Shown here piece after piece: positions 1 to 64,000 of a stretch of 64,000 nt of DNA. Under the pieces are notes generated by a model. The model did not search any database and was not told the DNA's origin. It was given only the letters and a program-made list of their open reading frames with translations. The first letter of the stretch is position 1; each line of letters starts with the position of its first letter. The translations under genes and the position numbers were made by a program. The stretch is from Meiothermus sp. (lineage in GTDB: Bacteria > Deinococcota > Deinococci > Deinococcales > Thermaceae), in assembly GCF_026004055.1 (NCBI RefSeq), contig NZ_BPIJ01000001.1, forward strand, positions 620,001 through 684,000. The letters run 5' to 3'.

Positions 1-96
1 AACCTGGGAGGCTGCCGCATCGAAGACCTGGTGTTGGTTACGGAAAATGGGCACGAGGTTCTTTCCAAAAGCCCTAAACATCTGATTGAGTTATGA
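1..96 (+). CDS. M24-family metallopeptidase (Xaa-Pro peptidase type), C-terminal end only
   Basis: Frame 1 is open from the window edge to a TGA and encodes 31 residues beginning [17 protein letters not shown] and ending HLIEL. The pattern G-G-x-R-I-E-D-x-V-x-V-T-x-x-G is the usual C-terminal strand of Xaa-Pro aminopeptidase/prolidase (pita-bread fold), where the Glu is a metal ligand. The stop overlaps the next start (ATGA), which suggests co-transcription with the RlpA gene. The rest lies outside the window, so aminopeptidase and dipeptidase cannot be told apart. Confidence 0.75.
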
Positions 97-695
97 AGCG
101 CTGGGCACCGCTGTTGCTGTTTTTTGGGCTGGCCTGGGGCCAGGGCTATGTGGTACAGCCCGGCGATACCTTAGAGCGCATTGCCCGCTTGTTTCAGGTG
201 AAAGTAGCCGACCTGATGATGCTCAACGGCCTGCTGGAAGACCCTTTGCCGGTTGGAGTGGAGCTGGAGATTCCCGCTTCGGACTGGGATTCCATGAACT
301 TAGAGGTGTTGCCCCTGCTCGAGCCGGAAGAAGCACCCCCGTGGGTTTTTATCCCCCTGCCGCCGGCCCCTACCGCCCCCGCTCAGAACCCTCCCCCTGC
401 CCTGGCGACCGAGCAGGGCTGGGCTTCCTGGTATGGGCCCCGGTTTCATGGGCGACGAACGGCCAACGGGGAGCGGTTCAACAAGTTTCACCTCACCGCC
501 GCCCATCGCACCCTGCCCTTCCATACCCGGGTTCGCGTGACCAACCTGCACAATGGCCGGAGTGTGGTGGTTCGGATCAACGACCGGGGCCCTTATATCC
601 GAGGCCGGATTCTAGACCTGTCGTACGCCGCTGCACGGGCGTTGGGGATGTATTCACAAGGGGTGGTGCAGGTCAAGGTAGAGGTCTTGAGATGA
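93..695 (+). CDS. LysM and RlpA-like double-psi beta-barrel protein
   Basis: A 200-residue exported cell-wall protein. Residues 1-17 form a signal peptide ([17 protein letters not shown]), residues 18-62 one LysM peptidoglycan-binding module ([14 protein letters not shown]...), residues 75-107 a Pro-rich linker, and residues 109-200 the RlpA/DPBB domain with the hallmarks [20 protein letters not shown] and INDRGPY; the Asp of NDRGP is the residue conserved in RlpA lytic transglycosylases. It probably binds and cuts or remodels peptidoglycan. The start overlaps the previous stop and the last four bases overlap nfo. There is no lipobox Cys, unlike Escherichia coli RlpA. Family is clear; the lytic activity is inferred. 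Confidence 0.9.
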
Positions 696-1492
696 AATAC
701 GGCTTTCATCTGTCCATTGCGGGTAAGCATGGTGTGGCCGGAGCGCTCGAGGAGGCTGAGCTACTCGGGCTAAGCGCCCTGCAGATTTTTGCCAAGAGCC
801 CCCGTAGCTGGAAAACCCGCAACCTTAAGCCCGGTGAAGTGGAGGATTTTCGAAGTCGGAAAGAGAACCTGGGAGGCCTGCCCACAGTGATTCATGCCTC
901 CTACCTGGTGAACCTGGCCGCCGAAGGCGAGCTATGGGAGAAAAGCGTTTTCAGTCTGGCCGACGACCTAGCCAAGGCCCAGATACTGGGCATCGAGTAC
1001 GTGGTGGTGCATCCAGGTTCGGGGCCTGCCGCTAAAGCCCGCAAAGGCGCCATGCGGGCTTTGGCTTTGGCCGGGCTGGGGAAAAATGGCCCCAGGTTGC
1101 TCTTAGAAAATACGGCGGGCGGTGGCGAAAAGCTCGGGGCCAGCCTGCACACCCTGGCCGAGTTGGTGGAGGGCACGGCGCTGGGGATCTGCTTCGATAC
1201 CTGTCATGCTTTTGCCGCCGGCTATGAACTGGAAAAAGCCCTGGATGAGCTCGAGCAGATCGTTGGCCTACACCGGGTACCGGTCATCCACCTCAACGAC
1301 TCCGTAGGCGAACGGGGCTCGCAGATTGACCACCACGCCAACCTACTGGAGGGCCAAATCGGGACAGAACTCAAAGACTTCGTGCTCGACCCCCGCCTTC
1401 AGGACAAAGTCTTCATCATGGAAACGCCCCGCAGCACCCTCGAGGATGCCCACAACCTACGGGTTTTACGCGGCTGGCTGGGCTTGAGCTAG
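692..1492 (+). CDS. nfo: Endonuclease IV (AP endonuclease)
   Basis: A 266-residue AP endonuclease of the Nfo family, slightly shorter than the usual 280-285. It cleaves DNA 5' to abasic sites using three zinc ions in a TIM barrel. Seen in order: [12 protein letters not shown] at the N-terminus, [49 protein letters not shown] and METPR, which carry the His, Glu and Asp zinc ligands. The reading frame is open far upstream, but the ATG at 692 overlaps the rlpA-like stop as ATGA and gives the family N-terminus. The stop codon TAG uses the first base of the adjoining 323-bp mobile element. Confidence 0.95.
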
Positions 1493-1814
1493 CGGTCTGT
1501 TAAGCAGTATGCGGTATAGCTTTCAGAACGCGCCGTGTCTCGTAAACCTGGGCCTTCGGTGTCTTGCCTGTACGGTCATGCCAAAAGCACCCCACCTCGC
1601 TTCGCCCCTTCCCTCCCCTACTGCGTAGGGGAGGCCAGGTGGGGTGGCTGACCTAGCAGCGGATTGGGGGCCTTGCCTGATACCCTCCCCCACCCTCCCT
1701 ACGCGGTAGGGAGGGCGTTTTTAGGCCATCTCGGGGGCCGAAGTGGGATGGAATCTCTACAACGATGTATTCGGTGTGCGGTACAAAACTTCGGAAATTT
1801 AGTTACCAGACCAC
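1492..1814. mobile_element. MITE-like element, copy 1 (TA target duplication)
   Basis: A 323-bp non-coding element bounded by TA at 1490-1491 and 1815-1816. Its ends are imperfect inverted repeats: GCGGTCTGTTAAGC on the left, and the reverse complement of the right end reads GTGGTCTGGTAACT. Inside are two hairpins, CCTCCCCTAC/GTAGGGGAGG near 1612-1634 and CCCTCCCTAC/GTAGGGAGGG near 1695-1717. A second copy in opposite orientation lies at 56623-56962. No transposase is encoded; the same terminal sequence borders a transposase remnant at 60393-60531, so it was probably mobilised by that family. The left end begins inside the nfo stop codon. Confidence 0.85.
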
Positions 1815-1874
1815 TAGCGTGGTTTGCTCAGAGGATTTGTGTCCAATCCGGGTAGCTCGTCACCGAGTCTGGTA

Positions 1875-2219
1875 TCAGGCGGGCTGGTCGGGGAAATCGC
1901 TCTTGGCTTCTTCTTCAAGCGTCCGCACCTCGAGCTGCCCATCGCTTTGGCGCTCAACCTTGAGTTTGAACTGAGCCACCAGACCACCGATGGCCCCAAT
2001 GGCCGCCAGCCGCGGGGCCGCCAAAGTGAGCAGGCCCCCTACCAGTACGCCCACCGTGAGGGGCATAGAAATTAGCTCCTCTCCACTGGGCTTGCAGATG
2101 GTCACCCGGGTCGCGGTGGCATCGCGCAGAAGCTCCTGTATTTTGCTCACCAGCTCACTGCTTTGCACCTGAATCTCCTCAATCCAGGTTTTTGTTTCGG
2201 GTGAAGGGTTATTTTCCAT
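1875..2219 (-). CDS. DUF4342 domain protein
   Basis: A 114-residue protein. An acidic, probably helical N-terminal part (about residues 10-35, WIEEIQVQSSELVSKIQELL) is followed by a small beta segment (TRVTICKPSGEELISMPLTVG), a hydrophobic Gly/Ala/Leu stretch at about 55-82 that could be a membrane hairpin, and an acidic C-tail. This matches the DUF4342 layout. Function is unknown. The start is supported by AGGAGA seven bases before the ATG. It lies 28 bases downstream of the thiolase stop on the same strand and may be co-transcribed. Family assignment is from remembered pattern. Confidence 0.7.
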   Translation of the reverse strand: MENNPSPETKTWIEEIQVQSSELVSKIQELLRDATATRVTICKPSGEELISMPLTVGVLVGGLLTLAAPRLAAIGAIGGLVAQFKLKVERQSDGQLEVRTLEEEAKSDFPDQPA

Positions 2220-2247
2220 GGCATTCTCCTGTTTCTTCGACCCTGTC

Positions 2248-3441
2248 TTAGCCCACAGCTTCTACGGCCATTGCCGTAGAGCCGCCGGTTCCGTGGCAGA
2301 TAGCGGCCAGGCCACGCTCCTTGCCGTGGGTGTGCAGGGCATGAATCAGGGTGGTTAGGATGCGGGCTCCCGAGGCCCCAATGGGATGTCCCAGGGCAAT
2401 GGCCCCTCCGTGGACGTTTAGGCTTTCCATGGGAACCCCCAACAATCGGTTGAACAGGATGTTGTTGAGGGCAAAGGCTTCGTTGTTTTCAAATAGCTGA
2501 AAGTCGGAAACGCCCAGCCGGAGCTTTTCCAGCAGCTTCTTGACGGCGGGCACCGGGGCCTCGGGGAAGCGCCAGGGCTCGCCGGCGGCCCAGCTATGTC
2601 CCAAAATCCGCGCGATGGGCTTCAGATTGTGCTTTTGTATCGCTTCAGAGCTGGCCAGCACCAACGCTGCCGCCCCGTCGGAGATTTGAGAGGCGTTGCC
2701 TGCAGTGAGCACCCCGTCTTTCTTGAAGGCCGGGCGCAGGGCCGCCAGCGAGTCCAGGGTGGTCTCGGGCCGCACCCCTTCGTCTTTCTCAATCCTCTCT
2801 ACGCCTTTGCGGGTCTGGAGCTCGAGGGGCGCAATTTCCTTGCTAAAGTAGCAGGCTTCCTGGGCCTTGGCCGCCCGTCGGTGGGAGTGCAGCGCTACCT
2901 CGTCGAGCTCGGTGCGGGTGACACCAAACTCGGCGGCCAAGCGCTCGGTCTGGTCACCCATGGCCTCGCCGGTGAAGGGGTCGGAAAGCCCATCCCGCTG
3001 CAAAATATCTTGCAGTTGCTCGGGCGCACCGGCCAGATACTTGTAGCCCCAGCGGGCCCGGCTCGAGAGGTAAAAGCCGGTCTGGGTCATGGATTCCATT
3101 CCGCCCGCCAGCACCACCTCGGCCTCCCCGCTTCGAATGGCCAGGGCCGCGTTGGCTACCGCCTGCATGCCCGAGGCGCACACCATATCTACTGCGTAGC
3201 CATCAACCGTATTGGGAATGCCCGCTTTGATGGCTGCTTGCCGGGGCGGCAACTGTCCGTGACCGGCGCGCAAAACCTGCCCGAAGACATACAGATCCAG
3301 ATCGGCCTCACCCAAACCCGCTTGCCTCAGGGCCGCTTTCATCACATGGGCCCCCAGTTCAACCGGCGAAAAGTCCTTTAGCGCACCGCCAAACCGCCCG
3401 ATCGGGGTGCGCACCGCCGAGACCACCCATACCTCGCGCAT
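2248..3441 (-). CDS. Acetyl-CoA acetyltransferase (thiolase)
   Basis: A 397-residue thiolase, full length for the family. It condenses or cleaves acyl-CoA at the beta-keto position. The acylated nucleophile is Cys88 (VCASGMQA), followed by the AGGMESMT loop; the NEAFA motif is present; His352 lies in GHPIGASG and Cys382 in CHGTGG, the base that deprotonates the second acetyl-CoA. The last motif has His-Gly-Thr where many homologues have Ile-Gly-Gly. AGGAGG precedes the ATG and a good promoter lies just upstream. Biosynthetic (acetoacetyl-CoA) and degradative roles cannot be separated; no other beta-oxidation gene is nearby. Confidence 0.93.
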   Translation of the reverse strand: MREVWVVSAVRTPIGRFGGALKDFSPVELGAHVMKAALRQAGLGEADLDLYVFGQVLRAGHGQLPPRQAAIKAGIPNTVDGYAVDMVCASGMQAVANAALAIRSGEAEVVLAGGMESMTQTGFYLSSRARWGYKYLAGAPEQLQDILQRDGLSDPFTGEAMGDQTERLAAEFGVTRTELDEVALHSHRRAAKAQEACYFSKEIAPLELQTRKGVERIEKDEGVRPETTLDSLAALRPAFKKDGVLTAGNASQISDGAAALVLASSEAIQKHNLKPIARILGHSWAAGEPWRFPEAPVPAVKKLLEKLRLGVSDFQLFENNEAFALNNILFNRLLGVPMESLNVHGGAIALGHPIGASGARILTTLIHALHTHGKERGLAAICHGTGGSTAMAVEAVG

Positions 3442-3459
3442 ATGTGCCTCCTGTTGGAT

Positions 3460-3488
3460 ATATTACGTCAATTGCGCTTACCGACAAA
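3460..3488 (-). promoter_or_regulatory. Promoter of the thiolase gene
   Basis: On the minus strand TTTGTC (3483-3488) and TAATAT (3460-3465) are separated by 17 bases, a close sigma-70/SigA fit. The predicted start point leaves a short leader that contains the AGGAGG ribosome site. The remaining 200 bases towards 3700 show no further gene. Confidence 0.6.
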
Positions 3489-3710
3489 AATGCGTCTTAT
3501 TTGGGTGCTGCCTCGGATCCAAAGCCATCCAGCTCCACGCCTAAAGCTTGGCCGGGACGGCAGCCAGACCGCTTCATCGGCCGGTGACCTCGCTGCAAGC
3601 CTCGAGGCTCTTCCAAGCCGGCTGATAGGTACATTTAGACGAATTTACAAGTTTACAGGGCCGGACTCGACACACTCCCCAAAAGGCGTAAGGTAGCCGG
3701 TCGGCCCGCG

Positions 3711-3815
3711 TTAATGGTCTTTGTTGGGCAAGCCCTTATCTTTTACAAAGAAGATGAACATGATGAGCAACAAGAAGATCACAATAGCCGAGCCGATGGT
3801 GATGATTTCGTCCAC
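3711..3815 (-). CDS. 34-residue single-pass membrane peptide
   Basis: A short frame with GTG start preceded by AGGAGG at ideal spacing and a TAA stop. It encodes V/MDEIITIGSAIVIFLLLIMF followed by IFFVKDKGLPNKDH. Residues 5-24 form one strongly hydrophobic helix, with an acidic N-terminus and a basic hydrophilic tail, typical of small subunits of membrane complexes or of regulatory micropeptides. Its size resembles the 34-residue subunit IIa of the Thermus ba3 oxidase, but I see no sequence match. It is transcribed divergently from rodA. Function unknown; coding status rests on the ribosome site and the clean membrane segment. Confidence 0.65.
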   Translation of the reverse strand: MDEIITIGSAIVIFLLLIMFIFFVKDKGLPNKDH

Positions 3816-3837
3816 GGTGTAGCCTCCTATGTTCCGA

Positions 3838-3850
3838 GCTAAAGTTTAGC
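3838..3850. promoter_or_regulatory. Palindrome GCTAAAGTTTAGC between the micropeptide gene and rodA
   Basis: A perfect 13-base palindrome (6-base arms, one central base) sits 23 bases upstream of the micropeptide start. A near copy, GCTAAAGTTTGGC, occurs at 5079-5091 upstream of tatA. Either could be an operator or could simply contain the -10 box TAAACT on the minus strand. Confidence 0.35.
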
Positions 3851-3901
3851 ATGGTTGGAGACCCGGCGGGCCCCAGATAACTATGGCCAGTCTCCCACCA
3901 A

Positions 3902-5020
3902 ATGACAAATCTCACCCCAAGTGAATACACTGTGTGGGTGACGTTGCGCAAGGTTCCGGTATTCGCCTACGACTGGGTGCTGGTGGGCCTGGTCTTACTC
4001 ATTAATCTGATTGGGCTGGCTACACTCTACAGTGCGGCACCCAGCCAGGGGGTCTGGCTGCAACAATTGGTGGCTTTCCCGGTCGCTCTGGCCGTAGGGT
4101 TCTTGATACAGATGTTCTCACGCCGCCAGGTGCTCTCCTGGGCGGTTCCGCTCTATGCAGTTTCGCTGGCCATGCTGGTGTTGGTTTTGCTGGTAGGGCG
4201 GGAAATCAACGGGGCTAAAGCCTGGTTCGACCTGGGGCCGGTGAGCTTTCAACCGCTCGAGATTGCCAAAATTGGACTGATTTTGGTGCTGGCCAAGGTG
4301 TTGGCTGCGCGGCCTCTGGAACGCCTGCTGGATTACGTGCTACCCTTCTTACTGACAGTTCCCATTCTGGGATTGGTGTTCATCCAGCCCGACCTGGGGG
4401 GTAGCTTGGTGCTGATGGCAGGGCTCTTGGGCATGTTGTTTGTGCGCGGAATGCCCACCCATCACATTGTCCTTGGGCTGGTTGCAGTTGCAGTACTGGT
4501 TCCTACAGTGGTCTGGCCCCACCTGAGCCCATACCAGCGGGATCGGGTCGAGATACTGTTCGATTTGTCTAAAGACCCCAAGGGCAAAGGTTTTCAACAA
4601 ATTCAGTCCACTATTGCCATCGGCTCGGGCGGCCTGGTGGGCAAAGGCTTTGGGGCCGGCACCCAAACCCAGCTTGGCTTTGTGCCCGAACGCCAAACCG
4701 ACTTTATATATGCCGTGCTGGCTGAAGAATGGGGCTTTGTTGGGGCTGCAAGCTTGTTGCTGTTATACGCCTTGCTTTTCTTTCGATTGGGCCGCATGGC
4801 CCTGGAGTGCGTTCGTTTAGAGGATCGGCTGGTCATTGCTGGCGTGCTCTCGATGCTGGCTTTCCAGGTTGTAGTCAACATTGCAGTCACGCTGGGCCTG
4901 GCCCCGGTAACCGGCCTCACCTTACCGCTGGTCTCCAAGGGCGGCAGCAGCCTGATTATGGTTTACCTGGGGATAGGCTTGGCTTTGCTGATCCACCGCG
5001 ACCGGTACCGGGAAATGTGA
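3902..5020 (+). CDS. rodA: RodA/FtsW-type SEDS peptidoglycan glycosyltransferase
   Basis: A 372-residue polytopic membrane protein of the SEDS family, which polymerises lipid II into glycan strands together with a class B penicillin-binding protein. Ten or so membrane segments are visible, with INGAKAWFDLGPVSFQPLEIAKIGLIL, FIQPDLGGSLVL, QQIQSTIAIGSGGLVGKGFGAGTQTQLGFVPERQTDFIYAVLAEEWGF and PVTGLTLPLVSKGGSS in the expected order; the Asp of QPDLGG is the conserved catalytic region. Start and end resemble RodA rather than FtsW (no long N-terminal extension). No PBP2 or mreB lies beside it. No strong ribosome site precedes the ATG, so a nearby alternative start is possible. Confidence 0.92.
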   Translation: MTNLTPSEYTVWVTLRKVPVFAYDWVLVGLVLLINLIGLATLYSAAPSQGVWLQQLVAFPVALAVGFLIQMFSRRQVLSWAVPLYAVSLAMLVLVLLVGREINGAKAWFDLGPVSFQPLEIAKIGLILVLAKVLAARPLERLLDYVLPFLLTVPILGLVFIQPDLGGSLVLMAGLLGMLFVRGMPTHHIVLGLVAVAVLVPTVVWPHLSPYQRDRVEILFDLSKDPKGKGFQQIQSTIAIGSGGLVGKGFGAGTQTQLGFVPERQTDFIYAVLAEEWGFVGAASLLLLYALLFFRLGRMALECVRLEDRLVIAGVLSMLAFQVVVNIAVTLGLAPVTGLTLPLVSKGGSSLIMVYLGIGLALLIHRDRYREM

Positions 5021-5131
5021 AGCAGCACCGAACCCCTACTTTATTGCGCTCTTCAAATATCTAATTTTGCAGCCCGGCGCTAAAGTTTGGCTTAATCCAG
5101 AAGGGGTATACTGGAAGCAAGGAGGAAGTGT

Positions 5132-5311
5132 ATGCCTTTAGGCCCTACCGAACTGATCATCATCCTGCTGATCGTGGTTTTGCTGTTTGGTGCGCGCAAG
5201 TTGCCGGAGTTGGCTCGAGGTCTGGGCCAGTCGGCCCGGGAGTTCCGCAAAGGCCTGAGCGAGGAGGAAAAGAAGGCCGAGGAAGCCAAAACCGAGCAGA
5301 AGCAGTCCTAA
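5132..5311 (+). CDS. tatA: Sec-independent translocase subunit TatA
   Basis: A 59-residue protein starting MPLGPTELIIILLIVVLLFGARKLPELARGL. It has the single N-terminal membrane helix, the FGARKLPEL hinge and a charged amphipathic helix with acidic/basic tail (KGLSEEEKKAEEAK) typical of TatA/TatE. TatA oligomers form the passage for folded proteins carrying twin-arginine signals. AGGAGG precedes the ATG by seven bases and a TATACT -10 box lies at 5107-5112. The stop overlaps the end of the convergent modC by four bases. tatC is not in the window. Confidence 0.93.
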   Translation: MPLGPTELIIILLIVVLLFGARKLPELARGLGQSAREFRKGLSEEEKKAEEAKTEQKQS

Positions 5312-6309
5312 GCCGGTATCAGGTGCAAAAAGCGCGGCTCGAGGGCGACCTCGAGCTGTTGCCCTTCGGTCAGACCAAGTTGGGCCTGCTTGTAGCGGGG
5401 CAGCAAAAAATCCAGCGCTATCTCCCCTACCCGCAACGTACCCCGCAGACGCAGCGCTTGCGAGCGCAGTGCCTGCACCCGGCCTCTTACCCGATTAGGG
5501 CCATCCGAGGTAAAAACCTCCTCCGAACGAAGGCCGACCCAGACCCGTTGCCCCACCCGTACCCAGTCGGGGCGGGCCGCTTGCAGTACCCCCAACGGAG
5601 TCTGCACCTGCACCAAGCCCCCTTCCAGGCCCAACACCATACCCTGCCACAAATTGCGAAATCCCACCAGCCGGGCTACCTCGAGGGTAGCGGGCCGGGC
5701 AAACACCTCCTCGGAGGGGCCTTGTTGCACCAAGCCTGCTGGGGTCAGCACCGCCACCCAGTCGGCCCGTTGGGCCAGCCACTGGTCGTGTGAGGCGGCC
5801 AGGGTGGGAATCTGGAGGGACTTGAGGCGCTCCAGCACCCCGCCCAACACCTCCTCGCGGGTAGCGGCATCCAGCGCACTGGTAGGCTCGTCCAGCAACA
5901 GAATCTGGGGCTCACGGGCCAGGGCCCGGGCCAGGGCCACCCGCTGCTGCTGGCCCCCGGACATCTGGCGTGGAAACCGTTCGGACAGCTCGAGCATGCC
6001 CATCTGCTCCAGATACGCCAGGGCTTTTTGCCTGCGTGCTGGGCGGGGCAGGTGAGCCAGCGGAAAGGCCACGTTCTGCCAGGCCCGCAAATGCGGAAAC
6101 AAGGCAAAATGCTGCGGTAGATAGCCCACCGGGCGCTTTTCGGCCCGCAGCCCGGTAAAAGGGTGTCCGGTCGCAGGAATCAGGCCGGCGATGGCCTTCA
6201 GCAAGCTGGTCTTACCCACCCCGCTCTCACCCAGCAGTACGGTAAAGCCTTGCACGTGAAGGTTGAGCTTGAGCCTCACCGGGTGCTCGAGGGCATACGC
6301 GATCTCCAC
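5308..6309 (-). CDS. modC: Molybdate ABC transporter ATPase ModC
   Basis: A 333-residue ABC ATPase. Walker A is GESGVGKT at 27-34, the signature is MSGGQQQRVALARAL, Walker B is ILLLDEPTSALD and the H-loop His lies in AASHD. The C-terminal third is a regulatory TOBE-like region (from about 225). Together with the overlapping modB and the ModA-type binding protein it forms a modABC operon for molybdate (or tungstate or sulfate-like oxyanions). The GTG start lies within the 3' end of modB (34-base overlap), implying translational coupling. Substrate is inferred from the ModA-like neighbour. Confidence 0.88.
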   Translation of the reverse strand: MEIAYALEHPVRLKLNLHVQGFTVLLGESGVGKTSLLKAIAGLIPATGHPFTGLRAEKRPVGYLPQHFALFPHLRAWQNVAFPLAHLPRPARRQKALAYLEQMGMLELSERFPRQMSGGQQQRVALARALAREPQILLLDEPTSALDAATREEVLGGVLERLKSLQIPTLAASHDQWLAQRADWVAVLTPAGLVQQGPSEEVFARPATLEVARLVGFRNLWQGMVLGLEGGLVQVQTPLGVLQAARPDWVRVGQRVWVGLRSEEVFTSDGPNRVRGRVQALRSQALRLRGTLRVGEIALDFLLPRYKQAQLGLTEGQQLEVALEPRFLHLIPA

Positions 6310-6956
6310 ACGTCCTCCAGGGTTCGCACCAGGTACACAAGGGCAAAGCTAACCAGCAGCAAAATGCCCGAAGCCTCCGCAGCCCGCCCAAACTGCAGGG
6401 CCTGTACCTGGTCGTAGATGTAGATGCTAGCCATCTGGGTTTTGCCGGGAATGCTGCCCCCTACCATCAGCACCACCCCAAACTCGCCCAGGGTGTGGGC
6501 AAAGGCCAGAATGGAGCCGGACAAAATCCCCGGCCAGGTGATGGGCAGAATCACCTCGAGCCAGACCCGCCGCCACCCCGCCCCCAGGGTGCGGGCGGTC
6601 TGAATCAAGTCCAGATCCAGGCTGCGGAAGGCCTCGCGGTAGCCGTTGAGGGCAAACGGCAGGCTAAATAGCACCGATCCCACCACCAACCCCTCGAAGC
6701 GAAAGGCCCAGGTGAACCCAAAGGTCTGGGCGATGGGGCCGTTCTGCCCTAGCAGCAAGAGCAGGTAAAACCCCAGCACGGTGGGGGGCAGGGTGAGGGG
6801 CAGCAGCACGATGGATTCTAGCACCCGCTTGCCCGGGAAGCGCTTGTGGGCCAGCACCCAGCCCAGCGGCAGTCCCAGTCCAAGCAAAATGGCGGTTGTT
6901 ACCAGGCTGACCTCGAGGGTCAGGCGCAGGGTTCGCCAAAACACCGGGTCGTCCAT
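6276..6956 (-). CDS. modB: Molybdate ABC transporter permease ModB
   Basis: A 226-residue permease with about five to six membrane segments. The cytoplasmic coupling loop EAFRSLDLDLIQTARTLGAGWRRVWLEVILP is the EAA motif that docks on the ATPase, followed by GEFGVVLMVGGSIPGKTQMASIYIYD, a stretch characteristic of ModB. The ATG overlaps the modA stop by one base and the 3' end overlaps modC. Length is normal for ModB (about 225). Confidence 0.92.
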   Translation of the reverse strand: MDDPVFWRTLRLTLEVSLVTTAILLGLGLPLGWVLAHKRFPGKRVLESIVLLPLTLPPTVLGFYLLLLLGQNGPIAQTFGFTWAFRFEGLVVGSVLFSLPFALNGYREAFRSLDLDLIQTARTLGAGWRRVWLEVILPITWPGILSGSILAFAHTLGEFGVVLMVGGSIPGKTQMASIYIYDQVQALQFGRAAEASGILLLVSFALVYLVRTLEDVWRSRMPSSTR

Positions 6957-7819
6957 TACTCCAGCTTCTCCCCCGGCAGCAAGAACCCGTACTTGCGCAA
7001 AACGCGGTGAGCCTCTGGGGTCGCTATATAGTCATAAAAACGCCGGACTGCCGGGCGATCCTGCCCACGCAGGATCACATAGGTCTGGTTGAGGCGCATA
7101 TGGCTGCTCAAGGGCGAGAGCCAAAACACCCCGGCTCGTTCCATCGCCTCGCTCCTCGCAATGGAAAGGGCAATCAGGCCGATATTGGTGCTGGTTAAGG
7201 CCAGTTGCGCCGTCTGGGAGATGTTCTCGCCGTACACAAACTCAAAACTTGGCTTACCCCGCCGCAGAGGCCCGATGTCGTAATAAGCGGGAATGCCGGC
7301 AGTCATCTGCTCCCACTTGACCGACTGGGTCTGCCGCAGCAAGCCAAAGCGCTCCAAAAGCGTCACTCCCGCCCGTCCATAAGGGGCATGTACCGGGTTG
7401 GCCACAGCCAGCTTAGTGATCCTGGGGTCAAGTAGAATCTTTGGCCCTAGTTTTCGGGGGTCGAGCCCTTGCTGTACCAGGCTGTTCGAGGCCCAGATCA
7501 CCATGCGTCCCACGGCATACAGCTTTACCGTCCCAGGTACCGTGCGCCCTGCCTGTTCCAGCAAGACTGGAAAGGCGTCATCGGCGGCAAAATAGAGATC
7601 TGTGGGCAAACCCTGCATGATCTGGGTGTAGAGCTTGCCCGTAGAGCCGAAATTGATCTCGACCTTGACTCCAGGGTTCTGACGCTCAAAATCCTGCGCA
7701 ATCTCGGCCAGGGCGTACTGCAGGTCTGCCGCTGCCACCACCCGCACCGTGTCGCGCTGGGCCAAGCCCATCCCGAGCAATAAAGCTAGAGCGGTTCCCA
7801 CGAATACCCTACACAGCAT
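6956..7819 (-). CDS. modA: Molybdate-type substrate-binding protein ModA
   Basis: With the ATG at 7819 the product has 287 residues: signal peptide (MLCRVFVGTALALLLGMGLAQ), then VRVVAAADLQYALAEIAQDFERQNPGVKVEINFGSTGKLYTQIMQG, the standard opening of molybdate/tungstate binding proteins with the Ser/Thr-Gly oxyanion loop. The frame is open 35 codons further upstream, but that part has no signal peptide and runs through the palindromic operator region, so the internal ATG is preferred. It captures the oxyanion for ModB/ModC. Molybdate and tungstate cannot be told apart from sequence alone. Confidence 0.88.
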   Translation of the reverse strand: MLCRVFVGTALALLLGMGLAQRDTVRVVAAADLQYALAEIAQDFERQNPGVKVEINFGSTGKLYTQIMQGLPTDLYFAADDAFPVLLEQAGRTVPGTVKLYAVGRMVIWASNSLVQQGLDPRKLGPKILLDPRITKLAVANPVHAPYGRAGVTLLERFGLLRQTQSVKWEQMTAGIPAYYDIGPLRRGKPSFEFVYGENISQTAQLALTSTNIGLIALSIARSEAMERAGVFWLSPLSSHMRLNQTYVILRGQDRPAVRRFYDYIATPEAHRVLRKYGFLLPGEKLE

Positions 7820-7846
7820 CCTTTGGAAGCTATGGCGTGTGGGGTA

Positions 7847-7875
7847 ATTTACGCTGCACCGCGTGTAGCGTAAAT
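7847..7875. promoter_or_regulatory. Palindromic operator candidate upstream of modA
   Basis: ATTTACGCT at 7847-7855 and its exact complement AGCGTAAAT at 7867-7875 form 9-base arms around an 11-base spacer, ending 27 bases before the modA start. The layout fits a dimeric repressor site overlapping the promoter. It does not match the enterobacterial ModE consensus built on TATATA half-sites. Confidence 0.55.
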
Positions 7876-7926
7876 GTGGGAAACGCGATAAACCCCAAAA
7901 AAATTGAATGCAAGCGCATCTCATTT

Positions 7927-7941
7927 AGTTACAGTGTAACT
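7927..7941. promoter_or_regulatory. Palindrome AGTTACA-G-TGTAACT between padR and modA
   Basis: A perfect 15-base palindrome lies 14 bases beyond the padR stop and about 108 bases before the modA start. It could be the site of the adjacent PadR-type regulator or of another dimeric factor. It is unrelated in sequence to the palindrome at 7847-7875. Confidence 0.5.
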
Positions 7942-7955
7942 ATATGGAAAGGAGA

Positions 7956-8501
7956 TTATTTGGTCAAGGCCACTTTCCGAGCCAAAAGCTGCTCGATGAA
8001 GCCCAGGCTGGCCCTGGCCATCTCCAAGCGCCACAAAAGCGCAACCAGGTGCACGCCCTGGGCGCTTTGGAGCCGGGTCTGCAAGTCTGCCAGAATTTGG
8101 CCAAACACCTTTTCCTGGGCCTCGAGCAGCGGCTTTAGGTCAGAGCCTAAGCGCAACAAAAAAGCAATTTTGAGTCGCAGATCGGAGCGGCCATAGCGCA
8201 GCCGGGTCACCGGGGTTTTTAGCCACTGCAAGGCTGCGTTGCGTCCGCTGGCGGTAGCGCCATACAGCGTGCGGGGCGGCCCGGCCTGGCCTTCCTCCTG
8301 CCGAATGATTGTTATGAACCCCAGGGCCTCGAGGTGCTCCAAAGCCCGGTATACCTGGGTGCGCTGGATACGCCAGATCTCCCCCAGTTCGCCCTCCGGC
8401 GTGAACAAGGCCGCAATCCTAAAACCATGCGAAGGCTGCTCCAGCAAAGCCGCCAAAACCGCCCAGTCGGTGGTCGAGAGCTTGAGGGTGGCTTTTTCCA
8501 C
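7956..8501 (-). CDS. PadR-family transcriptional regulator
   Basis: A 181-residue protein. Residues 8-70 form a winged helix (TDWAVLAALLEQPSHGFRIAAL ... RTQVYRALEHLEALGFI) with the PadR wing (GPPRTLYGATASGRNAALQWL), followed by a helical C-terminal dimerisation domain. PadR proteins are mostly ligand-sensing repressors. It lies upstream of modA on the same strand, with two palindromes in between, so it may control modABC or itself. The start is GTG with a TAGGCT -10 box six bases before it, which points to a leaderless mRNA. Confidence 0.85.
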   Translation of the reverse strand: MEKATLKLSTTDWAVLAALLEQPSHGFRIAALFTPEGELGEIWRIQRTQVYRALEHLEALGFITIIRQEEGQAGPPRTLYGATASGRNAALQWLKTPVTRLRYGRSDLRLKIAFLLRLGSDLKPLLEAQEKVFGQILADLQTRLQSAQGVHLVALLWRLEMARASLGFIEQLLARKVALTK

Positions 8502-8516
8502 CCCATCAGCCTAGCA

Positions 8517-8542
8517 AAAGAGGAGCACCCAACGGTGCTCCT
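8517..8542 (-). terminator. Rho-independent terminator after the downstream cytochrome c gene
   Basis: On the minus strand AGGAGCACC-gttg-GGTGCTCCT is a perfect 9-bp stem followed by CTTTTGC, 15 bases after the cytochrome stop codon. It separates the cytochrome pair from padR-modABC. Confidence 0.75.
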
Positions 8543-8557
8543 CCCGGTGCGTTTGGG

Positions 8558-8998
8558 CTACTTCAGTCCCAGGGCCTTGCGGGCCGTGTTCACCTGGGCT
8601 GGCGTGAGGGTCTTGGCGCGTTGGGCTTTGACCTCGGCTGCGGTAAAGGGCTTCTGACCCGCCGGCAGCTTGTTGCCCCACTGGGTCGAGATATGGTTGA
8701 GCAGGGCGGCAATCTCGGCGTCGCTCAGTTGGCGGTACCCCGGCATCACCCCGTTGTACTTGGCCCCTTTGACGGTAATCTCGCCGCTCATACCCCACAA
8801 CAGTAGCTGGATAAGCCAGGTTCGACCCCCTTTCGCGGCCAGAATCTCGGGAACATGTCCGGCCAAGGGGGGAAAGACCCCTGGTATACCCGCACCCGTG
8901 GGTTGATGGCAACCCTGGCACTGCTGGTACAGGGCGGGGCCACTTTGGGCAAACGCAACAGAAACCATCAGAACAAGCGCGACCAATAGATGCTTCAT
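8558..8998 (-). CDS. Periplasmic monoheme cytochrome c
   Basis: A 146-residue class I cytochrome c. Residues 1-17 are a signal peptide cut before QSGPALYQQ; heme is attached at Cys27-Gln-Gly-Cys30-His31, and NGVMPG supplies the likely Met axial ligand. The C-terminal part (QKPFTAAEVKAQRAKTLTPAQVNTARKALGLK) resembles that of the neighbouring paralogue. AGGAGGAG precedes the ATG. The two genes are tandem duplicates and probably carry electrons between a quinol-oxidising complex and a terminal oxidase or reductase; the partner is not in the window. Confidence 0.9.
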   Translation of the reverse strand: MKHLLVALVLMVSVAFAQSGPALYQQCQGCHQPTGAGIPGVFPPLAGHVPEILAAKGGRTWLIQLLLWGMSGEITVKGAKYNGVMPGYRQLSDAEIAALLNHISTQWGNKLPAGQKPFTAAEVKAQRAKTLTPAQVNTARKALGLK

Positions 8999-9031
8999 AC
9001 AGACTCCTCCTGCGAAGTTTCTGCTACCACA

Positions 9032-9484
9032 CTACGGAAGGTTTATACGTGCGCGGTTGATACCGACTTGCTGGGGGGTTGGCCGGTTCTGCACATTTCG
9101 CGCAGCGTTCACCTCTGCAACAGTGACGGGCCGGTGGTCGCGGGGCAACAGTTTATCGTTGCCCCAGGCGCTTAAAACGTAATTGAGCACGGCTGCGACC
9201 TGCTCGTCGGAAAGCTGGGCAAAAGCCGGCATGACCCCATTGTAGGTACTACCTTTTACCCGAACCGGGCCTTGCATGCCAAAAAGGACGGCATTAATCA
9301 GGTGCGCACGACCCTCGGGGGTTTTGATGAGTTCGGGGGCATGGGCAGCCAGCGGCGGAAAGGCTCCTGGCCTCCCCTGCCCGTTTTCGCCGTGGCAGAA
9401 AGCGCAGTTCTGCTGATAGAGCTGCGGCCCGTTCTGGGCCAGGGCCAGCCCCAAAAGCAGCAGGAAACCAAGGAGCTTCTTCAC
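9032..9484 (-). CDS. Periplasmic monoheme cytochrome c (paralogue)
   Basis: A 150-residue class I cytochrome c starting MKKLLGFLLLLGLALAQ, with heme motif Cys27-Ala-Phe-Cys30-His31 at exactly the same position as in the downstream paralogue and NGVMPAFAQLSDEQVAAVLNYV carrying the Met ligand. The frame is open 16 codons further, but the GTG at 9484 follows a TATACT -10 box by about eight bases, so the message is probably leaderless and starts here with a proper signal peptide. It is first of a two-gene unit with the cytochrome at 8558-8998. Confidence 0.88.
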   Translation of the reverse strand: MKKLLGFLLLLGLALAQNGPQLYQQNCAFCHGENGQGRPGAFPPLAAHAPELIKTPEGRAHLINAVLFGMQGPVRVKGSTYNGVMPAFAQLSDEQVAAVLNYVLSAWGNDKLLPRDHRPVTVAEVNAARNVQNRPTPQQVGINRARINLP

Positions 9485-9589
9485 GTCTCGAGTATAGCCC
9501 CTCAAGCAGCAGCAAAAGTAAGTTTTGCTCACGCGGTGCCCCTTGATTAACCGATGCTAAAGGTCACCTGACCCTAAAGCCCAGCCATT

Positions 9590-11866
9590 CTAAGCCGAAC
9601 GGGCTTTGGGGGCTGATTTGCGCTGCTCGCGTGTTTTGTACCAGACCACCAGCGCCGAGACCACGTAAATGGAGGAGTACGTACCCACAATAAAGCCCAC
9701 AAAAATGGCCAGCGAGAAGTCGCGCAGCACCGGCCCCCCGAGGAACAACAGGGCCAGAATGGGCAGCATGGTCGAGAGCGAGGTCATGAGGGTGCGGGAG
9801 AGGGTCTGGTTGATGGAGGTGTTGACAATGTCGTAGTAGCTACGCCCGCGCATGAGCTTGAGGTTTTCCCGGATTCGGTCGGAGATGATCACCGAGTCGT
9901 TGATGGAAAAACCTACAATGGTGAGCAGAACCGCCACCGTGGGAATGGAAAATTCCAGTCCCAGCAAACTGTACAGCCCGGCCACGATGGCCACATCGTG
10001 CCCTACCGCAATTACGCTAGCCACTCCAAACACCCAGTCGAAGCGGAAGGCTACATAAATCAGGATGAGCGCCAGCCCCACCAGCACCGCAAAAATGGTG
10101 TTACGCCGCAACTCGGCCCCAATGGCTGGGCCTACTGTTTCGGACTGGAGAATGGTCGCTTGCAGACCCTGCTGGAATTTTCTCTCCAGCTCGATGCGCT
10201 TCTCTTCACTTACCTGGCGCACCCGCACCGAGAACTCGTTGCCGTTGATGCTAGAAAGCGAGGTGATGACGGACTCTGCCCCACGCACTTCGGCAATACC
10301 GGCATTGTCGAGAAAGCTGCGAATTTGGTCGGCCCGGGTGCTATCGGGTACGCGGATGGTAAAAGCCGTACCCCCGGTGAAGTCAATACCGAAGTTGAAG
10401 CCCTTGACAAACACAATGACGCTTGCGATTAAGGCTAGGGTCAGCGAAGCTGCCGTCACGTAGCGGGAGATGCTCAGGAAGTCGATTTTGGTGCCCCAAA
10501 GCCAGTAAGGAGGCTTAACTTCACGGCGGTCACCGATGGTTTCCAAAAGCCAGCGGCTAAAGACCAGGTTGGAGAAGACCGAGGTCACCACCCCCAGCGC
10601 CAGCATCACGGCAAAGCCCCGCACCGGCCCGGTGCTGTATTGGTACAGTGCCGCAGCAGCCAACAGGTGGCACATGTTGACGTCCAGGATGGTGATGATG
10701 GAGTGGGAGAAGCCACCTGGAATGGCCTGGCGGAACTTCTTTCCCATTTTGAGCTCTTCCTTGATGCGCTCGAAGGACAGCACGTTGCCGTCTACTGCAG
10801 CACCCAGGGTCAGAATAAGACCGGCAATACCCGGTAGGGTTAGGGTAGCTCCCAGCAAAGAGATGGAGGCTAACAACAAGATGGCGGTATATACCAGGCC
10901 CAGCGCAGCAACCAACCCCATCCAGAAGCCGTAGTAGGCGAAGATCAGGGCAAAAAGCAAGATCGTACCGATAATCCCGGCTTGAATACCTGCATTGATG
11001 GCATCCTGGCCCAAGGTAGGGCCAATGGCACGGGTCTCGGCCACCTCCAGCTTGACCGGAAGCGAGCCCGAGCGCAGCACCAGGGCGATATCGGAGGCTT
11101 CCTGCACACCCGAGAGGCCCTCGATCACGGCCCGCCCACCGGCGATGGCCTGGCGGATATTGGGGGCGGTATACACTTTGTCGTCGAGCACCACCGCGAG
11201 TTGTCGGCCCACATTGGCCCGGGTGGCCTCTTCAAATTTTTTAGCCCCTTCGGGGGTGAACTCCATATCGACCTGGGGCCTTCCGAACTGGTCGAAGGAG
11301 GCATTGGCGGTGCGTAGGTCGGCCCCAGTCAGGAGGGGTGGGCCTAAGTCTTCCAGCTTGTAGAGGCTTTTCTCGAGTTCGGCCCGCCGGGCTGCCAGAG
11401 CGGCTCCGCTCAGGCCGGAGTTGCGCAGTTGCTCGTTGATCTGGGCCACCGTGATACCGGTAGCGCCCTGGTTTACGATGCGGAACTCGAGCCTGGCAGT
11501 CTGGCCAATCAGGCCCAACGCCCGCTCTTGCTGATCCTGTTTCAAACCCGGCAACTCGACGATAATCCGGTCGTTGCCCTGCACCTGCACCAGGGGTTCG
11601 GCCACGCCAATGGCATTGACCCGGTTCTCGATTACGGTACGGGCCACGTCTAGCTCGGTTTTGGCCACCGCCGGGTCGGGGTTGGGGTTGGTCACCCTAA
11701 GGGTAATGCGCAACCCCCCCTGCAGGTCGAGGCCCAGGCGAATCAGGCCGTCGCGCGGTAGCAGAGGGTTTTGCGGATTGCGGGCTTCCCAAGGACGGAA
11801 AAGCCCTACCAGGGCTGCCAAAAGCAGCCCGACTAAAAAAACAGCTTTCCACAAACGGTTGGTCAT
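9590..11866 (-). CDS. secDF: Fused protein translocase subunit SecDF
   Basis: A 758-residue fusion of SecD and SecF, as in Thermus. The SecD half has the first membrane helix, GLDLQGGLRI, a large periplasmic P1 domain (about 35-270), then helices with LTLGAAVDGNVLSFERIKEEL, whose Asp is needed for proton-driven movement. The SecF half (from about 455) has FNFGIDFTGGTAF, a smaller periplasmic domain, and the helices RFDWVFGVASVIAVGHDVAI and TIVGFSINDSVIISDRIREN. The protein uses the proton gradient to pull secreted polypeptides from SecYEG. The ATG follows GGAACCCAT, a weak ribosome site. Confidence 0.96.
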   Translation of the reverse strand: MTNRLWKAVFLVGLLLAALVGLFRPWEARNPQNPLLPRDGLIRLGLDLQGGLRITLRVTNPNPDPAVAKTELDVARTVIENRVNAIGVAEPLVQVQGNDRIIVELPGLKQDQQERALGLIGQTARLEFRIVNQGATGITVAQINEQLRNSGLSGAALAARRAELEKSLYKLEDLGPPLLTGADLRTANASFDQFGRPQVDMEFTPEGAKKFEEATRANVGRQLAVVLDDKVYTAPNIRQAIAGGRAVIEGLSGVQEASDIALVLRSGSLPVKLEVAETRAIGPTLGQDAINAGIQAGIIGTILLFALIFAYYGFWMGLVAALGLVYTAILLLASISLLGATLTLPGIAGLILTLGAAVDGNVLSFERIKEELKMGKKFRQAIPGGFSHSIITILDVNMCHLLAAAALYQYSTGPVRGFAVMLALGVVTSVFSNLVFSRWLLETIGDRREVKPPYWLWGTKIDFLSISRYVTAASLTLALIASVIVFVKGFNFGIDFTGGTAFTIRVPDSTRADQIRSFLDNAGIAEVRGAESVITSLSSINGNEFSVRVRQVSEEKRIELERKFQQGLQATILQSETVGPAIGAELRRNTIFAVLVGLALILIYVAFRFDWVFGVASVIAVGHDVAIVAGLYSLLGLEFSIPTVAVLLTIVGFSINDSVIISDRIRENLKLMRGRSYYDIVNTSINQTLSRTLMTSLSTMLPILALLFLGGPVLRDFSLAIFVGFIVGTYSSIYVVSALVVWYKTREQRKSAPKARSA

Positions 11867-12029
11867 ATGGGTTCCTAATCAGGGGTCGAGGGCTGGGTAG
11901 CCTCGAGGGTCAGGTTCAGAAGCCTGGTATCAGATATTTTTGCCCATAGATCATCGGCTTTGTAAGGCTAAAGGCCTTTTGTTTTTGGCTATGGGCTCTA
12001 TGCACCGCTTACCGATAAAGGCCTAGACG

Positions 12030-12350
12030 TTAGCCACCATCGGATTGTAGACGAGCGTACACCAGGTAGAGTCGCCGATGGGAGACTGGGTTTGAATACA
12101 GCGGGATTTGCAAAAGAATTGAAGCAAGGCCGTGGCAGGTTGTTAGCCCAAGAGCTACGGCCATCAGACCGGCACCCAGGGAGCTAAGCTTGGTTTTGGC
12201 CTCGAGCAGGGGTTGCGGCAGCGGAACCGCAGTCCAGCCCTGGCCAAACCCGCTTCCAGCCTTGGCCTTGCCGGGCGACCAGAACAGCCCCGGCCCCATG
12301 GCCATGAGGGCCAGGGTCACAAGAACAGTCCAGCGTTGCCAGTGGCTCAT
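12030..12350 (-). CDS. Small membrane protein of unknown function
   Basis: A 106-residue frame with a plausible N-terminal membrane or signal segment (WTVLVTLALMAMGPGLFW) and a second hydrophobic segment near 55-75 (LSSLGAGLMAVALGLTTCHGL). The first 65 codons use the GC-ending codons and the CTCGAG of this genome; the last 35 are less typical, so the end might be frameshifted or a shorter gene may be real. A -10 like TATAGA lies about 17 bases before the ATG. I recognise no family. It lies alone between secDF and infB. Confidence 0.45.
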   Translation of the reverse strand: MSHWQRWTVLVTLALMAMGPGLFWSPGKAKAGSGFGQGWTAVPLPQPLLEAKTKLSSLGAGLMAVALGLTTCHGLASILLQIPLYSNPVSHRRLYLVYARLQSDGG

Positions 12351-12527
12351 AAAAGCAGCCAGATTACTCTATACCCTCACCCAGGGTTTGACCAGTTGAG
12401 GCCGCAGGCCAAGAAACCTTTGCAGTCAACCCCTTGACGCTAAAACCCTGGGGATACCACGCCAATGATGGAGCCGGGGCAAAAACGATTGGGCTTCGTC
12501 GGTTCACAACAAAGATTCCCGGCCGCT

Positions 12528-14261
12528 CTAATCTGTGGCCACCTCAACCTGCTGGCTGGCCTCGAGCACATCCCCCTCCTGAAAATCGGTAAAGCCCTCG
12601 AGTAAAATTCCGCACTCGAAACCCTGGGTTACCTCGCGCACATCATCCTTGAGGCGCTTGAGGCCCTCGATCTTGCCTTTCCATATTTCCTTGCCCTTGC
12701 GCAACACCCGGATATCGGCGTTGCGGGTGATCTTGCCCGAGGTCACCATACAACCCGCAATAGTGCCGCGCGAAAGCTTGAAGATGGCCCGCACTTCGGC
12801 AGTGCCCAGGATCTCTTCTTTGAACACCGGCTCCCGTTGCCCCTTGACCATCTTGCGAATCTCGTCGATCAGCTCGTAGATGACCCGGAAGGTTTGCAGC
12901 GGTACTCCCTTTTGTTCGGCCATCTTCTTGACCGAGCCGCTGGGGTTGACATTGAAGGAAAGGATGGCCCCGTGGGCCGTTGAAGCCAACAATACATCCG
13001 ACTCGCTGGGGGCACCTACGGCAGCCAGCAGCACGCTGATCTTGACCTCTTCGGAGGATTCTTTGGCCAGGATGTTCTGAATGGCCTCCAAAGAGCCCTG
13101 GGTGTCGGCCCGCAGAATCAGGTTGATCTCTTTTTGTTCACCTTCCTGCATGGAGCGCATCAGGTCGGCCAGGTTACGGGCCCGGTGTAGCTCAGCGGTG
13201 ACCTGCTGGGCCTTGCGCTCTTCGATGCGTTCCTCGGTGATCTCCTTGGCCGCGACCTGGTCGGGCACCCAGGTAAAGGTGTCCCCGGCCACCGGTAGCT
13301 CCGAAAAGCCCAGCACCTGTACCGCACTGCCCGGGCCAGCCTCGCTACGCCGGTGGCCCTCGGCGTCGGACATGGCCTTGATCTTGCCCCAGTGCTCGCC
13401 GGCTACCACGTAGTCGCCAATCTTGAGGGTGCCTTGCTGCACCAGCAAACTCACCAACACCCCGGCTTGCTTGTCCACTCGAGCCTCCAGGATCACCCCC
13501 TGGGCCTCGGCCTTGGGGTCGGCCCGTAAGTCCTCAAGCTCGGCCAACAGCAGAATGGTCTCGAGCAGCTCCGGAATGCCCTGGCCGGTCTTGGCCGAGA
13601 TGGGCAGCACCTCCACGTCTCCCCCATAGGCCACCGGCACCAGACCAAGCTGCATCAAGTCCTGGTAAACCTTGTTGATGTCGGCACCCGGTAGATCCAT
13701 CTTGTTGGCAGCAAAGATGATCTTGGCCCCGGAAGCCTTGGCATGCGCGATGGCCTCCTTGGTCTGGGGCATAACCCCCTCGGTGGCTGCAACCACGATC
13801 ACGGCAATATCGGCTACCTTGGCCCCGCGTTGCCGGATGGTGGTAAAGGCTTCGTGGCCGGGGGTGTCGATGAAGACCACCGTACCGCCCTCGGCACCAT
13901 CGCGAGGGGCGGTTTTGACTTCGAAGGCCCCCACGTGCTGGGTTATCCCCCCGGCTTCTTTCTCGGCAATGCGGCTCTTGCGCAGGTAGTCCAGCAAGCT
14001 GGTCTTGCCGTGATCCACGTGGCCCATAATCACCACCACCGGGGGGCGGTGGGGAATGGACTTGCGAGCCTCCTCGGCTTTGCGGGCGGCTTCAGCCACC
14101 CTTTGCTCACCGATCAGCTCCTTGACCGCGAGGGCGGTGTCTTCCTCGAGGGTGCTGGCATGGGACTTATAGGACACCCCCATCTCGTCCAGGATTTTTA
14201 GCAGCTCGTCGTTGGTCATGCCGAGTTCTTTAGCGAGCTGATAGATTCTGATTTTTGCCAT
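12528..14261 (-). CDS. infB: Translation initiation factor IF-2
   Basis: A 577-residue IF-2 with the short N-terminus typical of Thermaceae. Residues 1-50 form the IF2_N domain ([25 protein letters not shown]); the GTPase domain has GHVDHGKT at 80-87, DTPGHEAF and NKMD; domains II, III and C2 follow, with C2 binding fMet of the initiator tRNA. AGGAGG lies before the ATG. It is the last gene of the rimP-nusA-ylxR-infB operon, as in most bacteria. Confidence 0.97.
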
Positions 14262-14290
14262 CTTGGCCTCCTATTTATTTGTCGTAGGTC

Positions 14291-14581
14291 TCAGGTCGAG
14301 GGTTTACCGACCTCAGGATTCTGGCTTTGACCGCCGCCCAGAACGATGAGCAATGCCTGCGAAAGCTCCTTGGCTTTCGCCCCGGCAAAGCGACGCAACT
14401 TTTTCTCGGCCCAGCACTCGGGTTTGTCGGGGCACACATATGCCCCACGCCCGGGTTTGCGCCCGGTGGGGTCTAGGACGGGGCCCGCCTCGGTCAGCAC
14501 GATCCGCAACAGTTCCCGCTTGGGTCTGCGTGTTCGGCAGGCCACACACTGGCGAATAGGAACATGTTTGCTTGCCGACAT
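14291..14581 (-). CDS. ylxR: YlxR-family RNA-binding protein
   Basis: A 96-residue DUF448 protein. It has the family motifs [19 protein letters not shown] near the N-terminus and [18 protein letters not shown] in the middle, which build a small fold with a conserved basic patch. YlxR has been linked to RNase P and nucleoid functions in other bacteria. Its place between nusA and infB is the standard one. Confidence 0.93.
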
Positions 14582-14596
14582 CTTACCCCATGCCGC

Positions 14597-15775
14597 CTAT
14601 TCACCATCTTTGAATAGGCTCTCGAAGCGGCTCTTGGCATCCTGTGAGACTGTGAGCCCTTCTTCCTTCTCGGCGGCTTTGAGCATGGCCGCGTCGAGGT
14701 CGGTGATCTCCTCGGCCTCTTCGAAGTCAATTTCGTAGCCGGTGAGTTTGGAGGCCAGCCGCACGTTCTGGCCGGCCTTGCCGATGGCCAGCGAGTGCTG
14801 ATCTTTGGCCACCACCACTTTGGCACGGTTTTTGCCGTCTTCGCCAGTTTCGATGGTGATTTCACCCACGGTAGCCGGCGAAAGGGCGTTGCGGATGAAC
14901 TCCTTGGGGTTGGGGCTCCACTGGATAATATCCACCCGCTCGCGTCCGAGCTCGGCCGACACCGCCTGGATGCGCTGGCCCTTGTGCCCAATGCAAGCCC
15001 CAATGGGATCGACGTTGGGGTTGTTGCTCACTACGGCCACCTTGGAGCGACTGCCAGGCTCGCGGGCGATGGCTTTGATTTCCACAATGCCTTCGGCAAT
15101 CTCGGGCACTTCCTGGCGCAGCAGGTAACGCAAAAGCTCTTCGTGGGCGCGGGAAACCACCAGGCTGGGGCCTTTGGCCGAGCGTTGAACCTGCTTCAAG
15201 TAGACCTTAATCCGCTGGCCGGGGTGGTAGCGCTCGGTAGGGATCTGCTCTTTTGGGGGCATCAGGGCCTCGCCCCGGCCCAGCTCCACGTACACGTTGC
15301 CCCGGTTGTCTACGCGGGCCACGCTACCGGTTACCACCTCGCCCTCTTTGTCTTTGTATTCGTTGTGGACGCGGGTGCGCTCAGCTTCCTTGAGGCGCTG
15401 GGTAAGCACCTGCTTGGCAATCTGCACCGCAATACGGCTGAACTCCTCGGGGTCTACCGGGAACTCCATCTCCTCGCCTACGGCCACCTCGGGGTCGTAT
15501 TTTTGGGCGGTGGCCAGGTCGATTTCCTTGTCGGGGTCTTCAACAGTCTCCACCACCCGCTTGATTTCCAGCACCTCGAGGCTCCCCTCCTGAGGGTCTA
15601 GGTGTACTTCCACTATGGGGCCTTTGCCTTCTTCCTCCACGTCCTTCTGGCGAAATCCCTTCTGCCGCAGGTAGGCCAACCGCAGGGCCTCCTCAAAGTT
15701 GGAGATCAGCTCATCGGCGGTAACCCCGCGCTCGAGGGCGACCTGGGAAAGGGCGTCTACAAAATCTTTGTTCAC
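14597..15775 (-). CDS. nusA: Transcription termination/antitermination factor NusA
   Basis: A 392-residue NusA with the RNA-polymerase-binding N-terminal domain (about 1-125, [19 protein letters not shown]), an S1 domain ([28 protein letters not shown]), and two KH domains with [23 protein letters not shown] and [18 protein letters not shown]. It controls pausing and termination and works with NusG and ribosomal proteins. The frame is open 13 codons further up, but GTG at 15775 is preceded by AGGAGGAAC and gives the family start; it lies 17 bases after rimP. Confidence 0.95.
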
Positions 15776-15792
15776 AGTGTTCCTCCTATTTA

Positions 15793-16272
15793 TTACCTGG
15801 GTTTGTCCGGCCACTCGGCCAGGTTGGCTTTGAAGCTGCCCAGCCTGAGGGTACGGGTCTCGTCCTTATCGAGCAAAAACGTCACTTCATCGCCTTTCAC
15901 CGGCCCTACCCGCCCGGTAAAGTTGCCTTCGGCGCTACGTACCCGAACCTTCAGGCCCACAAAGCGCTCAAAGTGTCGGGCGGTGAAGAGAGGGCGTTCG
16001 GCGCCGGGCGACTCGACCTGCAACAGATAATGCGGAGGCAGCAGGGCCTCGAGGCCATCCAGTCGGGCAGAAAGGGCCCGACCGGCCCGCTCCAGATCCG
16101 CGACCGAGATGGGCACTTCGTCCTTGCGCTCGACCCGAACCAGCAACACCGGGTTTTTGCCGCGCTTGAAGCTGACCTCGAGTATTTCGTAGCCAAGAGG
16201 CGACAGTACCTCTTCAGCCAGCCGATCCCAGTGGGGTTTTTCGCTCGGCTCTGTCTGAATATCTGGCTCCAC
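15793..16272 (-). CDS. rimP: Ribosome maturation factor RimP
   Basis: A 159-residue RimP needed for 30S subunit assembly. The N-terminal alpha/beta domain (VLSPLGYEILEVSFKRGK...LLVRVERKD..ISVADLERAGRALSARLD) and YLLQVESPGAERPLFTARHFERFVG are family hallmarks, followed by an SH3-like C-terminal domain. The GTG at 16272 is chosen because GGAAGGAGGTG stands directly before it; an ATG further upstream would read through a leader hairpin. First gene of the nusA-infB operon. Confidence 0.92.
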   Translation of the reverse strand: MEPDIQTEPSEKPHWDRLAEEVLSPLGYEILEVSFKRGKNPVLLVRVERKDEVPISVADLERAGRALSARLDGLEALLPPHYLLQVESPGAERPLFTARHFERFVGLKVRVRSAEGNFTGRVGPVKGDEVTFLLDKDETRTLRLGSFKANLAEWPDKPR

Positions 16273-16298
16273 GCCTTCACCTCCTTCCCAAGAAAGAA

Positions 16299-16319
16299 GG
16301 GTGGGTTTACCACCCACCC
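16299..16319 (-). promoter_or_regulatory. Leader hairpin upstream of rimP
   Basis: GGGTGGG and CCCACCC form a 7-bp G+C stem around a 7-base loop in the 5' leader of the rimP operon, shortly before the strong ribosome site. It could affect ribosome access or early transcription; no U-tract follows. Confidence 0.4.
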
Positions 16320-16352
16320 CCATCGGAATCCCGGGAGTTACTATCGAGTTAA

Positions 16353-16381
16353 TTTATATCACCGTTTGATGAGAGGGTAAA
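16353..16381 (-). promoter_or_regulatory. Promoter of the rimP-nusA-ylxR-infB operon
   Basis: On the minus strand TTTACC (16376-16381) and TATAAA (16353-16358) are spaced by 17 bases. The transcript would have a leader of about 75 bases. Upstream to 16606 I see no gene, only a short inverted repeat CTACAGC/GCTGTAG at 16508-16528. Confidence 0.65.
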
Positions 16382-16606
16382 GTGAGGCAGGTTGCGCTTC
16401 TCGAATCTTGGTATCCGTGGGCTTGGTTTTCCCTCATCTAGCCTACTTGTTCGCTGTCATCGCGGTTTCCACCAAAAGGGCCCACGCGGTGGCTCGTATT
16501 GTAGTCCCTACAGCAAAAACCGCTGTAGAGACTATTCGTGGGAACCGCTCTCACAAGATTTGAGATGCCAAGCCAAATTCAAGAGATGAAAATATAAACC
16601 GGTTGA

Positions 16607-16631
16607 GAAAAAAAGCCCCCTTGCGGGGGCT
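16607..16631 (-). terminator. Rho-independent terminator after tRNA-Leu
   Basis: Minus strand AGCCCCC-gcaa-GGGGGCT followed by seven T residues, directly after the tRNA CCA end. Confidence 0.9.
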
Positions 16632-16634
16632 GGG

Positions 16635-16721
16635 TGGTGCCGGGAACAGGACTTGAACCTGCACACCCTTGCGGGCGCATGACCCTGAATCATGTGCGTC
16701 TACCAATTCCGCCATCCCGGC
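16635..16721 (-). tRNA. tRNA-Leu, anticodon CAG
   Basis: An 87-nucleotide cloverleaf including an encoded CCA. Acceptor strands GCCGGGA and TCCCGGC pair; the D-arm is GCGGAATTGGTAGACGC; the anticodon stem CATGA/TCATG encloses TTCAGGG, giving anticodon CAG; a long class II variable arm (CGCCCGCAAGGGTGT) and TTCAAGT in the T-loop follow. All mark a leucine tRNA reading CUG, the commonest Leu codon here. Confidence 0.97.
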
Positions 16722-16829
16722 TCAGGGCAAGCAAAATAGTAGCTAGTTTAGAACGCTTCGTCAAGAGGTACTGCTTGGTAATGAACTGGGCAGGGGGCCA
16801 GAGGCTTGCGGTTGCCGCTGGCGGCCCCA

Positions 16830-16841
16830 AACGTTTACACT
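16830..16841 (+). promoter_or_regulatory. Leaderless promoter of the potABCD operon (-10 region)
   Basis: TTGCCG near 16812-16817 and TACACT at 16836-16841 are 18 bases apart; the GTG of potA begins seven bases after the -10 box, where transcription should start. No Shine-Dalgarno sequence precedes this GTG. Confidence 0.6.
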
Positions 16842-16848
16842 CTGCCCT

Positions 16849-17988
16849 GTGGAACCCACCCTATTTCGCAGCCGTCGGGAGCGAAAGCTGGGCGATGTTG
16901 CCGTGCGCCTCGAGGGCATCACCAAGCACTTTGGCGAACAAAGAGCGGTAGACAGTGTGAGCTTGGAGATTCGGCACGGAGAATTTTTTAGTCTGCTAGG
17001 CCCCTCGGGTTGTGGTAAGACCACCCTTTTGCGCATGATCGCCGGCTTCGACACCCCCGATGCAGGCCGGGTAGTTATTGGGGGCAAGGACATGACCGGC
17101 GTGCCCCCCTACCTGCGCCCGGTCAATACGGTTTTCCAGAACTACGCGCTGTTTCCCCACATGACCGTGGAGCAAAACATTGCCTTTGGGCTGCGAATGA
17201 AAAAAATGCCCCGCGACGAGATCGCCAAAAGGGTGCAGTGGGCCCTCGAGCTCATCAACCTACCCGGCTACGAAAAACGCCGCACCGACCAGATGTCCGG
17301 CGGACAGCGTCAGCGCATCGCCCTAGCCCGGGCCTTGGTCAACGAACCCGAGGTACTGCTTTTGGACGAACCCCTCTCGGCCCTCGACCTCAAACTAAGG
17401 CAGGAACTGCGCCTCGACCTCATGAACCTTCAGGAGCAGCTCGGTATCACCTTCATTTTTGTCACCCACGACCAGGAAGAAGCCCTGGTAATGTCAGATC
17501 GCATCGCCGTGATGAATAAAGGCCGCATCGAACAGCTTGGTCCCACCGAGGAGATTTACGAGCTCCCGAAAACCGCGTTTGTGGCCAAGTTCATTGGCGA
17601 CTCCAACCTGATTCCGGCCCAAGCGCTGGAACCGCGTAAGGTGCGCACCGCCCTGGGCGAGTTTGTGCTCGACGAGGAGGATGCCCTCACCCCCGGCCAG
17701 GAAGTGCTGCTTTCCATTAGGCCCGAGAAAATCCGGCTTTTTCGGGAAAAACCCAATCTGCCCAACGTCTTCCGGGCCAAAGTAGACGACATCATCTATA
17801 CCGGTTCGGAGAATCAGTACGTGCTTTTGGCCGATGGCCAACGCTTGATGTGCGAGACCCTCAACCAAGACATCCAGGAGCCCGGCCACGAGGAGTTCGG
17901 CTACGACGAGGAAGTCTGGGTGGCCTTTACTCCGGAAAAACTGGTGGTTATTCAGGGGGGAACCGAAGGGAGCAATCCTTATGCGTGA
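16849..17988 (+). CDS. potA: Spermidine/putrescine-type ABC transporter ATPase
   Basis: A 379-residue ABC ATPase. Walker A GPSGCGKT at 51-58, Q-loop TVFQNYALFPHMTVEQNIAFGLRM, signature MSGGQRQRIALARAL, Walker B VLLLDEPLSALDLKLR, H-loop FVTHDQEEAL and a C-terminal TOBE domain (from about 265, LSIRPEKIRLF). This is the PotA/FbpC class; the PotB, PotC and PotD partners follow directly, so polyamine import is the best guess. The start is GTG behind a leaderless promoter; the 3' end overlaps potB by eight bases. Confidence 0.9.
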   Translation: MEPTLFRSRRERKLGDVAVRLEGITKHFGEQRAVDSVSLEIRHGEFFSLLGPSGCGKTTLLRMIAGFDTPDAGRVVIGGKDMTGVPPYLRPVNTVFQNYALFPHMTVEQNIAFGLRMKKMPRDEIAKRVQWALELINLPGYEKRRTDQMSGGQRQRIALARALVNEPEVLLLDEPLSALDLKLRQELRLDLMNLQEQLGITFIFVTHDQEEALVMSDRIAVMNKGRIEQLGPTEEIYELPKTAFVAKFIGDSNLIPAQALEPRKVRTALGEFVLDEEDALTPGQEVLLSIRPEKIRLFREKPNLPNVFRAKVDDIIYTGSENQYVLLADGQRLMCETLNQDIQEPGHEEFGYDEEVWVAFTPEKLVVIQGGTEGSNPYA

Positions 17989-18844
17989 AGCCGCTGGGCC
18001 CCGCGAGCGCCTGCGTCAGGTGCTACTGACCATCGGGCCTGGGGCCTTGTGGTTGGGCTTGTTTGTACTGGTTCCCACCCTGATCATGCTGGTAGCCTCG
18101 CTGATGAGCCGGGGTAGCTTAGGCCAACTGGTACCGCCCTTTGGCCTGCACAACTACCTGCGCTTTTTCTCCGACCCGCTTTTTATCGAAATCATCGGAC
18201 GCAGCCTTTGGATTGGCTTCTGGTCTACGGTCTTTATTGTGCTACTAGGGTATCCGCTGGCTTTTTACATCGCCCAGAGCCGCAACAAGGAGGTGTTGCT
18301 GTTGCTGGTGGTGATTCCCTTCTTTACCAACTTTCTAATCCGGGTGTATGCCTGGATTGTGGTGTTTCAGAAAGAGGGGCTGCTGAATAGCCTGATCACC
18401 GCTTTTGGGCTCCCGCCCGCCGAACTACTGCCCTCTACCCTGGCGGTGTATGTGGCCACGGTCTACACCTATCTGCCCTTTTTTGTATTGCCTCTGTATG
18501 CCGCTGTCGAACGCATCGACTGGAGCTTGCTCGAGGCCGCCTACGACCTGGGGGCCCGGCCCATCCGGGCCTTTTGGGAGTCTATCTTTCCCCAGACGGT
18601 GCCGGGCTTGTTTGCAGGCTTTTTGTTGGTGTTCATCCCGGCGGTGGGTACCTTTGTGATTGCCGACCTGCTGGGCGGCGGCAAGGTCACGCTGATTGGC
18701 AACCTGATTCAGCTACAGTTTGGCTCGGCGCAGAACTGGGCTTTTGGCAGTGCAGCCAGCATGGTGCTCATGGCCATGGTGTTGCTGGGCTTGTGGCTGT
18801 ATGCCCGTACCCAGGGAGAGAAAGGACTGGACAAATTGGTATGA
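17981..18844 (+). CDS. potB: Spermidine/putrescine-type ABC permease PotB
   Basis: A 287-residue permease with six membrane segments, including WLGLFVLVPTLIMLVASLM at the N-terminus, PFFTNFLIRVYAWIVVF, and the EAA loop LLEAAYDLGARPIRAFWESIFPQTVPGLFAG that contacts the ATPase. Length and order of segments agree with PotB/HisM-type permeases of polyamine importers. About 110 bases separate it from potC, which has its own AGGAGG. Confidence 0.88.
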   Translation: MREAAGPRERLRQVLLTIGPGALWLGLFVLVPTLIMLVASLMSRGSLGQLVPPFGLHNYLRFFSDPLFIEIIGRSLWIGFWSTVFIVLLGYPLAFYIAQSRNKEVLLLLVVIPFFTNFLIRVYAWIVVFQKEGLLNSLITAFGLPPAELLPSTLAVYVATVYTYLPFFVLPLYAAVERIDWSLLEAAYDLGARPIRAFWESIFPQTVPGLFAGFLLVFIPAVGTFVIADLLGGGKVTLIGNLIQLQFGSAQNWAFGSAASMVLMAMVLLGLWLYARTQGEKGLDKLV

Positions 18845-18953
18845 GGCCCAGCGTCCAATGCCGAAGGCCCGAAGTCTTCCCGATGGGTGAACCTAACTGT
18901 TTGACCCTTTGCTCCCAGCGATTGGCCATGCCCCATACGTGTAGGAGGTCGGC

Positions 18954-19733
18954 ATGAAGCGCCTGCTCTCCATTCATGCCTGGCTAGTGTTTGCCTTTTT
19001 GTACCTGCCGATTGCGGTGATTGTGGCGCTTTCCTTCAACCAAAGCCGCTTTGGGGTGCGCTTTACAGGCTTTACCTTCGACTGGTATGTCCGGCTTTTC
19101 AATAATGAGCGGATTCTTGAATACCTCACCAACACCCTGATTGTGGCGGTGGTTTCTACCATCGCCTCCACCATTCTGGGCACCCTTTTGGCGGTAGGGA
19201 TGGTGCGCTACCGGTTCCGATTGCAAAACGCCTTGCGCTACTTGCTGTACGTGCCAGTGGTAGTGCCGGATGTGGTGATGGGCATCTCGCTGTTGCTCTT
19301 ATTTGATGTGGTGCGCGACGCCGTAGGCTGGCCCCGGCTGTCGCTTTTTACCATCATCCTAGCCCATATTAGCTTTCAGATTGCCTACGTGACGCTGGTA
19401 GTACGGGCCCGCCTGATGCTGTTGGATCCCGCCCTGGAAGAAGCGGCCAAAGACCTGGGCGCGACCCCCTGGCTGACCTTCCGCGAGGTGACGCTGCCGC
19501 TGATTATGCCGGGGGTGGTCTCGGGGGCCCTTTTGGCTTTTAGTCTCTCGCTGGACGACTTTGTGGTGACCTTTTTTACAGCAGGGCCGGGTTCAACTAC
19601 TTTGCCCTTGTACATTTATTCCTCGGTCAAGCTAGGCGTAAGCCCCGAGATTCATGCCCTCTCCACTTTGATGGTGGGGGTCACAATTTTGGTGCTGCTT
19701 CTTGGGACACTGTTCTGGAGGAAACGAACCTGA
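18954..19733 (+). CDS. potC: Spermidine/putrescine-type ABC permease PotC
   Basis: A 259-residue permease, six membrane segments, starting MKRLLSIHAWLVFAFLYLPIAVIVALSFNQS, with VPDVVMGISLLLLF, EEAAKDLGATPWLTFREVTLPLIMPGVVSGALLAFSLSLDDFVVTFFTAGPGSTTLPLYIYS, the conserved PotC block. AGGAGG lies eight bases before the ATG. Forms the heterodimeric channel with PotB. Confidence 0.9.
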   Translation: MKRLLSIHAWLVFAFLYLPIAVIVALSFNQSRFGVRFTGFTFDWYVRLFNNERILEYLTNTLIVAVVSTIASTILGTLLAVGMVRYRFRLQNALRYLLYVPVVVPDVVMGISLLLLFDVVRDAVGWPRLSLFTIILAHISFQIAYVTLVVRARLMLLDPALEEAAKDLGATPWLTFREVTLPLIMPGVVSGALLAFSLSLDDFVVTFFTAGPGSTTLPLYIYSSVKLGVSPEIHALSTLMVGVTILVLLLGTLFWRKRT

Positions 19734-19761
19734 GCTAAAAGCCAGGAGCAGGAGGCGGTGT

Positions 19762-20787
19762 ATGAACAGACTATGGCTTATCGGTTTACTGGCTTTGCTT
19801 GTAGCTGGCTGTGGTCAGCAGAAGAAGGAGCTGCGCCTTTTGAACTGGTCGGACTATATGCCCCGCGAGGTCTTGGACGAGTTCGAAAAGCGCGAAGGCA
19901 TCAAGGTAGTAGAAGACACCTACGACTCCCCCGAGGCCATGCTTTCGAAGTTGCAAGCCGGAGGGGACAGCGAGTTTGACGTGTTGATTACCCCCGACTA
20001 CACGGTGGGTCAGTTGGCCCGGGCCGGTAGCCTGCAGGAGCTGGACAAGTCTAAAATTCCCAACCTGAAGAACCTCGATCCTCAGTTTGCCGACCCCGCT
20101 TTTGACCCGGGCGGAAAGTACAGCGTGGTCTATCAGTGGGGCACTACCGGTCTGGCCTACCGTGAAGACCTGGTGAGCGGGCCGGTGGAAAGCTGGGCGG
20201 TGATCTTCGACCCGGCCCAGCAGGTAGGGCGTTTCTTGTTGCTGGACGAGATGCGCGAGATGATCGGGGCCGCCCTCAAGTACAAGGGCGAGTCGGTCAA
20301 CAGCACCGACCCGGCCAAGCTGGCCGAAGCACAGGCGCTGCTGCTCGAGGCCAAGCGGCGTTCGCAGGGCTTTGCCGGGGGTACCAGCATCCGCGACCGC
20401 TTAATTGCCGGCGATATTGCGGTGGGGCCCGCTTATTCAGGCGACATCCTGGCGGCCCAACCCGAGAACCCTACGCTCAAATATGTGATTCCCGCCGAGG
20501 GGGCCACCCTCTGGACCGACAACCTGGTGGTGTTGAAAAAGAGCCCCAACCACGAGCTGGCCCATAAATTTATCAACTTCCTGCTCGAGCCCGACATCGC
20601 CGCACAAATCTCCAACTCGATTGGCTATGCCACCCCGGTCGCTGCCGCCATGGAGCAAATCGAGGAAAAAGACAACCCCCTTATTTATCCCACCCCAGAA
20701 AAAAGAGCCCGCCTCGAGCTCTTGGCCGACCTCGGTGACCAGGTCGAACTGTTTAACCAAGTGTGGGCCGAGGTGAAATCGCGCTAA
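19762..20787 (+). CDS. potD: Polyamine-binding lipoprotein PotD
   Basis: A 341-residue extracytoplasmic binding protein. Residues 1-16 are a lipoprotein signal with lipobox LLVAGC, Cys17 being the lipidated residue. LRLLNWSDYMPREVLDEFEKREGIKVVEDTYDSPEAMLSKL is the PotD/PotF opening; WGTTGLAYREDLV and the terminal helical part also fit. The upstream frame is open, but AGGAGG before 19762 and the lipobox fix the start. One oddity: the segment FDPAQQVGRFLLLDEMREMIGAALKYKGESVNSTDP is intact, as in true polyamine binders. Last gene of potABCD. Confidence 0.9.
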   Translation: MNRLWLIGLLALLVAGCGQQKKELRLLNWSDYMPREVLDEFEKREGIKVVEDTYDSPEAMLSKLQAGGDSEFDVLITPDYTVGQLARAGSLQELDKSKIPNLKNLDPQFADPAFDPGGKYSVVYQWGTTGLAYREDLVSGPVESWAVIFDPAQQVGRFLLLDEMREMIGAALKYKGESVNSTDPAKLAEAQALLLEAKRRSQGFAGGTSIRDRLIAGDIAVGPAYSGDILAAQPENPTLKYVIPAEGATLWTDNLVVLKKSPNHELAHKFINFLLEPDIAAQISNSIGYATPVAAAMEQIEEKDNPLIYPTPEKRARLELLADLGDQVELFNQVWAEVKSR

Positions 20788-20939
20788 TCACCCGGTATAG
20801 GCCAACAAGGCAATCCCGAGCGCTTTCCGCGCTACCATCTGCCAGAGAATACGGGGTTCTTTGCAACGCCGTAATCAATACTCCTTTACCTGCCGACTCC
20901 ACCGCCCTCTCGAGCCCGCCTGTGTCTCATGGGGGTCAT

Positions 20940-20968
20940 TTGGGAAAGCCCTCCCAACCCGATACACT
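20940..20968 (+). promoter_or_regulatory. Leaderless promoter of ppc
   Basis: TTGGGA (20940-20945) and TACACT (20963-20968) are 17 bases apart, and the ATG of ppc follows the -10 box by eight bases with no ribosome site. The 150 bases between potD and this promoter show nothing recognisable. Confidence 0.65.
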
Positions 20969-20976
20969 ATCGCTGG

Positions 20977-23643
20977 ATGAACGAGGATCGGCTATTTGAA
21001 CAGCTCAAACGCGAAGTGGACTTGTTGGGGCGGGCCCTGGGAAAGGCCATTCGTACGCTTTCAGGCGAGCGGGTATTCGAGCTAGAAGAACAAATCCGCG
21101 AACTCACCAAAGCCCTGCGGCAGAGCGGCCTCGAGGACACCCGGGAGCAGCTTCGGGCCATCGTGCGCGGCCTTACCCAGGCCGAGGCCGAAAACATGAT
21201 CCGGGCTTTCTCGACCTATTTTCATCTGGTTAACCTGGCCGAGGAGCGCCAGCGGGTGCGCGTCAACCGGGAGCGGGAAAAGAAAAGCACTCCCCTGGCT
21301 CCCAGGGGCGAGTCGTTTATGGCGCTGGTAGGACAGCTCAAGCAGCGCGGCCTAAGCTACCAACAGGCGGTAGACGTACTATCCCGGCTGCGACTGCACC
21401 TAACCTTTACCGCCCACCCCACCGAGACCCGCCGCCGTACCCAGCGCCACCACCTGGCGGAGGTTCAGAGGCTTTTGGAGCGGCTCGAGCGGGGCGAGCC
21501 AGCTTGGGAAGAGCTAGCGGCGCGGGTTATGCTGCTCTGGGGCACCACCGAGCTGCGAAAGACCCGACCCAGCGTGGAGGACGAAGTCAAAGGCGGGCTG
21601 TTCTACGCCACGGGGGCGCTTTGGCAGGCCGTGCCGAAGCTGGTGGAGGGATTGGAGCGGGCGGTAGAGGCCCACTACGGCAGGCGGCCTGATTTAGCCC
21701 CTCCTTTGGTCTTCAGAAGCTGGATTGGGGGAGACCGCGACGGAAACCCCAATGTGACCCCCGAGATGACCGCCTGGGCACAGAAGTACGCTCGGGAATT
21801 GGCGCTGCGCCAGTTTGTGGCGGGAATAGACGAGCAGATTCGCGACCTCTCCCTGACCGATGACCGGGTGGCCATTAGCCGCGAGCTAAGGCTGGCCCTT
21901 GAAGAACAGGCCAAGCACCTACCGCTGCCTGAGCGTTTCCAGGGCGAGCCCTACCGCCAGTTTGGCATGGGGCTGCGCTACAAGCTGCGCGCTGCCCTAG
22001 GCGAGCAGCCGGGCCCAGGGTACAGCACCACAGCGGAGTTTGTAAGCGATCTAGGCAAGGCCGAGCGCAGCCTAGAGCAGCTTGGGCTAGGCGAAATTGC
22101 CCGGGTCAGCGTGCGCCCTTTGCGCCTGAATGCCGAGGCTTTTGGCCTCGAGCTCGTAAACCTGGACTTGCGGGAAGAGTCCCGCGCGCTGACCGAAGCG
22201 GTCGCCGAACTCTTGAAAACCGCTGGGGTACATGAGCGTTATGGTTCCCTGGAACCCCAGCAAAGGGAAGCCCTGCTGACCCAGGAACTCGCTACCGCCC
22301 GACCCCTGGCCCCGGTGGGTTATCGGCCCCAGACCAAAACCCTGCAAACCGCCCTGGAAGCCATGCGCAACTGGCGGGCCCGGGGCGCCCACGTGGTCTC
22401 GATGACCCATTACCCCAGCGACCTGCTCGAGGTGCTGCTCTTGGCCCGGGAGGTGGGCCTCTACCGCCCTGGGCGGGCCTTGCCCTTCGATGTGGTGCCG
22501 CTTTTTGAGACCCTCAGCGACCTGCAAAACGCGCCCCAGGTGGTGGCCCGGCTGCTGGACAACCCGGTCTTCCGGGCCCACGTGCAGGGCCGGGGGGGCC
22601 TCGAGGTGATGATCGGCTACTCCGACTCCAACAAGGACGCGGGCTTCTTGGCGGCCAACTGGGCGCTCTACCGGGCCCAGGAGGCCATCAGCGCGGTGGC
22701 CAGGAGCCGGGAGGTGGAGGTCTACTACTTCCACGGGCGGGGCACCTCCACCGCCCGGGGGGGCGGTACCGCCGGGCGGGCCATCGCCAGCCTGCCCCCC
22801 GGCACGGTGGGGAGCCGGATGCGCCTGACCGAACAGGGCGAGGCCCTGGCCGACCGCTACGCCCACCCCGAGCTGGCCTACCGGAACCTCGAGCAGATGC
22901 TCTACCACCTGGCCCTGGCCTCGGCCCGCGACCTCTACGCCCAGGCCGAGCCCCTTCCAGAGGCCTGGCGAGAGGCCATGGAACGGGCCGCCCAGCGCTC
23001 CACCGAGGCCTACCGGGAACTGCTCCTGCGCCCGGGCTTTTTTGAGTTTTACGAGCAGCTCACCCCTATCCGCGAGATTGGGGCCCTCAACATTGCCAGC
23101 CGCCCGGTCTACCGCTCGGGCCGGGTGCGGGAGATCAAGGACCTGCGGGCCATCCCCTGGGTGATGTCCTGGACGCAGGTGCGGCTTTTGTTGCCGGGCT
23201 GGTACGGCCTGGCCGAGGGGCTGGAGGAAATCCCACTCTCCTTGCGGCAGGAAATGTTTGCGCAGTGGCCCTTCTTCGCCACCACCCTGGACAGTGCGGC
23301 CATTGCCCTGGCCAAGGCCGACCTGGGCATCGCCCGGGAGTACCTGCGCCTGGTAGAGCCCGACCTGGCCGAGCGCTTCTTCCCCTCCATCGCCCAAGCC
23401 TTTGAAAAAACCAAGGCCCTGCTGGAGGAGACCTTCCAGGGCCCCCTGCTTCGAAACCACCCGGTGCTGGCCCGCCAGACCGAACTCAGGAACCCCTACG
23501 TGGATCCCATCTCGCTGGTGCAGGTGGAGCTTCTGACCCGCTACCGCCGCACCCCACCCGAGTCGCCGGAGCGCCCTGGCCTCGAGCGGGCCCTGATGCT
23601 CTCCATCCTGGGTATTGCGGCAGGCCTGCGCAACGCTGGATGA
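20977..23643 (+). CDS. ppc: Phosphoenolpyruvate carboxylase
   Basis: An 888-residue PEP carboxylase, which adds bicarbonate to PEP to give oxaloacetate and refills the TCA cycle. Seen in order: [15 protein letters not shown] (catalytic His), [61 protein letters not shown] (Gly-rich PEP/bicarbonate loop), and the C-terminal LRNAG where most enzymes end RNTG. The frame is open 16 codons earlier, but the promoter places the start at the ATG 20977. From about 22360 the gene becomes visibly richer in GC-ending codons than its first half. Confidence 0.95.
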
Positions 23644-23711
23644 TCAGCTAAGCACAGCAGGTTTTGCAAGGCCTGAAGCCTGCCTCCACAGCCTCACGAT
23701 ACGAAGCAAAC

Positions 23712-23918
23712 TCAATGCATCTTTCTGATGAGAAAGTAAGTTGCCCACTGACACGACGGCAGGTGAAACGTCTTGCGGCTCTTACTAGCCACATAAACTG
23801 TACTGTAGCCTAAGCGCTTAACCTCTTGTTCTAGCTGAGCAAGTCTGCTCTCTAGCTCATGCAGCCTGAATCCACAGTTCGGACACCAAATACTTTTGAT
23901 CATACATTTTATTCTCAT
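23712..23918 (-). CDS. Small zinc-ribbon/coiled-coil peptide, possibly truncated
   Basis: A 68-residue frame (an internal ATG at 23903 is an alternative start). IWCPNCGFRL supplies a Cys-x2-Cys knuckle, LHELESRLAQLEQEVKRL a short coiled coil, and YVASKSRKTFHLPSCQWA matches the small His/Cys domain (ASKxSKxFHxPxCxWA) that in other proteins usually continues for another ten or more residues. Here the frame ends shortly after (TYFLIRKMH), so the gene may be the remains of a longer one. No strong ribosome site is seen. Base composition is lower in GC than its neighbours, a sign of possible transfer. Function unknown. Confidence 0.5.
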   Translation of the reverse strand: MRIKCMIKSIWCPNCGFRLHELESRLAQLEQEVKRLGYSTVYVASKSRKTFHLPSCQWATYFLIRKMH

Positions 23919-23944
23919 CTGAAGTCAGCCAAGAGAGGGCTGAT

Positions 23945-23972
23945 TTGCACAAACCCATAAATCCGATAAGAT
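23945..23972 (+). promoter_or_regulatory. Promoter of the peptide-binding protein gene
   Basis: TTGCAC (23945-23950) and TAAGAT (23967-23972) with 16 bases between, followed by a short leader carrying AAGGAGGTAGGG before the ATG at 24006. Confidence 0.6.
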
Positions 23973-24005
23973 AGGCGACAACCGGGGTTCTGTAAGGAGG
24001 TAGGG

Positions 24006-25532
24006 ATGAACAAAGGTTGGATAGGCTTTTTGGCTAGCCTGGCCCTCTTGGGGAGTGTATGGGCACAACGCTCCGATACCATCGTGATCGCCCAGGGGGT
24101 AGACGTAACGGTGCTCGACCCCAACAACCAGCTCGAGACCCCCACCGCCAATGTGCTGGCAAATATCTTTGACACCCTTTACATGCGGATGCCGGACGGC
24201 ACCGCCCGGCCCTGGCTGGCTACGGGGGTGCGGGCCATCAACCCCACCACCTGGGAAATGACCATCCGCCAGGGGGTCAAGTTTCACAACGGCGAAGACC
24301 TGACCGCCGAAACGGTCAAGTGGAACTTCGAGCGGGTGATTGATCCGCAAAGGCCCTTGCGCATCTCCAACTCCTGGGCCAACCTGGCCAGCGTGCAGGT
24401 GGTCAACCCCACCACCCTGCGCTTCACCACCCGTAACCCCTTCCCGGTGTTTGTCACCCGCCTGACAGGCTTCTACATCTTGCCGCAAAAGTATGTCACC
24501 GAGAACGGCAACCGCTACCTGCAAGAGCCAGTGGGCACAGGCCCCTACAAGTTTGTGCGCTGGGTACGCGATCAGCAGTTTGAACTCGAGGCCAACCCCA
24601 ACTACTGGGGCGGTGCCCCCAAAATCCGCCGGGTGATCTTCCGGCCCATCCCCGAAGCCAGTAGCCGGGTGGCCGAGCTGATCTCGGGCGGGGTGGATAT
24701 CATCACCAACCTGGTACCCGAAGCGGTGAACGCTGTACGGTCTTCGGGGGCTGCCGAGGTACGCAGCGTGCCCAGCATCCGTAACATCTTCATCATGCTG
24801 AATACCAGCGGCAAGGCCGATAGCCCCCTGGCCAACCCCAAGGTACGGCTGGCCCTCAACTACGCAGTAGACAAGCGCGCCATCGTTAAAAACGTACTGG
24901 GCGGCTTTGGTCAACCCACCGGTTGTCCGCTCAACAGCTATATCTTCGGCTACGATGCCAGAAGCTGTCAGCCCTACGAGTACAACCCCACTCGAGCCAA
25001 ACAACTCCTCGCCGAGGCTGGCTACCCCAACGGTTTCACCATGACCATGGGCTCGCCCAACGGGCGCTACCTCAACGACCGCCAGGTAGCCGAAGCCCTG
25101 GTGGGCCAACTGGCCCAGGTCGGGGTGCGGGTGGAGTTGCGGGTGCAGGAGTGGAGCACCTACGTGGGCCAGATTCTGGAGCGTCGCATTCCCACCGACG
25201 CCGTGCTCTTGGGCTGGGGCAACAACGAGTTCGATGCCGACAACTCGCTGTATAGCCTGTTCTACGGCGGTACCGTGCGCGGTGGCCCCCGTCAGGTAGC
25301 CTTCAGCTACATCCGTTCGGTGCCCCTGGACAACGCGCTATTGCAAGCCCAGCGCACCACTGACCCCGAACAACGCAAGAAGCTCTATCTCGATGCGCTG
25401 CGGGTCTTGCGGGCTGAATCCCCCTGGATATTCCTGCACCAACAAGAAGACCTGTACGGCGTATCCAAGCGGGTTGACTGGAAACCCCGCCCGGACGAAC
25501 GGCTGTTTGCGGCCGATATGGCCTTGAAGTAA
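24006..25532 (+). CDS. Peptide-type ABC transporter substrate-binding protein
   Basis: A 508-residue family 5 solute-binding protein (DppA/OppA type). Signal peptide at 1-20 (cut after VWA). It has TPTANVLANIFDTLYMRMPDGTARPWLATGVRAINPTTWEMTIRQGVKFHNGEDLTAETVKWNFERV, the family entry pattern, and VGTGPYKFVRW later. Such proteins bind peptides, nickel or opines in the periplasm. No lipobox Cys, so it is free in the periplasm. Two permease genes follow after 226 bases; no ATPase genes are beside them. Ligand cannot be told from sequence. Confidence 0.9.
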   Translation: MNKGWIGFLASLALLGSVWAQRSDTIVIAQGVDVTVLDPNNQLETPTANVLANIFDTLYMRMPDGTARPWLATGVRAINPTTWEMTIRQGVKFHNGEDLTAETVKWNFERVIDPQRPLRISNSWANLASVQVVNPTTLRFTTRNPFPVFVTRLTGFYILPQKYVTENGNRYLQEPVGTGPYKFVRWVRDQQFELEANPNYWGGAPKIRRVIFRPIPEASSRVAELISGGVDIITNLVPEAVNAVRSSGAAEVRSVPSIRNIFIMLNTSGKADSPLANPKVRLALNYAVDKRAIVKNVLGGFGQPTGCPLNSYIFGYDARSCQPYEYNPTRAKQLLAEAGYPNGFTMTMGSPNGRYLNDRQVAEALVGQLAQVGVRVELRVQEWSTYVGQILERRIPTDAVLLGWGNNEFDADNSLYSLFYGGTVRGGPRQVAFSYIRSVPLDNALLQAQRTTDPEQRKKLYLDALRVLRAESPWIFLHQQEDLYGVSKRVDWKPRPDERLFAADMALK

Positions 25533-25544
25533 GACATGAAGTAG

Positions 25545-25577
25545 AGGGGTCAAGTGCCTGGAGGCCACTCGACCCCT
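25545..25577 (+). terminator. Hairpin after the binding-protein gene
   Basis: AGGGGTCAAGTG pairs with CACTCGACCCCT (one mismatch) across a 9-base loop, 13 bases after the stop codon. There is no T-run, so it may stabilise the abundant binding-protein message or act as a weak terminator. The rest of the gap to 25758 holds nothing I recognise. Confidence 0.5.
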
Positions 25578-25758
25578 GCTAGAGTCTCTTCCGTCCTGGC
25601 TGCGAATAAGTCGAAAGTACTGCGTCTGTTCTTTTGCCGAAGGGCCGTATGGAAGCGACGATCATCATATCGCCCATAACCGTTAGCTAACAACATCGGT
25701 TGTTTTGAGGTCTTGACCCCTAGATGCCAGATCGTTCTTTGCCCTCAACGCTCGACGT

Positions 25759-26700
25759 ATGGCTGCTTACCTGATTCGTCGCCTTGCACTGGTTTTGGTG
25801 GTGGTCTGGGGCACCGCAACGCTGGCCTTCTTTTTGCTGTTTTTGTCGGGTGACCCGGTCAACCTGCTGTTACCTTTGGATGCGACGCCCGAGGTACGCG
25901 AGCAGTTCCGCAAGGCCAACGGTTTTGACCGTCCGGTCTGGCAGCAGTACCTGAGCTACATGGGCCGGGCCGTGCAGGGCGACCTCGGCATCTCGCTGCG
26001 CAACCAAACCCCGGCGTTGGGGCTGGTGTTGGAGCGGATGCCCGCCAGCATGGTGCTGGCCGGCGCGGCTTTGTTGTTTGCGGTCGTTTTTGGTGTGCTG
26101 GCAGGCGTGATTGCAGCGGTGCGAAAGGGAACTACCCTCGAGTTTGTGGTGCTGTTCTTTGCCCTCTTGGGACAGTCGTTGCCGGTGTTCTGGCTAGCCC
26201 TGATGCTGATTCTGGTGTTTGGGCTCGAGCTGCGCTGGCTACCCATCTCGGGCTACGGGGTCGGGCCCCTTCCTGGCTTGCCGGCCCTGGCCAACCTGGT
26301 TCTTCCGGCCATTGCGGTCGGCACTTTCTCGATGGCGGCCATCACCCGCCTGACCCGGGGGGGTGTCCTGCGCGAACTGCGCAGCGACCATGTGCGCACC
26401 GCACGCGCCAAAGGCTTGGGGGAGCGGGTGGTCATCTACAAGCACGCCCTGCGCAACGCAGCCATTCCGGTCGTCACGGTCATCGGGCTGCAACTGGGCA
26501 ACCTGCTCTCAGGGGCAGTCATCACCGAAACGATTTTTGCCTGGCCGGGTGTGGGGCGGTTGGTGCTGACCGCCGTGACCCAGCAAGATTTTCCGGTGGT
26601 GCAGGCGGCGGTCATCGTGTTTGCGGTGCTGCTGGCGGTTATCAACCTGGTGGTGGACTTGCTCTATGGGGTGCTCGACCCCAGGGTGCGCTATGCGTAG
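25759..26700 (+). CDS. Peptide-type ABC permease (DppB family)
   Basis: A 313-residue permease with six membrane segments. It starts AAYLIRRLALVLVVVWGTATLAFFLLFLSGDPV, the standard DppB opening, and contains the coupling loop RGGVLRELRSDHVRTARAKGLGERVVIYKHALRNAAIPVVTVIG and GAVITETIFAWPGVGRLVL. The stop overlaps the next permease start. Works with the DppC-like partner; ATP-hydrolysing subunits must come from elsewhere in the genome. Confidence 0.92.
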   Translation: MAAYLIRRLALVLVVVWGTATLAFFLLFLSGDPVNLLLPLDATPEVREQFRKANGFDRPVWQQYLSYMGRAVQGDLGISLRNQTPALGLVLERMPASMVLAGAALLFAVVFGVLAGVIAAVRKGTTLEFVVLFFALLGQSLPVFWLALMLILVFGLELRWLPISGYGVGPLPGLPALANLVLPAIAVGTFSMAAITRLTRGGVLRELRSDHVRTARAKGLGERVVIYKHALRNAAIPVVTVIGLQLGNLLSGAVITETIFAWPGVGRLVLTAVTQQDFPVVQAAVIVFAVLLAVINLVVDLLYGVLDPRVRYA

Positions 26701-27517
26701 AGTTCTTCGCGCCCCCTCGGCTACTATTGGGATGGGCCTCATGATTCTCTTTGTCCTGATGGCCATTTGTGCCCCGGTCATCAGCCCCCACAACCCCACC
26801 CAACAAGACCTCCAGGCCATCACCCAACCCCCCGGCACCGGGGGCCACCTGCTGGGCACCGACCGTCTGGGACGCGACATGCTCTCGCGCATCTTCTATG
26901 GTGCCCGCTTGTCCCTTGTGGTGGCCGTGGCCGGGGTGTTGATCGGCGCCGCGATAGGAATTCCGCTGGGCCTGCTTTCGGGCTATCTGGGGGGGCGGGT
27001 AGATGACTTCTTGATGCGACTGGGCGACATCCAGCTCTCGCTACCGTTTATCCTGCTGGTAATCGCCATTATTGCCGCGCTGGGCCCTAGCTTGCCCAAC
27101 ACCATTGTGGTGCTCGGCATTACCAGTTGGGTCTTGTATGCGCGGGTGGTGCGGGGCGAGATTTTGTCGCTCAAAGAGCGTGAGTTTGTGCAAGCGGCCC
27201 ATGCCCTGGGGGCGTCGGGGCGGCGCATCATGCTCAAGCACCTGCTGCCCAATGCAGCCGGGCCGCTGATTGTGGTGGCCACCCTGGAACTAGCACGCTT
27301 AATCGTCACCGAGGCCGCGCTTTCGTTCCTGGGGCTCTCCGGGGTGCCCCCGGAAATTCCAAGCTGGGGGCAGATGCTGGCCGATGGGCGCGAGGTGTTG
27401 TTCTTTGGGGGCTGGTGGGTGGCCACCTTTCCCGGCGTAGCCATTAGCCTGCTGGTGCTGGGCATCAATCTGTTTGGCGACGCCCTGGCCGAGGTGCTCG
27501 ACCCTCGAAGTCGGTAG
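26693..27517 (+). CDS. Peptide-type ABC permease (DppC family)
   Basis: A 274-residue permease. The ATG at 26693 overlaps the dppB-like stop by eight bases; the open frame upstream is only a shadow. Features: ICAPVISPHNPTQQDL after the first helix, GTDRLGRDMLSRIFYGARLSL, coupling loop LKEREFVQAAHALGASGRRIMLKHLLPNAAGPLIV, and ALSFLGLSGVPPEIPSWGQML, all DppC hallmarks. Its last 53 bases overlap the 3' end of the convergent amidase gene. Confidence 0.92.
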   Translation: MRRVLRAPSATIGMGLMILFVLMAICAPVISPHNPTQQDLQAITQPPGTGGHLLGTDRLGRDMLSRIFYGARLSLVVAVAGVLIGAAIGIPLGLLSGYLGGRVDDFLMRLGDIQLSLPFILLVIAIIAALGPSLPNTIVVLGITSWVLYARVVRGEILSLKEREFVQAAHALGASGRRIMLKHLLPNAAGPLIVVATLELARLIVTEAALSFLGLSGVPPEIPSWGQMLADGREVLFFGGWWVATFPGVAISLLVLGINLFGDALAEVLDPRSR

Positions 27518-28697
27518 GCAAAGCCCCCTCACCAAACGCCCGCAGTGCTAGCTCGAGCAAACCCATATCGCTGCCCCAAGGCCCCACCAGCTGCACGCCG
27601 ACGGGCTTTGCTCCCGGCTGCACCACCGGCACCGAGACCACCGGCGCGCCCAGCAGGCTGGCGTAGCAGGTGAGGCTCAGGGTACGCCAGCGCAAGGCCA
27701 GGGCTTTTTCGGGGTCTTGCAGTTCGCTCACCAACGGGGCGCTACTGGGGGTCGCGGGCAGCAGCACCAGCGTGCCGGGCGAAAACCAGGCCCCCATCTC
27801 GGCCCGCAGGCGCACCTGATGGCTCAGGGCGCGCCCAACCTCGCCAGCGGTGAGCCTCGAGGCCATCTCCAGAAGCCGCCGCACATCCTCGCCCAGGCGG
27901 GGCTGCCGTACCTCGAGCCACTCCTGGTGAAACCCCCAGGCCTCTGCCCCCTGCAAGACCCGCTGGGTTTCGCGGGCCTCTTCTAGCAGGCCCAGCCTTT
28001 TCTCCAAGGTGGCGATACCCAGGGCCCGGAGCCTCTGCGCTACCCGCTCCACCGCCCGCTGGGCCTCGGAGGTGGAAAGCTCCAGGGCGTCGCTCACCAC
28101 CACCGCGCGCTCAAAACCCACCACCGGCAGGGCCCCGGAGAGCAGCACCCGGGCAAAGCGCTCCATCAGCGCCGGGTCGGCCGCCAGGAGCCCCACCGTG
28201 TCGTAGCTGGGGGCCAGGGGTACCACGCCCTGGGTGGGGATGGCCCCGTGGGTGGGCCGGTAGGCATAAACGCCGCAGAAGGAGGCCGGAATCCGCACCG
28301 AGCCCGCGGTGTCGCTGCCCAGCGCCACCGGTACCAGGCCCGCCGCCACCGCCACCGCCGACCCCGAGGAGGAGCCCCCGGGAATCCCCCCCGGCGCCCT
28401 GGGGTTTTGGGGGGTGCCAAAGTGGGGGTTGAGGCCGGTCATGCCGTAGGCCAGCTCGTGGGTGTGAGTCTTGGCCACCAGCCGGGCCCCCGCCCGCTTG
28501 AGCGCTGCCACCGCCCAGGCGTCCTGGGTTGGCAGGCCCCAGCGCTCGGCAAAGTCGGGGTTGCCGGCTTGGGTGGGCAGCCCGGCCACGTCGAAGATGT
28601 CCTTGGCGGCAAAGGTGAGCCCGGCCAGGGGGCCGCAGCCTTGCTCGAGCCCCTCCACCCAGGCCACCACCGCGCCGTAGTCGTCCTGACGATTCAC
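27465..28697 (-). CDS. Amidase signature-family hydrolase
   Basis: A 410-residue amidase with the Ser-cisSer-Lys triad: Lys32 (AAKDIFDV), Ser109 in GGSSSGSAVAVAAG and nucleophile Ser133 in GSDTAGSVRIPASFCGV. It hydrolyses small amides; GatA, which shares the fold, is longer and sits with gatB/gatC, absent here. Start is GTG with a TAAGAT -10 box six bases before it, hence leaderless. Codon use is extremely GC-rich compared with the window average. It overlaps the permease gene end on the other strand by 53 bases. Substrate unknown. Confidence 0.85.
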   Translation of the reverse strand: MNRQDDYGAVVAWVEGLEQGCGPLAGLTFAAKDIFDVAGLPTQAGNPDFAERWGLPTQDAWAVAALKRAGARLVAKTHTHELAYGMTGLNPHFGTPQNPRAPGGIPGGSSSGSAVAVAAGLVPVALGSDTAGSVRIPASFCGVYAYRPTHGAIPTQGVVPLAPSYDTVGLLAADPALMERFARVLLSGALPVVGFERAVVVSDALELSTSEAQRAVERVAQRLRALGIATLEKRLGLLEEARETQRVLQGAEAWGFHQEWLEVRQPRLGEDVRRLLEMASRLTAGEVGRALSHQVRLRAEMGAWFSPGTLVLLPATPSSAPLVSELQDPEKALALRWRTLSLTCYASLLGAPVVSVPVVQPGAKPVGVQLVGPWGSDMGLLELALRAFGEGALPTDFEGRAPRPGRRQTD

Positions 28698-28703
28698 CCC
28701 GCT

Positions 28704-28735
28704 ATCTTACGCCCGTAAGATGGCGCCCGTAAGAT
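28704..28735. promoter_or_regulatory. Divergent amidase/esterase promoter with three CGTAAGAT units
   Basis: ATCTTACG-cc-CGTAAGAT (28704-28721) is a perfect palindrome, followed by GGCGCC and a third unit CGTAAGAT at 28728-28735. The leftmost unit is the minus-strand -10 box of the amidase gene; the rightmost is the plus-strand -10 box of the esterase gene (ATG 11 bases later). The 14-base block CGCCCGTAAGATGG is thus tandemly duplicated. The repeats could also bind a regulator. Confidence 0.55.
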
Positions 28736-28745
28736 GGGGGCCGGT

Positions 28746-29708
28746 ATGGTTGAGGTACACCACCGCTCTGTAACCTTTTATCCCCCGGCCCGGGCCAGGT
28801 TTCTGGTCGGCGACTTCACCGACTGGGACAAGAGGCCCATCCCCATCGAAAAGCCTCTCACCCTCGAGTTTCCCCCCGGGGCCTACATCGAGTATGCCTT
28901 CTTGGACGAAAACCGGGAGCCCTTCCCCGACCCCGACAACCCTCACAAGGCCCAGAACCCCTGGTGGAGCTACCCCCGCGCAGTGGAGCTGCCGGGCTTT
29001 CACTACGCGTCCCCGCCCCAGCCCTCCCGTCCGGTGGAGGTGCACCGGCACCGGCTGGAGTCCAGGGCCTTTGGCGCCCCCCGCCGCTACTACGTCTACA
29101 ACCCCCAGGAACCGGCCCAGGCCACCCTGTATGTGCACGACGGGGTGGCCTACTACCGTACCGCCCGGCTGGCCGAGGTGGCCCAGGGACTATTGGAGCA
29201 GGGCCAGATCACCCCAGTGCGCATCGTGTTCGTGGAGCCGGAAGACCGCCGGCGGGAGTACTGGTTCAGCCACGCCTACGAACAGCACGTACTGAACGAG
29301 GTTATCCCGGCGGTAGAGGCCCACTACGGCCCCACCCCGGAGCGGGGTCTGCTGGGGGCCAGCCTGGGGGGGCTGGTCTCGAGCTGGCTGGCGCTGCGTC
29401 ACCCTGAGCTGTTCCAGAAGGTAGCCACCCAGTCGGCCTGCCTCACCGCCTCGCCCCAGGGGGGCGACTCCTACACCGACCCCGAGTGGCTCACCGAGCA
29501 GTACCAGGCCAGCGAGACCTTGCCGCTGCGTTTTTACTGCGAGACCGGCCAGATCGAGTGGCTGCTGGCCCCCAACCGCCGCTTCGCCGCCATGCTGGCC
29601 GACAAGGGCTACCCCCACCTCTACCAAGAGCGCCCCTCCGGCCACAACTGGATGACCTGGCGGCAGGGGCTGGCCCCGGCCCTGCTGTACCTGTTCGGCA
29701 GCAGATGA
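28746..29708 (+). CDS. Alpha/beta-hydrolase esterase with N-terminal E-set domain
   Basis: A 320-residue enzyme related to enterochelin esterase (Fes/IroE/putative esterase family). Residues 1-60 form an E-set/CBM48-like domain (FLVGDFTDWDKRPIPIEKP...GAYIEYAFLDENREPFPDP), followed by the hydrolase domain with RRYYVYNP, FVEPEDRRREYW, nucleophile Ser206 in LGASLGG, and HNWMTW with the catalytic His. A second ATG 12 bases upstream is possible; ATG 28746 fits the promoter better. No siderophore genes are nearby, so a siderophore role is not implied. Very GC-rich codon use, shared with the divergent amidase. Confidence 0.8.
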   Translation: MVEVHHRSVTFYPPARARFLVGDFTDWDKRPIPIEKPLTLEFPPGAYIEYAFLDENREPFPDPDNPHKAQNPWWSYPRAVELPGFHYASPPQPSRPVEVHRHRLESRAFGAPRRYYVYNPQEPAQATLYVHDGVAYYRTARLAEVAQGLLEQGQITPVRIVFVEPEDRRREYWFSHAYEQHVLNEVIPAVEAHYGPTPERGLLGASLGGLVSSWLALRHPELFQKVATQSACLTASPQGGDSYTDPEWLTEQYQASETLPLRFYCETGQIEWLLAPNRRFAAMLADKGYPHLYQERPSGHNWMTWRQGLAPALLYLFGSR

Positions 29709-29721
29709 TAAGCTCAGGCTT

Positions 29722-30423
29722 ATGGAGTTTGGTTCGGCTTTTGTAGCCATTCTAATCATTGTGGCCCTCGAGGCCGTTCTTTCTGTAGACAACGCCATGG
29801 TGCTGGCCGTGATGGTGCGGCCCCTACCGGAGCACCTGCGCTCGAGGGCGCTGCTGTATGGCATTATTGGCGCTTACGTGCTGCGCGGGCTGGCCTTGCT
29901 GTTTGCCACCATCATCATTCAGATCTGGTGGATTCAGCTCCTGGGGGGGCTTTACCTGGTGTATCTGGCCATCAATCATATTGTCCGGCGGCAAGGCCAT
30001 AGCAACGCCGACCCCGCCAGCATACAGCAAGCCGCTGCCACCAGTTTCTGGCGCATCGTGATCATGATCAACGTGGTAGACCTGGCCTTTGCGGTGGACT
30101 CGGTGCTGGTGGTGATTGCCTTCAGCCGCGAGTTCTGGGTGATCTTTACCGGGGTGGCCATCGGGATTCTGCTAATCCGCCTGGCCGCCGGCATCATGGT
30201 CACCATCATCGAGCGGTATCCGCGGCTCGAGACCGTGGCCTACGCGGTGGTGGGTTGGGCAGGTCTCAAGTTGATGCTGGAAGGCTGGGGGCACGGCAGC
30301 GAGGTCTGGCTGCACCGCCCAGAGCTGGCGTTGCACCTACCACAGGCCTTTTTTCTGAGCGTCACCCTGGCCATTCTGGTGCTGGGTGGCCTGTGGGCCT
30401 TCCGCCGCTCGCCCGAACCCTGA
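29722..30423 (+). CDS. TerC-family membrane protein
   Basis: A 233-residue TerC/Alx-type protein with about seven membrane segments. EAVLSVDNAMVLAVMV in helix 1-2 and NVVDLAFAVDSVLVVIAFSREFWVIFTGV carry the conserved Asp residues thought to bind metal. Members export Mn2+ or support metal loading of exported proteins. It starts 13 bases after the esterase stop, with TAAGCT seven bases before the ATG (possible leaderless promoter). Unlike its paralogue at 31206 it has no riboswitch before it. Confidence 0.88.
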   Translation: MEFGSAFVAILIIVALEAVLSVDNAMVLAVMVRPLPEHLRSRALLYGIIGAYVLRGLALLFATIIIQIWWIQLLGGLYLVYLAINHIVRRQGHSNADPASIQQAAATSFWRIVIMINVVDLAFAVDSVLVVIAFSREFWVIFTGVAIGILLIRLAAGIMVTIIERYPRLETVAYAVVGWAGLKLMLEGWGHGSEVWLHRPELALHLPQAFFLSVTLAILVLGGLWAFRRSPEP

Positions 30424-30426
30424 CCC

Positions 30427-30975
30427 ATGCCCAAAGACTGGGATGCCCATTACCTGCACCAACCCCCTCTAAGCCGGCCCGCCTTTGTGGTGGCGGCCTA
30501 TGCGCACCGGCTTCCGACAGGCCCGGTGCTCGACCTAGCCGGGGGCACCGGGCGCAACGCCTTTTTTCTAGCCAGGCGGGGCCATCCGGTGATTTTGCTG
30601 GAGAAAAGCCGGGTGGCCCTCGAGTTTGTCCAGACCGAGGTCACCCACCAAAAACTGGACATCTGGGCGATTGAGGCCGACCTCGAGGCCCCCAACCCCG
30701 GCCTGCCCCCCGGCCCCTTTGCAGGCATTGTCAAGTCTTATTTCCTGCACCGTCCCTTGCTCACCCGCTTGACCGAGCGCCTTCTGCCGGGGGGCCTGGT
30801 GCTCCTCGAGGGCTTTACCGTGCAGGAAGCGGCCCGCCGGGGCAGCCAGGCCGCCCACTACTGGCGCGAAAGTGAACTCTTGCACCCACCTCCTGGTCTG
30901 CACCTGCGGGCCTGGGCCGAGGGGTGGATGGACGGCCACCACCGTACCTGGGCGGTGTGGGAGAAGCCGCTCTGA
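30427..30975 (+). CDS. Class I SAM-dependent methyltransferase (TehB-like)
   Basis: A 182-residue methyltransferase starting four bases after the first terC-like stop. SAM-binding motif I is VLDLAGGTGRNAFFLARRGH, followed by VILLEKSRVALEFVQ (motif II acidic region) and a short C-terminal half as in TehB/UbiE-like proteins. Sitting between two TerC genes it recalls tellurite/metal resistance gene sets, but the substrate is unknown. Codon use is typical of the genome. Confidence 0.78.
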   Translation: MPKDWDAHYLHQPPLSRPAFVVAAYAHRLPTGPVLDLAGGTGRNAFFLARRGHPVILLEKSRVALEFVQTEVTHQKLDIWAIEADLEAPNPGLPPGPFAGIVKSYFLHRPLLTRLTERLLPGGLVLLEGFTVQEAARRGSQAAHYWRESELLHPPPGLHLRAWAEGWMDGHHRTWAVWEKPL

Positions 30976-31039
30976 CACCCGTCCAGCCCACCCGAAATAG
31001 TAACCTGCTGCGCTTTTCATCTGGTAATGCCTGCTAGCC

Positions 31040-31138
31040 TAAGGGCTGGTTGGGGAGTAGCCACCCTTCATGGGGTTGATTAATCGTCAATACGAAGCAG
31101 AAGCTTCCGGTTAATCTGGGCGCATCGCCTTGGTGAGA
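31040..31138 (+). ncRNA. yybP-ykoY manganese riboswitch
   Basis: Directly upstream of the second TerC gene the sequence shows the conserved elements of this class in order: TTGGGGAGTAGCC (consensus GGGGAGUAGC), GTCAATACG (consensus CAAUACG), a CCGG...CTGGGCG segment, and TGGTGAGACCA (consensus GAGACC) closing the aptamer. The class binds Mn2+ and typically turns on exporters such as TerC/Alx, MntP and P-type ATPases. Aptamer limits are approximate. Confidence 0.85.
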
Positions 31139-31181
31139 CCACCACGACACGAGCTGGCCGTGGTGGTTTTGTGTTGTTAAG
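31139..31181 (+). terminator. Riboswitch expression platform (intrinsic terminator)
   Basis: CCACCACG (31139-31146) pairs with CGTGGTGG (31159-31166), followed by TTTTGTGTTGTT. The 5' strand begins with the CC of the aptamer GAGACC, so aptamer closure and terminator compete, as expected for a transcriptional ON switch when Mn2+ is bound. Confidence 0.8.
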
Positions 31182-31205
31182 CCCGGCCACGGCTTTGGGG
31201 TACCC

Positions 31206-31949
31206 ATGGAACAACTTGGACAAGCGCTGATCGTCATTGGAATCCTGATTGTCTTGGAGGCGGTGCTTTCTGCCGACAACGCCATGGTACTGGGGGTAAT
31301 GGTCAAGCAACTACCCCCTCCTTGGCGGCAACAGGCCTTGTTTTATGGCATCGCCGGGGCCTACATCCTGCGCGGGTTGGCCTTGGTTTTTGCGGTGTAC
31401 CTGATTCAGTTCTGGTGGATTCAGGCCCTGGGGGCCGTCTACCTGCTCTACATCGCCATCCGGCACTTCATCAAACGGAGGCCCAAAGAGGAAGCCCACC
31501 CAGATGTCTTGCAAACGCTCAAAACCGTAACCCCGCGCCAGTTCTGGACCATTGTGGCCCAGATCGAGCTGGCCGACCTGGCCTTTGCGGTGGACTCGGT
31601 GCTGGTGGCGGTGGCGCTTTCAGATAACCTTTGGATTATCTTTGCGGGCGTGTTTATCGGCATCCTGGCCCTGCGCTTTGTGGCGGTACTGTTTGTGGGC
31701 TTGCTGGAGAAGTACCCCCGCTTCGAGGCGGTGGCCTTTGCCGTGGTAGGTTTTGCTGGGGTGAAGCTGGCCATTGGGGGTTGGGACAAGTTCGCCAAGG
31801 AAGTCCTGAGCCGCCCCGAGTGGGTCACGGGGATAGACAAAACCCAGTTCTCGCTCTTCATTCTGGGGGTGCTGGTACTGGGTACTATCTGGGCCATGAG
31901 CCAGAAACCCAAAACCAAAGCGCTGGAGAACAAGCCCTCTGAGACGTAA
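31206..31949 (+). CDS. TerC-family protein, probable Mn2+ exporter
   Basis: A 247-residue paralogue of the protein at 29722. EAVLSADNAMVLGVMVKQLP and QIELADLAFAVDSVLVAVALSDNLWIIFAGVFIGILALRFVA hold the conserved Asp residues, and about seven membrane helices are visible. The yybP-ykoY riboswitch and terminator in front suggest that it is induced by manganese and exports it. The C-tail is hydrophilic and Lys-rich. Confidence 0.9.
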   Translation: MEQLGQALIVIGILIVLEAVLSADNAMVLGVMVKQLPPPWRQQALFYGIAGAYILRGLALVFAVYLIQFWWIQALGAVYLLYIAIRHFIKRRPKEEAHPDVLQTLKTVTPRQFWTIVAQIELADLAFAVDSVLVAVALSDNLWIIFAGVFIGILALRFVAVLFVGLLEKYPRFEAVAFAVVGFAGVKLAIGGWDKFAKEVLSRPEWVTGIDKTQFSLFILGVLVLGTIWAMSQKPKTKALENKPSET

Positions 31950-32006
31950 GCCTGGGCGCTATTTATCCCTCCTCGCACCCCCTGCAAATCTGGTAAGGTT
32001 GTGCCA

Positions 32007-33674
32007 ATGGTTTTTATACTGGCAATCCTGGCCTACCTTATCGGCTCCCTGCCCCTGGGCTACTGGGCCATCCGCCGCCTATCCGGACAAGACCCACGCC
32101 TGGCCTCGGCCTACAACCTGGGCCTCGAGAACACCCTCCACCGCCTGGGCCCCGGCCCGGCCCTGCTGGCCTTTGGCCTGGACGTGCTCAAGGGGCTGTT
32201 GGCGGCCTGGATAGGGGGGCGGTTTGGACTTTCCTGGGCTGTTGTTTTTGCGTTGGTGGTGTACCTGGGGCACCTCCACCCTCCTCGGCTTTTTTCGGGG
32301 GCGCTTTTGCGGGGGCGTGGCGCCGGGGTGCTTCTGGGCATCGTATTTGGCCTGTACCTGAGCGGTTTGCCCTATCTGCAAACCCTGGCGGTTCTGATGG
32401 TGGCGGCTTTGGTTTTTTTATGGAGTCGCTATGGCTCACTCGCGGCCATCTGCATCCCGTCCACACTGGCACTTTTGCTCTCGCTCGAGCCCATCTCAGG
32501 CTGGGCCAAGCTAGCCGCCTGGGCCTTGTTGCTGGCCACGCTTTGGCGCTACAAAGAAAACATCGGGCGCATCTTAGAAGGCACCGAGCCCCGCCTGGGC
32601 GAGCCTCCCCCCCTGCCTTCGGAAAAACAGGTGGTCTGCGCCTTTATGATTCATCCTCTAACGGTAGAAGACCTTTTCCAAAGCCCTCGTTTTCGTTGGG
32701 CCAAACCCCTGGTAGACCGGGGTTGGATTCAAATGAGCCTGGTGGAAAACCTGGCCGAAGCCATCCGGCCCATGAAGGTAGGTGAGCTGCGGGGAGTCAA
32801 AACCACCGATGGGCGCGAGATTCGCTGCCACCTGCTCTCGGCCCCCCTGCTGCCGCACCAGATTACCGGCAAGCCCGAACTCGCCACCCTCCGGGCCATC
32901 CAGGGGGCTCGCCTGGCACGGGAGCTAGGCTGCACGGTGGTGGGGCTGGGGGCTTTCTGGAGCGTGGTGGGCGAGAAGGGCCGGCTGGTGCAGGAGGCCG
33001 TACCCGAGATCGAGGTCACCAACGGCGGGGCCTACACCGCCGGCACCGTCAAGGCGGCCATCCCCGGCATCCTGGCCCACTTTGAAGCCAGCGGGCGAAG
33101 CCTCAAAGAGGCCACCGCCGCGGTGGTGGGGGCCAACGGGGTGGTGGCCTTTGGCATCGCCCGTCAGATTGCGCCCCTGGTGGGCAAGTTAATTTTGGTA
33201 GGGCGGAACCTCGAGCGCCTGGAAAAGAGCGCCTCAACGCTCAAGCAAAACCTAGAGCGCAAGGGGCAGCCGGTACCCGAAATCGTGACCACCCTGGAGA
33301 TGGCCGCCATCCGCGAGGCCGACCTGATCTTTAGCGCCACCTCCGACCCCCGGCCGGTCATCTTCCCCGAGCACGTGAAGCCCGGGGCCTGGATCTACGA
33401 CGAGGGCGTGCCGCCCGATGTGGACGAGTCGGTGAAAAAGCTGCCGGGGGTGCGGGTGATTCCGGGCGGGGTGGTACGGCCTCCGGGGGCCATGACCGGC
33501 AACCTCGACCTGCACTTTGGCGAGGGAGCCGTACCGGCCTGCCTTGCCGAGACCATGATTCTGGCCGCCGAAGGGGCCTACGAGCGCAAAAGCCTGGGAG
33601 GCGAGACCAAAAGCGAAAACATCCAGTTCTTCGTCGAGCGGGCCGAGGCGCTGGGGTTTCGGGTGGTGGATTGA
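32007..33674 (+). CDS. Fusion: PlsY-like membrane domain + acyl-ACP-reductase-like domain
   Basis: A 555-residue two-domain protein. Residues 1-200 resemble PlsY (acyl-phosphate:glycerol-3-phosphate acyltransferase): AYLIGSLPLGYWAIRRLSG opening, several helices, FGLDVLKGLLAAW and the closing RYKENIGRILEGTEPRLGE; but the PlsY GSGNxGATN loop is replaced by SAYNLGLENTLHRLG and the GGKG loop by RGRGAG. Residues 208-555 match cyanobacterial fatty-acyl-ACP reductase (AAR): LGAFWSVVGE, VTNGGAYTAGTV, the NAD(P) loop VVGANGVVAFGIA, GGVVRPPGAMTGNLDLHFG and PACLAETMILAAEG with the acylated Cys (about 512). TAAGGT ends seven bases before the ATG (GTG at 32001 is an alternative). Likely makes fatty aldehyde at the membrane; inferred. 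Confidence 0.82.
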   Translation: MVFILAILAYLIGSLPLGYWAIRRLSGQDPRLASAYNLGLENTLHRLGPGPALLAFGLDVLKGLLAAWIGGRFGLSWAVVFALVVYLGHLHPPRLFSGALLRGRGAGVLLGIVFGLYLSGLPYLQTLAVLMVAALVFLWSRYGSLAAICIPSTLALLLSLEPISGWAKLAAWALLLATLWRYKENIGRILEGTEPRLGEPPPLPSEKQVVCAFMIHPLTVEDLFQSPRFRWAKPLVDRGWIQMSLVENLAEAIRPMKVGELRGVKTTDGREIRCHLLSAPLLPHQITGKPELATLRAIQGARLARELGCTVVGLGAFWSVVGEKGRLVQEAVPEIEVTNGGAYTAGTVKAAIPGILAHFEASGRSLKEATAAVVGANGVVAFGIARQIAPLVGKLILVGRNLERLEKSASTLKQNLERKGQPVPEIVTTLEMAAIREADLIFSATSDPRPVIFPEHVKPGAWIYDEGVPPDVDESVKKLPGVRVIPGGVVRPPGAMTGNLDLHFGEGAVPACLAETMILAAEGAYERKSLGGETKSENIQFFVERAEALGFRVVD

Positions 33675-33769
33675 GATTCTGGTAGCAGGTTAGAGTCCCG
33701 CTCATCGAACTCTCTGAACTTAGAGGCCGCTTATGTACCTCGAGCTATCGAAAGTAGAGGCTTTCATCT

Positions 33770-34426
33770 ATGCTCCTTCTGCTCAGCCCCACCCAGTTTG
33801 AAGCCGCTTTCCTCAAAGGCCGCAGGTTTACCTTCCACGGCCGCGCCGGGCTGCGCGGGGAGGGGTGGGTCTGGCTCGAGTCGGGCGTTGGTAAGGTCAA
33901 CACCGCTGCCACCCTGGCCGCTTTTGCCAAAGGCCGCAAGCTGGAGCGGGTGTTGCTGTTTGGCATCGCCGGGGCCTACCCTGATGCGGGGCTGCAATTG
34001 GGGGACGCGGCCCTCGCCGGGAAGGAAATCCAGGCCGACTTAGGCATCAAAGATGGGGGGATGAAGGGCCTGGGCTTCCCCACCCTGGTGCTGGAGTCGG
34101 GCCCGTACCACAACCGCTTCCCGCTGGACAAAGCCTTTACGGCAGAACTAAGCAAAACCCTCGGCCTGCCCATCAAAACTTTCCTGACCCGCGATTTGGT
34201 CTCGGAAAACCCCAGCGAGGCCCGGCAGCTTTCGCGCAAGTGGGAGGCCGACCTCGAGAACATGGAGGGCGCGGCCTTTGCCCAGACCTGCTTGTGGCTG
34301 GGCCTCCGGGGGGCCGAGCTGCGCGTGGTGTCCAACCTCGCCGGGGTGCGCGACAAGGCCCAGTGGCGCATCCGGCAGGCGCTGGAGCGCCTCGAGCACC
34401 ACATCATGCGTATCATTGGGCCATGA
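33770..34426 (+). CDS. mqnB: Futalosine hydrolase
   Basis: A 218-residue nucleosidase of the MTA/SAH nucleosidase fold, MqnB type. SGVGKVNTAATLAAF, LLFGIAGAYPDAGLQLGDAALA, ENMEGAAFAQTCLWLG (Glu contacting the ribose) and VVSNLAGVRDKAQW (catalytic Asp region) are characteristic. It splits futalosine into dehypoxanthine futalosine and hypoxanthine in the alternative menaquinone pathway used by Thermaceae, so it feeds the quinone pool for complex I nearby. Its stop overlaps the next start (ATGA). Confidence 0.9.
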   Translation: MLLLLSPTQFEAAFLKGRRFTFHGRAGLRGEGWVWLESGVGKVNTAATLAAFAKGRKLERVLLFGIAGAYPDAGLQLGDAALAGKEIQADLGIKDGGMKGLGFPTLVLESGPYHNRFPLDKAFTAELSKTLGLPIKTFLTRDLVSENPSEARQLSRKWEADLENMEGAAFAQTCLWLGLRGAELRVVSNLAGVRDKAQWRIRQALERLEHHIMRIIGP

Positions 34427-35079
34427 TCGAACCGATTGACATCACCCGCCCCATCTACCCCGGCGTTCCGGTCTGGCCCGGCGATACCCCCTATAGCTAC
34501 GAACTCACCGCCCGGATTGCCCAGGGCGACAGCGTGAATGTGGGCAAAATTACCACCACCACCCACCTGGGCACCCACCTGGACGCGCCCTGGCATTACG
34601 TAGAAGAGGGGGGCAGGTTAGAGAGCGTGCCGCTCTCGGTATTGGTGGGCCCCTGCCAGGTGGTGGACGCCCGGGGGCAAAAAGCCCTTTCGGTGGAGTT
34701 CCTAAAGGGCGTGGAGCTGGCCGAGCGCACCCTCTTCTATACCGGAGAGCCCAACCGCTGGGACACCTTTCCCCGCAACTTTACCCACGTGCTGCCCGAG
34801 GCCGCGTTGTACCTGGCTGCGCAAGGGGTGCGGCTTTTCGGCACCGACGGCCCCAGCGTGGATCCCCTGACCTCCAAAGACCTCCCCGCCCACCGGGCCT
34901 TTGCCCGGGGCGGGGTCTTCATCCTAGAGGGGCTGGCCCTGGAGGGTGTGCCGGCGGGCGGTTATGAGCTAATAGCCCTGCCCATGCGGCTTGAAGGGGC
35001 CGACGCCGCGCCGGTGCGGGCTATTCTCAGTCCAAACCGGAACCAGTCAAAGGCTCGAGCTACTCCACCTTCAGGGTAA
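34423..35079 (+). CDS. Cyclase-family hydrolase (KynB-like)
   Basis: A 218-residue metal-dependent hydrolase. DITRPIYPGVPVWPGDTPY at the N-terminus and TTTHLGTHLDAPWHYVEEGGRLESVPLSVLVGPCQVVD give the HxGTHxDxPxH metal motif; LFGTDGPSVDPLTSKDLPAHRAF follows. These fit bacterial kynurenine formamidase (N-formylkynurenine to kynurenine), but many cyclase-family proteins have other amide or ester substrates and no other kynurenine gene is here. Start overlaps mqnB by four bases; the last 20 bases overlap the convergent nuoN gene. Confidence 0.82.
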   Translation: MIEPIDITRPIYPGVPVWPGDTPYSYELTARIAQGDSVNVGKITTTTHLGTHLDAPWHYVEEGGRLESVPLSVLVGPCQVVDARGQKALSVEFLKGVELAERTLFYTGEPNRWDTFPRNFTHVLPEAALYLAAQGVRLFGTDGPSVDPLTSKDLPAHRAFARGGVFILEGLALEGVPAGGYELIALPMRLEGADAAPVRAILSPNRNQSKARATPPSG

Positions 35080-37303
35080 TCGTCGCAAGTGGGGGTTCGG
35101 ACTGGGGCCTGCCGGTCTCGCGCACTTCGTAGGTAATCTCACCGGGGCCGGGGTCGGAAAAGTAGCTCCAGCCGCAGGCCGCACTCAGCGGAATCTCCTT
35201 GCGCCCTATAATCCGATCCCCCCGCCGCACCAGCACAGTGTAGCTGCTGGCCGAGCCCACCCCGCCAAAGCGGAAGGGCCTCGAGACCGTCCCCCCTGCT
35301 TGCAGGTTGGAAAGCGCGAAGCTCTGGCTACAGGTAGCCCCCGCCTGGGCTTCAGGCACCAGTAGCGAGACTCGAGCCCCCGAGAGTGCGCCTTGGGGCC
35401 GCACCTCGTACACCCGGGTTCCGCCCGGTGGCGGCGGGACATTCAGGCTCCACTGTCCGTTGGCATCAGCAGTGACCCGCCCCAGGCTAGCACCGTCCTC
35501 GAAGATTTCGACCACCTGACCCGGCTGGGCCGTACCCTGCAAGGTAAAACCAGTAGCGGCCACCGTAGCCCCCTCCTGTGGTGAGGTAAATGCTGGCTCG
35601 GTGGGCAACGCGACGTTCACATTCGTGCTGGCGCCCATGGTCTGCCCAGCCCGGCGCGCCTCGTAGGTGTGGGCTCCGGCCAGCAACGCCGAGGCCGGGA
35701 GTGGGAAGCTCCACCGACCATCCGGGCCCACCGTTACCGTTCCGAGGGGTTGACCGTTATCGAAGAGCTCGAGGGTCTCCCCAGGCTTGCCGGTGCCCTG
35801 CAGGGTATAGCTGCCCGCGGTTAGGGTTGAACCACTGGTCGGAGCGGTAATGCTTACAGCAGCCACTGCCGGCGACAGGCCCGCGCTAAAGGCCCGTAAA
35901 CCCAGCCCGGGCAACACCGAGAGCAGGCCCAAAAGACCCATCGCGGCCCACAGCAGGCCCAAAGCCGGCACCCCCGTCCGCGCCGCCGGCGCCATCAAAC
36001 CTTGGGTCAGACCCATGGGCGCCGCCGCGACCGGAATACCTGGCGCTTCCGAGCTGCCAAACTGGGCCAGGGCCGCCTCGGCCTCGCGGTCTTCGGCTTC
36101 CTGCACGGGGGTGGGCTTGCTGAAAATCAGGAAGAAGGTTTTGAGGTAGTAGTAGGCCCCAATGGCCGAGGTTACGAGGGCCAACACCACCAGCCCATAG
36201 AAACCCGCCTGGGCCGCTTCCTGGAAGACCAAATACTTGGCCCAGAACCCGGCCAAGGGCGGCAACCCCAGCACCGAAAGAATGCCCAGCCCCATCGCCC
36301 CGCCCAACAGGGGTTTGCGGTACCACAGGCCGCGCAGGCGCTCTAAAGGCACGTCCTGGTTGGAGAGCATCGAGAGCACCGCAAAGATGAGCCCTGTGGC
36401 CAACCCATAGGTCAGCAGGTAAAAGGGAATGGTGGCCTGTCCGGTGGGGCCAAAGAGCCCCAGCCCGATGTAGCCTGCATTGGCGATGGAGGAGTAGGCG
36501 AAAAGCCGCTTGGCTTCGGTCTGGGTCAAGGCCCCCAGATTCCCGAACAGGGTGGTCAGGGCGATCAGCAGCGCCATACCCACTCCCCAGGCTTCCAGGC
36601 CCAGGGGGGTAAAGATGCGCAGCATGGCCGCGAACGCCGCCGCCTTGACCGCCGTGGCCATGAATAGCGTGACCACCGTGGGGCTACCCTGGTACACGTC
36701 GGGCGACCACCACTGGAAGGGCACCATGGCGGTCTTGAAGGCAAAGGCCGCCATAATCAAGAACAAGCCAGCCAGATAAAGCGGCCCGGAGCCCGGGGCC
36801 CCCACCATAAAGCTGCCGGTTGCGCCAAAGTAGAGGGCGATACCATAGAGAAATATAGCCGCCCCCAAAGCCCCCAGCAAAAAATACTTAAGGCCCGCCT
36901 CAAAGCCTTTCTCATCGCGCTGCCAGGTAGCCAGAACATACAGAGGCAGCGAGAAGACCTCGAGGGCAATCACCAGCACCACCAGATTGGGGCTGCTAGC
37001 CATGATGTGCATGCCAGTCACGGCAAAAAGCACCAGGAGCGGAAACTCGAACTTCTTGGCAGGGCCCAGCAAGAGCGTCCACAAGCCCCCCAGAATGGCC
37101 ACCAGGGTCAGGCCCCGGGCCAGGGTGTCGAAGCGATACAGACCCCCAAAAGCTTCCACCGTCTGGCCCCAGCCCACCACACAAAACAGCCCCGCCAGCA
37201 CCAGGCCCGCCACCGTCGCGATGCGGTTGGCCTCGCGCGAAATCAGGAAGGCCAGCAACGAGAGCACCGTGGCGAAGCCTGCCAGCAAGTACAGCGTCAG
37301 CAT
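35060..37303 (-). CDS. nuoN: NADH-quinone oxidoreductase subunit N with Ig-like C-terminal extension
   Basis: A 747-residue protein where about 430-480 is usual. Residues 1-470 are the antiporter-like NuoN with some 14 helices (ALEVFSLPLYVLATWQRDEKGFEAGLKYFLLGALGAAI, FKTAMVPFQWWSPDVYQGSPTVVT, QTEAKRLFAYSSIANAGYIGLG). Residues 481-747 are extra: two similar Ig-like repeats (SITAPTSGSTL...LQGTGKPGETLELFDNGQPLGTVTVGPDGRWSF and AFTSPQEGATV...LQGTAQPGQVVEIFEDGASLGRVTADANGQWSL), then a third beta domain with Cys658 and Cys710. By NuoN topology the extension should be periplasmic. GGAGG precedes the ATG. Last gene of the operon. Confidence 0.9.
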   Translation of the reverse strand: MLTLYLLAGFATVLSLLAFLISREANRIATVAGLVLAGLFCVVGWGQTVEAFGGLYRFDTLARGLTLVAILGGLWTLLLGPAKKFEFPLLVLFAVTGMHIMASSPNLVVLVIALEVFSLPLYVLATWQRDEKGFEAGLKYFLLGALGAAIFLYGIALYFGATGSFMVGAPGSGPLYLAGLFLIMAAFAFKTAMVPFQWWSPDVYQGSPTVVTLFMATAVKAAAFAAMLRIFTPLGLEAWGVGMALLIALTTLFGNLGALTQTEAKRLFAYSSIANAGYIGLGLFGPTGQATIPFYLLTYGLATGLIFAVLSMLSNQDVPLERLRGLWYRKPLLGGAMGLGILSVLGLPPLAGFWAKYLVFQEAAQAGFYGLVVLALVTSAIGAYYYLKTFFLIFSKPTPVQEAEDREAEAALAQFGSSEAPGIPVAAAPMGLTQGLMAPAARTGVPALGLLWAAMGLLGLLSVLPGLGLRAFSAGLSPAVAAVSITAPTSGSTLTAGSYTLQGTGKPGETLELFDNGQPLGTVTVGPDGRWSFPLPASALLAGAHTYEARRAGQTMGASTNVNVALPTEPAFTSPQEGATVAATGFTLQGTAQPGQVVEIFEDGASLGRVTADANGQWSLNVPPPPGGTRVYEVRPQGALSGARVSLLVPEAQAGATCSQSFALSNLQAGGTVSRPFRFGGVGSASSYTVLVRRGDRIIGRKEIPLSAACGWSYFSDPGPGEITYEVRETGRPQSEPPLATITLKVE

Positions 37304-37320
37304 CCAGCACCTCCAGTAAG

Positions 37321-37372
37321 GGTCGAGGATAAGCGCGAGGAGGCGCTAGACCCTCCCCACGCTGGCAAAGAC
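37321..37372. repeat. Hairpin between nuoM and nuoN
   Basis: The 82-base gap contains GGGTC...AGCGC and GCGCTaGACCC arms around GAGGAG, an interrupted inverted repeat. It is the longest gap in the second half of the operon and could set the relative level of the enlarged NuoN. Confidence 0.35.
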
Positions 37373-37385
37373 AGTACCACAGCGC

Positions 37386-38803
37386 TCAAGATGCACCTCC
37401 AAAGAGAGCCGCAATAGCTTTGCCCAGGGGCTCGAGGTATACTGTAAAGAGCTTTGGGTAAAGGCCCATCAAAAGCAGTACGGCCACCGTTACCGCCGCA
37501 AAACCCCACTCCCGCCCATCCATATCGGGCACCGCCTGGGCCTGCGGGGTTTCCTGAAATAGCTTCTGGAAGGCGGTAAGCGCATAGGCTGCCGCCGCTA
37601 TAACCGCCAGGAAGGCCACAAAGGTCAGCCAGGGCGAAACTTTATAAGCCCCCAGCAGGGCCATCAGCTCGCCCGGAAAACCCGAGAGCCCCGGCAGCCC
37701 AATCATGGCCATCAGCAAAAACATCCCGAGCACATAGAGCGCAGGGGTGTGTTTGGCCAGGCCACGCACCGGCTGAATATCCAGGCTGCCGGTGCGCTTG
37801 TAAATCAACCCCACAAACAAAAACATGGCCGAGCCATAAATCATCGAAGCCCCCAACAGGTACAAGGCCCCTACCGTACCCTCGCTGTTGCCACTAAAGA
37901 GACCCAAAGCAGCCACCCCCATATGCGAAACCCCAGCATAGGCCAGCAGCGTTTTCCAGTCCGGGGCGCTATAGGCCACCCAGGCCGCATAGATGGCTCC
38001 AAAAGCTGCCAGGAACAAGAGCAAGCCCTGCCACTCACGGAAGCCATCGGGCATCAGGGGAATGGCCCACTTGAAGAAGGCGAAGATACCCACTTTGTAC
38101 AGGGTGCCCATGGCATCCGCCAGGCCCGAGGGGTGGTTCTGCTGGTGAAAGTTAGGCAGCCAGGCGTGCAGGGGGAACAGCGGGGTCTTGACCGCCAGCG
38201 CCACCAAAAAGCCCAGGAAGGCCAGCACGGCGGTCTGCCCGGTAAGGGGGTTGGCCACTAGGTCGGTATAAAGGAAGCTATCCGCCCCGCCCAGAAAACG
38301 CACCGCGAAGATGGCGGCCAGCATGGGCAACGAGCCCACCAGGGTAAAGAGGGCAAAAGTATAGATGGCCCGCAGGCGATCCGGCCCGCCATAAAACCAG
38401 AGCATCAGGAGCGAGGGAATCAGCGTAGCCTCGAAGAAGAAGTAAAAGAAAATCAGATCCTGCGCGGCAAAAATACCCAGCAAGCCGGTCTGCATCATGA
38501 GCGCAAAAGCCAGGAAGCGCACCGGCACATCGGCCACCCAGACCCCCAGCAAGACCACCAGGCTCACCGCAATCCACAAAAGCAGCCCTGCGCCATCCAG
38601 CCCCAGCGCATAGTAGACCCCCGCCTCGGGTAGGAAAGGCGTCTGGCTGGCATAGGCCACGCCCTGCCCAGCGTAGCCTGCAAATAGCACCAGCGAGATC
38701 CCCAGGCTAATGCCCGCCGAGGCAATGGCAAAAGTGCGTCCCAGACTAGGCAGGATGAGCAAGAGCAGACCCGCCAGGAGGGGTAACCACAGTCCTAAAT
38801 GAA

Positions 38804-38807
<4 letters not shown>
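37386..38807 (-). CDS. nuoM: NADH-quinone oxidoreductase subunit M
   Basis: A 473-residue proton-pumping antiporter-like subunit. The ATG at 38807 overlaps the nuoL stop (ATGA); the longer open frame is a shadow. Key parts are [21 protein letters not shown] (Glu126, equivalent of the conserved Glu in helix 5), [24 protein letters not shown] (helix 7 Lys) and [15 protein letters not shown]. About 14 helices. Membrane arm of complex I, homologous to Thermus Nqo13. Confidence 0.95.
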
Positions 38808-40636
<1,829 letters not shown>

Positions 40637-40639
40637 GTT

Positions 40640-40930
40640 TTACCCCCTAAGCTGCCGTAGTTCGTCCACGCTCGTGGTCTCGCGGCGGCGGAAGATGGCC
40701 ACAATCAGGCCCAGGCCCACCGCTACCTCGGCGGCGGCGATGGCAATGATGAACAACACCACCACCTGTGCGTCCAGGCTACCCAACAGCTTGGAAAAAC
40801 TGATGAGGGAAAGAGCCGCAGCGTTCAACATCAGTTCGATTGAGAGGAACATCAGAATAGCTGTGCGCCGGGTCAGCACCCCGTAGGCACCGATGGAAAA
40901 CAACAAAGCGGAAGCGATTAGCCAGATCAT
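40640..40930 (-). CDS. nuoK: NADH-quinone oxidoreductase subunit K
   Basis: A 96-residue three-helix subunit (Nqo11). IGAYGVLTRRTAILMFLSIELMLNAAALSLISFSK has the conserved Glu of helix 2 and VVLFIIAIAAAEVAVGLGLIVAIFRRRET the second Glu, both on the proton path. Overlaps nuoJ by four bases. Confidence 0.95.
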   Translation of the reverse strand: MIWLIASALLFSIGAYGVLTRRTAILMFLSIELMLNAAALSLISFSKLLGSLDAQVVVLFIIAIAAAEVAVGLGLIVAIFRRRETTSVDELRQLRG

Positions 40931-41523
40931 CGCTTCGTCACCACCCTCTCGTCTTTTTGCGCTGCGTCGGGGCTACGGGGCTCTGCTGGGTGGGGATGGG
41001 CAGGGTGGCTGGTAGCGGCAATGATCCGCTCCGGCTCAATCAGCACCACCGCGGCCACCGTGGCCACCAACAGCAAAAAGCCCACCGCCAGGAGCGCGTA
41101 GAGCCATTTCTCGGGGTCGTAGAGTAAAGGCCCCAGGGCTTGCGGCAATCCGCCTCCCAGCGCGGGAACCTCGGCGGGTGGTTGGAAACGGGTCACGGCA
41201 AAGGTCAAAACCCCGGCCAGACCCAGCGCACCTAGCCCGGCTACCCAGGGCAGCCTAGGCAGCAAGTCCTGGCCCACGTTGGCATTAGCCGCCGAGAGCA
41301 GCATGATTACAAACAAGAACAGCACCACAATGGCCCCGGCATAGACGATAATCTGGATCATGGCCACAAAGCGGGCTTCCAGCGCCACGTAGAGGCCGGC
41401 CACCACCAAGAAGTTGGCAATCAACGCCAAGGCCGCATGGACAGCATTTTGTAGGCGCACCACCGCCAGGCCGGTACCGACCAGGAGCAGCAACGCGAAG
41501 ATTTCCCAAAATCCGACACTCAT
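40927..41523 (-). CDS. nuoJ: NADH-quinone oxidoreductase subunit J
   Basis: A 198-residue five-helix subunit (Nqo10). AALALIANFLVVAGLYVALEARFVAMIQIIVYAGAIVVLFLFVIMLL is the highly conserved helix 2-3 block. The frame runs 16 codons further upstream, but the ATG at 41523 has GGAGGAATC in front and the family N-terminus. The C-tail is a long hydrophilic His/Pro/Glu-rich stretch. A 176-base gap with an internal promoter separates it from nuoI. Confidence 0.93.
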   Translation of the reverse strand: MSVGFWEIFALLLLVGTGLAVVRLQNAVHAALALIANFLVVAGLYVALEARFVAMIQIIVYAGAIVVLFLFVIMLLSAANANVGQDLLPRLPWVAGLGALGLAGVLTFAVTRFQPPAEVPALGGGLPQALGPLLYDPEKWLYALLAVGFLLLVATVAAVVLIEPERIIAATSHPAHPHPAEPRSPDAAQKDERVVTKR

Positions 41524-41583
41524 TGATTCCTCCAAGCTCGAGGGTCTGGGCGAAAGCCTTCGGGGTCGCACATAATCCGAGAG

Positions 41584-41614
41584 ATTCTAAGTCACCCTGC
41601 GGTAAGCTTGTCAA
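41584..41614 (-). promoter_or_regulatory. Internal promoter before nuoJ
   Basis: Minus strand TTGACA (41609-41614) and TAGAAT (41584-41589), 19 bases apart, lie in the only large gap of the nuo operon. It would give extra transcription of the membrane-arm genes nuoJKLMN. The spacing is long, so activity may be modest. Confidence 0.5.
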
Positions 41615-41699
41615 ATGGTCGAAATAAGCATTTCGTATTTTCTTCGCCGGATTAGGGGGCCCCGAGCTACACCCAACACCTTCCATATCGGCTCGAGGC

Positions 41700-42239
41700 C
41701 TACTTGGGCTCCGGTGGCTTGACCCCCTCGAGCTCAGGCCGTACGTAGGGCACGGTATAGCCCCTCTTGATGGGCTTGCCGGTATAGGCCGCCTCGCGGC
41801 GCTGGGGCTTGGTACCCTGCACCTCGACCAGCATGTCCTCTTTGCCGTACACAAAGTCGGAGTAGCGGTAGTCGGCCATCTCGAAGTCGTAGCCCATCAC
41901 CACCGCGCCGGTAGGACAGGCCTCCTCGCACAGCCCGCAAAAGATGCAACGCAGCATGTTGATCTCGTAGACCTTGGCATAGCGCTCCCCTGCGCTCACC
42001 GGGTTGTGGGGGTCGTTTTCGGCTGCCTCTACATAGATGGCATAAGCCGGACAAGCCGCCGCACACAGCGAACACCCGATGCACTTCTCGAGGCCGTTGG
42101 GGTGCCGGGTGAGCACGTGCCGCCCGTGGAAGCGCGGCTTTAGGGGCACCGGGGCGTCGGGATAGGGAATGGTAACGGGTTTGGAAAACAGCGCCTTGAG
42201 CGTGATGCCCATGCTTTGCGCCAGTGCTGCAATGCTCAT
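41700..42239 (-). CDS. nuoI: NADH-quinone oxidoreductase subunit I
   Basis: A 179-residue ferredoxin-like subunit (Nqo9) carrying clusters N6a and N6b: [12 protein letters not shown] and [12 protein letters not shown]. It passes electrons from NuoG to NuoB. The open frame begins ten codons earlier, but AAAGGAGTG before the ATG at 42239 decides the start. Confidence 0.96.
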
Positions 42240-42255
42240 TGGTTCACTCCTTTCG

Positions 42256-43556
<1,301 letters not shown>

Positions 43557-43560
<4 letters not shown>

Positions 43561-45923
43561 GCCTCACCTCCAACCAGAATTCTGGCCTCTACACTCCGCC
43601 CCGCCCAGGCCCCCAGCGCAGGCACATACATTACCCCGTCGGGGAGACCGGACACCACCTTGACCTCGAGTTTCTCGATGCCTCTGGGGGTCTCGAGCTC
43701 GACCCAGTAGCCATCCGCCAGACCCTGGGCGCGGGCCGTTGCGGGGCTCATCTCCAACCTAACCCGCACCGCCTCGGCCACGGCCCCCACCATCTGCTCT
43801 TGTCGCCACATAGTGGGACGCAGGTAGAGCGTGCCCTGGGTCACGTCCAACTCGGAGGCTGCCCAGCCCGTGGTTTTGGGCAACCAGCGCTCCATCACCG
43901 CCGGTAGCTTGTGCTTTTCAACGAGCCAACGGGTGGCCTGGCGCACCAGCCGGAAGGGGGTTTTCACCCCAGCGGCTTCGGCTATCAAACCCAGGGCCGC
44001 CACAGCGCCATCGGCTTCGCCATTGTTGATACCGGCAGGTTCTAAAGGCAGCACCCGGCCCTCGAGGTTGAGGGTATGGCCACGCTTTTCGTAGGCAGTC
44101 TGGCCCGGCAGTACCACATCGGCGTACCGCTCGGCCAGCGGGTGCCGGTGGGTTAGGTGCAGGATGCGGAAAGAAGCTGCTTTGAGCTGGGTTTCGGTGG
44201 GCAAGAAGCTGTAGTAAACCGCTTTAGGGCCGGTCTCACTCCAGCCTGCGCCCCCCTTGCCGGGGAAAAAGCCCAGGGCCTCGAGGCCGCGGGCGTTGGC
44301 CGCCGGGGTCATGCACATCACCCTGGCCCCGGTGCGCTCGGCAAGCTGCTTGGCTTTGAGGGCTGCCTCGGGCCGGTTGAGCACCCCCGCCCCCAGCACC
44401 AGCACCACCCGCTGGCTTTGCTCGAGCCGGGCTTTGGCCCAGGCCACCGGTTCGGCCAACCCAGCCGGAGCCTCAGCCAAGCCCAACAGCGCAGCTAGCA
44501 AGGCCCCTTCGGCACCGGGCGCATGTACCGCGCTGGCGCCGGCCCATCTGGCTGTGGCACTGGGGTAGACGCTAAACAGGGCCATTTTGTGGGTCAGGCG
44601 GGGCATCCGCTCCTTGATGCTGAGGTCGGCAAAGGGCGTGCCGTGGTTGAGCCTGGGTGCCGGCTTGAGGCCCCGGCTGTACTCCGAAAGCCGCAGATGC
44701 AAGGTAGGGGCTTCCTCGGTGGGTTCCCCCAGTACCAGGACAAACTCGGCCTCCAGCAGCTCATCGAAGCTGGCCGGGGCAAAGACGGTGCTAGGGTAGG
44801 CCGTGCGACCCTGGAAGTCGCGGTGCACGGTGCCCAGGGCTTCGGTCAGCTCGAGGGCCGCCAGGCCTTCCTCCAAGGTGCTGTTGCCGGCCAGGTAGAT
44901 GCCAATATCGCTCTTGGAATGACCCTCGAGGCCGCGCCGGATGGCTTCTAAGGCCTCTTCCCAGGTGGTTTCTACCAGTCGGCCCTCCTTGCGTACCAGA
45001 GGTTGCTGCACCCGGTTCTCGTTCACCCACTGGTGCCCAAAGCGCGCCGCATCGGAGATCCAGACCTCGTTCACCTCGCGCCGTTCGGCGGCTCGGATTC
45101 GCTCCAAAAGCCCACTGCGGGTATCCACCATAATGGCAGCCCCACAGGCGTCGTCCATCGAGGTAGTCTCGGTGGAATCGTACTCCCAGTTGCGGGCCCG
45201 GAAGCGGGCGGTTTGATCCAGCAGGGCCCCTACCGGGCAGATATCCACGATGTTGCCGGTGAAGTTGGAGGGTAGACCCGCCTCCTCGCTGTTGATGAAA
45301 GTGTGCACCCCCCGCTCGATGAAGTCCAGGACTTCGTCGCCCGGAATCTCCTCGAAGTAGCGCACACAACGCTTGCAGTGAATGCAGCGTTCCCGGTCGA
45401 GCACGATAAAAGGCGAGAGGGTATGGTGTTTGTCCACGTGCCGCCGGGTCATCTCGAAGCGGGTGTAGAGGGGCAGCTCCATGGGGTCGGGCTGATAAAA
45501 CTTTTCCACCAGACCGTACTCGTAGCTGCGGTCTTGCAGCTCGCAGGCCCCACCCTTGTCACAGGTAGGGCAGTCGAGGGGGTGGTTGAAGAGGGTGAGC
45601 TCGACCATGCCCGACTGGGCGTGCTTAACCTCGTCGGAAAGGGTATCAATCACCATGCCGTCGCTTACGGCGGTGATGCAGGCTGCGGCCAGCTTGGGCA
45701 TCCAGAAAATCTTGGGCTGTCCGTCTTCCAGAATAAACTGGCCGTCCGGCCCCTTGCGGGGGCTGCCGGTCTTGACCAGGCACATGCGGCAGGCCCCGAT
45801 GGGCGAAAGGTGCTTCTCGGCGCAGAACAGCGGCACATCGTAGCCGGCATGGAAAATGGCGTCCATGACCGAGGTGCCGCCGGGTACTTCGATGGTTCTA
45901 TCGTTGACGGTTACCTTCACCAT
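43557..45923 (-). CDS. nuoG: NADH-quinone oxidoreductase subunit G
   Basis: A 788-residue iron-sulfur subunit (Nqo3, Thermus about 783). Ligands present: N1b Cys34, Cys45, Cys48, Cys82; N5 His114, Cys118, Cys121, Cys127; N4 Cys180, Cys183, Cys186, Cys229. The N7 (N1c) site, four Cys in Thermus, aligns here with Thr253, Met256, Cys260 and Ser290 in [13 protein letters not shown] and [10 protein letters not shown], so that cluster is probably absent. The molybdopterin-oxidoreductase-like C-terminal part follows. ATG 45923 gives the family start; the frame is open 21 codons further. Confidence 0.96.
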
Positions 45924-45927
45924 GCCT

Positions 45928-47241
45928 TCACCCCCAGCGGCTTCCCTGACGCTCGACCGGCTTGCCGTTTTCAACCGCGTCCACAAACTGCTGGCGGAAG
46001 TGCTTCAGGCTTCCCCGCACCGGCCAGCAGGCAGCATCGGCCAGGGCACAGAAGCTGCGGCCTTCAATTTGGTCGAGCAGGCTCTCGAGTAGCTCCACAT
46101 CCCCCTTCTGGCCTTGGCCGGTTCCAATCTTTTCGAACAGGCTCACCATCCAGCCCGAGACCCCCTCGCGGCAAGGGGTGCATTTGCCGCAGGATTCGTG
46201 GCCATAAAAGCGGGTCACGTTCCACATGGCGTCCACCATACTCATGCGGGCAGGGATGCCGATCACCCCGCCGGTGCCCAGCAGGGAGCCTTTGGCGCTG
46301 ATGGACTCGTAGTCCATGGGGGTATCCAGGATTTCGTCGTTCCAGGGCAGAGGGGGGCAGGAAGAACCCCCAGGAATGATGGCCTGGATGGGCTCGGTAG
46401 GGCCTCCGGCCCAGTCGAAGAGCAGCTCGCGGAAGGTGGTGCCCAGGGGTAGCTCGTATACCCCTGGGCGCTTGAAGGAACCTGAAACCTGGAAGAGCTT
46501 GTGACCCTTGGACTTCTCGGTGCCCATGGCGGCAAACCAGTCGGCCCCGCGCTCCACGATGTGCACCACCGAGCACAGCGACTCTACGTTGTTGATGGTG
46601 GTGGGCATCCCCCACAGCCCGGCCTGGGCCGGGAAGGGGGGTTTCATGCGAGGGTTGGCGCGAAGCCCCTCGAGCGAGTTCATCAGCGCGGTCTCCTCAC
46701 CGCAGATATAGGCCCCGGCCCCGCGGTGTACATAAAGGTCGAAAGCAAAGCCCGTGCCCATCACGTTGGAACCCAGGTAGCCCGCCGCATAGGCCTCTTT
46801 GATGGCGGCCATAAGCCGGTCGTAGGCCCGGCGGTACTCGCCCCGGATGTAGATGTAGCCTTTGCTGGCCTGGATACCCACCCCGGCGATGATCATGCCC
46901 TCGATGAGCTGATGGGGGTCGTCCTCCATCAGGTAGCGATCTTTGAAGCTGCCCGGCTCCGACTCATCGGCGTTGCACACAATGTAGTGTTGTTTGCCGG
47001 TGTTCTTAGGCATGAAGCTCCACTTGAGCCCGGTGGGGAAACCCGCCCCACCCCGCCCGCGTAGGCCGGACTTCTTGACTTCCTCGATCACCCAGTCCTG
47101 GCCCTGGGCAATGGCCTTACGTGCCGCCTGATAGCCGCCGTGTGATAGGTAGTAGGCCAGCGTCCAGGAGCCCGGCTGCCCCACGTGTTTGTATAGGGTC
47201 TTTTCGAAGCGGGGGTCTTTGCCGCTCACGATACCGCTCAC
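45928..47241 (-). CDS. nuoF: NADH-quinone oxidoreductase subunit F
   Basis: A 437-residue NADH- and FMN-binding subunit (Nqo1). [15 protein letters not shown] is the FMN/NADH glycine-rich site, [16 protein letters not shown] follows, and [12 protein letters not shown] plus the later Cys of [11 protein letters not shown] hold cluster N3. The GTG at 47241 overlaps the nuoE stop (GTGA) and has GGAGGAGGTG directly upstream, so the longer open frame is not used. Confidence 0.96.
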
Positions 47242-47801
47242 GCGCTCACCTCCTCCCCGCGCACGTGCACCTCGTGGCCCACCCTGCCGGGAAGTGAAAT
47301 GTCCTGAAGCCTCTTCCCTTCCCGTAATCCTTGCAATAGCGCGCGCAGGCGGGCCTTGGTCACGCACTCCACATAGGGCTCGTCGTTGACCTGGATCACC
47401 GGCGCGGTGTGGCACGAACCCAGACACTCCACTTTCTGGATGCTAAAGAGGCCGTCCGGGGTCACGTCACCGCGCAGAATTTGCAGTTCGCTGACCAACT
47501 CGTCCCAAAGCTCGTCGGCCCCGCCAATGGCGCAGGACAGGGTAGCGCAAACCTGAATGTGGTACTTGCCGGTGGGCAGGGCTTGGTAGTAGCTGTAAAA
47601 GCTCATCACCCCGGCCACCTCGGTGGCGGTGGTGCCCAGCATCTGGGCGATCTCCTCCTGGCGCTCGGGAGAAACCCAACCCTCGTCCTGCTGCACCCGC
47701 CGCAGCATGGGCATAATGGCTGCCCGCCGTCCCTCGGGGGTGTCAGGGTACTGGGCAAAAACTTCTGCCAGCCAGTCTTGTTTGTCATCAAAAAATCCCA
47801 T
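47238..47801 (-). CDS. nuoE: NADH-quinone oxidoreductase subunit E
   Basis: A 187-residue thioredoxin-fold subunit (Nqo2) with the N1a 2Fe-2S ligands in [16 protein letters not shown] and [10 protein letters not shown]-terminal helices ([34 protein letters not shown]) are typical. Pairs with NuoF in the NADH dehydrogenase module. Confidence 0.95.
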
Positions 47802-47837
47802 ATGCCTCCAGATTTGGTTTAGTCACAGGGCCTTACC

Positions 47838-49085
47838 TTAGCGATCCACATCCCCCATCACCGGGTCTAGCGAAGCAATCACCGCTACCATGTCGGCAAC
47901 CTGCACCCCTTTGCAGGCGTAGGGCAGGCTTTGTAGGTTCACAAAGCTGGGAGAGCGCACCTTAACCCGGTAGGGCATCGAGCCGCCATCGGAAACAACA
48001 TAGTAGCCTAGCTCGCCTCTGGCGCTCTCGGTGGGCACGTAGACCTCGCCCATAGCCGGGTGGAAACCTTCGGTCACCAGCTTGAAGTGGTAGATGACGG
48101 CTTCCATGGAGGTCTCGAGCAGGTGTCGGGGTGGCAAGGAAATCTGGGGGTTGGGGTCGCGGACGGGGCCTGGGCCAAGGGCCTCGAGCCGCTCGACGGC
48201 CTGCCGGATAATCTTGACCGACTCGCGCATCTCCAAGATGCGGATCACCATGCGGTCGTAGATATCGCCCCCATGGAGCACCGGCACGTCAAAGCTGTAG
48301 GTCTCGTAGCCCGCGTAGGGGTAGGCTTTGCGCACGTCGTAGTTCACCCCCGAAGCGCGCAGGCTGCCCCCGGTGAGCGAAAGGTTAATTGCGTCTTCGG
48401 CCGGTATGACCGAGACCCCCCTAGCCCGCTCGTAGAAGATGGGGCTCTCTTTGAAAAGAGCCTCGTATTCGTCAATCCGGGCTGGCATCTGGGCAATAAA
48501 CTTCTTGACCTCGCCCAAAAACTCGGGTGGCAGGTCTTCCTTAAGGCCCCCGATGCGGATGTAGTTGTGGTGGAAGCGCTGGCCCGAGACCCACTCGAAG
48601 AGGTCGAGCACCGCCTCCCGCTCCCGGAAGGCATAGAAAAAGGGCGTCAGGGCCCCAAAATCCAGCAAGCCGGTACCCAAAAACACCAGGTGCGAGGCAA
48701 TGCGCGAGAGCTCGTTGAGCATAACCCGGATGGCCTGGGCCCGCTCAGGCACCACCGCCCCCACCAGCTTCTCCACGCTCAGGGCATAGGCTAGGTCGTG
48801 CGAGAAACTGTGCAGATAGTCCATGCGCGGGGTGTAGGTGATGACCTGCGTGTAGGTGCGGTACTCCATGTTCTTTTCGAAGCCGGTGTGCAGGTAGCCG
48901 ATATGGGGGGTCAGGCGCAGAATCTGCTCCCCCGAAAGGTCTACTACCACCCGCAGCACCCCGTGGGTGGAAGGGTGCTGAGGCCCCACATTCAGGGTCA
49001 TAACCTCGGACTTGAGCTCGGGCGCGTCGGCAATATCGTAGGCCTCGACTGAGGGGCTGTGCAGTTTTTGCGGGTCGCGCACCAT
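47838..49085 (-). CDS. nuoD: NADH-quinone oxidoreductase subunit D
   Basis: A 415-residue subunit (Nqo4) related to the large subunit of NiFe hydrogenases but without metal ligands. [42 protein letters not shown] and [36 protein letters not shown] are conserved; the HPSTHG loop carries the His near the quinone headgroup. The start overlaps the nuoC stop by one base. Confidence 0.96.
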
Positions 49086-49714
49086 CAGTTACCTCCCTTG
49101 ACCACTTTTTGTACCTCGGCGGCCACGTCCTGATAGCCCTTGCGCGTACCCCCACGCCAGCCGGTCATGCCGGCTTTATTGCCAGAGAGGCCGGCCCGGA
49201 AGGCCTCGGGATCAATGAAGCGGCCTTCCTTAAAAAGCGTGGGGGTCTCGCCCAGCGGGAAGTCCTTGCGCAGCGGATAGTCTTCCAGGTCTTCGGGAGT
49301 AAGAATCTTGCGCAAATCCGGGTGGCCGTCAAAGCGAATGCCCAACAGATCGAATACCTCGCGCTCGAGGTAGTCGGCGCCCATCCACAAGTCGGTCAGG
49401 CTGGGCAAGCTGGGGCTGGCCTCGGGTACATACACCCGAATAAACACCCGGCTTCCGTCGCCTTCTTGGTATCCCGGCAGCGAGACCAGCTCGTATACCA
49501 CACAAAAGCGCTCTGGCTTTTGATTGGGATAGGTCAGGTAGTCAATCCCCACAATGTCGGCCAGGTAGTTCCAACCCTGGGCCTTGAGCGCTGCTAGCAG
49601 GGCTTTGAACTCGGCCCGAGGCACTACCACCCAGGTGTTGCCGTGGGCCTGTTCGATTTCCCAGCCTTTGGCGCGGGCTTGGTCGAGTAGCTGTACCAGC
49701 TTTTGCATATCCAC
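49085..49714 (-). CDS. nuoC: NADH-quinone oxidoreductase subunit C
   Basis: A 209-residue subunit (Nqo5, 207 in Thermus). [22 protein letters not shown] and [46 protein letters not shown] are the family signature. Peripheral arm, next to NuoD. Ten bases separate it from nuoB. Confidence 0.95.
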
Positions 49715-49724
49715 CTCGAGGCGT

Positions 49725-50264
<540 letters not shown>

Positions 50265-50320
50265 TCAAAAACCTCCTGGCCCTGGGCCTTGCCTACGCAG
50301 TGCCGTGCGTTTTGGGCTGC

Positions 50321-50680
50321 CTAGTGCCATTTCATTACACCCTTGTACCACTCGTACAAAAACCCCACAAAAAGAAGCAGGGTAAAAACCAGCAGGCCCA
50401 CAAAACCCACCACCCCCACCGTGCCGGCGCTCACTGCGTAGGGCCACAAGAAGGCCACCTCCACGTCAAAGATGATGAAGAGCATGGCGACAGCGTAAAA
50501 GTGCACCGGGAAGCGTTTGACCTCCCCAGCGGGGTCGTTGCCCGACTCGTAGGGCATCAGTTTGAAACGCCCGCCTTTTTTGGGGCCCAGAATAGCCCCT
50601 ACCCCCGTTGCCAGAACGGCGATACCCACTGCAACGGCCAGGTACACCAGTAAAGCCTGATACTCACTTATAGGTGACAT
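50321..50680 (-). CDS. nuoA: NADH-quinone oxidoreductase subunit A
   Basis: A 119-residue three-helix subunit (Nqo7, same length in Thermus). [40 protein letters not shown] contains the conserved loop and acidic residues near the quinone channel. First gene of the operon; GAGGAGGCGC precedes the ATG. Confidence 0.96.
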
Positions 50681-50765
50681 GCGCCTCCTCTTTGGCGGCC
50701 AGGCTTGTGCCGGTCTTCACGAATCCCTCCAGACCCTCACAAGCTCCCGCACAACCGTCGCCCAC

Positions 50766-50794
50766 ATCTTACACTTCAACCTGCCCGACGCAAA
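50766..50794 (-). promoter_or_regulatory. Main promoter of the nuo operon
   Basis: Minus strand TTTGCG (50789-50794) and TAAGAT (50766-50771) are 17 bases apart and about 85 bases before nuoA, in the only sizeable space ahead of the operon. Confidence 0.6.
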
Positions 50795-50889
50795 CGTCGT
50801 TATGTTCAAATCGTATTTTGGAATGACTTTGCAGAATGTAGAAAGCGCCACCTAACGTCTGTTCGTTGAGATACACCCATCATTCCGAG

Positions 50890-50949
50890 GAGGAATCTGG
50901 AACGGCACAAGGTTTGTGAATGTTGGGGACGGTAAACCTCAGATTCCTC
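50890..50949. repeat. Inverted repeat GAGGAATCTG in the nuo/IS intergenic region
   Basis: GAGGAATCTG (50890-50899) and CAGATTCCTC (50940-50949) are exact complements around a 40-base loop, with further CCGA/TCGG similarity outside. It may be the fossil of a small element or a large stem-loop. Nothing else is recognisable between 50795 and the IS end at 51116. Confidence 0.4.
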
Positions 50950-51205
50950 GTTGCATTCGGAATCATACACCTCTGACTCTAATCACTTCAGGGTGATGCG
51001 GGCCTTTCTGTTGTAAAAACCTACAGCCAGCTCCTCGTCTGTACGGTGACCGCGGCGGTTGTGGCCTCCTCGCGAGGCCTCTCATATCGGCTTGGTTGTT
51101 TGGCAAGTATGCTTACAGCGCTCTTCACAGGCGTGGCCGCCCATCCCGGCGGCCACTGTTCTGTCCAGGACAAAAGATTCGCTCATCGCTAAACCCAATC
51201 CGGCC

Positions 51206-51648
51206 CAGAGCCTCCCCCAGGGTCTGACCCCCTCGGTGGAGCTGCTCGGCTATCAGGGCTTTGAGCCCCCCTTTTTCCAGCGCGCTTGCGCTGCCGCATC
51301 GGCCTTGGCAGCACTCGGTCGCGGTACTTTGGGGTGAATCTTCCATCGAGCCATCAGCCCATAGAGGCCTTTATAGCTGTACTGCACCCCAAAGCGTTGT
51401 TGCACCCACTGCCGCGCTTCTTCGTAGGTGCGAAAGCTTCCTTGGGCACTCTCGGCTCGCAGTTCCAGTTGTTGGTCTTGATCCAACCAGGCTCGACTGA
51501 CCTTGACCCCCCAGCCCGGTACGCGCTTCAACACCTCCTGCAATCCCCCGGCCCGATACCAAGCCAGCCACCGGTTGAGGGTTTTACGTCCAATCCCCAC
51601 TTCTTTGGCCGCATCCTGTGCAGCTTTGCCTCGACGTACCAGCCACAT
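51206..51648 (-). pseudogene. IS630-type transposase, N-terminal part plus truncated orfB
   Basis: From ATG 51648 orfA encodes 131 residues: [41 protein letters not shown] is the DNA-binding helix-turn-helix pair and [32 protein letters not shown] the second domain, ending SKP*. Just before the stop, AAG GGG GGC contains the slippery heptamer G GGG GGC; a -1 shift leads into [33 protein letters not shown], which would begin the DDE part but stops about 40 codons later near the IS end. The catalytic domain is therefore missing. A start upstream of the ATG ([11 protein letters not shown]) is possible. Confidence 0.75.
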
Positions 51649-51690
51649 CGCCTGCAGCCGTTTACGTCGTTCCAGGTTCCTCTTTATACC

Positions 51691-51746
51691 GGATTCAAAA
51701 AGATACTCTTCAAAACCAAAAACCCAGAGGCTATCTTTTTGAATCC
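51691..51746. repeat. 15-bp perfect inverted repeat inside the IS, with a related copy at 52950-53013
   Basis: GGATTCAAAAAGATA (51691-51705) and TATCTTTTTGAATCC (51732-51746) are exact complements around 26 bases. Read on the minus strand this AT-rich block ends TTTTTGAATCCGGTATAAAG and may supply the transposase promoter. A diverged copy occurs at about 52950-53013 on the plus strand (TTTTTTGAATCTGGAATAAA) before the DHFR-like gene. Confidence 0.6.
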
Positions 51747-51798
51747 TAGAGCACACCCCTCCCTGACGGTCGGCGAAAAAAACGTCTCCCTTCGGTCG

Positions 51799-51832
51799 GG
51801 TTAGTTCGTCACCATTCGGTGACGAACTAACC
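51799..51832. repeat. 15-bp perfect stem-loop inside the IS right end
   Basis: GGTTAGTTCGTCACC-attc-GGTGACGAACTAACC. A 15-bp stem with a 4-base loop, 47 bases from the element end. Possible roles: block to read-through from the AEC gene, or a transposase-binding or single-strand structure. Confidence 0.7.
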
Positions 51833-51878
51833 GAATCTGGTATTAGTCCCCGATGGCTCGATATTTGTGAAGAGCGCT

Positions 51879-52772
51879 CTAACCCACGCCAATCAAGAGG
51901 AGCACCACCGGAATCGTCAAGAAAGACAAGACCGAAGAGGCCACCACCGCCCTGGCCGCCCGGACGCCATCCCCGCCAAACTCCCCCGCCATCAGAAAAG
52001 CATTCACCGCGATGGGCATGGCGCTTTGCAGCACCAGCACCTGAATGTCCAGGCGCTCCAGGCCCAGCACCCACCCGGCCAGCCCGGCCAGCAAAGGGGC
52101 CGCTAAAAGCCGCAGGCTGCTGGCCTGAAGCTCAAACTGGCCCCACTCGGGTTTGGATCTGGCAATCTGAATGCCCAGCGTGAGCAGCATCACCGGAATG
52201 CAGGCCTGGCCCAGAAGATGCACACCCTCACCCAATCCGAGCGGGAGCGGGATTCCCAGCCCGCGTACCAGCAAGCCTCCGGCCAGGGCCCAGAACAGCG
52301 GCAGCTTGAGGGTGAACCAGAGGCTTTGCACAAATCCTCCCCCACGCAAAAAGGCGGGCCCCAGCCCAAACATCAGCACACTGCTGGCAATAAAAAACAC
52401 GATGGCCCGATCCAAACCCGGCTGCCCCAGGGCAAAAAAGGTCAAGGAAAGCCCCATGTTGCCCGAGTTGGGGAAGGTGGCCGAGGCAATCAGGGTTTTG
52501 CTCGAGCCCCGGTCTAGGCGTAGCCACTTGCCGAGGGCGAGCGCCAAAAAGTACAAAGCCGCCGAAGCCAGGAAAAACGCCAGCGTAATCCCAATCACAC
52601 TGGCCCCGGTCAGTTTGGCCCGGAGCATGGCATCAAAAATAAGTACCGGAACCAGCACGTATATGGAAAGCTTGGAGAGGGTTTGCAGATCGAAGTCGAT
52701 GCGCTTACCGACTAAGTAGCCCGTCAAAACAATAAAGGCGACTGGCACGATGGTGTTGAGCAGGGCTTCCAT
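51879..52772 (-). CDS. AEC-family (auxin efflux carrier type) transporter
   Basis: A 297-residue ten-helix membrane protein. [68 protein letters not shown] and [20 protein letters not shown] are typical AEC/malate permease-like blocks. Substrate unknown; bacterial members move organic acids or amino-acid derivatives. ATG 52772 is preferred to the upstream frame because TAAGCT ends ten bases before it (leaderless). The TAG stop is formed by a TA plus the first G of the inserted IS, so the last residues (LLLIGVG) may differ from the original end. Confidence 0.85.
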
Positions 52773-52779
52773 GCCAGGG

Positions 52780-52800
52780 CGTAGCTTACCCGAATAAGGG
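52780..52800. promoter_or_regulatory. AEC gene -10 region with palindrome TTACCC...GGGTAA
   Basis: TTACCC and GGGTAA flank a 6-base centre and overlap the minus-strand -10 box TAAGCT of the AEC gene. A repressor site is possible. Between here and 53055 lie a GTAGGT/ACCTAC hairpin near 52927-52943 and the dispersed AT-rich repeat, but no gene. Confidence 0.4.
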
Positions 52801-53055
52801 TAATGGGGCCACACCTAGGCTATAGCTACACTTAGGGTCGTTAACTAGTTGGGTTGCTCGTCAGCACTATTCGCAACAGGTCAAAGATTTGACTTCAAAA
52901 TCGCGGATATGGACTACCTTCTTTTGTAGGTAACCACCTACCAAAAATCAAAGTGATGTAGAAACCTTTTGGTTTTTGATTTTGAAGGGTATCTTTTTTG
53001 AATCTGGAATAAAAGCGTAGAAATCGCACCTGTTGTGCAAGGAAGAGAGGTAGGT

Positions 53056-53586
53056 ATGGCTAAGCTCGTGTTCGGAATGAACCAGTCCTTGGACGGCTAC
53101 GTTGATCACATGGCCTTTGGGCCTAGCCCCACGCTCTTTCGGCATTTCATCGAAGAAGCCCAGGGCCAGGCAGGCAGTGTGTACGGGCGCCGAATGTATG
53201 AGGTCATGCGCTACTGGGACGACGACCATCCTGAATGGGACGCGGCTGAGCGCGCCTTCGCGGCGGCGTGGCGTAAGCAGCCAAAATGGGTTGTCTCACG
53301 CTCGTTGAACTCGGTCGGCCCCAACGCTAAGCTTCTCAAAGATGATCTTGAAGGCGCGATCCGCAAACTCAAGGCCGAGCATGAGGGAGAGATTGAAGTT
53401 GCTGGCCCATGCTTAGCGCAAACCCTTACCGAACTTGGTCTGATTGATGAGTATCGAATCTACTTGCATCCCGTTGTGCTTGGTCACGGTAAGCCATACT
53501 TTGCCGGCCCCCGCTCCCCCCTGCGCCTCATCGGGTATGATCGGATGGACGAGGATGTAATCAGGCTGACCTATGTTCCCGCCTAA
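53056..53586 (+). CDS. Dihydrofolate-reductase-family (RibD C-terminal type) protein
   Basis: A 176-residue reductase-fold protein. LVFGMNQSLDGYVDHMAFGP is the N-terminal NADPH/substrate strand-loop, VYGRRMYEVMRYW, KWVVSRSL, EIEVAGPCLAQTLTELGLIDEYRIYLHPVVLGHGKPYF follow, as in the YyaP/YwjB group. It is likely an NADPH-dependent reductase; the substrate is unknown and true folate reductase activity is doubtful. GGAAGAGAGG precedes the ATG. Codon use (GCT, AAG, CTC, TCA, GTT) is less GC3-rich than neighbours and it sits next to IS fragments, which suggests acquisition from outside. Confidence 0.82.
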   Translation: MAKLVFGMNQSLDGYVDHMAFGPSPTLFRHFIEEAQGQAGSVYGRRMYEVMRYWDDDHPEWDAAERAFAAAWRKQPKWVVSRSLNSVGPNAKLLKDDLEGAIRKLKAEHEGEIEVAGPCLAQTLTELGLIDEYRIYLHPVVLGHGKPYFAGPRSPLRLIGYDRMDEDVIRLTYVPA

Positions 53587-53726
53587 TTTTGCGGCTATCA
53601 GGAAAATAAGAGTCGTTTGGAAACTCGTCCTTGACAGGCTGCCCTGCGATCCAATAACCAGTTGCAGCGGATGAGCTGCCCGGCCCGCCGCTCGGAGCAT
53701 TGGAAAGGTGTTTCAGGTAGAACTTC

Positions 53727-54173
53727 ATGATGGATGGGATGTTCAAAAGCGTTTTAATACTGCATTTTGCTGCCACCTGGTTTCTGGTGGGGCTCATCTG
53801 GATGGTGCAGGTGGTGCATTATCCGCTTTTTGCGAAGGTTGGCACGGCAGAGTTTGCCAGCTATGAAGCAGCCCATGCCAACCTGATTACCCTGGTGGTC
53901 GGGCCCTTGATGCTGCTCGAGCTGCTGACCGCCGTGGTTCTACTAACCCTGTGGCCTTCGAGCCAGCCGGGCTGGATGGGATGGCTGGGTTTGGCTTTGG
54001 TGGGGGTTATCTGGCTCACCACCATGCTAGTATCAGTGCCGCTACACGCAAAGTTATCTGCGGGATTTGATGCCCAAGCCCATGCTCTGTTGGTAGGCAG
54101 CAACTGGATTCGAACCCTGACCTGGACGGCCCGGGGGCTGCTCCTCGGTTGGGTGTTGTACCGAACCATCTAG
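53727..54173 (+). CDS. Four-helix integral membrane protein of unknown function
   Basis: A 148-residue protein with four membrane segments: SVLILHFAATWFLVGLIWMVQVVHYPLF, LITLVVGPLMLLELLTAVVLLTLW, MGWLGLALVGVIWLTTMLVSVPLHAKL and a last one at LTWTARGLLLGWVLY. Conserved-looking features are the QVVHYPLF motif and the isolated His and Glu in the helices. I recall similar hypothetical proteins in many bacteria but no function. The ATG lies after a non-coding stretch (53587-53726) that holds no clear ribosome site; the second Met or the one at residue 5 could be the real start. Confidence 0.7.
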   Translation: MMDGMFKSVLILHFAATWFLVGLIWMVQVVHYPLFAKVGTAEFASYEAAHANLITLVVGPLMLLELLTAVVLLTLWPSSQPGWMGWLGLALVGVIWLTTMLVSVPLHAKLSAGFDAQAHALLVGSNWIRTLTWTARGLLLGWVLYRTI

Positions 54174-54221
54174 GGCCATTTTGTTCGCAGAGGCTCTGAA
54201 TGAGCTAAAGGCTGCCCCTTA

Positions 54222-54253
54222 TGACATTTAACTGACAAAGGTGCGACTACACT
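54222..54253 (+). promoter_or_regulatory. phoB promoter with Pho-box-like repeat
   Basis: TGACA occurs at 54222-54226 and 54233-54237, exactly 11 bases apart; on the other strand this reads TTGTCAG-TTAA-ATGTCAT, close to two CTGTCAT half-sites of a Pho box. TACACT at 54248-54253 is the -10 box, seven bases before the phoB ATG, so the mRNA is leaderless and PhoB could control its own gene. Confidence 0.5.
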
Positions 54254-54260
54254 ATTAGCG

Positions 54261-54929
54261 ATGTCGAAGCTGCTGCTGGTTGAGGATGAACCCTCGGTTC
54301 GGATGGGTTTGCGGCTTTCCTTATCCAAGGCCGGACACCAGGTTTTGGAAGCAGCTACCGCCGGTGAGGGATGGGAAAAAATCGCCAGCGCCGACCTGGT
54401 AATCCTCGACTGGATGCTCCCGGATGAGCCTGGGGTGCGACTGCTCGAGCGCTTGCGGCGCGATGGGCGCTACGAAAACCTTCCGGTGCTGATGCTCACG
54501 GCCCGGGCCAGGGAGGGCGATCGGGTGGAGGGACTGACCCGCGGAGCTGACGATTACCTGACAAAGCCCTTCTCGACCCTCGAGCTGATCGCCCGGGTGC
54601 AGGCTCTGTTACGTCGTGTGGGTAAAAGTGGGCGGCTGGAACGCGGGGCCCTGAGCCTGGATCTGGAGCGCCACCAGGCCTTCCTGGATGGACATGCGCT
54701 GGATCTTACCCGTCGGGAGTTCGAGCTGCTGGTTTTTCTGGCCCGTCATCCGGGGCGGGTCTATACCCGTGAAGAACTCTTGGAGCGGGTCTGGGGTCAG
54801 GAGTTTTTGGGCACGGCCCGAACCGTGGATCAGCATGTGGCCCAGTTACGCGACAAGCTCAATGAAGACCCCAAAGCCCCCCGCTTTTTGGAAACCCTGC
54901 GCGGGGTGGGGTACCGCTTCAGGGAATGA
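54261..54929 (+). CDS. phoB: PhoB-type response regulator
   Basis: A 222-residue OmpR/PhoB-family regulator. Receiver domain 1-118 with the acidic pair Asp9/Glu8, phosphorylated Asp50 (LVILDWMLPDEPG), Thr80 and Lys102 (YLTKPF); winged-helix domain from about 130 (GALSLDLERHQAFLDGHALDLTRREFELLVFLARHPGRVYTREELLERVWG ... RTVDQHVAQLRDKL). WMLPDEPG is typical of PhoB. The sensor kinase gene and phoU follow, so phosphate control is likely. Confidence 0.9.
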   Translation: MSKLLLVEDEPSVRMGLRLSLSKAGHQVLEAATAGEGWEKIASADLVILDWMLPDEPGVRLLERLRRDGRYENLPVLMLTARAREGDRVEGLTRGADDYLTKPFSTLELIARVQALLRRVGKSGRLERGALSLDLERHQAFLDGHALDLTRREFELLVFLARHPGRVYTREELLERVWGQEFLGTARTVDQHVAQLRDKLNEDPKAPRFLETLRGVGYRFRE

Positions 54930-54960
54930 GACCCGCTTTGTCCATCACCAAACCCTGGCT

Positions 54961-55938
54961 ATGTGGCCGCCAATAGACATGGAATCCCTCTTGCAAAATG
55001 CCTGGGAAATGGCCCGTGAAGGGGTTGTGGTTTTTGCGGAGGATCGAGTGATTTACCTGAACCCGGTGGCGGCTGAGTTACTGGGGGTTGAACGCGAAAA
55101 GGTACAGGGACGTCCGCTCTTGCTGGCCCTGCGCGACCATAAACTCGAGGCCCTTTGCCGGATGGGCGGCGAAACCACCCTCGAGACCCGTAACCGTACC
55201 TTGTGGGCCAAGGCAGTCCCCGGCATTCTGCTTTTGTGGGATCGGACCGAGGAAAAAAACCGGGTCGAGGCCCTGGAGGAGTCTAGCCGGCTGCTGGCCC
55301 ACGAGTTCCGTACCCCGGTGGCCGGGATGCTCTCCTTGCTGGAGGCTTTGCAAGGCGGCCTCAAAGGCCCAGACGCACAGGAAGCCTTGCAGATGCTCTA
55401 CCAGGAAACCCAGCGCCTACGGCGCCTGGTGGAAGACCTGCCCCTGACCCGCCGCCCCTCGCAAGAACGCACTTTTGCGCTGGAAGAGCTACAAAGCCGC
55501 CTCGAGCGCTTCCTGGCACCCCAGTTGGCCCAAAAATCGGCCTGGATTCAGTGGCAAACCCCCCACACCATCCGGGCCAACCCCGACGCGGTGTACCAGG
55601 CCCTGCTCAACCTGCTGGACAACGCGCTCAAATACGGTACCGGCTCGGAAATTGTGGTGATCAGTGGGCAGGAGGCCGAGGGGGTCTGGCTCGAGGTGCG
55701 CAATCAGGGCACCCCCCTGGAAGAGTTTGAGCTGCTTTTTCAGGCAGGCCAGCGGGGGGTTCATGCCGCCAATGTACGGGGTACTGGTCTGGGGCTGGCC
55801 CTGGTGCGGCGCTTGGCCGCCGGATGGGGTGGAACGGCATATGGGCGGGCTCTGGAGAACGGCAACGCTTTTGGCCTGACCTTCCCGCAATGTCCGGATG
55901 CCCGGGTGATCCTGCAAGCAGACCAGAGCCGTGGTTAG
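54961..55938 (+). CDS. phoR: PhoR-like sensor histidine kinase without membrane segments
   Basis: About 325 residues from the ATG at 54961 (54979 is an alternative). A PAS-like domain at 8-95 (GVVVFAEDRVIYLNPVAAELLGVEREKVQGRPL) is followed by the dimerisation helix with phospho-accepting His114 (LLAHEFRTPVAGML) and the ATPase domain with QALLNLLDNALKYG (N box) and RGTGLGLALVRRLAAGWGG (G2 box). There is no transmembrane helix, unlike Escherichia coli PhoR, so it must sense through a partner such as PhoU or act in the cytosol. No clear ribosome site. Operon position between phoB and phoU supports the name. Confidence 0.85.
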   Translation: MWPPIDMESLLQNAWEMAREGVVVFAEDRVIYLNPVAAELLGVEREKVQGRPLLLALRDHKLEALCRMGGETTLETRNRTLWAKAVPGILLLWDRTEEKNRVEALEESSRLLAHEFRTPVAGMLSLLEALQGGLKGPDAQEALQMLYQETQRLRRLVEDLPLTRRPSQERTFALEELQSRLERFLAPQLAQKSAWIQWQTPHTIRANPDAVYQALLNLLDNALKYGTGSEIVVISGQEAEGVWLEVRNQGTPLEEFELLFQAGQRGVHAANVRGTGLGLALVRRLAAGWGGTAYGRALENGNAFGLTFPQCPDARVILQADQSRG

Positions 55939-55960
55939 ACTGTAGTAACGGAGAAAGACT

Positions 55961-56623
55961 ATGCGAGAGATCCTGGATCGTGAACTGAACCGCCTGACCG
56001 AGCAGACCATCCGCATGATCTCATTGGTGCGCGAGATGGTAGATAAAAGCGCCAAGGCCCTGAGCGAGCAAGACCCCAAGCTGGCCCAGGAAGTCATTGC
56101 CCAGGACGCCGAGGTGGATAAGCTAGAGCTGGAAATCGAGTCCCAGACCATCACCCTTATGGCCCGCCAGGGGCTGGTGGCCTCGGACTTGCGCTTTGCT
56201 TTTACCATCATCAAAGCCCTGACCGACCTCGAGCGGGCTGCCGACTACGCCGCCCACGTGGCCGAAGACGTGATCGTGCTGGCCAAAGAGCCCCCGCTCA
56301 AAAACTACATCACCCTGCCCGATATGGGCCGCCGTCTGACCCTGATGCTCGACCTGGTGTCCAAGGCCATCGCCGAGCGTGACCTGGAAGCGGCCAAAGA
56401 AATCTTCCGCCGCGACGACGAGATCGACGGGCTATACGAGGAGGTCTCGCGCGAACTCCTGACCTACATGATGGAAGACCCCCGCACCATCACCAAAGCC
56501 CTCACCCTGGGCCGGATAGCCCGCAGCTACGAGCGCCTGGGAGACCACCTCGAGAACATTTCGGAGCGCATCATTTACTGGCTCACCGGTAAAATGGAAA
56601 AGAAGCCCGAGGATGTCTATTAG
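55961..56623 (+). CDS. phoU: Phosphate transport regulator PhoU
   Basis: A 220-residue PhoU with two three-helix bundles; each repeat contains the E/DxxxD metal pattern (EVDKLELEIESQTITLMARQGLVASDLRFAFTIIKALTDLERAADYAAHVAEDV and DEIDGLYEEVSRELLTYMMEDPRTITKALTLGRIARSYERLGDHLENISERIIY). PhoU links the Pst transporter to PhoR and keeps the Pho regulon off in high phosphate. pst genes are not here. GGAGAAAG lies before the ATG. The TAG stop is completed by the first base of the MITE-like element. Confidence 0.93.
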   Translation: MREILDRELNRLTEQTIRMISLVREMVDKSAKALSEQDPKLAQEVIAQDAEVDKLELEIESQTITLMARQGLVASDLRFAFTIIKALTDLERAADYAAHVAEDVIVLAKEPPLKNYITLPDMGRRLTLMLDLVSKAIAERDLEAAKEIFRRDDEIDGLYEEVSRELLTYMMEDPRTITKALTLGRIARSYERLGDHLENISERIIYWLTGKMEKKPEDVY

Positions 56624-56962
56624 TGGTCTGGTAACTAAATTTCCGAAGTTTTGTACCGTACACCGAATACATCGTTGTAGAGATTCCATCCCACTTCGGC
56701 CCCCGAGATGGCCTAAAAACGCCCTCCCTACGCGGTAGGGAGGGTGGGGGAGGGTATCAGGCAAGGCCCCCAATCCGCTGCGTGAAGGGCCAGGTCAGCC
56801 ACCCCACCTGGCCTCCCCTACGCAGTAGGGGAGGGAAGGGGCGAAGCGGGGTGGGGTGCTTTTTGCATGACCGTACAGGCAAGGCACCGAAGGCCCAGGT
56901 TTACGAGACACGGCGCGTTCTGAAGGCTAAACCCCATACTGCGTATTTTGTTACCAGAGCAC
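56623..56962. mobile_element. MITE-like element, copy 2 (inverted relative to copy 1)
   Basis: A 340-bp non-coding element bounded by TA at 56621-56622 and 56963-56964, closely similar over its length to the reverse complement of 1492-1814. Ends: GTGGTCTGGTAACTAAAT and, inward from the right, GTGCTCTGGTAACAAAAT. It keeps the two internal hairpins CCCTCCCTAC/GTAGGGAGGG and CCTCCCCTAC/GTAGGGGAGG. It starts within the phoU stop and its right side was inserted into an IS630-type remnant. Confidence 0.85.
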
Positions 56963-57075
56963 TAAGAATCTTTTGTCCTGGACAAAACAGTAGCCGCTGG
57001 GAAACTCGAAACCCAAGCACCCGTGGCCCACGCCCCAGTGCGTAACATGCGTCTGCCAGGGAATGGCTTATGCCA

Positions 57076-57092
57076 TAGCCACAACGTGGCTA
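57076..57092. repeat. Palindrome TAGCCAC-aac-GTGGCTA
   Basis: A perfect 7-bp inverted repeat with a 3-base centre, 21 bases before a larger hairpin in the same insert. Confidence 0.5.
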
Positions 57093-57113
57093 ACCTGGCC
57101 CAGACGCAACGCA

Positions 57114-57153
57114 GACAAGCGTGCCTCACCGAGGTGAGGCACGTCTGCTTGTC
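57114..57153. repeat. Long hairpin in the mobile-element remnant
   Basis: GACAAGC + GTGCCTCACC pair with GGTGAGGCAC + (GTCT) + GCTTGTC around a 2-base tip: a 10-bp inner stem and a 7-bp outer stem with a small bulge. T-rich sequence (CCCTTCTCGTTTTC) follows on the plus strand, so it could end transcription from phoU. Confidence 0.6.
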
Positions 57154-57304
57154 CCTTCTCGTTTTCGTGGGTGGCTACGTCTGTGAAGAGTGCTGTAGGA
57201 CGGTTTCAGGAAATAACTTCGGGGTAAGGCGAGGGCTTCAGGACTCCGCACGTAGCTCCCGGCTTTTGGCTTGTGGCGATAAGTACCTTGCTTTCGGCCT
57301 AGTG

Positions 57305-57697
57305 TTAGGAACCGGGTGGTGCGGGGGGTGGTGGAAGCAAGGGGGTACCCAGCTCGAGCTGCAACACCGGGCTTTTTTGCACCAGTACAATCAGCCGGTA
57401 GTAGCCATCGTCCAGGCGTTCGAAACGAGCCTCGTAGGTGCCGGGTTGTTCGACCCAGATCGAGCGTTCCTGGAAAAGCTGGTCGCCCTTGTACCAGCGC
57501 AGCTCGAGGTAGCCTGGCTCGGCGATGCGCCGCACGGTTAGCCGGGCTATCGCGCCCCGTTCGATGGTTTCTAGGGTTCCGCTCAGGCTGGTGCGCTCCG
57601 GTAGCGTAGCCCGGCCAGGATCCAGCGGGAGGAAGGTATAACGACAGGCGGGTAGCAGCAGCCAACCCATTATCAGGAGCCAACGCAGGTAGTTCAT
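57305..57697 (-). CDS. Small lipoprotein
   Basis: A 130-residue protein with a lipoprotein signal (YLRWLLIMGWLLLPAC, lipidated Cys18). The mature part is predicted mostly beta (GTLETIERGAIARLTVRRIAEPGYLELRWYKGDQLFQERSIWVEQPGTYEARFERLDDGYYRLIVLV), like a small beta sandwich, and ends in a Pro-rich tail. No known family recognised. The start overlaps the rsmE stop by four bases, so the two are co-translated. Confidence 0.75.
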   Translation of the reverse strand: MNYLRWLLIMGWLLLPACRYTFLPLDPGRATLPERTSLSGTLETIERGAIARLTVRRIAEPGYLELRWYKGDQLFQERSIWVEQPGTYEARFERLDDGYYRLIVLVQKSPVLQLELGTPLLPPPPAPPGS

Positions 57698-58392
57698 AAT
57701 CCTTCCCCCGCCGTGACCAGGCTCAAGAGGGCAACGGGCGCGGTCTCTGCCCGCAGGATACGGGGCCCCAGTGTGACGGGGGTGAAGCCCCGTTGCGCTA
57801 GCAGTTCGATTTCAGCCTCACTCAACCCCCCCTCCGGCCCCGTAAGGAGGGCCGTGGGCTTTTCGGGGTCGTAGGCATCCCGCACCCGCCTCGAGACCCT
57901 GGGGTGGGCCACAAAACCCTGTAGAACGGTTGGAATGTCCTTCAGGAGTCGCATCGGCGTGACTTCGGGTACGACACTACGCTCACACTGCTTGGCGGCC
58001 TCGAGGGCAATGCGGCGCAGGCGTAGCAGCTTATTTTCGCCCAGCTCTCGCACCACACAGTGCTGGGTGAGGATGGGCACAATCTGGCTTGCGCCCAGTT
58101 CGGTCGCAGCCCGTACCACCTCGGCCAGATGGTCGCCTTTGAGCAGCGCCACATACAGCGTGACGGGTTGGGGGGTTTCCTTGCGGGCCGGCCAGGTTTC
58201 CTCCAAGCGCAAACGCACCCATCCCTTGTCGGCTTGCACCACGGTCGCACGGCCCTCTAAGCCCCGGCCATCAAAGACCGTGAGGGTATCGCCTGCCTTG
58301 GCCCGGAGTACTTCGACTAAGTGATGGGCTTCGCGGCCCCCCAGTTCAATCTCGGGCAGCAATTCATGGACAAAGGCACGGTGGGGACGCAT
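57694..58392 (-). CDS. rsmE: 16S rRNA m3U1498 methyltransferase RsmE
   Basis: A 232-residue SPOUT methyltransferase. N-terminal PUA-like domain (HHLVEVLRAKAGDTLTVFDGRG), then ALLKGDHLAEVVRAATELGASQIVPILTQHCV and the trefoil knot LLTGPEGGLSEAEIELLAQRGFTPVTLGPRILRAETAPVALLSLV that binds SAM. It methylates U1498 of 16S rRNA. Often next to prmA, as here. Confidence 0.94.
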   Translation of the reverse strand: MRPHRAFVHELLPEIELGGREAHHLVEVLRAKAGDTLTVFDGRGLEGRATVVQADKGWVRLRLEETWPARKETPQPVTLYVALLKGDHLAEVVRAATELGASQIVPILTQHCVVRELGENKLLRLRRIALEAAKQCERSVVPEVTPMRLLKDIPTVLQGFVAHPRVSRRVRDAYDPEKPTALLTGPEGGLSEAEIELLAQRGFTPVTLGPRILRAETAPVALLSLVTAGEGL

Positions 58393-58497
58393 AACTTGGC
58401 TTTACAAGGCTTCCCGGACGGGTTCGATACCCAACCACTATGGTTCCTATGGCTTTGGGCCTTCAGCTATCAGCATTGAGCCTCTATACCCTCGAGC

Positions 58498-59259
58498 CTA
58501 CACCGCCGCATAGGTCAGGCAGACCCACTCGCCTTCTTGCCGGCGCTGCAAAAGTTCAAAGGCGTGAGCCTCGAGGGCTTGTCGCACCATCGGCTCCCGC
58601 TCGAACAAGATACCCGTAAGAATGAGCGTCCCACACATACCGAACTTTTCTCGGTAGCTCCCGGCAAAATAGGCATGTAGTTCGGCATACAGGTTGGCCA
58701 CCAGCAAATCGAAGGGCCCCGCAGCGTCTTCTAGGCTACCCAACTCAAACCTGACCTGCACCTGGTTGAGTCGGGCGTTTTCGAGGGCCTGGGGAATTAC
58801 CGCCGGGTCGATGTCTACACCCAGCGCCTCGGCCCCCAGCATCGCCGCGCCGATGGCCAGGATGCCCGAGCCGGTGCCCAGATCGAGGACGCGCATATCC
58901 GGCTCCACGCGCTGGGCCAGGGCTTCCAAGGCCATCCGGGTGGTCTCGTGGTGTCCGGTGCCAAAGGCCATGCCGGGCTCGAGTAAAATGCGCTTTTCCT
59001 CACCGCTCCACTGGTGCCACGGCGCCAGCACCACAAAAGGCCCGGCCACCACCGGCTTGAGGTCGCGTTTGTAGGCTTCCAGCCAGTCGGTGTCGGGCAG
59101 CTCAACCCACTCCCCCGGAAAGGGCAGCTCCAGGCGCTCGGGAAAGTAGGCCCAGACCTCACCGGGTTTCTCCTCGAGGCCCCGGGCCCCCAGCTCGAAC
59201 AGGGCCGCCGAGTATACATCCAGGGTTTGAAAGTCGCCGCGCAGGCGAAAGACGTGCAT
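58498..59259 (-). CDS. prmA: Ribosomal protein L11 methyltransferase
   Basis: A 253-residue enzyme (Thermus PrmA 254) that trimethylates L11 at several Lys and the N-terminus. The small N-terminal substrate domain is followed by PGMAFGTGHHETTRMALEAL, VLDLGTGSGILAIGAAMLGAEALGVDIDP (SAM motif I) and LLVANLYAEL (in place of NIL). TAAACT lies six bases before the ATG (leaderless). Confidence 0.94.
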   Translation of the reverse strand: MHVFRLRGDFQTLDVYSAALFELGARGLEEKPGEVWAYFPERLELPFPGEWVELPDTDWLEAYKRDLKPVVAGPFVVLAPWHQWSGEEKRILLEPGMAFGTGHHETTRMALEALAQRVEPDMRVLDLGTGSGILAIGAAMLGAEALGVDIDPAVIPQALENARLNQVQVRFELGSLEDAAGPFDLLVANLYAELHAYFAGSYREKFGMCGTLILTGILFEREPMVRQALEAHAFELLQRRQEGEWVCLTYAAV

Positions 59260-59288
59260 GCTATTAGTTTAGCGCAGCACAAGCCGGC

Positions 59289-60206
59289 TCACTTTTGGGC
59301 CAGCAAACGGATGCGCACCTGACCCTTCATCTGCTGGCCCCCTGGGAGTATCTGCACCCCGGTATCGGGCCAGCCCTGGGCCATCAGGTTGAAGCCGTCG
59401 GTGGCGTGGGTGACGGGCTCGAGGGCCACACTTCCATCCGGCGCAGTAAAAACCACCAGATGCGAGAAGATGGGATCCGCCCTTAGTTCTAACTGCCAGC
59501 CCGACCCAGGCCAATCCAGGCGTAGAATCCCCTCCCATCCGGCAAACACATGGTCGAGCGAGAGACCCCCCAGCGGCCTGGGCTGGCTGAAGTCGAACTG
59601 TGGCGGTATGGCTTCGGCGGGTCGGGTCGGAAGGCAGCTGGCATCGGTTAGATAGACCCGCTCGGCCCGAAAGGACAGCAAGGCTTCGTCCGAAAGGCCC
59701 AAACGACGCATAAAGTACGGGTGATGGCCCAAACCCGCCGGCATCGGCTCGGTGCCCACATTTTGCAGGGTGGTTTGAATTACAACCTCGTCCTCCAGCA
59801 GGCGGTACTGCACCGCCACGGCAAACGGAAAAGGAAAATTCACATCGGGAACCACTCGAGAATCGAAATGGCATTCCAGTGCGTTTTCCTCCACGCGCTG
59901 CAAGGCCCAGGCCCGCCCATGTACTTCGCCGTGAATGGTCTGGCGACCATCGGCCCAGTTGGGGCGTAGCTGGTGGGTTTTGCCGGCAAAGCTGAAACGC
60001 CCATCCCGGATACGGTTGGAGTAGGGGGCCAGAAGGTAGCTCGAGGTATCGGGTGAGCAGTGCTGGATCAAGGCCGCCGGCGGGGTCGGGCGCAGGATGG
60101 GTAGCCAAAAGCCCTGCCGATAAAGCTCGAGGCCCACCACACTGGCCCCCAGTTCCGGCGCCACGGTAAGGCGCAAGCGTTGGTTTTGCAGAATCTGGAG
60201 GTTCAT
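59289..60206 (-). CDS. Aldose 1-epimerase
   Basis: A 305-residue mutarotase-fold protein. SSYLLAPYSNRIRDGRFSFAGKTHQL with the Asn-Arg pair, IHGEVHGRAW and LGHHPYF carrying the two catalytic His, and VALEPVTHATDGFN with the Glu base are family motifs. It interconverts alpha and beta anomers of aldoses; the exact sugar is unknown. TACGCT ends eight bases before the ATG, again leaderless. It follows prmA's upstream side on the same strand with 29 bases between. Confidence 0.87.
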   Translation of the reverse strand: MNLQILQNQRLRLTVAPELGASVVGLELYRQGFWLPILRPTPPAALIQHCSPDTSSYLLAPYSNRIRDGRFSFAGKTHQLRPNWADGRQTIHGEVHGRAWALQRVEENALECHFDSRVVPDVNFPFPFAVAVQYRLLEDEVVIQTTLQNVGTEPMPAGLGHHPYFMRRLGLSDEALLSFRAERVYLTDASCLPTRPAEAIPPQFDFSQPRPLGGLSLDHVFAGWEGILRLDWPGSGWQLELRADPIFSHLVVFTAPDGSVALEPVTHATDGFNLMAQGWPDTGVQILPGGQQMKGQVRIRLLAQK

Positions 60207-60292
60207 CGGTCTAAAGCGTACAGGATTACACCATCAGAGGATGAGTTTGTTCGTACCTGGCAGTGCAAAGTGCGGTGTGCGCGCCAGGTTTA

Positions 60293-60376
60293 TCGCGCTT
60301 TTCACAGGCAGCCACTGTTTTGCTCAGGACAAAACTTTCTTGAAGTCAGATGGTTCAAAATATGGGAAGAGCGCTC
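60293..60376. mobile_element. 84-bp mini-derivative of the IS630-type element
   Basis: Bounded by TA at 60291-60292 and 60377-60378. The left end CGCGCTTTTCACAGGC and right end GGGAAGAGCGCTC match the terminal repeats of 51116-51879, and the centre keeps the CCACTG-TTTTGCTCAGGACAAAA subterminal block. Nothing is coded. The bases 60207-60290 show only the galM-type promoter. Confidence 0.7.
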
Positions 60377-60392
60377 TAAAAAAGCGGAGCTA

Positions 60393-60531
60393 GGGGTCTG
60401 GTAACTTAATTATCGTGCGCTAAGCTCCTTAACTGTTCAGCCAACTTCCGTAGCGTCGAGCGGGTCTGCCCTTTTCGACCCGTTCCCTCCTCCACTGTTT
60501 CACAAGCCAGGGCAATCAGCTTGGCCCTCAC
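60393..60531 (-). pseudogene. C-terminal remnant of a transposase with its terminal repeat
   Basis: On the minus strand a 41-codon frame ends ...RSTLRKLAEQLRSLAHDN then TAA, followed directly by GTTACCAGACCCC-TA, the same terminal sequence as the MITE-like elements at 1492 and 56623. KLIALACETVEEGTGRKGQTR is in the style of a transposase C-terminus. Upstream (60532-60600) the coding part is lost. It probably marks the autonomous parent of those elements. Confidence 0.6.
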
Positions 60532-60664
60532 TTACCCTTATGGCTCGAGGGCAGATGTGAATGGCTCGCTTGGCCTACGGGGTTAAGCATTCCTTTACGC
60601 ATTGCTCATAGTTATCGGCCGTTTACTTCAAAGTAAAAAACTCCATACAAGCAGGAGGTGCTAC

Positions 60665-61630
60665 ATGGAGCGACGCGAACTTTTGCAGGTGCTGGCCAGC
60701 GTGGGGTTGTTGCCGCTGATCTCAGCTTGTAGCGAGCTTATCCCCAACCCTAAAAGCGGCCCCGGCATCAAGCAGCCCGTTCAGGCAGGAACCCTGAATC
60801 AGTTATCCCAGAACGGCCAGTATGTGATGGCCACTGTAGCCACCGATACCAGCCCCAGCTATCCGGTGGTGGTCACGGCGGTCTCGAGTGCCTCTGCGCC
60901 TGTGGGGGCGCTGGCCCATCCTACCGTCTCAGGTTTGTATCTGCTGGCCTTTTCGCGGGTCTGCACCCACCAGGGCACTACCATTGACCCCCCGGCGGGT
61001 GGCCTGATGCACTGCTCCAACCATGGGCAGGACTTTGATTGCAAGACTGGTAGTCCCACAGGAACTGCTAATAAGACCTCCACCCCGCTGGCCCAACTGA
61101 CCCTCGAGGTGCGCAACACCAACCAGGTCTGGATCACCGGTTTTGTGGGCAGTGGAACCCCCACCCCAACCCCTAATCCCACCCCAAGCCCCAATCCAGG
61201 TGGAAACCTGACCCTCACCACTCCAACCAAGGTGGCTAGCCTCTCCCAACTGACCCAAGACGGTCAGTTTGTGGTCACCACCCTCTCCACCAACCTCAAT
61301 GCCAAGCATCCGGTGATTGTGGTCGCCGCCAAGAGCGCTTCGGCCCTGGCCGGAGCCATTGCCCACCCCACCGTTTCGGGTTTGTATCTGTTGGCCTTTT
61401 CGCGGGTCTGTACCCACGCTGGAACCACCATCAACCCGCCCGCCAGCGGGCTGATGCACTGCTCCAATCACGGCCAAGACTTCGACACCAAGACCGGCAA
61501 CCCCACTGGCAGCGCCAACAAGACCACCGTGCCGCTGGCCCAGTTTGGGCTGGAGATTCGCAACGGCACGGAAATTTGGGCAGTGTCGGTGTTGCGGGAT
61601 GGAGGCAGTGGAGGCGGTGGTGAAGATTGA
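60665..61630 (+). CDS. Lipoprotein with two tandem Rieske 2Fe-2S domains
   Basis: A 321-residue exported protein. The N-terminus (MERRELLQVLASVGLLPLISACSEL) has paired Arg like a Tat signal and a lipobox with Cys22. Two homologous halves (about 40-160 and 190-308) each hold a complete Rieske motif: Cys100-Thr-His102 with Cys117-Ser-Asn-His120, and Cys249-Thr-His251 with Cys266-Ser-Asn-His269. A Thr/Pro repeat linker (TPTPTPNPTPSPNP) joins them. GGAGGTGC precedes the ATG. It should carry two high-potential clusters on the outer face of the membrane and pass electrons to the cytochrome coded downstream. No cytochrome b is near, so it is not a normal bc1 subunit. Confidence 0.85.
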   Translation: MERRELLQVLASVGLLPLISACSELIPNPKSGPGIKQPVQAGTLNQLSQNGQYVMATVATDTSPSYPVVVTAVSSASAPVGALAHPTVSGLYLLAFSRVCTHQGTTIDPPAGGLMHCSNHGQDFDCKTGSPTGTANKTSTPLAQLTLEVRNTNQVWITGFVGSGTPTPTPNPTPSPNPGGNLTLTTPTKVASLSQLTQDGQFVVTTLSTNLNAKHPVIVVAAKSASALAGAIAHPTVSGLYLLAFSRVCTHAGTTINPPASGLMHCSNHGQDFDTKTGNPTGSANKTTVPLAQFGLEIRNGTEIWAVSVLRDGGSGGGGED

Positions 61631-61634
61631 GCCT

Positions 61635-63068
61635 ATGCGTACTCTGCTAGCACTGGCGGTGTGCGCCGGAGGGGTTATGGCCAACCCACAGATCACCGCT
61701 AGCCGCACCTTTGCCGACCACCTCGAGGTGGACTTGGTTAGCGATAGCCCGCTGGAACTGGCCTTTAGTTCCTGCCTCAGCGACCTTCAGCAAACCCAGG
61801 GCCAGGCCACCCTCTATGTGATTCCCAGGGGTTTCACCAATTGTTTGGTGGAGCTAAAGTCGGGCGATCAGGTTTACCGGCTGCTGCTGAGCAACCCCGG
61901 TGAGTCAGGCTTCAACGTAATCCTGGGTGGAAGTGGACAAATGGGCCCTGCCGGAATCAGTACCTACGGCGGCAAGCTGAGCTTGAGCGGGGGCGTGGGG
62001 GACTTCCACCTGAACGGCGAGCTCAACTACACCTCCACCAGCCCCTTGGACGGCAAACTGCGGCTACGCTACCAGGGCACAGTGCTGGACTGGGCGGATA
62101 GCTTCGGGGTTCCCGGCCACCCGGCAGGCAGCACCGGGGCGGGTTTTTATGCGGCTCAAGATTTGTGGATCTTTACCGTAGCGGCAGCCGCCCCGCTCAG
62201 TGCACCCCCACGGGTCGGGTTGGGGATCAACACCCCCAACCTTTGCGGAGGCGGCAGCATCAGCATCGAGGCCAAGGACATCATCCTGTGGTTGAGCGGG
62301 GGTTTTGAGGGCTTTAGTGCGCGGGTGCAGTACCAGCCCAAGCGGGCCAACTACCTCGATTATGAAGGCGAGTACCGCAACACCCCGGCCTTTCACCTGC
62401 ACTTTGGCGGAACCGAGCTGGCCGGCTATGCCGAGATCTGGGGTCTGATCGCCGACCCCTCCTTCGACTGGCTTAGGTACAAGGCCAAGCTGAGCCTGGA
62501 CACCCCTGGTCTCAGCAGCGAGGCTACTTTGGACTTTCCCTTTATCCACGCCGAGTACAGCCAAACCCCCACCGCCGGGCTCACCGCCGCGGGCTTTTAC
62601 CGCTGGCTGATGGGCGGTTTTCTCTCAGAGCTTCGTTTGGGCGGGCGGTACGCCCCGGCCAGCGCCAGCTATGGTGAGCTGCTCTCTCGCTGGATGTGGA
62701 ACGAGAGTTGGGGCACCGACCTGGGGGTGCGGGTGGGGACGCTGGGTGTGGGGGGCTTGCTGGGCCTGGGCTTCCAGTACGACCTCGAGGGGTTCTACAA
62801 GGTGGTGGTGGGCCTAGAGGCCGACAACATCGCCCTGCCCAGCACCTACAAGGCCACTGCCCAGCTTATCCTGCGCGGTCTGGAGGGCTGGCAGTTGGCG
62901 CTGGAAGCCAGCAGCCCCTTCGGACAGCCCAGCGATTCGGTGATCAAGCTCAGGGCCTCGCAGTGGTTCTTCACCCCCGTTGACCCGCCCAGTACTGGCC
63001 TCCGTTGGATGGAGGCTGGTGAATCCGTTCCCCAGCCAGCGACCAGCTACTGCTGGCGCTGGAGATAA
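61635..63068 (+). CDS. Secreted or outer-membrane beta-rich protein
   Basis: A 478-residue protein; the ATG at 61635 follows the Rieske stop by four bases and starts a signal peptide (MRTLLALAVCAGGVMA). The remainder has long alternating polar/hydrophobic strands with many Gly, Tyr and Trp (LSLSGGVGDFHLNGELNYTSTSPLDGKLRLRYQ, FSARVQYQPKRANYLDYEGEYRNTPAFHLHFGGTELAGYAEIWG, GGFLSELRLGGRYAPASASYGELL), as in outer-membrane beta barrels. Two Cys (about residues 40 and 55 region, FSSCLSDLQ and FTNCLVE) may form a disulfide. No named family recognised. Operon with the Rieske and YceI genes. Confidence 0.7.
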   Translation: MRTLLALAVCAGGVMANPQITASRTFADHLEVDLVSDSPLELAFSSCLSDLQQTQGQATLYVIPRGFTNCLVELKSGDQVYRLLLSNPGESGFNVILGGSGQMGPAGISTYGGKLSLSGGVGDFHLNGELNYTSTSPLDGKLRLRYQGTVLDWADSFGVPGHPAGSTGAGFYAAQDLWIFTVAAAAPLSAPPRVGLGINTPNLCGGGSISIEAKDIILWLSGGFEGFSARVQYQPKRANYLDYEGEYRNTPAFHLHFGGTELAGYAEIWGLIADPSFDWLRYKAKLSLDTPGLSSEATLDFPFIHAEYSQTPTAGLTAAGFYRWLMGGFLSELRLGGRYAPASASYGELLSRWMWNESWGTDLGVRVGTLGVGGLLGLGFQYDLEGFYKVVVGLEADNIALPSTYKATAQLILRGLEGWQLALEASSPFGQPSDSVIKLRASQWFFTPVDPPSTGLRWMEAGESVPQPATSYCWRWR

Positions 63069-63082
63069 AAAGGAGGAAGCCT

Positions 63083-63622
63083 ATGAAGAAAAGTGGTATG
63101 GCAGTTTTGGGTTTCTCGTTACTGACAGCTTTGTTTGTGCTGGCGGCGCCCACCAGTTACAACGTGAGCGGCAAAGTTGTCTACGATGCCAAGGGCCCCA
63201 CCGGGCGCTTCAAAGGCAGCAACGAGTCGGTCAGCGGCAACTTTAGCCTCGAGGGCAACAAGCTGAGCGGAAAAATCTGTGTGGACTTGAGCAAATGGGC
63301 TTCCGGTGAACCCGTGCGCGATACCCATACCCGGGGGATGTTTGAGGTGGATAAGTACCCCCAGGCCTGTATGGATTTGTCCAGCGTGGAGGGCAACATC
63401 GCCAGCGGCAACGCTACGTTAGTCGGAAGCCTCAACATCCACGGCAAAGACCAGGCGCTTAAGGTTCCCGTGACCATCAAGATGAACGGCAACAAAATGC
63501 TGGTCGAGGGCCAGTTCGAGACCAAAGTCACCGACTGGGGCATGAAGCGGCCCAGCTTGCTGGGTATCACCGTGGATGACCTGGTCAAGGTGGCCTTCTC
63601 TGCAGAGGCCAGCCCGCAATGA
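63083..63622 (+). CDS. YceI-family lipocalin-like periplasmic protein
   Basis: A 179-residue protein with a signal peptide (to about residue 22) and a YceI beta barrel: YNVSGKVVYDAKGPTGRFKGSNESVSGNF, KICVDLSKWASGEPVRDTHTRGMFEVDKYPQACMDLSSVEG, GSLNIHGKDQALKVPVTI. YceI proteins bind isoprenoid lipids or quinones in a hydrophobic pocket, which fits the electron-transfer neighbours. AGGAGGAAG precedes the ATG; the stop overlaps the next gene. Confidence 0.87.
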   Translation: MKKSGMAVLGFSLLTALFVLAAPTSYNVSGKVVYDAKGPTGRFKGSNESVSGNFSLEGNKLSGKICVDLSKWASGEPVRDTHTRGMFEVDKYPQACMDLSSVEGNIASGNATLVGSLNIHGKDQALKVPVTIKMNGNKMLVEGQFETKVTDWGMKRPSLLGITVDDLVKVAFSAEASPQ

Positions 63623-64000
63623 AACCGGCTTTGCTTCACCTGGGTGGCCTGATTGGGCTGGCGTTGTTGGGCTGGGCGGCCCTAGCCGAAGGCTATAAAC
63701 AACTAGCCTGGGTTAAGGTTGAGGAGAAAGGCGGGCTGGTGCTGTCCAATGGAGCCAAAGCCCCCGTGGGGGCCAAGCCCGGCCAGTTCGTGGCCCTTAA
63801 GAATGGTGGAGCCAAACTCTTAGCACAGTGGCGCTCGCCGCAAGACATCGAAGTTGCCTGGGCGAGCAAGGGGGTGGGGCGGGTGGTCTTTAGCCACGAG
63901 CGGCATTTCTCGGCGATCGGGGTCAAACAGTGCGAGACCTGCCACGCCGAGGAAAAGGGGTTGGGGAAAAATACCACTTGGCCCAGCTTGGTTACCGGCC
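63619..64000 (+). CDS. Cytochrome c7-like multiheme protein, N-terminal part
   Basis: The frame starts ATGA over the YceI stop and runs off the window (127 residues seen). A signal peptide or membrane anchor (LLHLGGLIGLALLGWAALAEG) precedes RVVFSHERHFSAIGVKQCETCHAEEKGLG: FSHxxH followed by Cys-x2-Cys-His, the repeat unit of class III/c7 cytochromes, where the upstream His is the axial ligand of the same or next heme. More hemes are expected beyond the edge. Likely electron partner of the double Rieske protein. Confidence 0.8.
   Translation, partial: MKPALLHLGGLIGLALLGWAALAEGYKQLAWVKVEEKGGLVLSNGAKAPVGAKPGQFVALKNGGAKLLAQWRSPQDIEVAWASKGVGRVVFSHERHFSAIGVKQCETCHAEEKGLGKNTTWPSLVTG

Follow-up and report, generated by a model that had tools for sequence, protein, structure and literature searches.

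What does a protein do when its N-terminal half resembles a glycerolipid acyltransferase and its C-terminal half an enzyme that makes fatty aldehydes? The question is raised by a gene at positions 32007..33674 on the forward strand of the window, the whole 64,000-nucleotide stretch of Meiothermus DNA analysed here. An ATG at 32007 opens a single uninterrupted frame that ends with a stop at 33674 and encodes 555 amino acids, and domain, homology and conservation searches mark the product as a fusion of a PlsY-like and an acyl-ACP-reductase-like protein. A preliminary description, made from the letters of the DNA, had proposed this pairing within one frame, and the domain search of both halves that it suggested bears it out, with 97.8 bits for the Pfam family PF02660 and, in the other half, 97.6 bits for PigE and 56.5 bits for acyl-ACP reductase (AAR). 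Structure prediction, also suggested there, gave an AlphaFold model (22 diverse orthologs) with a mean pLDDT of 89.2 and a pTM of 0.82. Both folds are shown in this model, as predicted domains: Foldseek aligned the N-terminal part with PlsY 5xj7 (TMt 0.82, rmsd 2.8) and the C-terminal part with AAR 6jzu (E 3e-20, TMt 0.75).

The gene also seems to have a promoter element of its own. By its match to the consensus, TAAGGT at 31994..31999 on the forward strand, 7 nt 5′ of the start codon, is a putative leaderless-type -10 element lying right before the start. A TANNNT element stands 6-9 nt ahead of the start in most genomes inspected, across families; at this place most Meiothermus genomes have TAAGGT or TAAGTT, every Thermus shown has TAAACT, genome G041 has TACAAT, and loci of families f5 and f3 have TAGAAT or TATAAT and TAAAAT, respectively.

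Distribution and surroundings of the fusion

With the whole protein as query, all 111 genomes of the phylum, from five families, were matched, and with the reductase half alone all 61 near relatives were matched, in frames that were nearly always of fusion length. The whole-protein match was weak, at the level of PlsY, in four of the 111 (G080, G084, G085 and G103); G103 is listed as 96% complete, the other three as less than 80% complete. Both halves lie in one frame at 84 of the 91 loci inspected, and these 84 comprise 73 distinct proteins; the remaining loci are truncated at contig ends or lose the frame near residue 490. Since the fusion stands in one frame at 84 loci and in nearly all of the 111 genomes, it is no artefact, and the frameshift near 32600 that the preliminary description had suspected, like an assembly error, is ruled out. 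A break of the frame near residues 488-494 occurs only in L094 (Thermus parvatiensis), L096, G065 and G074, and is perhaps due to sequencing indels in a G-rich run.

The collections searched represented five families of the phylum, with the genus Deinococcus absent from them. One genome, G041, is probably that of Deinobacterium chartae (Deinococcaceae): no other genome in the phylum set matched DdrB as strongly, and among the control genomes only D. chartae is DdrB-positive. The AAR model also matches in D. chartae. The families f1-f5 were assigned by way of contigs shared with a scan of named genomes; on this basis f4 is taken as an Oceanithermus/Marinithermus-type family, and f3 as one of the Trueperaceae type. 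In a scan of contigs, Meiothermus species were the nearest named genomes bearing the fusion gene. Outside the phylum, one contig scan with narrow peptide patterns returned, besides phylum-labelled loci, only L129, labelled as an 'Armatimonadetes' MAG, and L123, a bacterial MAG without a label; because the patterns were narrow, absence elsewhere is weak evidence. A search of plasmid records found distant relatives only, mostly annotated as class III aminotransferases.

Upstream of the fusion, the window encodes two similar membrane proteins (29722-30423 and 31206-31949), which we take to be TerC-family paralogues; this paired neighbourhood is seen in Meiothermus and Calidithermus only. In Thermus and at many f4 loci the upstream gene, recognised by eye, is presumably that of ribosomal protein L20, with an IF-3-like gene further up. 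Downstream there is a PNP_UDP_1-family nucleosidase in Thermus and Meiothermus, and in Trueperaceae what we take, again by eye, to be PrmA-like and RsmE-like methyltransferase genes. On the reverse strand, 35060-37303 of the window encodes a NuoN (Proton_antipo_M) with C-terminal bacterial Ig-like domains (Big_6, Big_7). Some 14 of the 18 Meiothermus genomes keep this long form at full length, and in other families the match extends over the NuoN part only or is accompanied by separate Ig-like proteins.

The PlsY-like membrane domain

The PlsY-like integral membrane domain comprises residues 4-199 (32016..32603, forward strand). Its match to PF02660 (G3P_acyltransf) covers the full model and far exceeds the cut-off of 24.1 bits, and phmmer aligned the N-terminal half with Aquifex PlsY at an E-value of 9e-19. 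The PF02660 score and the Foldseek match to 5xj7 rule out an unrelated membrane family, the alternative raised in the preliminary description. The enzyme from Aquifex (5xj5-5xj9) is the reference PlsY with known ligands (PMC5700162). It shares with the fused domain the whole-domain fold (TMt about 0.8), His92, the glycine loop and the closing RxxGxE motif, whereas the fusion differs in having Glu for T41, Arg for K104, replacements at S35, H177 and in part N180 among the contacts of the glycerol-3-phosphate (G3P) clamp and 2-OH, and a reductase attached. The altered loops and retained closing motif had already been described, and we find them as stated: SAYN stands in place of GSGN, RGRG in place of GGKG, and ENIGRILEGTE is kept.

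Counted over the 73 distinct fusion proteins, the residues of the pocket fall on two sides. On the acyl-phosphate side, His89 (32271..32273, forward strand), the counterpart of the acyl-phosphate-binding His92 of Aquifex PlsY, is present in 73/73, and Glu41 (32127..32129, forward strand), at the position of the Thr41 that contacts the acyl-phosphate carbonyl (PMC5700162), is Glu in 71/73. The loop R102-G-R104-G that replaces GGKG (32310..32321, forward strand) has R102 in all 73 proteins and Arg in 62 or Lys in 11 at position 104, with its glycine G105 kept in 72. Two further residues of the domain, Asp59 and Lys62, are also fixed or nearly so. On the G3P side, the Ser35 position is mostly Ala, Pro or Val, and the His177 position is mostly Tyr, Phe or Gln, with His in 13 proteins; f3 has no Asn180, whereas the R45 position mostly stays R/K. 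Taken as a set, the contacts of the G3P phosphate clamp and 2-OH (S35, R45, K104, N180, S142 and H177) are not conserved in the fusion. In the Aquifex enzyme, changing residues of the phosphate clamp to alanine cost more than 92% of activity, and His177 could be replaced by no residue (PMC5700162).

Since the changes in the G3P clamp are themselves conserved, the fused domain is probably not a G3P acyltransferase, and we infer from these residue patterns a site that is conserved yet re-specialised, no longer acylating G3P. The same genome has a separate PlsY (L001) in which every pocket residue is canonical, which leaves the fusion free for a different job. Two further PlsY paralogues are present in this genome, L004 (G000:C3:383312-383821), whose pocket has neither Lys104 nor Ser35, and L002 (G000:C1:1138235-1138744), whose pocket has neither Asn180 nor Ser142.

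The reductase-like domain

Residues 207-555 (32625..33671, forward strand) form an AAR/PigE-like thioester reductase domain, as judged from profile matches and the Foldseek alignment to 6jzu. Among NCBIfam models, the C-terminal half scores best with PigE, which at 97.6 bits, against 56.5 for AAR and about 34 for glutamyl-tRNA reductase, is its nearest curated family; the PigE match spans residues 259-553 in the numbering of the GTG-start frame. Against solved AAR chains, phmmer gave an E-value of about 2e-13. The likeness to AAR through the NAD loop and the catalytic cysteine, another point of the preliminary description, holds up well. The dinucleotide loop GANGVVAFG (33129..33155, forward strand; GATGDIG in AAR) has G375, A376, G378 and V380 in 73/73 proteins and G383 in 72/73, and Cys512 (33540..33542, forward strand), located within PACLAETMILAAEG, is present in 73/73 and corresponds to Cys294 of AAR and Cys296 of PigE (PMC7089970, PMC8341465). 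D465, G467 and E515 are also invariant among the 73. Two arginines that hold the NADPH phosphate in AAR, R189 and R193 (PMC7089970), have counterparts in R400 (66/73) and R404 (73/73).

The cyanobacterial AAR (6jzq-6jzz, TIGR04058) thus shares the fold, the catalytic Cys, the dinucleotide loop and R189/R193 with the fusion. However, the fusion carries a membrane domain, falls far below the equivalog cut-off of TIGR04058 (449.7 bits), and in the window protein keeps neither Tyr247 nor Arg314 at the aligned positions, the latter, a third arginine of the NADPH 2'-phosphate site, being Gly. PigE and TamH belong to the same reductase superfamily, have the catalytic Cys, and take a thioester through an aldehyde to an amine; there the reductase is joined to an aminotransferase in one chain, whereas here it is joined to PlsY and the aminotransferase would be separate, the domain search having found no class III aminotransferase domain in the fusion chain. 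The TAD domain of the carmabin pathway (9e4s, 9e56), known here from PDB titles, which indicate no PlsY part, also matches the reductase half in structure, with a TMt of up to 0.69 and 16-18% identity. In AAR, an acyl-Cys thioester is formed and then reduced by NADPH to a fatty aldehyde (PMC7089970). That the fusion likewise forms a thioester on its Cys and releases an aldehyde is strongly suggested: the aldehyde formation that the preliminary description had predicted is well supported by sequence, model and precedent.

Fate of the predicted aldehyde

The reading that we favour, and consider somewhat probable, is that of a membrane-tethered fatty acyl reductase feeding alkylamine synthesis for the marker phosphoglycolipid of the phylum. 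The PlsY-derived domain would sit in the cytoplasmic membrane, where its partly retained acyl-phosphate site would take up a long iso or anteiso acyl group; since the G3P site is rebuilt, this group would not be placed on glycerol phosphate and would instead form a thioester with Cys512 in the soluble domain. Reduction by NAD(P)H would leave the chain length as it was and give a fatty aldehyde that stays at the membrane, and a separate class III aminotransferase would convert it to the alkylamine that is amide-linked to glyceric acid in the marker lipid. We infer the alkylamine fate with moderate strength. The choice of donor, acyl-phosphate over acyl-ACP, is suggested more weakly, because the acyl-phosphate site of PlsY is partly retained. 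In its fullest form, as a long-chain acyl-phosphate reductase that moves the acyl group of PlsX-made acyl-phosphate to the reductase Cys and so commits it to the glyceroyl-alkylamine marker lipid as the first enzyme of that pathway, the proposal is a tentative one.

In the marker phospholipid of the lineage, a long-chain alkylamine is bound to glyceric acid through an amide (PMC3398001, PMC3035268). This phospholipid serves as a chemical marker (PMC3035268); descriptions of it come from Deinococcus, Thermus and Meiothermus, and it is probably found also in Oceanithermus, Vulcanithermus and Rhabdothermus. A fusion found phylum-wide fits such a lipid well. In T. thermophilus the amine is iso-heptadecyl amine and the fatty acids are iso-C15 and iso-C17 (PMC3398001), therefore carbon is neither gained nor lost, and the carbon number of the amine is what direct reduction of the acyl group, followed by transamination, should give. 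There is precedent as well: TamH coupled to TamA turns fatty acids into fatty amines (PMC9594044), and PigE, with both domains in one chain, converted a thioester to the transaminated product in lysate, while reduction in vitro was not seen with purified PigE alone (PMC8341465).

On the lipid that the aldehyde would feed we differ from the preliminary description, which had suggested long-chain 1,2-diols. The same enzyme could supply an aldehyde for such diols, or for fatty alcohol lipids, and some Thermus and Meiothermus contain 1,2-diols, as Truepera putatively does, all in fusion-bearing families. This fate is possible because Truepera has compounds with chain lengths fitting 1,2-diols (PMC3072082), yet we think it unlikely: diols of M. 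ruber were reported in small amounts only (PMC3035268), no glycolipids were detected in Oceanithermus, whose probable family f4 retains the fusion, and the nearest homologous reductases supply aminotransferases rather than diol synthesis. The alkylamine is the better-fitting product because of the fatty-acid chain length, the precedent of PigE and TamH, and its broader occurrence.

What enters the enzyme can also be read otherwise. Carrier-bound acyl groups are used by AAR and TamH, so the fusion could take acyl-ACP or acyl-CoA as AAR does, its PlsY domain serving only as an anchor in the membrane or a scaffold that holds the aldehyde and taking no part in acyl-phosphate chemistry, as the replacement of T41, S35 and H177 might suggest. 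We regard this as a serious possibility short of a probable one, since an anchor would not need the (nearly) fixed His89, Asp59, Lys62, R102, R/K104 and E41 of the 73 proteins. Quite improbable, in our view, is a protein of two activities, in which the PlsY domain acylates some acceptor that is not G3P (for instance a derivative of glycerate or of an amine) and the reductase has a different substrate; the conserved PlsY changes do resemble shifts of specificity, not decay, but no acceptor for such acylation is known, and the fusion and the high pTM suggest that the halves work together. Against the alkylamine reading stands the neighbourhood clustering, which found no operon, conserved from family to family, that would tie the fusion to genes of lipid synthesis. 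The presence of N-glyceroyl alkylamines in some Bacillota too (PMC13274423), Moorella thermoacetica being an example, also speaks against it.

A search of the same genome with the PigE model returned a class III aminotransferase at G000:C1:693538-694767(-), equal to L134:9539-10768 and about 40 kb from the fusion. It is PigE/YgjG-like, scoring 411-421 bits with the aminotransferase half of PigE and 453 bits with the putrescine aminotransferase model, both below cut-off. Nearly all Thermaceae (f1), and f4 as well, have orthologs with 71-93% identity. None was found in Trueperaceae, Deinococcaceae-like or f5 genomes, which have only relatives of about 40% identity, and a different aminotransferase would therefore be needed in these three families. 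That the PigE/YgjG-like enzyme forms the alkylamine in Thermaceae and the Oceanithermus-type family is conceivable, and we offer it with some reserve. Downstream of it lies what we recognised by eye as presumably an RNase R-like gene, and upstream, at most loci, what we take to be thioesterase-like and glmM-like genes; the amino sugar in this marker phosphoglycolipid would be supplied through glmM.

In 2022 the enzymes of the third chain of this lipid were stated to be unidentified (PMC9636437). For the enzyme at the start of the fatty-amine chain in the group's signature lipid, the fusion gene is a strong candidate, and one that a knock-out can test directly. It also suggests a route by which a glycerolipid acyltransferase may have become a loading module for the production of aldehydes at the membrane.
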